64,000 bases of DNA, from the NCBI GenBank assembly GCA_016800925.1, contig JABCPU010000120.1, positions 62,001-126,000 of the forward strand. The letters run 5' to 3'. Under the pieces are notes generated by a model that did not search any database, had not been told where the DNA came from, and saw only the letters and a program-made list of their open reading frames with translations. This document shows, piece by piece, positions 1-64,000 of the stretch. A program made the position numbers and the translations under genes. Within the stretch, counting starts at the first letter, position 1. Each line of letters starts with the position of its first letter. The DNA comes from Suillus spraguei. Taxonomy: Eukaryota > Basidiomycota > Agaricomycetes > Boletales > Suillaceae.

Positions 1-349
1 GGTTGGGAAAGGAGGGGCGGGGGAGAGTGTGAGTCTTTGTTTTGGTTTTGGTTTTGATTCCTGCCAGTGCCAGTGTTTCTTGATATTGATGGAAGGGTCG
101 TCCCTGCTGATTGGTGTAGAGGCGAGATGGTGTGGTAGTCTCGGGAGGTGTTCCCTCGTCTCTTTCCTTTGTTACTCTCCTGTTTTGGTAAGGACGCTGA
201 CACCTGCATTCTATCGCGTAGCATCCAGATCATACTTGAATGTACGTCCCGCACATCTTTGTAGGGGAACCGCCAGCTAATCAACCCTTCTCTTCCCCTA
301 TCCTCCCCTTCTCCTCACCTGTCAATCTTCCTCCAACAACCCCCAACAG

Positions 350-3307
350 CAACCCTTCCAGGCGACATCCCGCTCCAAATTCTCCTCCTCCAGAAATACC
401 TCAAAAGTTCATTCGATATCATTGGTTTCCTTGCTCCTGAGATCGCTATCCAGATCTTGAGCAAGCTGAGCGTGAAAGAGGTTGTTAGGGCTGGGTTGGT
501 GAGTATTTTTGTTGACGTTTTGTGGTGGGTTTGTGAGATGTCGAGGCATGTTGGTTCTGCTCGGAACCCTTCTCTCTTGAAACCGTAGTCGAAAGTATAT
601 GAGTATTGATGACACACGACAGGTGTCGAAAAAATGGCACACTGCAACTCGTCATCCTGCATTGTGGAGATGGCATTGTCTGCGCTTGACCGCCAATGAC
701 CCAGTCCGTGTGAGAGCACCGGCGAAGCCTGAGGGATGGTGAGTTATCTTTCCATGCGTTTCGGTTTTGTCCCGATTCCCACTCGCCCCTGTTATCTCTC
801 CCCACTATGACTCCAATACTTACATTTACTGATTCTCTTCATTGTATTGCATCGCAGGTATCCTCTCTACCGCTCCCTCCATCATCGCGAGTCCAATTTT
901 GCACATGCGCTTCCGCAGAGCATACGCTTCCTGAATGGACATACAAATTTCTGTACGACGTTGTTGTTGAGAGGTAAGGACATTTTGGTTTTTTTTCTGC
1001 TATTCTTGTTACTTTGGGGGTGGATGGCACTTTTTTTAGGATGGGGAGAGTTTCTGTGAAGAGTCGTAGAATATGAATCAGAGAGGCTGAAGGTCAGCAG
1101 CTGTATTACAGGTCTTGCTCCTCCAGCCACTCTGATTCACAGTTACCCTCATTTCGCTCTACCTCCGGTGCTCGCGTCCCTCTTGACTCTACTCTATGTA
1201 GGAGACGTAGACGTGGACCAGGGAGGCTGAAGGTCAGCAGCTGTAATTAAAAGCAGGTCTTGCTCCTCCAGCCACTCTGATTCATAGTTATGTTCTATCT
1301 ATCCCCCTTTCTCCTTCCCTTACTTTTTTACATCTTGCTCCCCACAAACAAGTACATTCACTGACCCTCTCATAGGAAAGCGCCTCATCTCAGGCTCCTA
1401 CGATGAAACCATCCGTTTCTGGGACATCGATACCGGCGAGATGAAAAAGTGCTTGCAGGTGAAGAAACCTGTGAGCTGTGTGGATTTCTTGGCGGAGGAA
1501 GGTGCGTCGTTTTTTGATACGGTATATTACGTGTATTTGAGGCTCATGTGACGAAGAGGTTTTCGTGGTTGGGTTTCATGATGTTGGGTACGTCCATTTG
1601 TGTATATCTCATACCCGACATAAAATTATACGTCACAGCCGCGTTCACCTTTTTTCCTCTGTCACATTCACGCCTCTTCAACAACTTGCCGGACACCTCA
1701 ATGGTATCCGTGCCGTTGCGCTTTCCTCGAAGAACCTCGTTAGCGCAGGCGCTGACAAGGCTCTTGTGTGTTGGGATTGGCGCGCCGGGACGAAGATCGT
1801 GAGATTTGGACAGCAGACAACGATTAATATCGGGGTGCAGATCGTCCAAGGGGGTACAGAGGCGGAGGGAGAGCGTGTGGTGGGTGTAACTATTGATGGC
1901 ATCGTTCGGGTTTTCTCGATTAGTGAGTTTCTGGTTTGTTTGCTGTCGAGTCCCTTTTTGCTCTGTTGCTGATGGTTTGATGATGGTGCACAGAAAGGAG
2001 AGAGATGATTTCGCAGTTCAAGCTCAGTGAACTCGGTGGTGGCGACCCTGCGTTGCATGCGAAGCTGTTTAATGTGGGCTCTGCGCCTAATAACATGTTG
2101 CAGTGGTTCGCGGCCAAAGGCTCGCAGATGACCGTAAGTATTGTACTTATATTCAGTCTGCGTACCTCATTCACTTCTCATTAGTGCGCAACTAAGTCTG
2201 TGATCTTGCATCTGCAATGGAACGAAGGAGAAGACGAGAAGACTCCTGCCGAGAAGACTACGATGAGTCCTACTTTCACCGGAAGGTCTCTTACCTCTCC
2301 TACGCCCTCTTCCATTAACACGAGATCACGTGCTGTCTCATCCCTTATACGGCCCACACAGATGTCTACTCCCCAGCGCAGACAGTCTGCACTCGGAGTG
2401 AGTACATCTGGCTTGCCCAAATCGCGGCTTTCACTTGGGACACCTTCCACCCCTCTCTCCGCCAATCTCAGTGCGTCACAGCTCTCAGGTATTTCACCAT
2501 CACCGCTCTCCCTACTCCCTCGATCTGGCACTCCGCTGTCCCCGATAGGTGCACCATTATCCCCTATGGGTGCGGCAGGTGCAGATGGGTTTGCAATTCG
2601 GTTCGGGCGGGCGGCGATCTTGACTGCACCTCCCAAGCTCGTTGCGCTCGTGGAGACGCCTGATGTTGCTGTTGGGGCAGTGGATCCTATGAAGAGGAGA
2701 GTGGTTACTGCCACGAGGTTTAGTTCGCGCGCGGGTGCTGATCGGAGAGTATGTCTGTTCCGATATCTTCCTAACTGAAACTAGTCCTCATTTGTTCGTT
2801 TTGCGCACCCAGGTTCTGATGTCGACACATAAAGACAAGGACATAGTTGATATCCTTGATGATCCAGCTGGAGACACAGGGCCTACGATGGACTACGCAA
2901 ACCCGATGTTCTCGTCTTCGACGCCGAGCGTTGATATAGATGCAAATATCATACCTTTGTCAGGTGCATGGGCGGCGCTTGCTCATGCTACGCCTGTGGG
3001 TGTGAAGGGTCTTCTAGGACTGCTGCCGCCCAAGTTTGCGGGCTTGGCGGTGCCAGAGAAAAATCCAATGTCGATGCAGCTCACACATGAGGAGGTAGTG
3101 GTAGGGTGCGCAGATGGGACAATTTAGTGAGTGATTTTTTGCGTTGTGTGTTGTGTGTGCTAATGTGTTGTTGGTAGTGTGATGAGTTTTATGGGGCATG
3201 AGTATGTGAAGGAGAGGTCTAGGACGGAGGATGGGATCGAGGAGGAGGAAGAGAGCAGTGAGGAGGGAGATGCATCTGTGGATAAAAGTTTGATTTTTGG
3301 GGTTTGA
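350..3307 (+). CDS. F-box / WD40-repeat protein (5' end unresolved)
   Basis: About ten exons join in frame. The first clear exon (from 350 or 362 to 498) encodes [14 protein letters not shown]... and then an F-box: [23 protein letters not shown] continuing in exon 2 (623-738) with [15 protein letters not shown]. Later exons carry WD40 blades: [19 protein letters not shown] (exon at 1376), [43 protein letters not shown] (exon from 1639). A long low-complexity Ser/Pro/Thr region follows (about 2230-2560), then an acidic C-terminus ending with TGA at 3305-3307. Introns are GT-AG, for example 499-622, 739-857, 974-1375, 2134-2184, 2749-2812 and 3127-3177. F-box/WD40 proteins are substrate receptors of SCF (Skp1-cullin) ubiquitin ligases; the F-box binds Skp1 and the propeller binds the substrate. 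The initiator ATG is not identified and may lie upstream of the window. No frame break was seen. Confidence 0.8.
1074..1284. repeat. Two copies of a 66-bp hairpin-ended repeat inside an F-box gene intron
   Basis: Copy 1 is 1074-1139 and copy 2 about 1219-1284. Both share GGCTGAAGGTCAGCAGCTGT, CTTGCTCCTCCAGCCACTCT and the ending GATTCA. Copy 1 begins TGAATCAGAG and ends CTCTGATTCA, a perfect 10-bp inverted terminus. Both copies lie within the 974-1375 intron, which explains its unusual length of about 400 nt. Confidence 0.7.
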
Positions 3308-4375
3308 AGAGCGTCAAGGATTTCACGCAACCGCAAAAGACGGGCGCCGATACCATACCGAAAAATTAGCAAAGGGATACCAACTACTACCACACTGGAC
3401 GGAACGCATGGAACTAGAGCATTCAACAATTTCGATCGACAGGATAGATATTACCTACGCAGCACACTCGTTTTTATACCATTAATAACTTGTTTATTTG
3501 GATTATCGTTAGAAGTAGAGACATGGCTCTTTATATATGACTCGTATCGATTCTTTTGCTTTTGCGTTCTGCTAGGGGAGCTGATATTGATCAGACCCTT
3601 AAGAAACATATAGGCATACGGGCCTATGAAGATATACGAGTGCTTTTAATTTCTCGGACAACACTCAGATTACATTCTTTGTTGTGATCTCAGCTTGCAA
3701 TTTACGTCTTTTCTATGATGCACTCCCTTTATAATAATATACCCATAACTACCACAGACCAGGATTTTAGGCTCGGTTGCCAATGCTGAGATCTGAGATG
3801 TCGTATCGCACACTTGATGTTGTGCATCGCGCACTTTATTATTAGAGTTCCTTTTGAAGCATCATAGATATCTGGGCCATGTCATCATCCACGATAATTA
3901 TACATGGTATGCATCATCATTATGCCATGGGGCGCTGTCCCCGCTACATCTGTAGCCGCAACATCGACGACCTTGTACCCAGACCTATCTACTTTAAACT
4001 ATGGGCCCAGCCGAGACTCGTATATTGTCAACTATGGGCCCATCCATATGTTGGCATCATAATTGCCCATGGGTCCATGCGGGATCTGAACGGGCTCGGT
4101 TCCCTGAAATTGCCAATCACTTGAAGATAGGAGCAAAATAATCACCGTTCTAACTGACACTGTATGACAGACAAATAACAAATCAATATTTTAAGCCAAA
4201 GTAATTAACAAGCCAAGACTCAGACGGAGGGTGATGCTGACTTTGGCGTATCTGAAATCTGAAATCGGCAATAGAGCTTTCAGCAAGGTATAAAGGTCGT
4301 GGCATATCCTCAAGCTACAGTCAGTTTCTATCCAAGACACTTTCAATCGACACTCAACGGAATCTTCAATCAAAC
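3308..4375. other. Intergenic, no gene seen
   Basis: A/T-rich stretch between the F-box gene and the trefoil gene. No ORF with family resemblance was found. A short imperfect direct repeat around AACTATGGGCCCA occurs near 3995 and 4030. The last ~80 bp should hold the trefoil gene promoter, with a TATA-like GGTATAAAGG near 4288. Confidence 0.5.
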
Positions 4376-4988
4376 ATGAGTAACATGATCCCCTCCGGAA
4401 ACTACCACATTCGCAATGTCCAGTATCCAAACCGGTACATCAGCTTGTCAGGAAATCAGTTCGTCGGCCACGACACTGCTAACACAGTGAGCGTACATCA
4501 TTACAGTGACGTGCTTCCCGTGCTCATCAACACCCCTAGTTTTGCGTCGACGTCAAGGACGTGGTTCCGCATCTTGCGACTCTCAAAGAAGATGGGTCAG
4601 GCCTGTACCTTACGCTGGACGTCGATGTTGGTCTATCCGGTGTTGACTCGTGTGAGATTGCTAACAGTATGAAATTGCAGGATCACAAAGTCTTAGGCAA
4701 GAAGAAGCCCGAGACACTCCAGTTGTCCAGTTCAGATGGCAAGCAGTTTGAGTGAGTGCAGTCTTCGGTCCCAATTGCATCGAGACTTACTTGTTACCTT
4801 GATCCGCAGGATCATGATACAGGGCGTAAACGAGGTGGCCTATCTCCAAGACGACAACAACGGGTCCCACGTTTGTTTTCATCGCTAACCTTTTGTGACT
4901 TTACTTATGACCGGCATCCCTCCAGATCTATGTTGGGCCAGCTCCCGAGAGTGGTAAAAGGCAGTACTGGAAGTTCGAAAAGGCGTAA
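4376..4988 (+). CDS. Small beta-trefoil protein (ricin-B-like lectin or mycocypin-like)
   Basis: Four exons join without frame breaks: 4376-4486, 4540-4751, 4810-4870 and 4926-4988, with GT-AG introns of 53-58 bp. The product is about 148 residues without a signal peptide, so it is probably cytoplasmic. It opens MSNMIPSGNYHIRNVQYPNR and ends KRQYWKFEKA. The opening (SGxYxIRNVxYPNRYISL) and the closing Q-x-W-like QYWKF are typical of single-domain fungal beta-trefoils, a fold shared by ricin-B lectins and the mycocypin protease inhibitors. Such proteins in mushrooms often act against grazers or parasites; that role is inferred here. The sequence alone does not separate lectin from inhibitor. 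Confidence 0.72.
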
Positions 4989-7042
4989 TAGGTGTTTCGA
5001 AGTGCAAGGAGACCTAAGCAGCAGCTATTGCTCCAATTTGACTATTGGAGAATGTTTGTATGATTAGCTTGTAGTCGTGATGTATGCAAGAAAAAATGCT
5101 TGTGACTTTCCGTGGCTGGACAGTGAGATGTCCGAGTGTTCGCTTGAGTCAGACTGGGAGTCGTGCCTACCTTTACCGAGTTACCCCCGTCTTATAATTA
5201 TCTGCTCTCTGCGTTGAATTTCCATCATCGCCCATGTCTTCCTCCCACTGAGCTCAGCGGGTAACGACCGAGTTCCTACAAGTCTTGTGCACTTTGAGTC
5301 TTTAGACCCTCTCTTTCATTGAAAAATACTGCAGTCGGCAAGATGATGGTACAGCTGTTTGCAAAACCGGCTTGAATGTCACTCCTGGACCAAAAGGGAA
5401 ATTGATATTCGGACGTCGCAGGACAATCCGAATTTGACTTTCTACTAGTACATCACCTAAACACTATGGTCAACCAAAGAATGCGCCATTCGACTCTGAT
5501 AATGAATTGGAGTTAAAGGATATATGCAAAGCAGTTGGTATTAGTGGGATCCGGGTTTGTTCAATGTTACCGCTGGCGATGGATATTTGAGGAGTTGCAT
5601 TGCTAACATGGACGGCGGTGAGGTAACCCGGAGCTTGCCGACACCCCAGACTCTGCTTAGAAGACTTTTGGTATAGAGTCTGCGCAGACTCAACACAGAC
5701 CGGCCATTTCCTGCATATCCTCAGAATTTCAGTGCTGCCACTCACTGGCCGTAAGTACTCGCACAATCACACGTATATTCAAGTAGCTGAAGATATCTTT
5801 ACTGCCGCAGATTCTTGATGAGATCTTTTTCTTCTCACCAGTCAGCCTGTGATGGCTGCCCAACCCTCTTTCTGTCACCAATGGAGGGTGCCGGTTGTTC
5901 TGGAAGCTCTAAAATTTGACGTGTGCTGGTAATGTGGACGTAGCATTTGTTCAACATCCGAGAAAGATGGCTTTGTCTGGAACAAAGGTTCGTCGACCTT
6001 GGCACAGTGTTTACTTCGGTCACGGTATTTCCGCCCTATCTTCTCTTGCCCTCGTGTTTACACTTTGGACACTGGGAAGACAATTACTCCGAGTCCTCCC
6101 ACCTACTACAACGCGAATGATTCCAAGTTCTCCATCGACTACAGAGTGGTTCCATGAAGGGTCACATCTCTATCAGTGGCCTACGCAGGTCGTGGTAGGG
6201 CGCATGCCAGTGATACTATGGATATTAAAACAATTTGATATCTTGCGCACGTTAGATCTAGAGCCTCAGTATTTTTAGATCAGCAAATCATTGAATGTAT
6301 GTGACGTCTGCCAATTTGAAACGAGTGCGTTACCGCCTACTCGTTTGAATCTAGGGCTAAATTTGGCTGCTAATATTAGTGCAAGTCTCGCATCCAGGTC
6401 GGTCGGTTTCGCTGGGCGTTGAATCTAGTATTTGGAGCTCAGGCTTCATGAACCTCTAGACTAAATCCAATACGGAAACATGGATGACGCTCCCCTCTTA
6501 CCCCGCCAATCCCTGCATTTCTCTCAGGAATACCAATCGGACGCTCCGTAACTTAGCGGCCCCATGGCATATTCCATCTTTCATCTAAGGTCTTCGACAG
6601 AACGTTTCGGACTGTAGTGTTTTAATTACTCCCTCACCAACTTGTATAATGCCACGGTGGGTTACAATCAGGTCCATTTCTGAATTCAAGTTCTGATAAC
6701 GCAAAACGCGTCACCGAACAGCATTATTGACCGGGGCTCCTTTTCATTAATTTCGAATAAATACTGCAGTGTTATTTATAACCTGGATGGAAGATGTCAT
6801 CGCCTTTGACAGACTACTATCTGTGCCTTTCCGCCTTATGGGGATTGTGGTGTAAGAAGGCCCTGGGCCATCAGTACTCAAGACCGAGACTCAGACATGA
6901 AGGTCCCCGATGAGTCAGACAACCCTGTCATATTGATGAAGTTCTTGTACTAGTTTTAAGGTATCACACATTACTCTCACTTTCCTCAATATATAAAAGG
7001 ACACCCCTTCAGTCGGCTCTTTGACGATACATAATTTCAACG
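4989..7042. other. Intergenic with unassigned ORFs
   Basis: No recognisable family. Short ORFs exist on both strands (for example 5916-6278 on +, with a hydrophobic stretch HGISALSSLALVFTLWTLG), but they lack a clear start context or a splice pattern joining them to anything known. I do not call a gene here. Confidence 0.4.
6985..7042 (+). promoter_or_regulatory. TATA promoter and conserved 5' leader of the small ORF at 7043
   Basis: TATAAAAG lies at 6992-6999, about 50 bp before the ATG. The leader GATACATAATTTCAA just before the ATG, and the first codons, recur almost exactly before 33883, so the promoter and start were duplicated with the gene. Confidence 0.5.
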
Positions 7043-7336
7043 ATGCCGTGTACAATCGAAGATCGAGCGCGGTTGGCACTAGCGAAAACTATTAAGTACG
7101 CGGATCACAAAGAAATTGTCCTCGATTCACCGTCATGACGAACGGTGTGGATTGAACGCGAAACAACTGCAGGGGATGCAGTGGCTTTCGAAAGTGTTAA
7201 TCAGTCAGACTTTAACGAATTGACCGTGTCGCAGGGCAACTGCGCACACGCACGCGTTTCTGACCAAGCCCTATTCTATGAGACAGGATTGGTCGACATC
7301 GCAGAGGCGTATTCCGGTGCACTCGATGGAGTGTGA
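7043..7336 (+). pseudogene. Small unknown protein with one in-frame stop
   Basis: From ATG 7043 the frame reads MPCTIEDRARLALAKTIKYA and on to codon 31. TGA follows at 7136-7138, and then the same frame stays open for another 66 codons (RTVWIERETTAGD... to ...YSGALDGV, stop at 7334-7336). The long open tail in the same frame suggests a single nonsense change in a protein of about 97 residues; a missed intron is the alternative. No family is recognised. A second copy of the leader and the first five codons (MPCTI) is at about 33850-33900. Confidence 0.4.
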
Positions 7337-9739
7337 TTTCTTGACTGTTGGAAAGGCGCTCGCGCCGTCAAGAGGTTGTAATTCCTATATAGATAGATGG
7401 ATGATGCAAAAAAGTAAGATACAGAAAAATCACATGCATCATTAGAAAGAGGTGAAGAGAATGCGCAGATTTGCCTTCATCGTCAATGATAGGACCAATA
7501 GTTGTTTGTGCATCCAATAGATTGATTCCATCTTCGGCAGAAGCAGTGTTCGCACAAAACGTGCAGATATTTACGCGAATATCTCGAACAAAGAGCCATC
7601 AAAAGGAAACAGAAACATGAACACGCAGCATGATGCCATGGACGGCAAGAGCCATGAAGAACAGGGGACACTATTGTACCCGCTGCCAGCGGTATCTCCC
7701 CGTGCTTATATATTGTAGATACATTAGAGGCCGGGAAGTTGGCGTTGAAGAAGGACGGTTTTTGGCGACAACTACCACTTAGAGGTTCATTCCTGTAATG
7801 CTGTATGTGACGGGTATAGGGCGGCAAGATGAGATCAATCGCTGTCGCACATGCTTAGCTTCAGAACGATTTTAATTTGTAAAGGCTAGTAGGGTAGCAA
7901 CACGTCATGATCAGGTTAGCTTGATGAGCTGCCAAGGGCATAGCGAAATAATAGGGTGGATGACATATGTATTCAGTCGAAGCGAGGGGATGTTGCTAAA
8001 GTGCATATAGACGGCGGATGTTCAGAATGAAAACCGCCACGGGAATGACTTGTCCTCGTCCCTATAGTGCGAAATACACGATGCTCATCGCTGGGATGCA
8101 TCGTCAGTCTCCGTGCACTCCAACTGTGAGTAATATTGAAAGGCTACTTACATAGTATGTTGTCCTGCCGTGCAACGGCATTATGAGAACATCGGTCGTA
8201 AAGAGGAGGTGCCAAGCCAGCACTCATCTCCAAGATTCTCGCGTGATTGTTTCTATCACTACTGAATAGAGAACGCTGCCTGCAGATGAATGAGAGAGTA
8301 AATAAGCCCCCGTTGGATGTTGTTAAGCCGCGCACCCGTGTAGCATGAACAGTTTGCAGTATGTGTCATATACAGCAAATTGTTCATGCTACACGGGTAA
8401 CGTGCAGAACCTTCCTAGCCCAGAAGGAGGCTAGGCCTGGTTAAAATATAGCGCCGCAAGGGTCGAAACAATCAGTCGAAAGCACAATCAGAAGTAGTAA
8501 CGCTAAGAACACGAACAATATCAATACTTGATAGTGCCGCAATGGTATCAGGCTGAATGGATAGATGTCTGAGTCCACATTTTCAAGATGGAGGACAATT
8601 CTCGGATGACAATAGGGATAATGACCATGAGACTGTTGTCAGATAGGAGGAAGGCTTCATGCACGTTAAAAATGATTTTGCTTGCAAATGAGTGGAGTTG
8701 GTAACAAGCTTAATGTTGGAATATTTACTGACGAGCTCGACTCGGAAGGAGCCGAAACGGTGGCGTACACCTTAAATCGTCGGTGGATAAACACAGTAGC
8801 TAGTTTTTGTGTACGCTACGGGTTCCCTGTACAATCGAGTTAGATCGTACTTCGACGACGTGTCTGAGACTTGCGGATAACTCAACACTTGAATCGTGTT
8901 TCAAGAGGACATGTCAGTTGTGAGAACGGAACATGACACACACAGCGCGTTGAACTGAAAGCGAACGTGAAATAATTGAAGCAATAAGTTTGGATTTAAA
9001 AATGGGTGAGTCTATTATTAGACTCACGCTGAGCTATATTTGGACGAAACGCAGGTTTGATGTTTTGCCCAACCACAATATTACCCACTACCGTCACACC
9101 GCCAAGTCCAGTCGTGCTAGTGTGCCGAACATGTCACGCTGTCTATGTATGACATTGAAGTTGCTCTCACGTGACGCTGAGCACTTACTGTACAACTTGG
9201 TCTTGTAACACCGTGACTCCTATAAGCTCTGGTTGTTCTTCATCGTCTTCCAAGTCATCTACAAACAACTGGCCAGTGATTGCGAACGCTGTCCTAGAAT
9301 AAAACTATTCATAGGTGGGCCTCTTTTAGGAAGTGTCTCTACTGTAGGCCCTAGCACATTCTCATTCACACTAAGGCCTTTAGGCCTGAGCAGGGATCCA
9401 CTCATCCTCACAACGAGCAGGTGATCAGAAATTACCTAACAAGGCAAAAAATGAAAAGTGCCCAGACGCAATCGAACCCTCCCCGCTAACCGAGTGGCTC
9501 GTCCCTTATGCTCAGACCATCGCACACGATTGCTTCGTGCTTTTTGCCTTTAAAGGCAGAAATATGCGCCGCAGAAAAGCAATCGTACTCGATGTCCATA
9601 GCACGCCTGGTGCTTTAAAAGAAGCGCGCAAGATGCGTGGATTTGCCACAACACACGCGCTATTCATTTACTTCAACAAGTTAATTCCACCCCGCAAATC
9701 GTATACAACCGCTTCTCTACTCTCGAACACTATTACAAG
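7337..9739. other. Intergenic, mostly featureless
   Basis: No gene is supported. It holds a near-perfect hairpin at 8334-8398 (separate entry) and otherwise unassigned A/T-rich sequence. The last 200 bp should contain the promoter of the zinc-finger gene. Confidence 0.4.
8334..8398. repeat. 24-bp-arm near-perfect inverted repeat
   Basis: ACCCGTGTAGCATGAACA... on the left pairs with ...TGTTCATGCTACACGGGT on the right, with one mismatch over 24 bp and a loop of about 17 nt. No gene adjoins it closely enough to call it a terminator. Confidence 0.7.
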
Positions 9740-10762
9740 ATGCCTGCTGCAGGACGTAACACGGTACGTTTCCATTGTACCTCACATTACATGTCTTGTA
9801 CTTATATCACTTTCTCTACAGACACCTGTTAACTGCCCTGTCTGCCATAGGGCTATAAGCCGCAAGGCAGACCTTCCCAGACACATGCATACACATGATG
9901 AGCACAAGGAGGCTCTGTACGTGCTTGTACCTTATTATACCAGATGGTTCCTGATCTGTCTACTGTCTTGATCAGTATGCACGCGTGTCCATTCCCTAAC
10001 TGCAATTACAAGACCCTCCAAAAGTCTAACGTACAGACGCACATCAGGACGACCCACACTCATGATCGCTCGAAGACGTGCCCTCACCCTGGGTGCACGT
10101 TTGCCACCACAGATCCTGCAAGCTTGACGCGTCACCGCAAGCATGTACACAGCTACGAGCCAAAGGCACGTCGCAACCTCGGAGGCAAAGCTGATCGACG
10201 GTCTGCCACCGCACCTTATCCATCCATTCGATTTATGAAGCCCAAGGGAGATATTTTTGCGTTGCTGGATCTGAATGACCTAACATTTCCCGAGTCCACA
10301 CTCACTCGCTGTGATACGCTCTCACCCGCTGAGTCTAGTGACTCCGGTATCCCTCAATTCTCGGGCGAGCTTACTGAATTTTCCTGGGAGCGACTCTTCC
10401 CCGATTTGCCTGCCGAGAGCTTCGCCTCCGTTTACGAACAGCCCTCTCAGCTCCCTGCCTCCACCTTCAACCACTCTCAACCCTCAACTGTCCCCGTCGA
10501 TTTCTCCACTCTTCATATGCCGCAGTTTGACCCAGAGCTGTTCTCCGACGTCAACTATCAGGAGCCCATTCCCGCCTTTGATGCGGACCATGAGCACCAG
10601 CCTGTCTTCGGAAACGATCCGAACAATTCACCATCAGCTGCACTACAGGAGTTTTTGCAAACATATGGCTCGGGATACTTTGAAGGCCGCTGCGAGTACA
10701 CAGACAATGCAACGTATTCGATGTCCCAGCCCTCGTTTACGAACGAATATAACAACTATTGA
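9740..10762 (+). CDS. C2H2 zinc-finger transcription factor
   Basis: Three exons: 9740-9763, 9822-9916 and 9976-10762, all in frame. The product starts MPAAGRNTTPVNCPVCHRAI and carries three consecutive C2H2 fingers: CPVCHRAISRKADLPRHMHTH, CPFPNCNYKTLQKSNVQTHIRTTH and CPHPGCTFATTDPASLTRHRKHVH. A basic linker (PKARRNLGGKADRR) follows, then a long acidic, Ser/Pro-rich tail with FDxDH and WERLFPDLP-type hydrophobic-acidic patches, consistent with an activation domain. It should act in the nucleus as a sequence-specific DNA-binding regulator; targets are unknown. No breaks were seen, and it stands alone between unrelated sequences. Confidence 0.82.
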
Positions 10763-11232
10763 AATCTTTCTCGACTATCATGTTTCATCTTTTCGTCATA
10801 TCACCTGGCATCATCATCGGCATCAGCATTACAATTGTATTTGGAACTTGACATTATCATTATTGTTCGTTTATATCATACTACTACCACTTCCATCTTT
10901 TCCATACATATCTTCCGTATTTTTAGCATTGGGACATCATGTACATCACTATAAATTAAACAACTTGTTACCTGCTGGACATGCCGTAAAGCATCTTGTG
11001 AAGTGTGGTTATGAATTTTAGTAGCGACTAAGAATTGGAGGACTGAAATTTTGTGTATAGTACTTGGCAGAATATCTACATACTGTAAGGATGGAGCGAT
11101 CCTGTGTGCGCTCTCCGCAATGAATTTTAAAATGTATAATGATGCTGCCGTAATGCACGAACCTCATGTATGTAAGTAGTTTTCGAAGCTTCGACCTCAC
11201 CGTGGCCTTGCGGCTTGTCGTTATATTCCTGG
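10763..11232. other. Zinc-finger gene 3' flank
   Basis: No gene. A/T-rich downstream sequence leading to the MITE at 11233. Confidence 0.4.
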
Positions 11233-11503
11233 CAGGAAAAGTGCATGTTACTTAAGCTTGCCTTAAACAGACTTAAGTCATACTTTTGTAACTTAGCAAA
11301 AATGGATCTACTTTGCCAGTACTTTGCCAGAAATTCAACTTCAAGATATTCAGAAAAAAATTATTATTCAGTCATATTAGCATATATGTTTTGTTACAGG
11401 CTGCACTAAAAAAATACAAGATTTACTAGGTGAATGATACACAAGAGAGACACAAATGTGGCTAAGTTGATTAAGTAAGATTAAGTAACATGTACTGTTC
11501 CTG
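11233..11503. mobile_element. MITE, diverged copy of the 48.6/55.65-kb family
   Basis: Terminal inverted repeats of about 23 bp: CAGGAAAAGTGCATGTTACT at the left and AGTAACATGTACTGTTCCTG at the right (two mismatches). The interior matches the copies at 48.6-49.1 and 55.65-55.92 kb: A-rich CAGAAAAAAA, TACAAGAT followed by AGGTGAATGAT, and GTTGATTAAG before the right end. It is about 271 bp with no coding capacity. Confidence 0.7.
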
Positions 11504-11689
11504 ATGGAATCGTTGGACTCTCACTGTATCATTTCCCTCGCCCTGCTAGGTTTTCGGTGTGCCAGTACTTCAGTTTCAGCTCCCTACCGCTGTATGTATT
11601 TACTCTGATTTTACTCTTTTTGCCCTCAATTCGAACCCCTTCACAGTGAGATGTGGCAGCAGCTATCTACCTCAGCAACTTGAAACGAT

Positions 11690-14084
11690 GTGGAGAGGCA
11701 TCAAGTTGCATTGCAGCATTGTCCTCTGGGCCATTCAAATCGAGAATGGTATCTGAGCAATCTTGCCAAAAGCCTTTAAGCCAGATTCAAGCAGCGGGGC
11801 ATGATGTCTGAGCTTGATGAGGCTGTTCAGCTCCATTGGGATGCATTACTCCTGTCCCTCCAGTCATTCATATCAATCCTCGTGCCTGAACAATCTTGTC
11901 AGGAGCCTTCAAACCAGATTCCAGCAGTGGGGCATGATATCTGACCTCGATGAGGCCATTGAGTTCCATTGGGCTGCATTACTCCTCCATCCCTCTGGTC
12001 ATTCAGATTGATCCATGTCTCTGAACAATCTCACTATCAGCTTTCAAGACAGATTCTTGCAGCGGGGCATGATATCTGACCTTGATGAGGCCATCAAGCT
12101 CCATTGGGCTGCATTACTCCTGTGTCCCTCTGGTCATTCAGATCAATCTGTGTCTCTGAACAATCTTGCTATCAGCCTTGAAGACAGATTCAAGCAGTGG
12201 GACATCTCATCTGACCTAGATGAAGCATTTCAACTATTCTTGCAACTCTCCCACCTATCAAATGTAGCATCTCAGACAGATCTTACTGTTGCCAAGTCAT
12301 GGGTTGCCTCTGCTGAGAACTTCAACCACCCCTCTGCATTGCCTGCCTACAAGACTGCACTGAAATTCCTAAATCAGCAAGTTGCTCTCTTGTTGTCTTC
12401 TTTGCATCATTTCAATGTCATCAGGGAAGCTGTTTCTTCCTTTGCCACAGATGCTTTTCATGCAGTGTTTGCCATGGTGTGCTTATGACTGCAGTGGAGC
12501 TGGTAGAGCAAGGTCATGCAGTATTTTGGACCCAGCTGGCACGCTTCAGTACACCACTTGATGAACTTTCTGTTTCAGGTGACACCGGTATGGTCTTGGC
12601 AGAAGAGTTCAAATGGTTGAGCTTTTCTCTTCGTAATGCCTTCAATCAGTCTGAAGATCAATCTCCGCAAATATGGCAGCTGAACATGCAATGGGATGAC
12701 ATCGTCTCACATATTTGCATGCTTCCTAGCTTTTTGAATTTTCTTCTCCCTCCTCTGCACGATACATGCCTTCCTTATTAGGATATGCAGCTATGTTACC
12801 ATATACCCATGGTTACCTGGTCTGTGCACACATACATACCTATATAAGCACAGTGTACTTGTAGTAGATTCCTTACTTTAATCTTACTGGGTTTTACCTG
12901 GATTCCTCTTCGCTAAGGACCCCCAATCCTTAGTCTCTATTCTCATAGAACCTCTTAGACTTGTCTTTGAGGCTGAACCCTTGATCGTACTTGGAACTAG
13001 TTCCTTGTACTTTTCCCAGCAGACTGTCTGTGTCTTTTCACTGTTGCTGGTGATGCCACCCCAGTTTGTAACACTTAATGCAAGCCAATATGGCTGTGGC
13101 ACCTTGATCATCCATAGCATGGAATATCCTGTCCATGTACCACTTGACACTACACAAGCTGAAGTATCCGAGCTCTCATCTGAGTTCCAGTCACTCACAG
13201 AGGAATTTGGTTCTTCTCATTATCAACTTAAGCTCATCAGCATCCTTCATGAGCTTTTGAATGATATCATTGACCCTGTGGTCCAAGCTCTTGGGGAGTC
13301 AAACGTACCCTGTGGTTCATGTATCTGGTGGTGTCCTACTGCTGAGTTCACACTGCTTCCCCTCTATGTGGCAGGACCTTACGAGAAGAAAAAACATGAC
13401 TTGTCCCACTTTTATATCTTCTCTTACACCCCCACATTGGTGATTCTCATTCATGTGAGAAAACAGGTTTCTTGAGATGCATCCTCGCAACATTTTGTTG
13501 CTATTGGTCAGGGTAACCTGGTAGAAGGAAAGGAACTCAAATGTGTTGCTCCTGAGCTAGTCATTGTAGCTGAGCATCTCAAGCCCGTTGTGTCGTCCTT
13601 CACATCACTTGAGGATAGCAAAGCAACAGTACAGGGTACACTCAATACACTAAATCATAATCAGTGGCTTCATCTTGCCTGCCATGGAATGCCAAATTGG
13701 ACACAACTGTTTGAGTCTTCATTTGCCATGCAGGACGGGCCTTTGATGATCAAGGACATCATCCAAACAAACTGGCAGAACCCAGAGTTTGCATTCTTAT
13801 TGGCCTGCCATACCACTGTAGGCGATAAGGAGAGACCCAATGAGTTGATTCATCTTGCTGCAGCTATGCAATTCTGCAGATTTTGCAGTGTGATTGGTTC
13901 CATGTGGTCTGTTGATGATGAGGTTGCATGTCAGGTTGTGTCTGATTTCTACAGCCACCTCATTGATGATTCAGGGAGATTGGACTCCACATGTGCTGCT
14001 GTAGTGCTGCACAAGGCTGTGAAGGTGTTGCACAAGATGATTCCACTAGAACAACACATTGTATTTGTTCACATAGGTGTATAG
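11690..14084 (+). pseudogene. TPR-CHAT (caspase-like) protein, disrupted
   Basis: At least four tandem TPR units of the form LNNL..SLxxRFxQWGMISDLDEAIxxHWAALLLxPSGHSD are readable between about 11750 and 12230. They are followed by a linker, a long middle region, and a C-terminal CHAT domain. The CHAT core shows both expected catalytic positions: His in HLACHG (codon 13683-13685) and Cys in FLLACHTTVGD (codon 13806-13808). Downstream come NELIHLAAAMQFCRF and SVIGSMWSVDDEVAC, usual for the family. It is broken by TGA in the repeat array near 12010 (SD*SMS, where the next repeat has SDQSV), frame changes near 11860 and 12480, and TGA near 13474. CHAT proteins are clan CD cysteine peptidases linked to TPR sensors and are strongly expanded in basidiomycetes. 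The array suggests recent repeat homogenisation. Confidence 0.8.
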
Positions 14085-16583
14085 TTAGGGACTGCATTCG
14101 CCATATTCACTATATCTCTTCACCTTCATGTCTCACTCTTCTGTTGATTAGTTATTTGATGACATTTCTGCATGATACTTTGTTATTCTGTACTGTACTA
14201 GTATATAGTAAGACTCACTAATAAAATGTACTACACATGGCTATACTTATCTGGTCCAGGATGACTTGGATATATCAGCAGCTACCCAACTGACGCAGCA
14301 GCAGATGTACACCTTGCTATTGGCGCCAGCATGGAAGATTTGAGGGTGTATGGGAAAGGAAGGACACAAGAACTAGCTGTGGTCTGATGCAGTTCAGGTG
14401 ATTGGCGCTGACACGCACCAAACTGGTCTGGCACATGACTGACTAAGCACTACTGCAGCTGACAAATAGTACCAGAACTATAATAGCTTAGTGTTCCTCT
14501 ATTCAGAAGTCGATCCATGACTCAGAACTGAAAGTTTCTTTTTGCTTGTAAAAGTTTCGCTTATTATTTCTAATTCATTTTTCATGGGTGTGTTTATGTA
14601 TGTTTGGCTCCAGAAACTACTTCATAAGATTCCCACAGATGTCAGGTGACCCCAGAAAAATAATTACATAAAGTTACCCTGCAGAGAAACTCATGAAACC
14701 CACTATGTTTTACTCGTGTCATTTCTATGCATCTACAAAAAGTGCAAGTTTATGCTTCAAATATTACATAATTGATATTTCTCCTAGGATAGCCACTAAT
14801 AGTCACCTGATCTCAAATTTATGCATAGCCATCGATATCTCACATGACTTCTTCTCACACCTTTGAGTGTATTACAAATCAAACTATGACAACATTCAAT
14901 AAATAGGGTAGGTTAGCACCCCTACAAAAATGTGGGAAACAGTAGCATAGCCATTCATTTTGTCTATATAAGACCCACCTTTTTGTCAATAAAAGAGAGA
15001 TTCTCCCCCTCAGAAATATAACTGAGAGTGAAGTGTGACCAGCTCTGTCAGCACACTGTCAAGAACATTGTCAACAACAGTAAGATTGGAAGTCTACTCT
15101 GTGAGATAGCACTACCTTGAGCTCACTGTGCTCAACAACTAGCAAGACCCTGAGCTCACTGTGTCTGACAACCAGCAAGACAACAAATTTTTTTTCTTTG
15201 ACAAATTCATTCTAGTTTCTTTCATCATCTTTCTCTCTGTTTTTCTTTCTCTGTTGTCTGTTTCCTTGCTTCTGTTTCTTTTGAATCTTTTTCTTTTCTT
15301 TTTTTTCTTTGATTACTGGTTTCTCTCTCTCTTTCAAAGTTTGTTGGTGCTAAGTGTCCTTGTGTTTCTGATATTTGTGTTGTCTCTTTAGTCCATCTAA
15401 GGCCAGAGTAGCTTAGTGGGAGAGACTTCAGAAGTTGATAGCAACACTCTATATTGTACATCTGAGTAGTGATACTGAGTTAAGGTCTTCACTGACTGAT
15501 AGACTCTAGTTATTGAAAGGGGATTTGGTATTGAAATCCAAGGATGTCCATTCCTGCTAACTGCTTAATACTCATAATGAGTTCCTTGGCAGCAGGTTCA
15601 ATAGTAAGCTAGAAGATCTCTGAAGTAGTGACCAGTCTTGACCGGGGATTCTACCTGCTTGTCTGAGAAGGTGATTGTTGTAGCTTCCCACAAATTGCAG
15701 TAGCACAGTTGTTGCAAAACACCTGCATTCCATTGAAGAGAGTGATTTGGCAAGTTACTTCTGTTTCTTAGTTTGTTTGACTTCTGTGTTTTCTTTGAAG
15801 TTTAGTTGTTTCAAGAATCCTTGTCATTGTCTAAGAGTTTGCTGATCTCACAGAAGTGACTCATTTGCTGACTGTAGCCTGGGGAACATAAACAGCCACC
15901 CATGTACAACCACATTATCAGTCATTGGTATTTGTCTGAATCACTGACTGTGGAGATATTTGGTTTTATAGGTGTTTATCTATAGATCATCTATCTAAGA
16001 AGACAGCGCATGTTGCATACCAATGGGATGTAAAATTTGGAGCCTCCGGCAGATCAGTGGGCAGTATCAATTAAATATTAAGCTTCTTCTCGAGCAAGGG
16101 TTAATTACTATCATTCTGAGTAATCTGCAATGTGCATGTAATATGCAAAATGTTCAAAACACCTCAATGCACTGCTCAACTCACTTCAAAAAAATTCATG
16201 CATATGTAGACTACTTATATATGATGTACTGTCCAAGTAGAATGAAAATTTATTGTGTGTTGCAGCTGTGAGAGATGAAATAGTGGTAATTTGTAACCAT
16301 GCAGGAACATAAATCATCCAGATCCCATAGATCCTGCAGGTATATTCCCAAAGTTATACCTGGAGCACAACAATCACCTCATCAGGATTACAGAACATGA
16401 TTTCGATAAAGCTCATCCTGTCATTTTAAGATGCCATAGAGGAAGAATTGATGACATGTATGAAAATGTGACAGTAGATAGGAGAGTGTGTAACAAATTC
16501 AATCTCCTCTACGGCACACTTGGCAAGTGCACAAAGTCTTGCATTGTTGTCTCCTCTTGCATCATTCTCACATCCTTGTTACA
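14085..16583. other. Non-coding, retrotransposon-LTR-like composition
   Basis: No protein homology seen. It contains a TATA-like CTATATAAGACC near 14963, an AATAAAAGAG just downstream near 14989, and a pyrimidine-rich run (about 15190-15340) that yields long but meaningless Phe/Leu/Ser ORFs. These are features of an LTR and its leader, but I could not find a matching second LTR. Confidence 0.3.
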
Positions 16584-17174
16584 ATGGCACCAAACCACAG
16601 GCATACTACCAGTCAGAAGAAAGCTGAAGAAGATGTGATTCATGAAGCCAGCTTCACTGCTGCTATTCAGGCTATCAGAGAGAAGAAGACCAAGAACCTC
16701 CAAACAGCAGCTGCAGAGTTTAAAGTCTCATACCATACTCTTCCTCGGTGGGCACAGAACCTCACTAAACCTCATTTGAAAGGCCACAAAAACAACCAAC
16801 TACTTACTGAAGGGCAGGAAGCAACAATATGTGACTGGGCCAAGTACCTGGCTATGATGGGTCACCCTCTCTCCAAGCGCAACCTTCATGCAAAGGTGTC
16901 AGAGCTTAGTGAGAAGCTAAAGGCAAAGAAAAAATCTTGCAAGGGATCAGGCAAGAAATGAATGAAGCCATATTCAAGGGTACTGACATCAGAGGAAGGC
17001 CACATGGAGCTGAGGGAACTGGAGGCTGAACAGGCTGAGCACGAACATCAAGAGGAGGCAAGCAAACAGAAGAAGGTCACAGAGGAGCAGGGAAAACATG
17101 ATGTTACAAGAACACCTTCTTGTGCCCCTACTATTATTTTTCCTCCTATGCATCGCCATCTACTCTCGTCCTGA
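16584..17174 (+). mobile_element. pogo/Tc1-mariner-type transposase remnant lacking the DDE domain
   Basis: MAPNHRHTTSQKKAEEDVIH starts a helix-turn-helix (psq/CENP-B-like) region: AIQAIREKKTKNLQTAAAEF, VSYHTLPRWAQ, QLLTEGQEATICDWAKYLAM, GHPLSKRNLHAKVSELSEKL. It ends in a Lys-rich tail with TGA at 16959-16961. The same frame reopens at 16962 with PYSRVLTSEEGHMELRELEA and a charged coiled-coil, which resembles the very C-terminus of fungal pogo transposases. The whole catalytic DDE domain expected between them is absent, so this is an internal-deletion derivative and cannot transpose itself. Confidence 0.65.
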
Positions 17175-17380
17175 TGAGGCCTCCATCCTCGTCCTCTGCT
17201 ATCTCGTCTGGCTTGCCATCATCACTCCCTACCTCACCTATGCTCGCCTCCTCCATCATCACTAAATGAGCACTCTTCTGGTACCCCTTGCACTCATGTA
17301 TACTCTTCGCGCCCTCCGTGTTTCTTGCGTCTCAAATGCATCTGTCGCATTCAACACCTTCCCCCGTGCTTCAACACACG

Positions 17381-18510
17381 CTGTAAAGATTCAACCTAGC
17401 TTGGGCTGTAGATAAACCACTGCCTAAACTAGTATGTTAGTCTTGCGCTCCATCTAGTCTGCTTCACTTGTAAGAACAAGAGCGTTCGACCCTAAAGGGG
17501 GATGCCTATTTAGTATGGTCAAGTTCGAGTCTAACTTATTTGCGAAACAAGTGTCGAAGTCAGCGGTAAGCTGCCGCGGTCAGCGATGATACCGCCAGAA
17601 CTAGTGTCGTGCATTGCGGTGCTACCATCGTTGAGATAAAGTCAGTAACAGTTGCGTATAGCGAGCGATGTCGGGCGGTGGTCTCAGTGGTAGCAGTAAG
17701 GTTGCGAGTGGTGCAAAGAAACAGTAAAGAAGTCCGCGGTACTTTCAGTGGTAAAGTAGCGGAGCGTGAGAAGTTCAGTCAAAAGTAACAATCAAAAGTC
17801 CAGCGGTATGCTGGTGGTAACGGAGAACGAGCGTGATGTATTAACGAGCGATAAGGGAACTTTAAAGACTATGTCCACTACTGGGTTGATCCAGAGCTAG
17901 ACAATAATCCTGACCTATAGTACGTGCGATCGTGTAAAATCAGGTGCTCTATCGTGTGGGGTACACGGTGCTTATATCCTAATTTGTATGTACTCGGGAT
18001 ACTCTAGGCGAGATCAGTAGCGCTGGAGTGTAGTAACCGCTGTAAGTAAACATAGCGCGAGGCGCTGCGGCACGAGGCAACATGTAATAACGCTTGCCGT
18101 GGAATCAGTGATAATGAACAGGAAACAAACTACGCACCAAATGGAGCTATGCGGACGCAGCAAGGACATGAAAGGACATCGGTTTGTGGAACGTGGTGCG
18201 GCAGTCGGTACGGTGTGCGGTAAGCGTGGGATGCCGCCGGTTACTGTCAAAGGGGTAAGAAGGCCATGGACTAGTGGTAACTCCTGTAGACGTGAGACGA
18301 GTGTCAAAATATGGGGTTTTAAGCCCAGCACCAATATGTTCATTACATCTCCTAGGAACTTTATTGTAAAGATACAATCTAGCCTGGGCTGTAGATAAAC
18401 CACGGCCTAAGCTAGTATGCGAGTCTTGCACTCTACCTAGTCTGCTACACTTGTGAAGGCAAGAACGTTCAACCCTAAAGGGAATGCTAAGTTAGTATAG
18501 TTCAATATTG
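17381..18510. repeat. Pair of ~145-bp direct repeats framing GCGGTA-rich DNA (possible LTR pieces)
   Basis: Copy 1 (about 17381-17525) and copy 2 (about 18364-18508) share TGTAAAGAT, GGGCTGTAGATAAACCAC, GAGTCTTGC-like and TTCRACCCTAAAGGG blocks at roughly 80-85% by eye. Between them and after copy 2 (to about 18800) the heptamer-like words GCGGTAA, GCGGTAG and AGCGGT recur many times. A start with TGTAAAG fits an LTR, but the 3' ends are not resolved. Confidence 0.5.
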
Positions 18511-19240
18511 CCTAACCTGTGGTGCAAGAATGCCGTCGGAGGTAGCGAGATGCAAGCGGTGACCTCCGGTCCGTGGGAAACTTGCGGTAAAACTAGCGGT
18601 AAGCGTGGGAATGCGGTAGGCAAGCAGTAGCGTGTACAGTAAAACTGCGGTAGTACGAGCAGTAAAACTGCGGTAAGCGTGGGAACTTCTGCGGTAAAAC
18701 AAGCGGTAGTGTAGCAGTGAAGTGTGAGAAAGCGGTAGCGCTAGCGGTGAAGCATGGGAAAGCGGTAAAGAGCGGTGGTGCGTGCAGCAGTAAAGCAATT
18801 CTTAAGGAAACAGTGACTTCAGTAAAGGACTTTATTTCGTAGTGACAGTAGTGGTGACTATTCCTAAGTACCGTGTGTACTATAGGAGGGAAGTAAGGAA
18901 AGAGTACGGGTACCTAGGAATTTTATACGAAAGGAATAGCTACGGAAACGGAAGGGATAGGATTAACACACAGCAGACATGTAATAAGACTGCACTACAG
19001 TTTACAAAACATCACGTACCAGCGAGACTGGATGGACATTGGACGGACGGTGAATCTTGCTTGAGGATTCCAAATAGGTTTGTGGAGATTGCCGAAGATC
19101 ACCGCTTCGTGGGAAAGTTGCCACAGTACAGCCGTTAAGCTGCAACGAGGCTTCCGGAGTGCGGAACAATACCGTTAGATAGGGGTAAACACATGGTAAA
19201 GTAGGACGGTGAAGCCGAAGGGTAAGGATAATGATTGCCA

Positions 19241-19910
19241 TGTGACACCTATATGAAAATGTGCTGTTTCAAGCTCAGTGTGAGTTTGTTCATCACAGCG
19301 CTATCCCCTGGTTCACACAAACAGCCTTCTGGCTCAAGGACTACATCTGGTGTCATATTTCCTTTTATCTTTTCCTTTGCATCTACCTATGACTCGTGTG
19401 TCACCTCATTGGCTTGTACCTTTTATACCTTCGGCTCTGCACCTATAACTCCCTTTCGCACATGTGTGCATTCATTGGTTCATACGCCTCTGACTCATCT
19501 ATGAGCATGCATCTTCCTATTGGCTATCTGACTTCATACTTAATCTAGCAATACTTATGTATTCGCGCTCCATTTCAATCTTACCTATAAATATGCGCAG
19601 ATAGCCTTTGTACTTCTTTAACTTGAATCTACTTGATCTTCGACCCTGAACTTCCTTTCAATAAGCTTTTCATAAGCTTATTGTCTCTATTCGAACTTTG
19701 TAGAAGCTCATCACTTCTACGCCTTTGATCGTCGTCAAGAACCTTGTCTCTGTGATGTAGGTCATGAGACAGCGCATAGCGCCCACCTCCGACCAATGCA
19801 ACTAGCGTACTCCGCACTAGGAGACCGATATGCACGGGCCGCCGCTCTTGATAGAGCGCCCATCGCAGACACCACTCAAGTTCCTTAGCGCCTGGCTAGG
19901 TTGCTAACAC
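19241..19910 (+). mobile_element. Solo-LTR-like block
   Basis: It begins TGTGACACCT and ends GGTTGCTAACA, the TG...CA termini usual for basidiomycete Gypsy LTRs. A TATA-like CCTATAAATATG lies near 19585. No clean 5-bp target duplication is visible (TGCCA left, CATGA right), so the exact ends may be off or the flanks rearranged. Confidence 0.4.
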
Positions 19911-19974
19911 ATGATCGGTGAGCAGACTTGGAGCAGGAGCAGTCCCAAGTTGCATTTACAGGCACAATCAAGAC

Positions 19975-20445
19975 AAAAAAATAAAATTGGATGAGCTATG
20001 TGACATAGCTGCAGCCTTGTGATTACCAGAGACTGGACTCAAGGCAGAGCTGCTCCAGCGAATTGTGCAGTGCTTTGACAGCCAACCAGAACTCAAGAAA
20101 AACCAGTGGTATGAGGGTTTATTTAATCCCGCCCATTCTCACAGGCAGCATGTTGAAACCAGCAATAACCTACTGAGTCAGTACCGCAAGACATGCCGAG
20201 TCATCAAAATTCGATGCACGCACCATTTGGCAGCTATCAACCGCAGCCTATCCCTCAACCCTCCATGTCATGTATGGATCTTCCCCCACCCAGCAGGTAT
20301 GTGCCCCCATATTATCTCATGCACCATTCAGTGCCTCCACCTATTCCCCACTTTGCGCCGGCAGCTACAAGCGCCACATGTATTGGAACAGTTAGGTTAT
20401 GAGCAGGAAACCGGCGCTACTCATTTCACACAATATCTCCAATGA
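19975..20445 (+). pseudogene. SAP-like domain fragment with stop
   Basis: The frame reads IKLDELCDIAAAL, a TGA, then LPETGLKAELLQRIVQCFDS and QWYEGLFNP. This follows the SAP helix pattern (LxxLcxxxxLpxxGxKxeLlxRi) found in small basidiomycete proteins often near transposons. Downstream (to 20445) a Pro/His/Gln-rich frame continues. The stop in the SAP motif and the lack of a start argue for decay. Confidence 0.4.
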
Positions 20446-20889
20446 TGTCCAAAATGTATGGTCATCGTCAATGCCAAACTCTACTAACTGTCTATCGCTC
20501 TATCTGTCGGGGGTGCCTGATACAGCAAGAGATGCAAATCTCACTTTGGAAGACTGCCCGGGGTCGTGGATGCAGCATTCTTCAATAACAGTCGACGGGT
20601 CGTTACTGGTTTTGTTACACTAGCCTATGAATGTTGGATCTGCAGCAGCAAGGGGGTGGAGCATATCACCTGGGTAGGCAATGATTATTGCTGTTCTCTT
20701 CGAAAGCGAGTGAAATACATTGCATACGCGAGTGCCATAAGATAAATGCCCAGACTCGAACTTCGTGCGCGAGGTTTGTGGAGCCGATCTACTTCGGAAC
20801 AGAGCAAGGAGTCGGATCTTTTATAATGACGATTATTCAGATATGATTACAAGCGTACCCTCCTTCGAAATTCCACATTCATTGTTACC

Positions 20890-22063
20890 ATGACCGCACC
20901 CAGCGACATTTCTACGAGGACAGCGACGGATCTTCCAAACTATAATAATGCACTGGTTCCTTCAACCTTTTCTGACCCACTCGAACATCGAGCGTTCCTG
21001 AAGTTTCGCCTTGCTCAAGCTTATCGTATCTTTGGTAAGTTGTTGTCTTATCGCAACACGAAGCGCTTGTCGTTGACATGGAACGCAGGCAAGTACGGCT
21101 TCGATGAAGGCGTCGCTGGACATATTACTGTTCGGGTAAGAGTGACGATTGCAGCATGGTAGTATTCTAATTGTTTCGTCGAAAGGACCCGATCAGACCA
21201 GATTGCTACTGGGTCAACCCCTGGGTGATTGACATCATGCCGAGATAAAACCATGATATTAACCAAGAGTTGTCACAGGGTGTTCACTTCAAGTTGATGC
21301 AGCCTGAACTCCTCCTTCTTGTGGACCATGAAGGGGAGATACAGGAAAAGGAATCTGGACCCTCGCGGTTCCTCAACAGGGCGGCGTACATGATCCATTC
21401 CGCAGTTCACGAAGCTCGCCCGGATGTTATCTGTGCTGCGCATTCGCACACCACATATGCCAAGGCGTTCGGCGCTCTCGGGGTGCCCCTTGATCCCATT
21501 ACTCAAGACAGCTGCGCATTTTATAAGGTATTTCACATTCATCGCTCCTCGGAGATATCCTATTCAAAGAATCCATAGGATCATTCTCTATATAGCGAGT
21601 TTCGCGGTATCGTCGATGACCGCGAGGAAGGTCTGGCTATAGCGACTGCTCTGGGTTCAAACAAGGTTTGTGAATGCGCCGCATGACGTACTTGTGTTGA
21701 TGCTCACGAGATTCCAGGCTGTTATCCTCCAGGTAGGTATCTTTTATAGCTCTGTCGAACGTTCTTACCTCTCCCTCGGTGTAGAACCACGGGATCCTTG
21801 TTGCTACCAAGTCGATTGAATCTACCATTTTCTTTTTCATCTCATTGGAAAAGTGCTGCCATGTGCAAATGATAACGGACCAGGGCGCCGCCGCTCGTGG
21901 ACTGAGACCGCGCCTCATTGATGCAGAAAATGCGGCTAAGACGTACAAACTCCTTGGAAGTGAGATTGGAGGCTGGTTTAGTGGGATTCCCGAGTTTCAG
22001 CTCTTGGAGCATGAAGAAGGAAAGAGATTCGAGTACGTACCTGCGCACAAGGAGAACATGTAA
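20890..22063 (+). CDS. Class II aldolase/adducin-family protein (MUG14-like)
   Basis: Seven exons join in frame: 20890-21034, 21089-21135, 21186-21224, 21279-21527, 21579-21665, 21718-21732 and 21785-22063. The protein starts MTAPSDISTRTATDLPNYNN. Family marks are KYGFDEGVAGHITVRDP, YWVNPWGVHF, VICAAHSHTTYAKAFGALG (the His-x-His metal site) and VILQNHGILVATKS (a further metal-site His). It ends FEYVPAHKENM before TAA. Class II aldolases use a divalent metal bound by these histidines to cleave or epimerise hydroxy-aldehydes; the substrate of fungal MUG14-type members is not established. Seven exons without a break indicate an active gene. The last exon could splice further at CATGTAAGT, which would change only the final residues. 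Confidence 0.85.
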
Positions 22064-23430
22064 GTTGACTGACCTATGTACCAATACGGAGTCCTGAAGC
22101 ATCCAGTAATATTTATGCCAACCTTTGATTCACTAAAATATAGCATAGGCGCAGGTGATGTGAAATGACCGTTGTCATTTCCTCTACAGAAACATACTGA
22201 AATGTTGGCAGATTCGCTACAAAGTATATCTAAGATAGACGGGTCGCCAGAGTATTTAGAGGAAAACCATCGAATCTAAAAAGTGATTCATTGAGAAAGA
22301 GAGGGAGTGGACCTTCGACAAGCCGCAAAGTCTGGCTAACTGGCGAGGTTTGTATAGAAGATGTGAGTGCGAGTGGGATGTTTTCCATTGCGGTGAAGAA
22401 ATGTATGATGGGCGAAGAGATGCCACTGAGATGGTGGCCTCATCGATTGAGCAAGTGTCAGCAAAACGTGACCAAATATAGTTTAAACTCCGCCGGCCCA
22501 CTAACCTAGGCCATTTCCTGGATATCCTCGACTTTCTGGAGAGGGCATTAACTCATGGTTAGTGAAAGGATTGCATAGTCGAACGCAACGAGAGTTTGAC
22601 ATGAGACGTGAGTTAATCATCTGCGCTCGCAATTCTCTCACACCAGTAGCATATATTCCTGATCACGGTTGTCCCTGCTCTGTATGCAAATTCAAGCGAC
22701 ACAACGATTACAGATGTCCTGAGATGCGGTATGTTTTCCTGCATACATTTACCTCTCACGAATATATTAGCCAACACTCGCGCGATGATCATGGAATTGA
22801 TAGTTGAGGTCGATAGCCGCCTGGAAGTTGTTACCGCTATTGCTCAAAGATGTCTTTCCTTCGACGGTGCCAGTGAGTGGAAGGAAGAAATGAAGTTACG
22901 AGATGTTTGTGAACGAACTAATGAGTGCGTTTCTTGACTTTATTTGCTCTAACCAACCGTCACGATTGCCTACCTATGTATATGCTTACTGATCGTATAC
23001 CAGTTTCTCTGATCCGGTATAACAGCTTGTGTGGTACGTGTTTCACCACAATGTCGTAGGTCGTATGACATAGATTCACCGCCGATCACGGTACCTTCTC
23101 TCATTCGTACCAACTGTTTTCCACTGTGACGCTAAATCAATCTGGAGTCTCGAGTACACCGTCCAGCTACCCCCATTTCACATCTTACTGATGGCCAGAC
23201 GTCCACAATGACAATTCAGCGGACAACTACAGGTGTTGAATTTTTTTTTTTGATTAAAGCTACTGTCCTTTGCAGAGTAGTACTCTGTGTAGGACAACAT
23301 AGTCTAGGTGTTTCGTTCGCATCTCCAAACATGCGAATGCCCTGATGTGAGGCGTGCCCCCATCAGTCCGCTCAGCCAGTATGCAAGTACAAAAAAATGT
23401 CCAAGTAATTCATAAAAGACCTTGGTGTTT
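22064..23430. other. Intergenic with an unassigned two-piece ORF
   Basis: Between about 22500 and 22935 on + a possible spliced ORF reads GHFLDILDFLERALTHG and, further on, PVAYIPDHGCPCSVCKFKRH and VDSRLEVVTAIAQRCL. No family is recognised and no clear start was found. The rest, 22940-23430, shows nothing. Confidence 0.3.
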
Positions 23431-25812
23431 TTAATGTTTCACCACCATGACTGACTGCGACGATGACATACACCCTGCACCCTTGAATTCTGAGTGAAAT
23501 ATAATTGAGTACCACAGCATGGTCGACATGACCGAAAAGACTCACCAGCGAACCAAAGACGTAAGCTGTTCCTCTGAGCCTCGTCACATTCTTCCATTAG
23601 TGATAGGTAGTACTCGAGTGCTTCGAAGTGACCCGTCCGGACGAGTATGAGACATTTGTACTTCCTTACGGTCAACCACAGTGACTCGAGGTCCCACCCG
23701 AACATCTGCAAAAAACGCAAGATGCGGTTGAGAAAAACTCATGTTCAGTTGTGTATTGCATCAACGTACCACCATGAATTCAGTGTACATAGAAAGGTCC
23801 ATTTTCTTGAGGGGATGGTAGTGAGCAATTTCATTGACGATCTTGATAGCGGCATCGATGTACTTGATGGCTTTTTCGCGGATATTGGCCTTCGAGGCAG
23901 CGAACGCCATTTCGGCATAGAAGTATATCTGACGCGCGAAGCGTAGAATAATCAGTCTGATATTCGGAACAAGAACTAGAATTGATACTTACTTGCACGA
24001 CTTTACAAATAACAAGATCGGTATCGGAAGAAATTTCGGCCACAACGTCGATACACTTGATTGCTTCTTCATGCGCGTTTGTATTGAAGATGGCAATAGC
24101 CTGAAAATTGTAGTGAAGCACGGAGCATATAAGAAAAAAATGTAACCCACCTTGATCAAAAATAGAAGAAGGTAGCTGACTGAATCTCTAGCCGCGAGAC
24201 TCAACGCGAGATCAAATGCAATACCCCCTTCGTGAATCTGACCCATTCCGTAGTGGGCAATTCCCTTGAACACATAGCCTATCGACCACTTGTGAATCTC
24301 GATGGACTGTATCACAATCCGAGTTAGTATAACTTAAAGAGTTTCGGTATTAGTCGTCACGACTCACCTCAATTGCATCTTTAAGTGCCAACGTCCATTG
24401 GCATGTGCGTGCATAAACAATTGAACGATACCCAAAGCAGGTGTAGCTTCTGGTATTTTCCCTGATTTGTTTTGTGAGTATTTCCAAAGCTCCGGTCAAG
24501 TCCCCGCCCTTTGTATATAGCGCAGTGCGGACGGTCACGTCCATTTTGGCGGTGAGGCTGTAGGTCTGTGGGATGTTCGAATTGCGTCATGGAAGTGAAT
24601 AATAACAGCATACCTTTTCAATGACTTTCACTTCAGTCTTCGTCTAAAATCAGCAACATGAGATCACGAAATCATGAAAAATCAACGAGAACATACCGAC
24701 ACCAATCCCGTGGGCACTATCCACTGTGATACCTTCTGTTCACTGCCTCCGCTGAAGAATGAAGCAAAAAACGCCCCGGCGGACACATCGAGTATCTTGG
24801 ATTTTGGGAACGGCCAGAGGCGGAAACTGCCATCGCAAGATGCAGAAGTGATCATGGTATTGGAATCATTGACAGAGATGGCGTTGATCTTGTTGATGTG
24901 ACCATGGAAGGCTTCGATCTCATCACCCTTCGATACATCCCACACCCGAATGGTAGGATCGTATCTACCGCCTCCTGAGAGAAGGTATGTTCCTCATGCG
25001 TCCATGGAGTGTGAAGCTGCCACCCGAGTTGCCCTTGAGCGTTTTGACACGCTGGTGACTTGCTGCATCATAGATATAGACGTGGTCCTTCGTAGCGATG
25101 GCAAGACGATTGCCGGAGTGCGAATACCGAATGCAGTAGACAACTGCGTCAAGAGTGATCCTTGCACTTTCTATTTCTTTCCACGTAGCTGTAGACCAAA
25201 ACTTCACCATACGGCCACCCGAAGCCGCCAAATTTTTTCCATCTGCAGAAAAGTCCAGCGATATAGGATGACTTTTGACCTCGCTGGAATTGTAGGCTGC
25301 AAGTTGAACAGCGGCGACAGATTCGTGCGCGTGGGCAGCGGACTTGGCATGCCCGTTTTGGATAGTCAAGTGCTTGACTTCTCCAAGAAGACAAACTCCA
25401 GTTTCTCCGTTCCAGAGAATGATCCCTCCAGTAGTATCACAACTTGCTATAAATCTCTCGTCTCGTGATACCGCCAGTCCAGACACGTCGCTTGGATGCC
25501 CTACCAGATGTTTCAATACTTTCCTCGTCGTCAAATGCGACAGATAAAGTGTCTTGTCCAGACTAGTGACCATATGCTGCTTGTTGGGCAAAACAGCTGC
25601 AGAAATGGAGTCATGATGCGTTTCCGAGAGCTCTGTGATGCGTTGTGTGACGGTATATTCGAGAGTGGTTTGCTTGGTCACTGTGGTCGTGCGTACGGGT
25701 ATTGCAGTGAGTGATGGCTGTTTTTGTAACTGACAGTCAGGCTTGAACGACGTTGGCCGCAAGTGACTTGGGGGTCAAGTACCAGTTGACTGTGAGGGAA
25801 CTGCGTGTTCAT
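23431..25812 (-). pseudogene. WD40-TPR fusion protein, copy 1
   Basis: Reading leftward from ATG 25812: MNTQFPHSQL, a 55-bp GT-AG intron, then LQKQPSLTAIPVRTTTVTKQ. WD40 blades follow: KHLVGHPSDVSGLAVSRDER with GGIILWNGETG; HPISLDFSADGKNLAASGGR with MVKFWST; YCIRYSHSGNRLAIATKDHV; YDPTIRVWDVSKGDEIEAFH; NTMITSASCDGSFRLWPFP. Then come TPR-like helices over six short exons: YTKGGDLTGALEILTKQIRE, ALKDAIE, GYVFKGIAHYGMGQIHEGGI, NTNAHEEAIKCIDVVAE, KANIREKAIKYIDAAIKIV. The last exon ends GCMSSSQSVMVVKH with TAA at 23431-23433. Compared with copy 2, two single-base losses near 24987-25015 put the middle WD40 blade out of frame (LH-GRMRNIP instead of LTWTHDGTY), so this copy looks inactive unless those are assembly errors. 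The function is unknown; propeller plus TPR suggests a scaffold. Confidence 0.72.
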
Positions 25813-25894
25813 TTTACTAGAGGTTGGTTGCAGTTGAGCTGGGCTTTGTAGAGGGATTGAAGGTGTCTTATTCTGAGCTGCAGAGGTGTGTTCG

Positions 25895-25915
25895 CACTGC
25901 GTTTTTATATTGTTT
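25895..25915 (-). promoter_or_regulatory. TATA box of WD40-TPR copy 1
   Basis: ATATAAAAACGC reads leftward at about 25899-25910, some 90 bp before the ATG. The same ATATAAAAACGC word lies before copy 2. Confidence 0.6.
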
Positions 25916-25975
25916 CAGTGTTCACTAGACGAGAGCCTGGAGGCTCTTACCGTAAGTTGACACAGCGATCTCGAT

Positions 25976-27964
25976 AACATGAGTCATGTTTCTGTGAGAT
26001 ATATCGCATCTCGCGCTGTATACTGTCTGCGGCTGATGAACGTTTCTCGAAACTTGCAAGATCTGATGAACCGAGGGTAGCTCGGCTACCGGTAAGAGAA
26101 TAACGGAGGCACAGAGGTGAAATGGTTTTCCCACAAATATGAGGATTCAGTGCTCAGCACTCAGTACTATGACACGATCTAGACTGAAGTTGGTCATCAG
26201 AGTGCCTTGATGAACATGACTAATGTGAAGGCGAACCGCGAAAGAATCAGAATCACCCACCGGCATTGATCTTCCTCCGTTTGACAGAGACTCGGAAATC
26301 TGGGACTTGGATGACAAACGTGCCTGTAGTCCCCTGTCGTACGCTGCTGCAGCCCGTTTCCCGAAGAAAAAAAATCTATGTGAGACTCACGGCCTGGGCC
26401 CTGCGGAAGAATCAGAACCGCCGACCGGCATCGATCTTCATCCGTTTGACAGAGAAATCGGGGACTTGGACGACAAGCGTGTCTGTGATGCCCTGTCGTA
26501 AGCTGCTGTTGCAGCCTAAAGAAAAATCTAAAACTTGGCGTGTCATGAATAAGACGCTGTGCTCAGGCTGTGACTGACCTCAGAAAGAATGTGCTGTGTA
26601 GGGAAGACTGAATGCTTGCAGTGATGTGCGCTGGCACTCACAAAGCCCGACTTATGGTGCTGGGTGTTATTCTCTGCTGCCTGAGTTACTACCTCCATAA
26701 GCCTCTGTACTAGCGGGTGAACGTTTAATCTTGCCATGGCTGTATCATGTAATGTTGATGATCCGATCAGTCCAGGCCAAGTCCAGGCCCTCGACTTGAC
26801 CTTACGGCTGTTTGCACACGGCCCTAAATATTTCCTAATTTGGCTATAGTGCCACTGCGGGAGACCTATCCTCGCTGTATGGAGCCTAGGAATACTGCTG
26901 GTAATTGGAAGTTTTATGTAGCTATCATGTTTGAACTGAAATATTCAAAACTTTTTATTTTATGGAGCAAGGATTAGGACGACTCTGCGACAAGGTGCAG
27001 CACTATGGCCAAATTAGAAAATATTTAGGAGAAGGACATCAAGTCGACATTATGAAAGACAAAGCAGTGGCGGTGCTAGAGCGCTCGCGAAATTCCCGTC
27101 AGCCATTAACTCAGCAACAGCTCTGGAGGTCCAGCTCGTCAGCCACCAGGTCCTCTGTAAAATTGAGCGGTCTTGCTTGTGAATAAATTTCAGGACTTGA
27201 AGTGCTTCAAGCATGGTCAGAGATAACTTGAAGTTACTGTGCCGCAGAGTACAAGTCTCTTTTCTGGATGACAATATGCTCAGAAGGCACAGATAAAGCT
27301 TGACTAGGTGCCTGCTGCAGTACTTATGGCTGCAGCGGGTCAGGTAAATGCCGATAAAGCTCTCCTATTCACAACCATCTGTCTGCACACTACCCTTATA
27401 GTGTGTTATGAGTACTGATGCTACCTAGAGGGGTTCAGTTGGAGCAATTGCAAAGACCATCCACTCCCACTATTATTCACGTAGGCTCAGTAGTAGCAAT
27501 CTTAAATAGGACGAGAGGTACGAGCAGTGGGGGTAGCGTCAAGCCCTTAATGAGAGTTTTCGTGGCTCGAAACTACTGCAATCCTGCCGGTCTACTAGCC
27601 TCTGGTCTAGCATCCTAGGAGGCCGCGGCGGGTGCCAGGTACTAAGCTGGAGGTGGTCAGGATCGATGGCGCTCTGCTGGACGTTTCTGACACGGACTTC
27701 CCATCCATGTCAGTTAGCAACTGTTAGCTAACAAAAGTTGAAGTGCCCTATCCCAGACGGAAAAGAATTAGATCTCCAATAATAATGTTCCATACACAGA
27801 AGATCGATGCCAAGCCCAAGAGTGCCTAAGGAACGGCGCACTGCCAGGCATGTCACGGTGAACTCTGTCTTCCGCGCGGCCAGAATGGCTTCCCTACACC
27901 GCATTCACATTACCATGTGAAAAATAAGTATCTTGCCTTGGAAATGTGATGGACTTACATATTC
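25976..27964. other. Spacer of the inverted duplication
   Basis: No intact gene. It holds a ~120-bp direct repeat (26244-26520, own entry). The remaining 1.4 kb shows no recognisable coding sequence. Confidence 0.4.
26244..26520 (+). repeat. Tandem ~120-bp direct repeat with coding character
   Basis: Unit 1 (about 26244-26360) and unit 2 (about 26408-26515) share GAATCAGAA, CGGCAT-GATCTTC, CCGTTTGACAGAGA, GGGACTTGGA-GACAA and CCCTGTCGTA. One frame reads PPTGIDLHPFDREIGDLDDK in unit 2 and a close relative in unit 1. It is probably a duplicated exon fragment of an unknown gene. Confidence 0.55.
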
Positions 27965-28004
27965 CCTTACGGTGAGAGCCCCTAGGCTCTCATCTAATGA
28001 ATAT

Positions 28005-28025
28005 TGAAACGATATAAAAACGCAA
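28005..28025 (+). promoter_or_regulatory. TATA box of WD40-TPR copy 2
   Basis: GATATAAAAACGC at about 28011-28023, about 80 bp before ATG 28101; it matches the copy 1 promoter. Confidence 0.6.
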
Positions 28026-28729
28026 TGCGAACACACCTCTGCAGCTCAGAATAAGACACCTGCAATCCCTCTACAAAGCCTAGCTCAACTGCAATCAACC
28101 ATGAACACACAGCTCCCTCACAGCAAAATGGTGCTTGAACCCCAACTCACTTGCGGCCAAAGCGTCGTTCAAGCCTGACTCCCAGTTACAAAAACAGCCA
28201 TCACTCACTGCAATACCCGTACGCACGAACCACAGTGACCAAGCAAACCACTCTCGAATATACCGTCACACAACGCATTACAGAGCTCTCGGAAACGCAT
28301 CATGATTCCATTTCTGCAGCTGTTTTGTCCAACAAGCAGCATATGGTCACTAGTCTGGACAAGACACTTATCTGTCGCATTTGACGACGAGGAAAGTATT
28401 GAAACATCTGGTAGGGCATCCAGGTGATGTGTCCGGATTGGCGGTATCACGGGACGAGAACTTTATAGCGAGTTGTGATACCACTGGAGGGATCATTCTC
28501 TGGAACGGAGAAAATGGAGTTTGTCTCCTTAATCATCTCTAAGAAGAAAGGGAGAACGGGTGGGAAAAGTTGTCGCTAGCTCGCGTGGCTTTCGCGTACG
28601 TCGCGTAGGGCCATGTGGTTTTCGCTTATGCTCGCGTGCGTTTCGGTTAGCTCGCTTAATTTCTCGCGTGGTTTTTTCAAGTGCCGACTGTTGTCCCACG
28701 AGTCACCACCCGTTGTGCCTTTGGCACAG

Positions 28730-28852
28730 GAAGCAAAAGGAGTGCTTCGCACTCCTTTTGCTCCCTGGCCAAGGCTTCATCCTAATAATTCTGTTTGCCC
28801 AAGGCACAGGAAGGCAAAAAGAGTGCTTCGCACTCTTTTGCCTTCCTGGCCT
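28730..28852. repeat. Two tandem perfect hairpins followed by CCTAATAATT
   Basis: Hairpin 1: AGCAAAAGGAGTGC-TTC-GCACTCCTTTTGCT. Hairpin 2: AGGAAGGCAAAAAGAGTGC-TTC and its mate GCACTCTTTTGCCTTCCT. Each is followed by GGCTTCATCCTAATAATT, a word that recurs as GGCTCTATCCTAATAATT at about 29743 and in reverse near 30325. Confidence 0.7.
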
Positions 28853-29100
28853 TGGCTTCATCCTAATAATTATCTTTAATAATGATAATAGGTCTTGAAA
28901 TAAATTATAACTTTAACCAATATTTTGAGAGAAGTAAAAGTACCAATCACCATCTTTGTGGAGTTTATTGCCCATCTCATCCTCATGTCATTGCATTTGA
29001 TTTTGATTTTTTTAAATTATTTACTGGAAACTATTAACTTGACTAAATCTTTTGTGTCAAGTTTCAATAGGGGGCAACATTATTAAGTTGTCACATGTCC

Positions 29101-29450
29101 CATCTCCTGTCTCCCATCTTGTGTCTCCCGTCTCCTGCATCTCCTGCGTCTCCCTCATCTCCTGCATCTCTCATCTCCCGTCTCCTGTCTCCCATCTCCC
29201 ATCTCCCATCTCCCGTCTCCCGTCTCCCATCTCCTGTCTCCTGTCTCCTGTCTCCCGTCTCCCGTCTCCCGTCTCCTGTCTCCCGTCTCCCGTCTCCCGT
29301 CTCCCGTCTCCCGTCTCCCGTCTCCGTCTCCCGTCTCCCGTCTCCCGTCTCCCGTCTCCCGTCTCCCGTCTCCCGTCTCCCGTCTCCCGTCTCCCGTTCT
29401 CCCGTCTCCCGTCTCCCGTCTCCCATCTCCCATCTCCCATCTCCCATTTC
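29101..29450 (-). repeat. GGGAGAC minisatellite, left arm
   Basis: Heptamer CCCGTCT/C units (GGGAGAC on the minus strand) in tandem, with CCCATCT and CCTGTCT variants at the edges. All long ORFs here (MGDGRRETG... and SPVSRLPSP...) are products of the repeat and are not genes. Confidence 0.85.
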
Positions 29451-30027
29451 TCCTCAAGTTGTTGCCAAACATAATCTATTAAAATGTAGTATTTAACACT
29501 CTAAATGGAATATAGACTCAGGGTTTCCACCCAGGTGGTGGGCCATCCTTGAGTTTCCTTGAATATTCATCATGCTGTTCTGGGGTTTTAGCATGCTGAT
29601 GAGTTCCTTCTGTTTTTACCTATCAGCCATCTTCTGCAGTTGCACTCATTTTTGGCTTGCCCCTCCTTTTTTGCTTTCCACTCCTTTGCACTCCTTTTTG
29701 CCTTCACTTTTGCCTTCACTCTCCCTTTTGGCTCCCTGGCCTCGGCTCTATCCTAATAATTTCATTTTCCCCCAGCTTCAGACAACCTGTGGCAAATGAC
29801 AACCCATAATTTGTGTTTACCCCAGCTTCAGACAACCCGTGGCAAATTTCAACCCATGTGGCGCTGCACGTGACAAATCCACGCAATCACACAATGGGAC
29901 AACTGTGTCGGCACTTGAAAAAAACCACGCGAGAATTTCCAAAAAGAAATAGCCGAGCTAAGCGTTCCTAAGCGAAAGCCATGTGAGCTAGCGAGGCAGA
30001 TTCCCACCTTTCTCCCATACTTTATAG

Positions 30028-30292
30028 ATGGCAGCTACGCAGTCACGTGACAAAATCACGCAATCACGCAATCACACAATGGGACAACAGTCGGCACTCG
30101 AAAAAAACCACGCGAGAAATTAAGCGAGCTAACCGAAACGCACGCGAGCATAAGCGAAAACCACATGGCCCTACGCGACGTACGCGAAAGCCACGCGAGC
30201 TAGCGAGAACTTTCCCACCCGTTCTCCCTTTCTTCTTAGATTGTGTGATTGTGTGATTCCGTGATTTGGTCACGTGACTGCATAGCTGCCAT
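30028..30292. mobile_element. MITE with ~50-bp terminal inverted repeats (CACGTGAC family)
   Basis: Left end ATGGCAGCTACGCAGTCACG then TGACAAAATCACGCAATCAC; the right end is its reverse complement with few mismatches, to GCATAGCTGCCAT at 30292. The length is about 265 bp. A relative lacking its right end is at about 29850-30025, and an inverted, end-trimmed one at about 28550-28700. Confidence 0.7.
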
Positions 30293-30629
30293 GGGTTGTC
30301 TGAAGCTGGGGTAAAATCAAATTATTAGGATGGAGCTGAGGCCAGGGAGCCAAAGGGAGTGTGAAGCCAAAAGTGAAGTAAAAAAGGAGTGCAAAAAGTG
30401 GAAAGCAAAAAAGGAGGGTACCAGGTTGGAAGTTGCCAGCAGGCTGGAAGTGTCCTCCCCCACCCTCAGGAAAAATCTTCTGATAGATTTCTCTTAAATT
30501 GATTATATTTTGGCTATCAAAGAACTGAACTTTGTCATGTGAAAAATCATGTTATTTGTTTCAAAAGCTGCTATGATCATTAGGATGGAGAGATGGGGGA
30601 CAGAAGAGCATGGGGAGGAAAGAATGAAT

Positions 30630-30985
30630 GCATGGAAGATGGGTGATGGGTGATGGGTGATGGGTGATGGGTGATATGCAGGAGGCAGGAGACAGGGAAG
30701 ACGGGAGATGAGAGATGGGAGACAGGAGACAGGAGAGATGGGAGACAGGGGAGATGGGGGAATGGGGAGATGGGAGATGGGAGAGATGGGAGATGGGAGA
30801 GATGGGAGACAGGGGGGATGGGGGGATGGGGAGATGGGGAGATGGGAGAGATGGGAGATGGGAGAGATGGGAGACAGGGGAGATGGGGGGGATGGGGAGA
30901 TGGTGAGATGGGAGGGATGGGAGATGGGAGAGATGAGAGATGGTAGATGGGGAGATGGGGAAGATGGGAGATGGGAGATGGGAGA

Positions 30986-31027
<42 letters not shown>

Positions 31028-31029
31028 TG

Positions 31030-31071
<42 letters not shown>

Positions 31072-31072
31072 T

Positions 31073-31104
<32 letters not shown>

Positions 31105-31490
31105 GATGGGAAACAGGGGAGATGGGGGAGATGGGGAGATGGGAGATGGGGGAGATGGGGAGATGGGATGGGGGAGATGGGGAGATGGGAGATGGGAGAT
31201 GGGGAGATGGGTGACGGGTGACGGGAGATGGGAGACGGGAGATGGGCGATGGGAGATGGGAGACAGGAGAGAGATGGGAGATGGGAGACGGGAGACGGGA
31301 GACGGGAGACGGGAGACGGGAGACGGGAGACGGGAGACGGGAGACGGGAGACGGGAGACGGGAGACGGGAGACGGGAGACACAAGACAGGAGATGGGAGA
31401 CGGGAGACACAAGACAGGAGACGGGAGATGGGAGATACAGGAGATGCAGGAGACGGGAGACACAAGATGGGAGACAGGAGATGGGACATG
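30630..31490 (+). repeat. GGGAGAC minisatellite, right arm
   Basis: About 860 bp of GGGAGAT, GGAGACA and GGGAGAC units; 31282-31380 is a pure run of GGGAGAC. Four or more GGG runs spaced by four bases on one strand fit a G-quadruplex motif. The array is the mirror of the left arm but longer. Confidence 0.85.
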
Positions 31491-33849
31491 TGACAACTTA
31501 ATAATGTTGCCCCCTATTGAAACTTGACACAAAAGATTTAGTCAAGTTAATAGTTTCCAGTAAATAATTTAAAAAAATCAAAATCAAATGCAATGACATG
31601 AGGATGAGATGGGCAATAAACTCACAAATGTTCCTGGAGGGGGAAAGTTGGTTGAAATTGCGCACGTGACTCACCAAAATGGCCATGCCAAGTCCATTGC
31701 CCACGCGCATGAATCTGTCGCTCTTCACCTCATTGCAGCCTACGATTCCAGTGACGTCAAGAGTCATCCTATATCGCTCGACTTTTCTGCAGATGGAAAA
31801 ATTTTGGCCGCTGCGGGTGGCCGTATGGTGAAGTTTTGGTCCACAGCCACATGGAAGGGAATAGATGTAATTATCGCTCTTGACGCAGTTGTACACTGCA
31901 TTCGGTATTCGCACTCAGGCAATCGTCTTGCCATCGCTACGAAGGACCACATCCATATCTATGATGCAGTAAGTCACCAGCGTGTCAAAACGCTCAAGGG
32001 CAACTCGGGTGGCAGCTTCACACTCACATGGACGCACGATGGAACATACCTTCTCTCAGGAGGTGGTAGATACGATCCTACCATTCGGGTATGGGATGTA
32101 TCGAAGGGAGATGAGATTGAAGCCTTCCATGGTCACATTAACAAGATCAACGCGATTTCTGTCAATGATTCCAATACCATGATCACTTCTGCATCTTGCG
32201 ATGGCAGTTTCCGCCTCTGGCCGTTCCCCAAATCCAAGATACTTGATGTCTCTGCCGGGGCGTTTTTTGCTTCATTCTTTAGCGGAGGCAGTGAACAGAA
32301 GGTATCACAGTGGATAGTGCCCACGGGATTGGTGTCGGTATGTTCTCGTTAATTCCTCATGATTTCGTGATCTCATGTCGCGGATTTTAGACGAAGACCG
32401 AAGTGAAAGTCATTGAAAAGCAAAAGGTATGCTCTTATTGTTGACTTCCATAACGCAATTCGAACATCCCACAGAAATACACCTTCACCGCCGAAATGGA
32501 GGTGACCGTCCGCACTGCGCTATATACAAAGGGCGGGGACTTGACCGGAGCTTTGGAAATACTCACAAAACAAATCAGGGAAAATACCAGAAGCTACACC
32601 TGCTTTGGGTATCGTTCAATTGTTTATGCACGCACATGCCAATGGACGTTGGCACTTAAAGATGCAATTGAGGTGAGTCGTGACGACTAATACCGAACCT
32701 TTTCAACATATACTAACTTGGATTGTGATACAGTCCATCGAGATTCACAAGTGGTCGATAGGCTATGTGTTCAAGGGAATTGCCCACTACGGAATGGGTC
32801 AGATTCACGAAGGGGGTATTGCATTTGATCTCGCGTTGAGTCTCGCGGCTAGAGATTCAGTCAGCTACCTTCTTCTATTTTTGATCAAGGTGGGTTACAT
32901 TTTTTCTTATATGCTCCGTGCTTCACTACGTTTTCCAGGCTATTGCCATCTTCAATACAAATGCACACGAAGAAGCAATCAAGTGTATTGATGTCGTGGC
33001 CGAGGTTTCTTCCGATACCGATCTTGTCATGTGTAAAGTCGTACAAGTAAGTATCAATTCTTGTTCTTATTCTGAATATGATACTGATTGTTCTGTGCTT
33101 CGTGCATCAGATATACTTCTATGCCGAAATGGCGCTCGCTGCCTCGAAGGCCAATATCCGCGAGAAAGCCATCAAGTACATCAATACCGCTATCAGAATC
33201 GTCGATGACATTGCTCATCACCATTCCCTTAAGAAAATGGATTTCTCCATGTACACGGAATTCGTGGTGGTACGTTGATGCGATACACAACTGAACATGA
33301 TTTTTTTCTCAACCGCATTTTGCGTTTTTTTTTGCAGATGTTCGGGTGGGACCTCGAGTCACTGTGGTTGACCGTAAGGAAGTACAAATGTCTTATACTC
33401 GTCCGGACGTGTAACGTCGAATCACTCGAGTACTACCGATCACTGATGCAAGAATGTGACGAGGCTCAGAAGAACAGCTTACGTCTTTGGTTCGCTGGTG
33501 AGTCTTTCCAGTCATGTCGACCATGCTGCGGTACTCAATTATCTTTCACTTAGAATTCAAGGGTGTGGGGTGTATGTCTTCGTCGTCGCAGTCAGTCGTG
33601 GTGGTGAAAAATTGAAAACACGGAGGTCTTTTATGCGGTTACCTGGATATTTATTTATACTTGCATACTGGCTTGTAACGTGAACGCAGATCAAAGAATT
33701 TTCAATGCTTATACATATCGAGTCCCTCCACCCTTCAAGGCTCAACTTTGTCAAGACTGTCATCCGCTTAACTGTTACGCCAAAAGGCAGTGACACTGAA
33801 AGCTTGTGTTCCAGTATCGCGGACCGTATTTAATACAAGGACTCCATTT

Positions 33850-34500
33850 TGGTCGGCCCTTTGAGGATACATAATTTCAAAAATGCCGTGTACAATCGAC
33901 GGTGAGCATAAGGGTCCATCAAAGAAGACAGAAACATAAATGTTCTGAACACGTATTTACATGCAGTTAAAAGTGCTAGTGATGATCGGCAGTTCAGACC
34001 AACATGCTAAGTTGACTTTAGAGCTAGATCTAGAACGTATGTAACTCTTGAGGTTTATCTGTTTTGCGTGACCTCTTCCGACACGTCATGTGACCTGCCT
34101 CCAGCAACCTCGATGATTCATTTTCCAAGTTTCTGTATGAGACAAAATGCAATAAATAGGACGGTATGATACAGTGGCAATGAATGCGAGGATGGAGGAA
34201 TTAAGCTAACATCATGTAAAGTGTGAGTGTAATCTGGTACAAACATGATAACCACTCGCAAGTTTCGACTCTCCAGACATCGAGAACGAAAAGAGTTTTC
34301 CCATGTTGCTGGGTTCCATGTTCGAGACAAATTCACCTTTTCCATTCTGCAAGCCGGAGGAACAATAACCACTGTTTTGCTCGAGAATGGTGGTAAGTCA
34401 CAGGGGTCTATAATCATGAAACTGGAGGGGAACAAGTAATGGATGCACCCAGAATAGTATTGTACGGCTCTATTGGATTTTGAGGGAAAAGGTAGGCACA
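33850..34500 (+). other. Second copy of the 7043 leader, then unassigned ORF
   Basis: GATACATAATTTCAA precedes ATGCCGTGTACAATCGA at 33883, matching 7028-7058. After MPCTID a GTGAGC donor follows, so the copies differ in structure. Downstream, an ORF at 34245-34439 (MITTRKFRLSRHRERKEFSH...) may be a later exon or may be unrelated. No family is recognised. Confidence 0.35.
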
Positions 34501-34880
34501 ACAGGGTGCATATTTCGTACTAGATGTTCAGTACAAATGAGAAACTTGACTTTTGACGAAACGTGGGCAGACCTGACAACTTGAACGGGATCTGGTTGGT
34601 TGACATCAAGGGTTGAGTGGGGTCACCGGTCATGGTTGGGTTATTGACAGCGACGTAGTTAGTCTCTTTGGATTTCGCCACAACAATCAGGTCTTCAATA
34701 TTCAATAGTGAAGATATAATCGTTGTGCCAACGTGCATACTATCAAACCTTTTTTAAATGCCGGCGGCAAGTCGCGTGACATGACATGCAAGGTTTGCGG
34801 AGATTGAATTTCAATACGACCTTGCTAATCACATACTATCGAGTAAAGCGGGCGTAGATACACGGCGTGCATCTTCGACC

Positions 34881-35350
34881 ATGCTCATTAAAGTCAAGGT
34901 GGGTATTAAATATAATTCGAAACAGATGTTTTGCTACACTGATAGTTGTTAGACGCTCACTGGAAAGGAGGTGCCCAATTCAATTATCGTGATCTGTTCA
35001 TGACTAACCATCATGTACGGACAGATTGAGTTGGATATTGATCTTGAAGACAAGGTATCTAGCCTACAACCAAGCGTATTCGTTTCTGTCAAGCTCACGG
35101 GCCATGGGGACACAGATCACTCGTATTAAAGAGAAGGTTGAAGAGCAGTCCGGTGTGCCACCACCGCAACAGAGATTGATCTTCGGTGGGAGACAGATGT
35201 GTGTGGTCCCCCTCGTTTCCATCATATCACGCTAACTTACCGTATAATTTTTGGCCATGATACAGGCCGGATGAAAAGACCGCTAAGGAATTCAACATCT
35301 CCGCAGGATCAGTTCTCCATCTTGTTCTTGCTCTACGCGGCGGCTCTTGA
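34881..35350 (+). CDS. RUB1: NEDD8/Rub1 ubiquitin-like protein
   Basis: Five tiny exons join in frame: 34881-34898, 34953-34970, 35025-35054, 35116-35198 and 35266-35350. The product begins [20 protein letters not shown], continues with [38 protein letters not shown] and [16 protein letters not shown], and then stops. The 77-residue length, the Lys-rich ubiquitin fold and the LALRGG end with one extra Ser to be removed by a protease are those of NEDD8. The Ala before ArgGlyGly (Arg in ubiquitin) also points to NEDD8. It is conjugated to cullins and so activates the SCF ligases with which F-box proteins work. All splice sites are GT-AG. It looks intact. Confidence 0.9.
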
Positions 35351-37284
35351 AATCACAGACGGTTGTTGCACATATCGAAATCGTGTTATAGCAAGGAAGA
35401 AACTCAATTGCAATGTGTACTTTGTGCGTTATTAGACATCACTAATATCTAATCTTCACGTCTTGTGTCGCGCTCATCTTGCATCGCCAATCCTCAAGGA
35501 TGGGTAACGGTAGATATCTCCTTTCTACTCAAGTAGTTGTTCATTTTCAGGTGTTCCAACGTACTCTGGTGGATCTTCTCCATCGATGTCTGCGTCTGGC
35601 TTGGCAACAACTACCTGAGTGCGATGCTCCGATGATCCGGCGGCAGGTTCATATCTAGTACTCCATTCGTCTAATTGCCAACTCTTCACTTATCTGGTCG
35701 AGTAAGGGCATATTCATAAAGAGATCAGTAGATGTTATCCATTACACACCACACTTGGAGAAAGGTTGAACTTCGCCACTTGTACTTGGTAGTATCAAGT
35801 ACTGACGAAGCGTGGAGAAGAACCAAACCATGACGATAGATCTTGCTGTAAATCACAAGTGCGCCACTGATATCATAGGACAGAATACACACGAAACATG
35901 CATTTCTGTATGGTCATATTCACTATGACCATCAACTGGAACCTGGCACACTTCAAGTATTCTTGATGTTGAATGACACGGAGCGCAGGAAGCAGAAGAG
36001 AAAAACTTTTTTTTACCTGTCTACTTCCTATCATTAATTGGAAGGACATCGCAGCTGCTAGGTTGGACGTCAACTGTTCATCTGATCCCCCGATTTTTTT
36101 GCCAGTAACTGTAAGGCTGGGTATGCGTTCGAAGGGGAAAGTGAACAGAATGAGAGAGAGAGATGGGATGGGATTCAACGTATCGGATTTTCTGGCTTTT
36201 TTTCTCCGCCCGTGAATAGGAACAGTACATGAGCTACTTGTACTGTGAAACGGTAAGGGACCTCGGGTATGGATAGATTGAACGATTATGTGAAAACAGA
36301 GGCACAAGGAAGTGGCGTTGCAACTGACAAGGTAAAGTAGAATGGAGAGAAAAAGGGGTACGAAAATTGATTGAGTGACAGTATGAATGACAGGAGTTGC
36401 ATAACATGTAGCATGTGGTCTCGAACGTTCTTGGTTTGAAGCCATGATCCGGGCATAGAGGATATGCGATCCTTACATAACACTGGCGCGGAAGGCTAGA
36501 TGAGTCTTCCCCGGTCATACATACGACTATGATTGTTTATTTATCTACCACAGACGGTCAATGTGCTTATTTTTTTCACAAAACTGGCTCACCACCAGGA
36601 TACTCGAGGGCGCCTCAGATCCTTGTATAAGCATTAACAAGAGATTTCTCTCATAGCTAAGTCTAGTTTAACGTTTACGCACACATAGTTGAGACTGTGG
36701 AGGAGTTGACTCTCTTTGTGCGCGACAGCCGTGAAAGTTCCGGCAGAGTTTGAAGGTGCTCGAGCACGTGCATAAGGAAGGTGTTCGCATCACTAAGACA
36801 AGCAATAGGAACCTTCCGAGTTTGACGGATGGAAAAAGTAGCTGACGAAATGGGTTTCTCCCATGTGGCCAGCGGTTCTCTTGTCCATGGTAGCTACAAG
36901 GTCAGCCATTTAGTATCTTTCCTTTTGGACGATCCTTCTCACACATGGTTGCTAGGATAGAGAATACGTTGACAGGAGAGGCCACAGAGAACAGAGTGAA
37001 GAATCTTGTTACACAAGAAACGTCTACGTAGCCTAGTACAAGCCAGACAACATGATCGTGTCTACTATATTGTCGTACTATTCCTGATCTAATCCACAAG
37101 TGGATCCCGTCGACTGTCATTTCCTGACTGATGTGATCCGACCATTGCCAGTATACCCTACCGGCACCTAAGGATTATCCAGCATATTTGAACTGTAAGC
37201 TATAAGAATGATATCCGATTAAGAGGAACTACTTACTGGATGAGCCCAGGATAATCCTACTGCCTCCTTTCTCAATTTGAAATT
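35351..37284. other. Intergenic, no gene seen
   Basis: Small ORFs on both strands lack family resemblance and splice support. A short palindrome near 35785 (GTACTTGGTAGTATCAAGTAC, 10-bp imperfect arms) is the only structure noted. Confidence 0.4.
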
Positions 37285-38974
37285 TCATACGCAGGACTCA
37301 ATCTTAGGTTGCTCGAATTCCGGTGGCGAAGTCCAACAGACACAATCCTCGAACGTCGTACTGACATGTACGCAGTTTTCGTTGGCATGCGTGTCCCAGA
37401 TGCTGATGATAAGACGTGGCACTATGATCAATGGCGCGGTATCCTTGAACAATAGTACGAGATTCAGCACCACCGTCTGTACATGCCTGCATTAAAGCGG
37501 ATCTCTCTGGAGTCAGAAAATCATACCGAAAGGTGGGCCCACAATATCGCCATGAATATTTGACTTGCCAGATTCCTAGCGTAATTTGATAAATACTTTC
37601 AGAGAACATAAAAAATGAAGGGGAACTTACAGGACAAAGTATATGACATGATATCGGACGATTATTACTATGTAGGTGTTAGGCTTCATTTTAAGTTCCT
37701 TCCGTTCTTTCAGATGCTTCCTGAGGATGGTAATGGCTAGGACAACCAATAAAATATCAAAACATATTACGGGGATGGAAGCATATATCGCAGGCATGGG
37801 CCCGATGTGATAGAAAGTTGTGCAATACTTGACAATTGGAGTTATTATCTCTTGCACTATGCAATCAGGCATCAGCTTGAAAAGAACACAATCAAGATAG
37901 GAAGTCACCTGAAATTGCTGATGGTCGACTCCATAAAAGTGCATCCACACATATATAGAGCGCAACGATAGGTAGGAACAACCCCAGTAGAACATAAAGT
38001 ATGAGTTTGGATTTGTTGTATAGGACGTAAAGACGCCAAATAAGAATGACTGCAAATGCAAAATCGGTAAGCGCCAAGTGCGAGAATGTATGGATATGGC
38101 TTACCTTCCGCCAAGCAAAAATATACAGAAAACCCCCATTTCATGAACAGAAACATACCATAACCTATTTCAATTTCACGATAAATTAAAGTCACTATGT
38201 AGTTTCAGTTGAATGCGACACACTCACAACTAGTAAACAAGAGGTCAGCTGAGCAGGTCAGGCCTGGCTGTAAAACAAAATTTTGACGCACGGCTGAATC
38301 TGGGTCAACCTAGAACTCTCCCAAGACAGAATCAATACACTCACTGCTTCAGGTATGTAAAATAGACCTCCCCCTAGTGCTAGTCAGTTAATGGCGGCTC
38401 AGTTGGTATCATGTCGCGTACAGATGGCACAAATCCTACTAGGAAGTCAGCATCAACGTACAATTTATCATCTAAAGGATACAGCCAGTGCACCGCGACG
38501 TACATTACAGTGACAATACCAAAATATCGAACCTGACATAGTAACAAAAATGAGAAATCGTGAAGCACTTTTACAGGGTGGAGCTCACGACAAGGTATAG
38601 ATATGTCATCGCCGACCACTGTCTTTCCTGCATAGTAACCAGTCAGTTTCGGATCTTCATATATAGCACTGGGGTTGAGCACTAACCCAAACAAATGTGA
38701 CCTGAAATAATATAATCAGAAGTACTCGACGATAACAAAACGATCTGTTACCTCTTTCTCGAATTGAAGTACTAAACAATGTTGCGCTCAGCCGCACTGC
38801 AAGATTCATGAAAGCTACTGACTGTACTCATAGAATATCAGGGTAATGATTACAACTGGAAAACGACGAAGTTCAGCATGAGGATAATTCATTTCCAATA
38901 ATGCTCAACGAACCTGATATGTTGTTATTCCATTCAAGAGCGTAGACTTGGCGATATTCTTCTAGTCCTGGCAT
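37285..38974 (-). CDS. DUF6533-type seven-helix membrane protein
   Basis: Reading leftward from ATG 38974: MPGLEEYRQVYALEWNNNIS, intron, VVIITLIFYEY. Later exons give transmembrane helices (FAFAVILIWRLYVLY, LILYVLLGLFLPIVALYI, IYASIPVICFDILLVVLAITI), the conserved ILRKHLKERKELKMKPNTYI with VRYHVIYFVL, then after an intron NLASQIFMAILWAHLS, and finally PRLIISIWDTHANENCVHVS with CVCWTSPPEFEQPKIESC. These are hallmarks of a large Agaricomycete family of plasma-membrane-like proteins of unknown function. I could not join every middle exon with certainty (38200-38700), so a lesion there is possible. Confidence 0.65.
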
Positions 38975-39774
38975 GATGAAACCGACCGTGCAGATTCAAA
39001 GAGTGAGGGATGGGCTGTTGATCACCAACGTACATTACTTATAGAGCATATTGGAATCTCGTCAAACTTGTGCTAAGTAAGGGTTCTGGTGTCACCGAAT
39101 GAAAATTAGTTATTGTACGACATCGTGCCGAGCTTGCGCCACCGCCGCGTTTTTCCATTTGATGACTGTCTTCAATACTTTGCTGCCAACGGAAAGATCC
39201 AACGGAAAGGTCGTGAGCATATCAATGATCACACGACTGACAACTTGAAGTCCACCCTGCTTTGTTAGTGGCTTCTTGGGCTAGACTCTGCCTTTTCCCT
39301 TATTAATAAGGTAGCATGGGCAGTGCTCATCTATCCCGACATGGCTAGAAAAGATTAAATAAAATCCCATCCATATGACCTTGGCAAGTAAGTGCATGAT
39401 CTAAGGTCAAACTTCGAAAGAAGCGTAGGGTTTACAAGGCCTTAACGTGTTGACGTCTGTACGGCAAAGTGATATCTTGCATGGACAAAGTTACGATGTC
39501 TTCGAGGAAGACAACCGCAATAGGCCAAGTATCATATCTTACAATTATGAGTATATGAGCAACATGACTATTTTCGGAACGACCTGGCCCTCAATGTGGG
39601 AGTGGGGAGCAGGGACGACGGGAGCAGGAGGGAAAAAATAGAGCAGGGAATAGGGTTGTGCTCAGCCTATACCGGCATATGGGAGGACTATCGCAGGTCC
39701 TGTATAGACCTGTCGTAATGATCATATCTAGCTACTAACCATGTGCCGCAGACGGCCCCTTAACAGTGTCCGAA
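38975..39774. other. Intergenic
   Basis: No gene seen. It includes the promoter side of the minus-strand DUF6533 gene. Confidence 0.4.
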
Positions 39775-40760
39775 CGACCAAGCCAAGGTACGGACCTGTA
39801 GAAAAGCACTCTGCGAGCTGTTTAAAACGCGGCGCTGCCCCTGCAAGAATATCTTTGTGTTTCGTATAAAGACCCCAGTAGGTGATGACACGTGACTTCG
39901 ATTCTAGACCCTACCAAAAGGGTATTTTCTGGGAGAACGTCAACGACGTGTGAACAAGCAGGTAACTAGGCCAAGGTGCGAACCTAGAGAGTGAAGCTTG
40001 AAAGAGCAACTCTGCGATCTGCTCAAAACGCAGCGACACCACCTGTAAGGATCTCTTGAACGGACGAAGATATATCACAGGTGATAACGCTGCAACTCCA
40101 ATGAACACGCGATATCAAGGAGTACCGTGGGTAGCAGCAGGTATTGGGGGTATGGCGAATGTCTACAACGAGTACATTTTTTGAGGGTGCCTTTCTCGTG
40201 CACAGGGAGGGGAGAAAGGGATGGAGCAGACCTGTCAAGGATACGAGTCCAGTGCGTGTATTGTGCAATACGACCAAGATTAGGCGTTGACTAGAGGATG
40301 AAGAACAATTTAACGAACTGCTCAAAACCCAGCAACACCGACTGCAAAGAGAACAGACTCCATAAAAGAAAATGCAGATGACATAATGCGACTCTGATGA
40401 ACGCTAGATATCAGGTGCAGCTCAAAGGAGTTACCATGTCCAATATCAGGGGGACCGCGTCTGCAATGAATTCCAAGTGACGCTTACTTGGCAGCGGTGG
40501 TGTTTTTCTCCTACACCGGGAGGGATGAAAGACGTGGCGTAGAACTATCAAGGGTACGTGGTCAATACGTACATTGTGTCATCAAGGTAAGCCCAGTAAG
40601 GTATGGCAAATCCAGTGAAAAACGTATCTGCGATCTGCTCAACACGCAACAACTAATGACCTCTTCGACTAATTTTGTGGCAATGATTGCAGGTAAAAAC
40701 GCTGCGACTCTGATGAACACCTGATATCAGGCGTTACACCAAGGGATAACTATAACTAGA
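39775..40760. repeat. Four degenerate direct repeats of ~200-320 bp
   Basis: The core CTGCGATCTGCTCAAAACGC and variants recur near 39807, 40011, 40310 and 40626. Each is followed by AGC-ACACC-like sequence and later by GATGAACRC-GATATCA. Spacing is about 204, 299 and 316 bp. One frame of unit 2 is open for about 60 codons, but no family is recognised. Confidence 0.55.
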
Positions 40761-41468
40761 TGCAACAACAGATATCGGGGGCTCCGCATAAGAGAGATCA
40801 AGGGAGTGGCGGTATCCATAAGTTGGAGTTCTAACTTCTGACGACGTACCCTTGAAGTTGTTGGAGCCTCGAGGACACGTAGTACTATTATGTAAGTATG
40901 TAAAGTTCCTTTTATGTAATCAAAACAGTGCGTTGTTGAACTTGGTCGGATCACTGGAACTTAGCTTCAACATCAAATCCTTGTTCAGGAACATACACGA
41001 CCATCATAAGTTACGGTACTTACTACGCTTCAAGTTGGGGCCCTGTTCACATCAGCTATACTTGACGTACCTCATTAATGTCTCTGTCTCTTCCTGTGCG
41101 CCAAGTCCAGAGTGGAGTGAGCCTAGCCCACTTCGCCGTTGCCGCCGTACGGTCCTGGTGTGGCAGTGATGGCAATTCTATCCTCTTCGTGCAGTGACTT
41201 GCTCTTCTTATGCAGGCTTTGTGGATCTATTAGGTGCAAATGCCACTACACGAGATTGAATTCTACCGCAACAGCCTAACCTAGACTAGTTCCCGTGTAC
41301 ATGGATTAAGCATTTCATCACTGCTAGCGTATGCCATGACAGTGGGTTCAATGCATGTATTGATTGAAACTCAATATCAATTCTCCCTTGGGTATAAAGT
41401 TTCCCGACTCATCGGCAAGACAAGCAAGGCCTAGAAACCTTAACCCTCACAACCAACTTCCCATTAAC
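40761..41468. other. Intergenic
   Basis: No gene is supported; it leads to the promoter of the secreted-type gene (TATA-like GGTATAAAGT near 41390). Confidence 0.4.
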
Positions 41469-42215
41469 ATGATCTTCAAACCCATAGCTGTCTTTGCTGC
41501 TCCCTCGGCTCAGACAATCGAGCTAGGGTACCCTCAGAATGGGGCCAACTTATATTCCGGTCAGCAATTGGACGCTCAAGTTATTCTACCGGTTGGTAGT
41601 TGGGTTTTCTCTCATGCGTCACTCTAACAGATGCTATAGGTTGTTGAGTTGCACGCAAGTCTCGGACACGTTCTGCAAAGTAATACCAACTCAGGTTTTA
41701 CAGTGAACCCGCTGACAAACGCATAGCGTACTCGTACAAGAAAAATACCTCCTTATATATGCCAGCCAACGCTAAAACCATGCTGCCGACGCTCGGTAAT
41801 ATTGCGCCATCGATCCCGAAGATTCCCGATAAGTGTCGAGCTCGTACCTCGACCCCTGATATCCAACATAGGTATCCATAGAAGGCTGCATTCAGGCTGT
41901 CATCGCCTTGGGAATCAAATCCTGCGTGGACGGCTCGTGCCCCGACCCTGCAGATGGGTTGGGATCTGTCCTCTATGCAGGACCTTGGACACCTGATGTT
42001 TACACTCCTGGGATTGATGGTTCCTACCAGAACTTTACCGTCACTATACCATCTGACCTTGCAGAGAGTCTTGCTATCTTTACGCTCACGCACTTGTATC
42101 TCATTGGAGTACAAGATTTGTAGTTCTTATATTCATTTGTGATTTGAGGCTGATTTTATAGGTGAATGACTTCCCGTTGCTTGAATATCCCAATGCGACG
42201 GTGAACATTGTATGA
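41469..42215 (+). CDS. Small secreted-type protein of an Agaricomycete family
   Basis: Exons 41469-41591, 41872-42108 and 42162-42215 join in phase 0. The chain is MIFKPIAVFAAPSAQTIELG, YPQNGANLYSGQQLDAQVIL, then SIEGCIQAVIALGIKSCVDG, PADGLGSVLYAGPWTP, YQNFTVTIPSDLAESLAIFT, and a final VNDFPLLEYPNATVNIV. I recognise the pattern (YPxxG near a processed N-terminus, GCIQAVIALxIxSC, LGSVLYAGPWTP, FTLTHLYLIG, ...NATVNIV) from small secreted proteins of mushrooms with no assigned function. Two oddities: the signal peptide is short, with a weak hydrophobic core, and the first intron (280 bp) is several times longer than its neighbours and may hold an insertion. Confidence 0.65.
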
Positions 42216-42722
42216 ATGGTGGACACCGGAGAAAGGTTTTCATCATATAAATTCATATGAACGTACTAGATCTGAACTTGTATTTCGTGTCTTCCTTACG
42301 AAGGTCAAGAACCTAATTGTTGATGTAGGATCGGAGGAATTTGCTGTCTGTCGTACCTCGTTAGCACTCGTACATACCATCAATTAATGTGATTATGCAT
42401 AGTGAGTACATATTACACCGATAGATGAAATGACAAAATTGATGCGGACTCTGGTAAAAAGTTTGAAATTACTTGTTCTGGTTGCAGCGTGCCAAATTCC
42501 AGAAATCAATCAAAACCGAACTTTTATTGTAATAGATACGGTACGTTACAAAATCTTGGGAATCAGGTAGGAAATTGGTAGCGGGCTTTGCCACGCAGGC
42601 CTTGTGCAACTTATGTAAACTTACTTTATAGATATACTTTGAAACACCATAACCATAACTTAAATAAATACAGCGGATCTTTGACCAGATATCTCCTTAC
42701 AGAACACTCGGCAAGCATTTCC
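42216..42722. other. 3' flank shared with the 46.97-kb copy
   Basis: From about 42630 the sequence matches about 46970 onward (GAAACACCA-AACCAT, ACTTAAATAAAT, GCGGATC-TTGACCAGATA), showing that the duplication includes the 3' flank of the DUF6533 gene. The rest is featureless. Confidence 0.5.
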
Positions 42723-44448
42723 CTACACAGTACTGCTAGTTGATACATGTACACGCTCCTGAAAGACAATCGATCTTATGCTAGTTTCTGCGTCGGAGTT
42801 GGCCACAAGTTTGGCGTGATATTCTCGAACGCTAAGGATGAGGCGTGGTCCCAACACAAACATCTGGATGCCAGAAAAAATTTGAAGGATACCACCAAGT
42901 ATCTGAGCTGCGATAGAAGTTGAAGTCTATAGAAATGATCAACAGCGGTCACAACCAAATGTCAGCGACAGGTCGGCGTACCCAGGACTCTAGAGAGGCA
43001 TTGACAAACTGGAGGGAAGAGACGCCAGCAAAGCTAGGGCGTGCGGAACTTGAGCAGAGGAAGATAACCACATTCACATTACAAGCTCACCTTGCAAAAT
43101 AAAGCACGTGTGATTTTATCAGTACTCTGAAACAGTCCCCGATGACGATCGATCCTGTCGATGGGCCGAGTCGTCGCAGGTCACGGAAGTGTTTTACAGC
43201 AATCCAGACTGAAAGACACAATGCGAGGACCTCCCAAATGGTATTGAGCGCCCACGTCGTTGGGACTAGAAACTGGATATAATCCTCCTGTACATAATCG
43301 CACATATATGTGCCGGAGAGTATCAACTCCTCTGGTGTTTGTCAAATGAGCTGTGTTCGTCAAGTCAACAAGTAAAACTTACCCCCAATAGTATTCTTAG
43401 CTCCAATTGCCATCATTGCTCCGCAGGCGATGTTTATGGTCAGGAAGACAATAATCAGAAACCTAAGTATGATTCTAGATCTCTTATACATGGCATGCAA
43501 CCGAGCAATCGTGATGACTTGCATCGTGTTTCAGTCGAATTAGCAATATCCTGAGATATTGCAGCTTACCGCCTAGCATGGCAGCTACGACCACACTTGT
43601 CCCGTTTACAGTGTAGTATATAATGTCGCCTGAAACATCCAATCAGTGATCACCGTCGTGCCAGGATCAAATGCTCCACTCACACCTATCGAGCCATCAT
43701 GCTGAGCAGAGTTCGATGGTCAAAATTTCACTCACCCCTGCATATGAATGTATCCATCAGATAGGAATGAAATGGTTCCAGAATACCCACTATATCCGTA
43801 AGTGAGACAAATGATATAAATGCTGTGTGCCGCCAATCAGAAGAATTGAACACAGTGCATATTAGCAGACACATACGCAGAACGGTAATGCTGATAACAA
43901 GAAATTGGTTATTAGCACCGCACCAACTTGTTGGCCTCAACAACATACACTGAAAATGGTATTCCAATATATCTTGTCTAAAAAATTTTGGACTCGGAGT
44001 CAGCATAATTTTCCAGTCACACTATAGTATGATATAATACGAACTATCAGGTACAGCACAGTCATGAGAGACCAGCGTTGTCTCTGTCACGAATTCATTG
44101 TATTCTGTTGCTTTTCTTCTAATATGGGACTCTGTCACTCACCCAGATCAGTTCAATCTATAACACCATGAAGTTCTTAGTAAGTTGGCCACTCCGGCGA
44201 TACTAGCACCGACCTACCTCTTGTCCCAGTGTTAGCACTGTAATTATCATGAGAATATCAGCAATTTTTAAACACTGTTCTACCCACCCCAATCATATAC
44301 CACCACGACGCCGGCAGCAACTGCGAAACCACAAGTCAATGTTAGATCGAGACGTTACTGACTGACACAACGAACCTGCCCAATAGCTGCAGAGAAGATC
44401 AAAACTGAGTAACGGCCACCAACTGGGATCATTTGAGACTACGGTCAT
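42723..44448 (-). CDS. DUF6533-family membrane protein, copy A
   Basis: Reading leftward from ATG 44448: MTVVSNDPSWWPLLSFDLLC, intron, VAAGVVVVYDW, intron, VLTLGQE, IELIW, RQRWSLMTVLYLI and TRYIGIPFS. This splicing restores the family signature VYDWxLTxGQExELIWxxRWS. Later come CDYVQEDYIQFLVPTTWALN, EVLALCLSVWIAVKHFRDLR, GDCFRVLIKSHVLYFAR, MFVLGPRLILSVREYHAKLV and the end VHVSTSSTV with stop at 42723-42725. The stretch 43560-43990 could not be joined in frame by eye, so I cannot say whether the gene is functional. Function in the family is unknown; predicted in the membrane. Confidence 0.55.
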
Positions 44449-44759
44449 ATTCGAAGGATGGGTTTGAACGAGTGAGCGTTGGTGGTGTATAATACTAGTG
44501 TTCATGCTAGATATACCACCATTGAGCGCTTCTATCGCCAAAATCGGCTTGATGGAGATGGATATTCGATCCCTCGAGACCCATAAGTATTGCAGTGTGA
44601 AATGGGACAAAAGAGAAAGTCCTCGGTTGGATCAAGGTCACGATTTTGATTTGCAAACTGACGACATAGTATTAAGCACGCGGCCACTTGAACATCAGAA
44701 ACGTTCCAGTTGTTTATGATGCATTGATGCCGTTAACTCATTTCCAACATCATTTTTTT
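44449..44759. other. Intergenic between copy A and repeat block
   Basis: Upstream flank of copy A on the minus strand, matched at 57655-57950. No separate gene. Confidence 0.4.
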
Positions 44760-45334
44760 TACTGCAAGCTTGCATAAACCGAGGAGTCCTATAAACTTAT
44801 GTAGTCATTGTTCTAACACAGGTTGAAGCGTGATGTGATCGAAAACAGGCATGTGCGCTCTTTTCTGCTGAGTCGTAACCCCTCTTATGGAACAAGGGCC
44901 ACTCTGCAGCGTGGCATCACAGGAGGTAGAAACCCGTGACACACAGCGGGTCGAAGCGGAGTGGATATAACTCACTTGATCTGTTGCCTGGTATGCTTCA
45001 ATCGATCAACAAAGATATAGTAAGCTTCATTTTTTAAGTACGAAGTGGGACATTTATCAGTACCACTGGCAGCCGTGTCAGCTGGCATGGCAGAGAGCGG
45101 ATACAATACAAGGCGCACCATGTGGCAGATACATTTCAACTCATGCTGTATGCCAATTAATATCGTCAAATACAAGACAGCATCCATACTAGTCGAAAGA
45201 GAAATCGAATATGGAAGATGAGAAGCCTGTAACTCACATGCAAGAATCCCAAATTCTAATGATACAGGCTCCACGTGTAGTAATGTTGTTTTAATGTTTT
45301 TTTTTTCAGAACGTTGTAAAGCAAAGAAAGCCAA
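44760..45334 (-). repeat. Repeat block X, copy 1 (partial ORF)
   Basis: This block recurs at about 57950-58500 and 60640-61195. Read leftward it holds an open frame of 120 codons (LEFGILACELQASHLPYSIS..., CHMVRLVLYPLSAMPADTAA) with one or two hydrophobic stretches. It could be a C-terminal exon of a further membrane-protein gene, but I do not recognise it. Its conservation in three copies follows from duplication. Confidence 0.55.
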
Positions 45335-45400
45335 ACACTAGATGGTTGAGCTGATCATGTCATTCCTACACAATCAACGTATCGGAGCTTAGTCTGCTGC

Positions 45401-46831
45401 AATTACAGCAACTTTCATATCGATGAACCAGGTTTGATTTTGTTCCCCTCACCGCTGTTGTTTAGTTGTGGAGCTGTACAAACAAAAGGGTCCCGCTTGT
45501 TACAATAATTGGGCGCGCGAAGTATCCTAGAATGGCAAGCTCGTTATGCTCTTATCGGTCACCGAGCTGCGTCTGTCACCTCTCGCAGCGTACAACTATC
45601 GATTGACGATCTTGTGCTACCATGTATACTGCTATACTATTATCTTCACAATTGACCATGCTGATTCCTTATGGTGATGCAAGTTCAGTGTTACTCGGCC
45701 CCAGGCTCTCAGCCTGGTCATTAGCATGATGGCTTTCTCATCTTTTGAATAACCGTCTCAGTGATGATCCGACCAAGTCCACCTCCGACTGATGGACAAA
45801 CATATATAAGACCTGTTGGTCAAGTGCAGGATGCCCAACAATCTCATGTCTGATTCTAATTATTCTCAAAGTTCCACTCTTTAACAAAGAGGAGCAGCGA
45901 GGAATACTTCAACAGCGCTTTCCTCGCGCTAGATATTGGTTTAATATGCTTCTCACCCATTCCTTCATCCATGTTGTCGAAAACATGCCACCGCGGCAGA
46001 TCTTGACTCATCCTTTTTGTGCTCCAGCTCCGAGTCAGCAATCTGTCAGTGAGAGAATCATTTTTGTCATTATGAAACTTAAGAATCTGATCCTTCGGGT
46101 GTTTCAGATATTACTGTCTCGATTCTGCTGAATACTGGAGTAATTTGGGGACGTGTCAGTTGAATTCAACTTCAGCTTCGCCTCGACATTTCTTTTATCA
46201 ACTTCTTCTCGTGCGTCTGTGCAAAGATGGGACACCTAGTAGAGGAGATAATCAAGATAAAATGCAACTAGTGAAAAACTACATACACGTTTGCGCATGA
46301 AGCCATATCTTTTCATAGTTCATTCAATGGTGATTTCAGAAACTTCAACACCCATTGCCTGACTAGCATATGTTGAAGTTCAGACAGCAATAGGTCTGGA
46401 GTGCGCTCGATACATGACAACAAATACTGGTAAGGGAGTTAGAGAAATTACCACCTCTGTACTGCAGGCTTGATTCACTTACTGAAGCATCTGCTGCTGT
46501 GAGCAGACGAGGACGTCCACTTTAGCCTGTGAGATGAGAGAGTCGAAGAACTCGGTTAACAGTTTGGTGGCTTGTGAGTAGCTCGTGCTATGCTACTAGA
46601 TTTCATACGAGCAAACATGGTCACCTATTGCTGGGATGTGATGGCGGGCATGGCGGCAAGTCTCAAGAGTACTGCAATTGTGTCGGGCAGAGCGGCGGAC
46701 AGGTGGCCATTCTAGGATACTTCGCGCGCCCAAATATCGTAACAGGCGAGACCCTTTTGTTTGTACAGCTCCACAACCAAACAAAAGCGGTGAGGGGAAA
46801 TCTGGTCTATCGATATGAAAGTTGCTGTAAT
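45401..46831. repeat. Inverted repeat pair, ~130-bp arms
   Basis: 45401-45536 is matched in reverse by about 46704-46831; shared words are AGCAACTTTCATATCGAT, CCCCTCACCGC, TTGTGGAGCTGTACAAACAA and GCGCGCGAAGTATCCTAGAA. The 1.17-kb interior has a TATA-like CATATATAAGACC near 45806 and an ORF (about 45855-46131, KVPLFNKEEQRGILQQRFPR...) of unknown type. It may be the ends of an unrecognised element. Confidence 0.55.
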
Positions 46832-47979
46832 ATCTTCGAATTATCCCCGTACTGCATCCTTCTATCATCATGGTAGAGCACGCCAGTCATCAGGATGACC
46901 TTGCTGTTCATTGAGTTCCAGCAATGATACAACAAGAAATGAATTTGTCTACATAAACCTTCTCTTACATAAATATACTTTAAAACACCACAACCATGAC
47001 TTAAATAAATGCTACAGCGGATCCTTGACCAGATATCTCCTCCCTACAGGACACTCGAAAAGTATTTCCCTACACAGTACTGCTAGTTGATACATGTACA
47101 TGCTCCTGAAAGACAATCGATCTCATGCTAGTTTCTGCGTCGGACTTGGCCACAAGTTTGGCGTGATATTCTCGAACGCTAAGGATGAGGCGTGGTCCCA
47201 ACACAAACATCTGGACGCTTGCAAAAATTTGAAGGGGCCCATAGATTATCTGAGCTATGATAGAGGTTGATGTCTATAGAAATGATCAACAGTGGTCACA
47301 AGTAAATGTCAGCGACAGGTCTGCGTACAAAGACCTCTGGAGAGGCATAAACAAGCTGGAGGGAAGAGACGCCAGCAAAGCTAGGACGTGCGGAACTTGA
47401 GCAGAAAAAAATAACCATATTTACATTACAAGCTCACCTTGCAAAATAAAGCACGTGGGACTTTATCAGCACTCGGAAACAGTCACCGATGGTTGATCCT
47501 GTCGATGGGCTGAGCCGTCGCAGTTCACGGAAGTGTTTCGCAGCAATCCAAACTGAAAGACACAATGCGAGGGCTTCCCAAACGGTGTTGAGCATCCATA
47601 TCATCGAAACCAGAAGCTGGATGGATCCCCCAGAACTATAGTCGCACATATATATGCCAGAGAGTATCAGCTCCTCTAGTGTTTGTCCAATGAGCTGTGT
47701 TCGTCAAGTCAACAAGTAAAGCTTACCTCCTACAGTAGATTTGAGTGCTATCAGCCACCTGATGGTGGCATATGGATGTATCCCTTTGGCCTATAGGCCT
47801 AAAATAGGGATACATCGCCTGACATAGTTGTCCGCTCAGTGATACATCCGTGTAGCTTAAGTATCCTCGTGTCTAATATAGCAAGCAGTCACCAAGCAGT
47901 CACATCGAACGAATCTAGCTGCCGTTCGGATCAAACAAGTTTTATTTCACATCAAGGTACAGGAGCAAAGTCGTGCTAA

Positions 47980-50900
47980 TTAGTCTAAATCATCGAGATC
48001 TCCATGCGGGGGTGCATCAATAGAAGGACCTTCTTCTGCCGGTGCATTAGCCTCTGTGTCGTCCAGATTTTCGCTTACCAAAGCGGTCACATGGTGCCAC
48101 GATGCCCTGAATTTTGCAGACAGGGATCGACGGATGGCAGCCTGGCGTTTTGCGTACGCCACCAAGCCCTTGTTGTCCTCAGACTGCTCAGCCACACGCA
48201 GTGTGACCTGTGCTTCCCACCACTTAGTCTGCCAATCGAGAAACTCCAAGACGCGCCGCATCTCCTCCAAGAGCAGTTGGATTTCTTCAAACCACCGGTT
48301 GCATCTGGCCCTCGTTTTGCACCATTCGATGCATAGGGCTAGACGTGCTGTAAGCGATAAAAATAGAAGTAATCACTGATGACTTACAATCCTGAAACCT
48401 GTCACCGTTGTCCGAAGGAATTCCGTGTACATGCCAAATCCACAACATGATCGCCGTGCCTTGAGTGCGACCTCCAAGGTCCCCCATTGGCCGAAGGTCA
48501 GACTTCTTCAATGGCAGCAACTTGCGCTCCCAGCCTACATGGTCTAGTTGCCTTGACAGATGAGTGCATCAGGAAATTCGCACATTCCTTAACGTGCCCT
48601 CATCAGGAAATTCACACATTCCTTGACGTGCCCTTATGTGGACTTATTTACACTTAACTGCCTTGGTGAAATTGAATCTACTTGTCCAAAATTTCAATGT
48701 GAATGAATTCAGAAAAAAAAAGTTGAGATATATTAATATACATGTTTTATTGTATTTCGCACTCAAAAAATATAAGATATGCCAGGTGAATGATGTGAGA
48801 GAGAGCAAACAAGTTTTGAGATAAGTGAGTTAAGCTGATTAAGCATGTTAAGGAATGTGTGAATTTCCTGATGCTTATGCGGACTTATTTACACTTAACT
48901 GCCTTGGTGAAATTGAATCTACTTGTCCAAAATTTCAACGTGAATGAATTCAGAAAAAAAAAGTTGAGATATATTAATATACATGTTTTATTGTATTTCG
49001 CACTCAAAAAATATAAGATATGCCAGGTGAATGATGTGAGAGAGAGCAAACAAGTTTTGAGATAAGTGAGTTAAGCTGATTAAGCACGTCAAGGAATGTG
49101 TGAATTTCCTGATGTGAGAGCTCGCCGAGCACAAGAATACTTCTCGTGACTAAGAATGAGCCGATCCTCAACCGCTTGAATGGTTTTTTGGGCACGAGTG
49201 TTAAGACTTTGTCCGCGAATTTGTTGTGCCTTGAAGCGTAGAAGCTGGTGGCGGAGACGGATGTGAGAGTGGCATTCTTCGAGCACGTCGTTAGCCTGTG
49301 CCAAGCGTAACGACCACTCAACCTCGAGCAATTTCGCATCGCACGTTGTCAGATTACAGATAGAAGATGGAAGAAAGAGTGGGATATCCTCGGCTTTGAT
49401 AGAGTCGAGTTTAGCTTTTGGACAGCCGGTGGTTTCATCAACGGTGCCCTCGTCAGACACAGAGAGACCAGTGGCATGGAAGCGAGCAACGGAGGGCATG
49501 TACAGGACCTGTATGTCAATCCATGAATCAATGCGGCGTTGGAGTGCATTTCTGCGAATCAGAATCTTTGTTTGCTGATTGTTGGTTGAGTGTTGGGTGA
49601 GACCTGCATTATCTACCCGTAAACGTCGTCTACAAAGGAATAAGTAGGAAGTATGTAGCAGTCAATCCATCACTTACTGCGCATTCTCGATGTCCAAGCC
49701 TGTGCTAATTAGGATACTAGGCGTCACCTCTGAATGGAGGGAAATTGATGATCCTTCTTCCAAATCTTTCGCGTCTTGTTGAATGAGCGCTAAACGAACA
49801 GCGGCTTGAGACATTTCTAATATTCAATCAGTCATCAATCACGCTCTAAAATTTTGAACTTACCTTGACTTTGACTGTTGAAGGGGTTGGGTTTCGTGTG
49901 ATCGCTCTCCCAAGCAATGACTTCTTCAGTCCAGGCCGCGAGTGATGCAGCGCCCAACTCTGACTGTTCGATGGATCCCTCTAAGTCCGCGAGGGCATGG
50001 CGATGGTCCCGTTCAGCGTATGCAGCATCTGTTATTTTACGTAGTAGTGTTCGACCTTGTAAAGTAATCAATTCGCTGAATAAACATTTAAAACTCGAGA
50101 CTTACCAAGACCTGTCACCTTTTTCCAGTTCCAGTCCCCAAAATGGTCGTCTAAGACATCTCGACGTGTACCGGGTGCCATTTCCTTTGTGCTCACAGCA
50201 ACACGGTTTATATTGGCCCAACCGCGCTCCGGCGCTTCTCCATCGGTCCGTCCAACATAAGGAGACCAATTGAATGAAAAAGTCGTCTGACAGGCTGCAA
50301 CGTGTGCTGCAAGATGGAATTTCGGAACGAAAAACCTGAATTGTTGAGTGCTACTGGGATGAAGTCGTAAGGGAAGAGCAGTCGACACGCGATGCCACAG
50401 TTTTTTGTGCCACTGACATGCGATATCGTAGGAGAAATTGACGGATGGGATTGACGAAAAGCGTGAAAGCGCGGAGAAGACAATATAATCCATATTTAAG
50501 TATCTGCCCAAATGAAATCAAAAACCGATAACGTTCTTCCAGTGACACGAGTACTCACTTTTCCCCTTTTTGAAGATCCCCGACGCCATTCGCTAACCGC
50601 ATGTCGTGCCTCGCGCAAACTACAGTGCCGACACCCGTTGCTGCGAGTCCCTTGGAAGATTTCGTGTCCGCCATATTGACCGCGTTATGGCTAACACAAT
50701 TACTTTTCTAAGGCATTTAAATCAGCAACGGCTGAAAGCAATAATCATTCAACTCACCTCTTGTGCTAGACTTGCATTTTCTTGAAGGTACGCCTTGTAG
50801 TTACTTTCTTTGATGAAGTAACCCCACCCTTGGCTCAATCCAGGGTCCCTGTCATCGCTGGATACCAGTCGTCATTTCAGACGAAAGTTGGTGTCGATAG

Positions 50901-52216
50901 CCAAAAACAGTGAGTAGATCCATCTGTAGAATGTATTCAGATTACGGCTGAAAATAGGGAGGAGAGACAGTCAAATCTTACCGGTTCCCAGGTGAGACGT
51001 CCTCTAATGTCTCGGGCACATTTTTGCCAGGGTGAGGGCAGGCGGGGCACAGAACCACGATTTCTCCTTCTTTGGTAGCGCTAACTCCAGTGGGGTCATG
51101 CCCACGACCTGCCCGTTTTAGTGCCTTGAGGTTGCGCCACTCCGCCATCATTCGCAAAAAGACAGAATATTGATCCTATGAATTTCAATGATCAAAGGTA
51201 AATCAATCAGGATAAAGTTTATAGAGTACAAGTCACCTTGATAGACTTGACGCCTGTGTTGTCACTCCGACGTGCAACGCAGTGGTAAAACTCAAACGCG
51301 GATACCTTGGATTCAAATGAAAGCAAGTGGAAGTGTTCGAGAACAGTAAACGTAGCAGCTGTTCGTGGGTCGGTGGATGTTGCTGGGAACCAGCGAGCGC
51401 GCAGGATCTGTTTGTAGTGTGAGGATGCATACTCACAATGACAAAAGTCAAGAGCGACGTCATGGATTCCGTGAACATCGATGACAGTAAAATCATCGTC
51501 AAAGGCTGGTTTTGGTTTGCGGCAGCGCTGACCAGCACCGTGACCCAGCTGTATGCGGAGCCCCAGTTGCTTCAAGGTCGTTGGATGGAAATACCCTTCA
51601 TACCATCTCTGAATCAATGGCGTTAGTGGAAAGCACTGATGTCCATAAAAAAACATACCTTCAGCCGATGCAGGGGCATGTTCTGGTGGAGGTTCATAAC
51701 ACATGACTGGCAGTATAATGCGACAGAAAAGCAGTCTTCGCAACGAAATACTGCATTCGAATCGCCACAGTTATGGCACGAGTGACATGTGTCACCACGT
51801 CCTTCCAAGCGGATGAATTCGTCGAGATAAGTTTGACGTTCAGAGGTCCAAATACGAATGGGGTCATCCTGTTGAAAAAATCGAGGTCAGCTCTCAGTCT
51901 AGTTTTCAACATCCAAGCTTGCCTGCGGTCGTATTTCTTTTGAACCTGTGATGTTGCAAGGCTCTGTATCAAGGAATGAAGTGTCGTTCTGAGACTCGTT
52001 CCAAGGATCCTCGAAGAGGTTAGTGTTGACGCCAAGCTCGAGTTCTGGGGTAGCGCCAGCTGGTGTCCCATTAAGATATGTTGTCCGTAGATCGATCTGC
52101 CCAGTGGGATCAACAGCATATATTCTGTGGCGTTGGACGTTGCATGAAGATGCGCCAGTGGGATCTGAAAGCACATGTCGCACTAGGCGAGGTTTTTTGC
52201 TGGGACGACCAACCAT
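47980..52216 (-). pseudogene. KDZ (CxC2-type) transposase
   Basis: Reading leftward from ATG 52216: MVGRPSKKPRLVRHVLSDPT, then the CxC2 cysteine cluster CHSCHNCGDSNAVFRCEDCF with YCQSCVMNLHQNMPLHRLK, and the RWYEGYFHPTTLKQLG region. The KDZ core follows: LFLAIDTNFRLK, DPGLSQGWGYFI, VNFSYDIACQWHKKLW, FFVPKFHLAAHVAACQ and YVGRTDGEAPERGWANINRV, the Asp/Glu motifs of the catalytic domain. A helical C-terminal part ends PPHGDLDDLD. Many short introns. Two lesions: TGA after FRLK (complement of 50872-50874, where related proteins have Arg; CGA to TGA is likely), and a double MITE insertion at 48567-49114. KDZ transposases move DNA elements in basidiomycetes and are reported to travel with TET/JBP-like genes; none is visible in this copy. 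Confidence 0.82.
48567..49114. mobile_element. Two tandem MITEs inside the KDZ transposase gene
   Basis: Order: end, end, body, end, body, end. The ends are CATCAGGAAATTCRCACATT and AATGTGTGAATTTCCTGATG. The two bodies of about 225 bp (about 48640-48865 and 48880-49106) are nearly identical and both give the spurious ORF LHLTALVKLNLLVQNFNVNE. If the block is removed with a CA duplication, the transposase frame reads RRALTHLSRQLDHVGWERKL. Confidence 0.8.
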
Positions 52217-52430
52217 CAGTCACGGCACACTCTTATTATCAAGCCAAACATTGTTGAGCCACCATGATACGGTGAGCTCATTCATGATGTATCCAAGCGG
52301 ACAGAACCAAACTCAATGATGTATCAAAATGGACAATGAATGGACCTTTCAAATGATCCAACTGCACAACTTCTCGCCGGTCCCTTCGGCACAATCCTGT
52401 TGTACTCCAACTCCGAGTCGCTGAAAAGGT

Positions 52431-55400
52431 ATGGATCCTGAGATATCATTTGAGCTAGAGCTCACGTTGGACTCAGCCCAGATGTCAGATTGGCAACCGA
52501 CGCAAGAGCAACACACGTGGTTGATGCCACGCTTAACCGAATACACACTGCGAATTTCACACAGCAAGGCACCTGCCTTCTGGGCACGGTTGAATGATGA
52601 ATGGCTGCTGAAATGGCCCGAGCAGGCTTTGCTATGGCCTGAACGTCCAGCCGGGGATGCATTGACTGAAAGTGAAGAGAAGGAACTTTTTGCAGCTGAA
52701 AAGGCAAGGAAACAAGTCAGTCGACAGTTCATTCAATGATTGCAGTGGATGATTGACCATCAGATAGGACTTAAGAAGCTGGATGTTGTGGGCGTCGGTT
52801 CGTCCAAAACATGCTCGTACAATGTACGGTTGCTCAGGCTGTTGTGGGACCGCTGATGGATGTTGCATCGAATTTCAATTCCCTGATCTAAACCTATTAT
52901 GATTGTAAATCGTTACATTACCTATATATCTTGGTCTATGTAGTTTGAAGCAAGGCAATCCACCATGCAAAGACCGCGCATGCTGTGATCCCACATTTAA
53001 ATTCAAGCTTTGAGTTGAGAATTTCGGTGTTGGCAATATAGCCAGTAAAAGCCCTATAAAAGTCCAACAAGGTATGAACCAAATGTACTACGTGATTCTT
53101 AGCCACTTACAACCTTGAATCATGGGTCAGCCCAAACTCTATAACACTCCAGAAGAACGTCAAGAGGCCAAACAGATGCACCGACGGACACACTATGCAA
53201 GGTCAATCCACGACACTCGTCTTTTTATTAATGTATGTTACTCACTTTCAACCAGGAACAAAGCTGCAATCAGCGCGAGACTCAAAGTGAAGTATCGGGA
53301 AAACCAAGCACGAGATGCCCCAGTCTTCCCCTCAAAAAAAGTTAATGGGTGAGCGTATTGTTGATATCTATTCACCCGCTTATCTCAGAGGTCATTCATA
53401 GTGATATCAACCATCATATGATCGATCCTTACGACAATCAGGGCTCACAGCATGTTCACTGCCACCAGAAAACAAAGTCCGCGTGAGTTTTGATCTAATT
53501 TCATTCCCTTGCTGCGATCGAATATTCAATTATACAGCAACAAAAGGGATCGCTTATCAAGGTACTTAGATGGACCACCTGCACAGGTGATAGATGCTCT
53601 AGTACGCAACCACCTCGAGACTGGTGACTTAGATGGACTTCGAGGGACACTATCTGCATTAGAGGTGATTGTCGAGGAGTTGCACGATACAGAACAGCAT
53701 ATATTAGGACGCGAGGGCATGAGCCCAAAATTTCTTAAGGCATCTGATGCATCCAAGGAGGCAAAGGAAGTGATTCGTGCTGTGGAAGATGTTTTTTGTT
53801 GCGCATTGGTGTCAGGGATGGATCTTCACCAGCGATACACAGACAAAAAATTTATATTCCAGACGCTCTGGGACACTAAGTAGGTAGCTATAGTTAATGT
53901 AATTGAACAGTAAAAGATTGTACTCGCTACACGCCGACTTCATCATGGGGTCTGTGCGTGAGATATTGCCGCAATAGCAGGCTAAACTTCTTCGAGGGTT
54001 TGCTAATTAATTTCCCCCCTCACACGCATATAAGGGAAAGCGTATCGCTATCGTGAAGCAGCACACAGCAAGCCTCTATAGCGGAGAGACTGATGATGTT
54101 AAGGCGGAGGTACAGCGATACATCGAGAATCAGAAGACTCGGACGCAAAACGGTGATGAGGCGGGAATGTGGAGCGAAGTCGATTATGCAAGGTAATAGA
54201 ATTTACAGCCTATCGACTATGATGTGTATCAGCTTATGAGACCGCATAGAAATATAGAAAAACTTGCTGCTATCGCTAACAAGTTCCTCAAGGGGCTAGC
54301 GGAAGCCACTGGGTTCACATTCTCCCTCCTGGCGGGTGGTCCTTCTCCAGAGTCCAACGGCTCAATTGACGTCTATAGGCATGTGCATTAGTACTTATGA
54401 AATAGAGTTAAACACTGACCTAAATCAAAGTTTCCATGTGGGTCACACCAAGTTCGGAAACGACTTCAGCAAGGCATACCCTGAGTTTGAAACAGGTATC
54501 ATGTCTCCATTCAGAGACCATCTGTATCGAGTATATCGTGAGTTGCATGGCGCTGAAAAAACTATTGACTTACTCATTCAGAACAGCTGATCTGGTGGAC
54601 TCAAGGGCACGCCTAGGGAGTCCCGCGTCGTTGAACGAGGGTCCCACATCGTTGAACGAGCTTGAGGGTCCTGCATTGTTGAACGAGTTTGAGAGTCCCG
54701 TGTTGTCGAATGAGATTGAGATAGGAAGGGGTCTGGAGGATGTGTCCCAACCACGATCGGATATATCATCTGATGGCCATCACTCGGCATTACGCGGAAT
54801 GAAGGATGCTGACAAATCAGGTCAGACTTTTTCCGATACGTCCGCCAGTACTAGTGGTCTAGACACCCACCTGCTGTTTGATTCAGCTCAACAGAGCTCA
54901 CTTGATTTTTCTGAAGACTTGACTGGCGATTGGAATCTCGACGACACTTTTTGGATGGATCTTGCTGCCAAGGTTGCAGCATTTGAGGTGTTAGGTGGTG
55001 ACAATCCGGCCTTGCCGCACTTGCCTCCTTACCCACATACAGAGTCCACATCTTCCCCAACCCCACAATCACCCGTTCCAGCGCCGCTGCCGCATGTCCC
55101 ACAAACCATATGTCGCACATCCCCTGCTACCTCATCCCATATGGTCCCTGCATCTCCAGAGGTTCCAGTACAGGCTGCGCAGTTCCTGCACCATGATTCT
55201 CAGTCAGCGAGTCCTATGGAGCCACAATTACAGCCCTCACCCCCTCCCATTTCCACTTTACCTGGACTCCCTTTCAACACACCAGTCATCGCCAAGACAG
55301 CAATGCAACCCTTACTGCACCAGTCAAATGCGCCGTCCACAAGTGGTGTTGAACCCTCCCCTGATGGCAACGAACATTGTCATCGACGTAGGACTGGTCG

Positions 55401-55521
55401 GGTGTCCATTCCCTCCAAGCGCAATGCCGCCGCTAATAGCATTGGCAAAAATACACTGACTGTTTCCGGGAAGCATACCACGGCACAGGAATCTAGTACG
55501 TCCAGTCGCAAACAGAAGTAA
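52431..55521 (+). pseudogene. Accessory gene of the KDZ element (helical, Pro/Ser-rich tail)
   Basis: The N-part (52431-52739) has DWQPTQEQHTWLMPRLTEYT, FWARLNDEWLLKWPEQALLW and LTESEEKELFAAEKARKQ, a pattern common in Agaricomycete transposon-linked proteins. The frame hits TGA at 52737-52739 where the pattern expects Trp (FIQ-W-LQW). A later part (about 53985-54400) has HKGKRIAIVKQHTASLYSGE, AKFLKGLAEATGFTFSLL-like text and LLAGGPSPESNGSIDV, again typical of the same family, and VGHTKFGNDFSKAYPEFETG. A long Ser/Pro/Thr/Gln tail ends at 55521. The family is of unknown function. The middle is occupied by a second gene (53122-53883), so the gene is either interrupted or two genes overlap in my reading. 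Confidence 0.45.
53122..53883 (+). CDS. Small basic protein, MGQPKLYNTPEERQ family
   Basis: Exon 1 begins MGQPKLYNTPEERQEAKQMH and HRRTHYAR; after an intron, NKAAISARLKVKYRENQARD. A later exon (from about 53540) reads NKRDRLSRYLDGPPAQVIDA, NHLETGDLDGLRGTLSALEV and DLHQRYTDKKFIFQTLWDTK, then TAG at 53881-53883. The opening P-LY-T-EE...NK..I...K...YR is frequent in Agaricomycete genomes as small proteins of unknown role, often near transposons. The exon between 53345 and 53540 is uncertain. It lies between the two parts of the accessory gene. Confidence 0.5.
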
Positions 55522-56630
55522 GGTCCTACTTCCATCTGTGTCGCCTGGTTACTTACATTTTCAAACAGGAAACAAAAGGTATGATAGCGCATTGCATTTT
55601 GCCACTCTTCAGTGGACCATGGACTTTGTCCTCCGCATTTTTGTTACCTCATCAGGAAATTCACACATTCCTTGACGTGCCCTTATGCGGACTTATTTAC
55701 ACTTAACTGCCTTGGTGAAATTGAATCTACTTGTCCAAAATTTCAATGTGAATGAATTCAGAAAAAAAAAGTTGAGATATATTAATATACATGTTTTATT
55801 GTATTTCGCACTCAAAAAATATAAGATATGCCAGGTGAATGATGTGAGAGAGAGCAAACAAGTTTTGAGATAAGTGAGTTAAGCTGATTAAGCATGTTAA
55901 GGAATGTGTGAATTTCCTGATGCTCATTTTTTGTTACCTCTGATCTTTGTATATTCAGCGTAATTAGCTATTGAATAATACAATCATATATTTTCCATCA
56001 ATAACCAATGCACTGAGTCGCTTCACCACTTCAAAAATGCACTGAGTCACTTCGCCACTTCAAACTTCAATGCGCGCGTGCCATAAAAAAAGTCACATGA
56101 CAATAAGACTTGAGAAGGTTGAATGAACACCACAGCGGTCCATCTATTATATACTTACATCGCTGGATATCACTTGCTATAGCGAAAATCAGCTGGACGG
56201 GCAGTGACTCAGACTCAAAAAAGACACAGCGAAAGCAACCATGTCAGGATATCACGTGACACATGGACGATATTTGCAAAGTTCAACTCATTTTCGTCGT
56301 TGAAGTCTACCCCAGTCAGGTACAATGACCATCGCTTCTCCATCATTTTACTGGACCAAATCAACCCAGATCCATCTCATTGTGAGCCGCCGGATGAGAA
56401 GAACCTACCCAGATCGGTCAGGAAGCCCCCAGGAGGGGTGGAGGTGCAATATATGGCATTCAACCCCTTCAAATTAGGTTTAGGAAGCGCTGAGAATCCA
56501 TTTTGACGAGTCACACTTGGATGTATCCAGTGATACATCATGTTGGACAGTAGATAATGAGACTGGTTGATGTATACCTATTTTAGGGCTATAGTAGTAT
56601 ACTGATGTATCTATATAGCACTATGGGCTG
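55522..56630. other. KDZ right part: MITE, unknown ORF, right terminus
   Basis: After the accessory gene come a MITE (55650-55922), an ORF at 56204-56506 without family (MTQTQKRHSESNHVRISRDT...), and the right terminal inverted repeat (about 56570-56630). No further gene is seen. Confidence 0.5.
55650..55922. mobile_element. MITE, single copy of the 48.6-kb family
   Basis: CATCAGGAAATTCACACATT at the left end and AATGTGTGAATTTCCTGATG at the right; the body is almost identical to both copies at 48.6-49.1 kb, so the insertions are recent. The flanks repeat CATTTTTGTTACCTC (left) and CATTTTTTGTTACCTC (right). Confidence 0.8.
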
Positions 56631-57654
56631 TATCAGCGCGATTGATCCACAGGCAATGTTTGTGGCCAGGAAGATAATAACCAGAACGATAAGTATGTTT
56701 CTAGATCTCTGATACATGGCATGCAACCGAGCAATCATGATGACTTTACATCATGTTTTAGTCGAGTCAATATCACTGAGGTATTGCAGCTCACCGCCCA
56801 GCATGGCAGCTACGACCACATTTGTCCCATTTACAGCGTAGTTCATAATGTTGCCTGAAACACTATCAGTGATCGCCTTTGTACTAGGATAAAATGCTCC
56901 ACTCACATCTATGAGTCATTATGTTAAGCCAAGTTTAGTGGTCAAAATCTCACTCGCTCCTGCATATTATAAATGTATTCATTGGATAGGAATGAGATGG
57001 TTGCAAAATACTCACTGTATCTGTCAGTGAGACCGATGGAATGTATTCTGTGTGCCGCCAGTCAGAAGAATCGAACACAGTGCATATGAGACATACCCAG
57101 AAGAGTGATGCTGATCATGAGAAATGGGCTATTAGCACAGCACCAATTTGTTGGCCTCAAGAACATACATAGAATATGGTATTCCGATATATCGTGTCTA
57201 GAATATTTTGGAATCAGCACAACTTGCCTGTTACACTGTAGTATGACATAAGGTACGAACTATCATGTACAGCACGGTCATGAGAGACCAGCGTTGTCTC
57301 TGTCGCAAATTCATTGTATTCTGTTTCTTGTCTTCTAAGATGGGACTGTCACTCACCCAGATCAGTTCAATCTGTAACACCATTCTTAGCGAGTTGACTA
57401 CCCCGGCGATAGCACCGACCTACCTCTTGTCCTAGTGTCAGCACTGAAATTATCATGAGAATTTCAGTGGTTTTTGAACACTGTTCGACGCACCCCAATC
57501 ATATACCACCACAACACCGGTGGCAACTGCGAAACCACAAGTCAATGTTAAATCGAGATGTCATTAACTGATACAACCAACCCATCCAATAACTGTAAAA
57601 AATATCAGAACTGATAAATGGCCACAAACTGGGATCATTTGAGACTACGGTCAT

Positions 57655-58500
57655 ATTCGAGGGATGAGTGTGAACGAGTGGGGGGCGTTGGTGGTGTATA
57701 ACAATAGTGTTCGTGCTAGATATACCACCATTGAGCGCTTCTATCGCCAAAATCGGTATGATGGAGATGGATATTTGATCCCTCAAGACCCACCAGTATT
57801 GCATTGTGAAAGAGCGATTAGATGAAAGTATACGTATGTTGATTTGCAGACTGGCGATGTAGTATGAAGCACGCCGCCAGTTGAACATCAGGAACGTTCC
57901 AGTTGGTGATGTCGGTAACTCATTTCCAGCATCATTGTTGCAGCATTCTTACTGCAAGCTTGCATAAACAGAGGAGTTCTGTATAAAATCATGTATTCAT
58001 CATTCTAACACAGGTCGACGCATGATGTGATCGAAAACAAGCATGTGCGCTCTCTTCTGCCAAGCTCAAGGCATAACCATGACAGCTCCTCCGATTGCTA
58101 TTATAGAACAAGGGCCATTCTACAGCATATCACCACAGGAGCCAGATAGGAGACCGTGACACAGTGGGTCGAAGCGGAGCGAATATGACTCACTTAATCT
58201 GTTGCCTGGTTTGCTTAAATCGATAAACAAAGATATGTTTAGCTTCATTTTTAAAGCACGAAATGGAACATTTATTGTGCCACTGGCAGCCGCGTCAGCG
58301 GGCATAGCAGCGAGGGAATACAATATAAAGTGTACCATGTGGCAGATACATCCCGACACATGCTGTATGATTAATATCTGATGCCATCCACACTAAGCGA
58401 AAGAGAACTTGTGGGAGATAAGAAGCCGGTAACTTACGTGCAAGAATCCCAATTTCCAATTGTGCAGGTTTGTGAATTGATGACCATATTGTTTCAGTGA
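57655..58500 (-). repeat. Copy B upstream flank and repeat block X, copy 2
   Basis: From 57950 it matches 44760-45334 (CTTGCATAAACAGAGGAGTT..., CATGTGCGCTCT). The short leftward frame CHMVHFILYSLAAMPADAAA corresponds to CHMVRLVLYPLSAMPADTAA in copy 1; frameshifts have broken it. Confidence 0.6.
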
Positions 58501-58852
58501 TTTTGTCAGTCCCGAAGTACTTGAACTGGTGAAGGTTGCGAGTCAATTATAAAAGCGAGATCCGTCGGATGAGCAAAGAAAGGTTTCAGTTTGATTGGCC
58601 AATGTGGAGACCTAGGTTAATTCCGCCAAGTCAAAACTCAACCCAAATTATTAGGGCTGCTCAATTCTTGCCAAATGCATCAATACTCACAAATAACATG
58701 CACTCTGTTTTCAGTTGATCATCCAAAGTCGTTTGGTGCAGCATCGCTAGCGGCCTAGGTATGTTCGTTCGGCGGGAGCGTGAGTTGATATAATAGTTAC
58801 TTCAATTTTCTTGGGAGTCTGATGAGTATGCACAGGCTTTCCTTGCTGTAAG
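58501..58852. other. hAT left flank, no gene called
   Basis: It ends in the 8-bp GCTGTAAG target duplication at 58845-58852. Read leftward, QGKPVHTHQTPKKIEVTIIS is open but unassigned. The host locus continues at 60217. Confidence 0.4.
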
Positions 58853-60216
58853 TAGTGTTGTGGGCAGAAGAGTCTGCCATTCTGCCAATGGCAATTGCCG
58901 GCAGTAGGTTGGGCAGAAGTCGGTAGAAGTATATGAAATTGAATCTTATTTGCACTGTGAGCAAATAACAAATGTTTGACATTCAAAAAAGTTTGTCTGG
59001 ACCTCTGTACATGCCAGAATGTCATCGACAAAGTCCAAGGGTCGTCCTGTTCGAAAAATAATCACTAACCACTTGATCCAACAGCAAAAAGTTCCAAATT
59101 CCTCCAATCGCCATGTTTATCACTTGCAATTACTGTTCGACATATATAGAAGGTCGCGATGACAGACATATTCTTGACTGGAATGCCTGCCCTACAGCCC
59201 CGGACCAGGCTCGTTCAGAAGTCCGTATCTATCTTGCCTCAAAGTACGGAAATCAAGCATTACTACTCCCACCTATCCCAAATGCAGATTCTGCTTCATC
59301 CGAGCCTCCGTCAACTACGACTAATACTCCACAGAAACGGAAGAACCTCTTTGGGTTTGTGGATCTCCCAGTCACTCCAGAGCAAGCAACACGTGCAAAA
59401 TTTCAAATTGTTTGGTGACTTCAATGAGAAACTCTCCCAGTCAGTGCCGAACGCTGTCCATTGAAGGCGTTCGCAATCATAATCCACTTGATTGTACCTC
59501 ATGCCGCCCACGTCGAGCGTTATTTCTCGGGTCTGGGTGGGGTACAATCTGTAAAACGCTGCAACCTATCCGTTCAGACTCTCGAGTCTCTTAGCAAGCT
59601 ACGCCAATTTCTTGCACAAAGCGAATGACGAAGCCGGCAAGCCAGCACGTCGCAAACATGCCCATATGCACACTCAACCAGAAGATGGACTTGAAATAGC
59701 CTCAGCAAACGAAATTCAAAGGTCTTCTGCATGGGTGCCTCCACTTACTGGTGACTCTTGCAGCTCGGACAATGAATTTCTTGCAGGTCCAGAGTCAATG
59801 ATGGATGAAGAACTGCTTGAAGAACTTAGCAGGTTTGAAAACGAGGCTCTAGAAGCACACCGTGGCTTGCAAGAAGGTGCTGACGAAGTCCCAGTCATCC
59901 GTTCGAAGGAGGTATTATTGACTGGAACGAGCTGGATAAAAGAATTACACCTGCAGGATTTATTGAAGAGATTGACGTGATTGGCCGTGGGTCACAAGGC
60001 ACGGAGGCAGTCTGGAACATTGATGCACTGTTGTCGTCGGAGGGTGTAGCGTCTATACAATAGTTTTAGATAATATTTTTGCCTTGATCTTGAACTACTC
60101 TTCTAAGAACACGCGAAAACACTCAAACAATTCTGCCGATTTTTGCCATTCTGCCAAATACCGTTTTGCCGTTTTTTGGCAGAACTCGCTCCAAAATATT
60201 TCTGCCCACAGCACTA
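58853..60216 (+). mobile_element. hAT transposon, internal-deletion copy with 8-bp TSD
   Basis: TAGTGTTGTGGGCAGAA at the left and TTCTGCCCACAGCACTA at the right form a 17-bp terminal inverted repeat with one mismatch. GCTGTAAG flanks both sides (58845-58852 and 60217-60224), the 8-bp target duplication characteristic of hAT elements. Subterminal GGCAGAA/TTCTGCC words recur (58885-58915; 60130-60180). Total 1364 bp, far below a full element. Confidence 0.88.
59113..60063 (+). pseudogene. hAT transposase lacking its catalytic core
   Basis: The N-part has a zinc-finger-like MFITCNYCSTYIEGRDDRHI then WNACPTAPDQARSEVRIYLA. After about 59465 the C-terminal dimerisation region follows directly: FAIIIHLIVPHAAHVERYFS, GLGGVQSVKRCNLSVQTLES. 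Then, after a one-base frame change near 59600, NFLHKANDEAGKPARRKHAH, EFLAGPESMMDEELLEELSR and, after another, IDWNELDKRITPAGFIEEID and WNIDALLSSEGVASIQ with TAG at 60061-60063. The RNase-H-like DDE core is missing. The product cannot cut DNA, but it keeps both DNA-contact and dimer parts. Confidence 0.75.
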
Positions 60217-60224
60217 GCTGTAAG

Positions 60225-60639
60225 TGTAGCTCGTTCGTGATGATCAGACTAATGATTTACACTATTACTAGGTCCCAGCTTGCACGTTCGCAGCCGTACA
60301 ACAACTCCAAGTAGTACTCCTCCTGTACTCTCAATGCTTCGTTTCTACCACCCTATAGCGGGCAAAAAAATGTCCAAGCTGATACCTCACATGTTGCAAC
60401 TGGTGGTTTAGTCCCTGTCGGTGTAAAAATTCGATTATCCCCTGGTTTCGCAACAAGCCTGTTAAAGGTGTTTCGACTAACTCTGATGTAATTGAAAATT
60501 GACGAAAATCATTGATTCTCAAAACTACACTAGGCTGTCTAGGCACTGAAGATAGTGCTGAAATTCACGATCAGGATTCTATAAGCAGCATGAAAAGAAG
60601 TCTTGCACCAAGCAATCAAATTGTATGGTCCTCGTGAAA
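60225..60639. other. hAT right flank
   Basis: Host sequence resuming after the target duplication. No recognisable gene. Confidence 0.4.
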
Positions 60640-61195
60640 CTTGCATAAACCGATGAGTCCTATAAATTTATGTAGTCATCGTTCTAACACAGGTTGAAGC
60701 GCGATGTGATCGAAAACAAGCATGTGCGCTCTTTTCTGCTGAGCCCAAGGCGTAACCCCTCCGAGTACTCTTATGGGAAAGGGCCACTCTGCAGCGTGGC
60801 ATCACAGGAGATAGAAAACCGTGACACACAGCGGGTCGAAGCGGAGTGAATTAACTCACTTGATCTGTTGCCTGGTATGCTTAAATCGATCAACAAAGAT
60901 ATGGTAAGCTTCATTTTTGAAGTACGAAGTGGGACATTTATCAGTACCACTGGCAGCCGCGTCAGCTGGCATGGCGGAGAGCGGATACAATACAAGGAGC
61001 ACCATGTGGCAGATACATTTCAACTCATGCTGTACGCCAATTAATATCCGTCAAATACAAGACGGTATCCATACTAGTCGAAAGAGAAATCGAATATGGA
61101 AGATAAGAAGCCTGTAACTCACATGCAAGAATCCCTTGTACAGGCTCCACGTGTAGTAATGTTGTTTTAACGATTTTCTTGTAAAGCAAATAAAG
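60640..61195 (-). repeat. Repeat block X, copy 3
   Basis: It matches 44760-45334 at about 90% or more by eye (CTTGCATAAACCGATGAGTC, GTAGTCAT-GTTCTAACACAG, GTGACACACAGCGGGTCGAA). It is closer to copy 1 than copy 2 is. It has no attached DUF6533 gene, so it is a truncated duplicate. Confidence 0.65.
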
Positions 61196-61385
61196 CCAAA
61201 CAAATGGATACCGGTGAATTAATTTAAACTTTACCCAGCATCAGACCACTTTGGTCATTAATCAGTTGCAGGTGAAATTGAATTGTGAGGGCTATAACTT
61301 GAAGTCCTGGGACTCGAGTCACTCCGGCATCAACCTTTCTTCCGTTTCCACTCATTATCAAAGTATCTTAATACTCGAGAGTACC

Positions 61386-62851
61386 ATGGAACCTCGTCCA
61401 AAGGTAATCTACCTCCCGGACACCATGGCTAGCTGGCCCTGGCCTCGTGCCATGAATCCTCATTTTGAAATTGTGAAAGCTGAAGTCGATGCCTCGTTCC
61501 GTGAATTTAAGGCCCTGAGCGCCGAGTCACAAGAGGCATTTGACAAATGTGATTCTGGTTCGGCCTGTTCTTACTTACCCATAACTCTTCAATGGTTGAC
61601 AATGGACACATGCTGTTTTTGTAGCCCGCCTTGCAGGACTGGCTTATCCCAACACATCGAGAGGTCCGTCTTCGACCCCAGCTTGGGTTCTTGTGATTCA
61701 CGCACCTCTAATTCTATTCTAATTTCTGGCCACATAGAACACTTTCGAATCACCTGCGAGTTTATGAATGTCCTTATCATTGTGGACGAGTACACCGATG
61801 TTGAAAATGCAACAGTCGCCAAGGAAATGGTGGACATCATCATCGATGCCCTACAAAATCCTCATAAGACACGACCAGAAGGCGAATGCATCCTCGGTGA
61901 AATCGTACGACAGCAAGTATCTTCGATTTGTTTGATCATGCATTCTGAAGTCCAAGAAAAATTTGGTAGATTTTGGGCTCGGGCGATTCAGACCACGAGC
62001 CTGCCTTTTCAACGTCACTTCCTTTATAGCTGTACCGAATTCCTTCGTGCAGTAGTTGTTGAAGCTCTCGACAGAGACAAAGCTCATTGCCGTAGTGTCA
62101 GTGATTACATTAAGCTCCGAAGGAACACATGTGCTACAAAACCTGCCATCGCAATGTATGAAATGGGAATGGATCTTCCCGACGAGGTGTTCTATCATCC
62201 CGTCATTGTCGAACTGACTGAATGCATTGCAGAATTGATGTTAATCGATAATGTAAAGTCGCTTTGAAGATGTAATCTACGGCTGCTGAATAACAATTTA
62301 CAGGACATGATCTCGTACAATAGAGAGCAAGCCACAGGGAACGCAAACCATAACTTGATCGTTGTTGTTATGGCGGAACTCGGCATCGACAGAAGCGGTG
62401 CGATGGTCTGGGCAGCACGCTATCACACCGAAGTCCAGAAAAGATTCACAGACGGTTTTGCAAAGGTACCTTCTTGGGGACCTTCCACTGATGTTCTAGT
62501 CAAGGAGTATCTTAATGGGATGGCAACATGGGCTCGAGCAAACCATTGTTGGAGTTACGAAAGTCAAAGGTTACAAGAGATTTTCGTTGGATGAACGATC
62601 ACTTACCCTGATTGAAACTGCAGATACTTGGGTACAAAGGGCCCAGAGATACAACGAAGTGGTCTTCTCTCATTATTACCCACGGTCGACCGCAGAGCCG
62701 CATCTGCGACAACAAAGGTCAATGTTGCTGATTTATCCATGATGGATGCCTCAGCAGATGGTAAGCAACCATCTGGAAACTCCAGACTAACCTAATAAGT
62801 GCTCCACAAGCATTGGACTCATCTTCGCCCCAGGTGACAAGTGTGATGTAA
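61386..62851 (+). CDS. Sesquiterpene synthase (class I terpene cyclase)
   Basis: Exons: 61386-61557, 61625-61663, 61738-61912, 61970-62252, 62304-62569, 62624-62760 and 62811-62851. It starts MEPRPKVIYLPDTMASWPWP. Key motifs: the first metal site VDEYTDVE in ...CEFMNVLIIVDEYTDVENAT; the second (NSE) NDMISYNREQA, formed across the intron at 62253-62303; and SYESQRY with the conserved Arg-Tyr pair, formed across 62570-62623. The intron at 61913-61969 uses a GC-AG donor (CA|GCAAGT), restoring EIVRQFWARAIQ. Basidiomycete class I synthases of this type ionise farnesyl diphosphate with Mg2+ and cyclise it in the cytosol; the product cannot be read from sequence. The last intron (GTAAGC ... CTAAC ... 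AAG) is likely; without it the end would differ by a few residues. It looks intact. Confidence 0.87.
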
Positions 62852-63437
62852 TCCACATTTGTTCAGAAGAACGGGCCTAGACAATAGACAGTATTGCAGC
62901 AAATATGATAAAAATGTGTGGGGGCCCCTTTCAGAGCTCACATTCCGTTTTCCATGTACTAGTACTTCATGTTTCGTCCACTTGTTATTCATCAGATACG
63001 CAGTAGTTTGATGAATATAACCTCGTCTCTTCTCCATTAGTTGGAGCTTTGAGAAGAATGAAAAGTATGAAGTTCCACTTGAATTAATCTTGATACCAGG
63101 TTCGTTCAAGAACAAGGAACTGACCAAGATTGTGGCCACCGACCAGCCTGACGTGGACAGCATACGTATGGAGCTGGTAGTGATTCGCTGGAACCTGCCA
63201 GCAGCTACTAGTACAAATCATGGTAGCTCGCTAAGTAATATCGGGCCTCGCATCTCTGAACCCTGGCCAGCAATCTAGCTAACTTACCCGCAATCCGGGC
63301 CAACAAATCATATAGAGTATATTTGGAACTATATGGATACAGGAAAGGTGACTCAGTGAGTTTTGATTGGTGTAAAAAATTGCAACGACCAAGAGTCCAA
63401 AGTGAAAAGTCCTTGAATCAAGCCTCTGCTCAGTAAA
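62852..63437. other. Intergenic between convergent STS and UbiA genes
   Basis: No gene is supported. Small ORFs on both strands have no resemblance to known families. Confidence 0.4.
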
Positions 63438-64000
63438 CTATGATATATGCATGTGTGCTTCATGGAAGTAACGCCAGTAACCAGGAAGTAAATGTGCGAC
63501 AGAAAACCAAAGCTTCGGAGAATACTTGGTCAGCCGAAGTTACACAGATGAGGGTATGACTCACACTATATAGCTTACACGACAGACGATCCGCCTGAGT
63601 TGTCTTACACACCATGAATCGTAATCCAACAAGTCCCGAATAAAATACGAATGCGATGCTGCAGAATGCGTCCATCCCCCAGACCTGAGTGAGACAAATC
63701 GACCACATCGGAAGTCCTACAAACATAGACACACGAGCTGGAGAAGGATATGCAATTGGGAGTGTTCGTCTGCCTATGGAGCGATCTCCTTCCTGGTCTT
63801 TGAAGTCCTGTGCTTGGAGTGTGGTGGCGAACATGGCGATGCTAAGCAGCACAGCTAAGAGAGCATCAGGCTCTAGCCGCGACATATCTCGGCCTGGTTG
63901 CGATAGTCAGTAGGCGTTTTCTTATCCGATGTCAGCTACGTACCTGCAATGAGGGTGGCCCCAACCTGGAAGCAAGCATACCCTAAGCCAGTCACCAAGT
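63438..64000 (-). CDS. UbiA-family prenyltransferase (C-terminal part; runs off the window)
   Basis: Reading leftward from the window edge: ...GYACFQVGATLIA, intron, GRDMSRLEPDALLAVLLSIA and then FATTLQAQDFKDQEGDRSIG-RRTLPIAY, which holds the second Asp-rich motif (DFKDQEGD) of UbiA enzymes. Further helices follow (MFVGLPMWSICLTQVWGM, IAFVFYSGLVGLRFMV), then KLYS, a GTGAGT...AAG intron, and LWFSVAHLLPGYWRYFHEAH with stop at 63438-63440. UbiA enzymes are integral membrane proteins that transfer a prenyl chain to an aromatic or other acceptor using Mg2+; some fungal members act as terpene cyclases. The first Asp motif lies beyond the window. It is convergent with the terpene synthase. Confidence 0.78.

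What the first reader, a model, noticed from the sequence alone, without database searches (positions are those of the whole stretch)
47755..56630. Complete but dead KDZ transposon with ends fixed by a duplicated host gene
Copy A of the DUF6533 gene supplies an empty site. Copy B is interrupted at the homologous point, and joining its flanks with one TATCAG gives the same length as copy A (52 bp compared). Together with imperfect 60-bp inverted ends this gives element limits and target duplication for a family whose termini are rarely defined at the base level. Seen: flanks, TATCAG, inverted ends. Known: the KDZ family. Inferred: 6-bp target duplication.
Basis: partly seen in the sequence, partly recalled or inferred. 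Interest (0 to 1): 0.85.

Follow-up and report, generated by a model that had tools for sequence, protein, structure and literature searches.

The report
Mushroom KDZ transposon with exact ends
This is an 8.9-kb jumping gene of a known fungal family, sitting broken inside a duplicated mushroom gene; its exact ends and its 7-letter insertion scar are fixed by sister copies and by uninterrupted versions of the insertion sites.

Summary
The element is 47756-56630 (8875 bp, CACCTG...GGGCTG), flanked by a 7-bp repeat, TATCAGC, not a 6-bp TATCAG. Five copies with these ends were found in the genome, 1.0-1.4% apart. Four insertions allow only a 7-bp duplication; the fifth lies in a CT run and fits 7 by length. 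One of the four and the fifth appear only after exchanging the flanks of two copies (C505, C821): a reciprocal crossover or an assembly chimera. All five have uninterrupted counterparts in the assembly. Copy A matches in length only; the real empty site is on contig C780. The element encodes a CxC2-KDZ transposase; no TET/JBP gene was found in it. The window copy is broken: a private stop in the KDZ domain, nested Plavaka-like MITEs in a transposase exon, a 610-bp deletion. 7-bp duplications with CA..TG ends are already published for Kyakuja (Kojima 2025), so this is a new member of a known kind, probably a TET-less Kyakuja; its weakly inverted ends differ from the published 'no TIRs'. A lead: 181 of 211 private substitutions are CpG transitions, against 25 of 44 in a TET-carrying KDZ family of the same genome.

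The parts
47756..56630 (-). KDZ transposon, window copy, 8875 bp, CACCTG...GGGCTG; the transposase reads on the minus strand
   Evidence: five copies share both ends; empty site on contig C780
47749..47755 (.). left target-site duplication TATCAGC
56631..56637 (.). right target-site duplication TATCAGC
47791..47816 (.). left arm of the best inverted block (26 nt, 92%)
   Evidence: end-to-end test
56569..56594 (.). right arm of the best inverted block
47980..52216 (-). transposase gene, several exons, about 1000 aa by comparison with Suillus relatives (exon limits are my reading of the frames)
   Evidence: exon frames; relatives
51252..51575 (-). CxC2 cysteine cluster domain
   Evidence: PF18803, E 1.9e-46
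50128..50916 (-). KDZ transposase domain, read across introns
   Evidence: PF18758 at G000:C225:112128-112916; exon hit E 1.9e-40
50872..50874 (-). in-frame TGA inside the KDZ domain, not shared at this codon by the other four copies
48567..49114 (.). Plavaka-like MITE with TG/TG 2-bp duplication, inserted in a transposase exon, itself hit by a second MITE; absent at this site from the other four copies
48601..48873 (.). 273-bp MITE nested in the previous one, CT/CT duplication
55650..55922 (.). third 273-bp MITE, CT/CT duplication; absent at this site from the other four copies
54033..54035 (.). junction of a 610-bp deletion found only in the window copy; it appears to remove the start of a plus-strand accessory gene
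52425..55521 (+). plus-strand accessory open frames (52425-52739, 53494-53883, 54300-54590, 54424-55521), no Pfam family above its cut-off
44040..44320 (-). copy A of the host gene: DUF6533 domain over four short exons
47434..47748 (-). copy B of the host gene, part on the left of the element; one frame runs open across the joined insertion point, so an exon is probably hit
56638..57680 (-). copy B of the host gene, part on the right of the element (outer limit approximate)
   Evidence: similarity to copy A read from the sequence and joined frame

Best explanation
The feature is a DNA transposon of the KDZ group, most likely a TET-less Kyakuja, in a Suillus-like bolete (host inferred). Its CxC2-KDZ transposase acted on ends 5'-CA..TG-3' and joined the element to a staggered cut of 7 bp, giving 7-bp target duplications (shown by the insertions and their empty sites; the cut-and-join chemistry is inferred from the family). 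It landed in an exon of one copy of a duplicated DUF6533 gene. The element itself was later hit by a Plavaka-type MITE, into which a second one inserted, and by a third, lost 610 bp and gained a stop codon, so this copy cannot make an intact transposase. Most point changes private to one copy are CpG transitions, as expected from deamination of methylated cytosine (cause inferred).
For: Same two ends in the 5 copies found. 7-bp duplications: TATCAGC (window), GTATGCC (C753), CCTTCAG (C614) as assembled; AACTGAT and TCTCTCT after exchanging the flanks of C505 and C821. For the first four 7 is the only repeat length of 1-15 that fits. Empty sites: C780, 3054 bp at 99.1%, one mismatch in the heptamer; C610, 88 of 88 bp, 28 of them left of the junction, and C25, 119 of 120; C320, 910 bp at 99.0%. 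For the fifth, paralogues of the repeat it landed in, reading TCACTCT: of five loci compared, three cross the site gaplessly with a 7-bp join, one (L062) with a 2-bp difference beside it, one (L061) matches 13 bp beyond the site and stops. Domains CxC2 and KDZ. Ends and 7-bp TSD as published for Kyakuja. Best relatives are Suillus CxC2-KDZ proteins: 81% identity over the whole query, 89% over 83% of it. 181 of 211 private substitutions are CpG transitions.
Against: The two published Laccaria Kyakuja families have no TIRs, while these ends show weak inverted similarity. The transposase was not placed on a tree with labelled Kyakuja, Dileera and Zisupton proteins; by eye its KDZ domain differs clearly from that of the TET+ family in the same genome. 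Two more distant relatives of the right end (C429, C402; 71%) gave no convincing 7-bp repeat in the stretches held. Two of five duplications need a swap of flanks, and the one in the CT run would also fit 1, 3, 5 or 9 bp. The empty-site heptamers on C780 and in the repeat paralogues each differ by one base.
Confidence: 0.88

Rival explanations
1. The duplication is 6 bp (TATCAG) and the element starts at 47755.
For: TATCAG flanks both ends of the window copy.
Against: The seventh base is also repeated, and 7 is the only repeat length that fits in the window, C753, C614 and the C505-left/C821-right pair when the element starts at CACCTG; their empty sites hold one 7-mer. In C614 the base before CACCTG is G, not C.
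Confidence: 0.03
2. It is a Zisupton- or Dileera-type KDZ element rather than Kyakuja.
For: Zisupton has TIRs and these ends are weakly inverted; the KDZ domain is by eye unlike that of the TET+ KDZ family in this genome.
Against: Published duplications are 8 bp for Zisupton and for the Dileera family Zisupton-1_PGr; here four insertions fit only 7 bp and the fifth fits 7 but not 8.
Confidence: 0.2
3. C505 and C821 are not crossed copies but insertions without duplications.
For: As assembled, C821 shows no repeat at its two flanks and C505 only a single shared base.
Against: C505-left with C821-right gives a perfect 7-mer and C821-left with C505-right a CT-run repeat that fits 7, and both joined sites exist uninterrupted elsewhere (C320, 910 bp; repeat paralogues).
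Confidence: 0.03

Closest known systems
Kyakuja DNA transposons of Agaricomycetes (Kojima 2025, PMC12730594)
   Same: KDZ transposase, 7-bp target duplications, 5'-CA..TG-3' ends, agaricomycete host
   Different: No TET/JBP match found in the five copies; ends show weak inverted similarity, whereas the two Laccaria families are described as without TIRs
Zisupton (KDZ)
   Same: Same transposase superfamily; inverted ends
   Different: 8-bp duplications
Dileera (KDZ, rust fungi)
   Same: Same transposase superfamily
   Different: 8-bp duplications in the family described, TET+ families in rusts
PlavakaB elements
   Same: The 273-bp MITEs inside the element have CATCA..TGATG ends and 2-bp duplications
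   Different: The MITEs are too short (273 bp) to encode a transposase

Membership tests
KDZ superfamily | KDZ transposase domain (PF18758) | tested here: met
   E 1.9e-40 on one exon; whole domain listed at 159 bits
KDZ superfamily | N-terminal cysteine cluster (CxC) | tested here: met
   CxC2 PF18803, E 1.9e-46
Kyakuja | 7-bp target duplication | tested here: met
   4 of 5 insertions fit only 7 bp, one of them after exchanging flanks; the fifth, also after the exchange, lies in a CT run and fits 7 among other odd lengths, with 7 supported by gapless paralogues
Kyakuja | 5'-CA..TG-3' termini | tested here: met
   CACCTG...GGGCTG
Kyakuja | no TIRs (reported for two Laccaria families; descriptive rather than defining) | tested here: inconclusive
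   45 of 64 gapped but only 28 of 62 ungapped positions match
Kyakuja | transposase groups with Kyakuja in a tree | not tested
Zisupton | 8-bp target duplication | tested here: not met
   none of the five insertions fits 8 bp
Dileera | 8-bp target duplication | tested here: not met
   none of the five insertions fits 8 bp; published value
TET+ KDZ | TET/JBP gene (PF12851) inside the element | tested here: not met
   150 matches (150 of 197 candidates scored), none inside the five copies; no Tet_JBP hit among 10 frames of the window copy or 7 frames of C821
PlavakaB (for the MITEs) | CATCA..TGATG ends and 2- or 3-bp duplications | tested here: met
   six intact 273-bp copies found by pattern in the window and four fetched regions plus the outer interrupted one: 7 of 7 with a 2-bp repeat

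The most novel reading that the evidence does not exclude
In one genome, a TET-less KDZ family decays at CpG sites about two to three and a half times faster, relative to its other changes, than a TET-carrying KDZ family (rate ratios 53, or 33-57 in triples of copies, against 16), because the TET/JBP enzyme spares its own element from methylation-driven mutation. Private CpG transitions: 181 of 211 against 25 of 44 (33 of 78 with the repeat-rich part included); Fisher p 7e-5.
Probability: 0.15. Interest if true: 0.65.

Novelty: new member of a known kind. Interest (0 to 1): 0.36.

Why it matters
It gives base-exact ends and matched empty sites for a KDZ family without a TET gene, which extends the published 7-bp rule beyond TET+ families and gives annotators a clean test. 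Together with the TET-carrying KDZ elements of the same genome it offers an internal comparison for whether TET/JBP genes protect transposons from methylation-driven decay.

Tried and rejected
Copy A as empty site: same length, but 23 of 40 central positions and a different heptamer, so dropped as evidence for the duplication.

Two relatives of the right end at 71% (C429, C402) were searched for a matching left flank followed by CA. C429: none for 8-, 7- or 6-mers in the 12 kb held. C402 (19.8 kb held): no 8-mer, two 7-mers (7.0 and 17.4 kb away) and one 6-mer, none supported by anything else. Not used.

TET+ KDZ family (L055-L057): the left end reads CACATATT. The right end lies beyond the held stretch and could not be fetched, so its duplication length was not tested.

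TET and CpG decay: the contrast is significant for the five TET-less copies and for all ten triples of them against the 44-site set (p 6e-5 to 6e-3). But a third, unidentified repeat lies in between (68 of 94; against TET+ p 0.08, against the TET-less family p 0.007; L059, one of its six fetched loci, was left out because it aligns over 1.5 kb only), and the TET+ family has the lower CpG observed/expected ratio (0.67 against 0.91), which runs against simple protection. The 3-kb flank pair gave 5 of 24. Each TET class is one family, with five and three copies. So it stays a lead. No flanking-base preference at CpG (chi-square p 0.21), so no TCG signature as reported for rusts.

The second comparison between C225 and C780 (copy A regions) gave 187 differences in 3214 bp, far more than the 24 in 3050 bp at the insertion site, so I call C780 an allele or a recent duplicate, not a proven allele.

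C614 site: the nearest long matches to its left flank (C544, C382) stop about 100 bp before the site; the empty site used is C25, whose match covers that last stretch.

Not done: structure prediction, a transposase tree, and any use of viral, phage or plasmid collections.
Full report
What is there. The window carries a KDZ DNA transposon at 47756-56630 (8875 bp). The flanking direct repeat is TATCAGC, 7 bp, at 47749-47755 and 56631-56637.

Copies. A search of the whole assembly (86.2 Mb, 1256 contigs) with the left end gave 5 matches of 5 candidates. With the right end it gave 7 of 7: the same five copies at 99-100% and two relatives at 71%. The tool calls such counts lower bounds. All five copies begin CACCTG and end GGGCTG. 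Lengths are 8875 (window), 18028 (C753), 10210 (C614), 8659 (C821) and 8654 (C505); the window copy and the two long ones hold nested insertions. Pairwise differences are 1.04-1.43% after the nested insertions are set aside.

Target duplications. Window TATCAGC, C753 GTATGCC and C614 CCTTCAG are perfect 7-bp repeats, and no other length from 1 to 15 fits. C821 shows none as assembled and C505 a single shared base. But the left flank of C505 and the right flank of C821 share AACTGAT (only 7 fits), and the left flank of C821 and the right flank of C505 share TCTCTCT, inside a CT run where 1, 3, 5, 7 or 9 would fit. So these are two insertions whose halves have been exchanged, by a real crossover between two 8.66-kb copies or by the assembler; the data here cannot tell which. 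The AACTGAT site lies in a relative of the window's host gene: the flank matches it at 79% over 468 bp.

Empty sites. Window: contig C780 matches the joined flanks over 3054 bp at 99.1%, with TATCACC once. C753: contig C610, 88 of 88 bp, 28 of them on the left. C614: contig C25, 119 of 120. AACTGAT: contig C320, 910 bp across the junction at 99.0%. TCTCTCT: the element landed in another repeat, whose other copies read TCACTCT. Of five paralogous loci compared, three run across the site gaplessly with a 7-bp join, one (L062) with a 2-bp length difference beside it, and one (L061) matches for 13 bp beyond the site and then stops. So four insertions show exactly 7 bp and the fifth agrees with it. 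The window's copy A is a diverged paralogue: equal length, but 51 of 74 positions and AATTGCC at the site.

Ends. With gaps the outer 62 bases are inverted repeats at 45 of 64 columns, a score that none of 2000 shuffles and none of 2000 internal pairs reached; without gaps only 28 of 62 match. The best block is 26 nt at 92%, about 36 nt inside each end.

Genes. On the minus strand lies a transposase of several exons with CxC2 (E 1.9e-46) and KDZ (E 1.9e-40 on one exon). On the plus strand are accessory frames without a Pfam family above its cut-off. No TET/JBP match lies in any of the five copies, although the genome has 150 matches (150 of 197 candidates scored). A search with a conceptual protein of 633 residues found 1986 proteins at E up to 1e-3 among 7992 scored candidates; the first 27 of the 120 listed are Suillus, with 81% identity over the whole query for the best hit and 89% over 83% of it for the second. 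The host is therefore probably Suillus or a near relative (inference).

Why this copy is broken. An in-frame TGA at 50872-50874 lies in the KDZ domain and is not shared at that codon by the other four copies. A MITE of the Plavaka type, itself interrupted by a second, sits in a C-terminal transposase exon (48567-49114), and a third lies at 55650-55922; none is at these sites in the other copies. A 610-bp deletion near 54034 appears to remove the start of an accessory gene. The other four copies have lesions of their own, some of them single-base gaps that may be sequencing errors. 'Dead' is thus fair for this copy; the close similarity of the copies and the empty counterparts of the insertions point to recent activity of the family (inference).

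Mutation pattern. Of 211 substitutions private to one of the five copies, 181 are CpG to TpG or CpA; 22 variable sites shared by two or more copies were left out. An earlier count that took the neighbouring base from one copy instead of the majority gave 169. There is no flanking-base preference (p 0.21). In a TET-carrying KDZ family of the same genome (three copies) the count is 25 of 44 without, and 33 of 78 with, its repeat-rich part. A third repeat gives 68 of 94, and the insertion-site flank 5 of 24 (pairwise and unpolarised). The contrast fits protection by TET, but the middle value of the third repeat (not distinct from TET+, p 0.08) and the lower CpG content of the TET+ family speak against a simple reading. 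[quoted passage not shown] the CpG bias here need be no more than ordinary deamination of methylated CpG.

Known and new. Of Kojima 2025 (PMC12730594) I read the abstract, sections 3.1.1, 3.2 and 4.2, the figure legends and search passages. It reports 7-bp TSDs and 5'-CA..TG-3' termini without TIRs for two TET+ Kyakuja families, 8 bp for Zisupton and for a Dileera family, and CATCA..TGATG ends with 2- or 3-bp TSDs for PlavakaB. The element matches Kyakuja on both end features. It differs in lacking a recognisable TET gene and in its weak terminal inversion. 68 papers hold at least one of the three KDZ names (40 listed), six hold 'KDZ transpos*', and none holds Suillus, transpos* and Kyakuja together; of all these I opened only Kojima 2025. 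Two papers on agaricomycetes in the listing (PMC6980582, PMC4014442) hold three of the four search terms on repeat mutation in their abstracts; I did not open them. The finding is a good, ordinary member of a known group with unusually complete evidence for its ends.

Noticed in passing
G000:C505:29470-38127 and C821:17886-26544 (L019, L020, L017, L018): Two copies of the transposon carry exchanged flanks: a reciprocal crossover between dispersed copies or an assembly chimera.
   Followed up: partly
48567-49114, 48601-48873, 55650-55922: 273-bp MITE family with CATCAGG..CCTGATG ends and 2-bp duplications, one nested in another; further copies in and beside the C753 element and beside the C505 element.
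   Followed up: yes
L015, L016 (C614 copy): Two ~774-bp insertions in opposite orientation, 97.4% alike, each with about 5 bp of overlap at its target, inside the C614 copy; perhaps solo LTRs.
   Followed up: partly
L013, L014 (C753 copy): An 8.8-kb insertion with a ~5-bp target overlap inside the C753 copy, perhaps an LTR retrotransposon.
   Followed up: no
L055, L056, L057: A TET-carrying KDZ family whose left end reads CACATATT; its right end was not reached.
   Followed up: partly
47200-47755 and relatives: The interrupted host gene belongs to a large, partly clustered family (171 candidates, 40 scored and matched); two of the five transposon insertions hit members of it.
   Followed up: partly
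C225 versus C780 (L034, L035, L026): The region of copy A differs by 5.8% between the two contigs while the insertion site differs by 0.8%: uneven divergence in this gene cluster.
   Followed up: no
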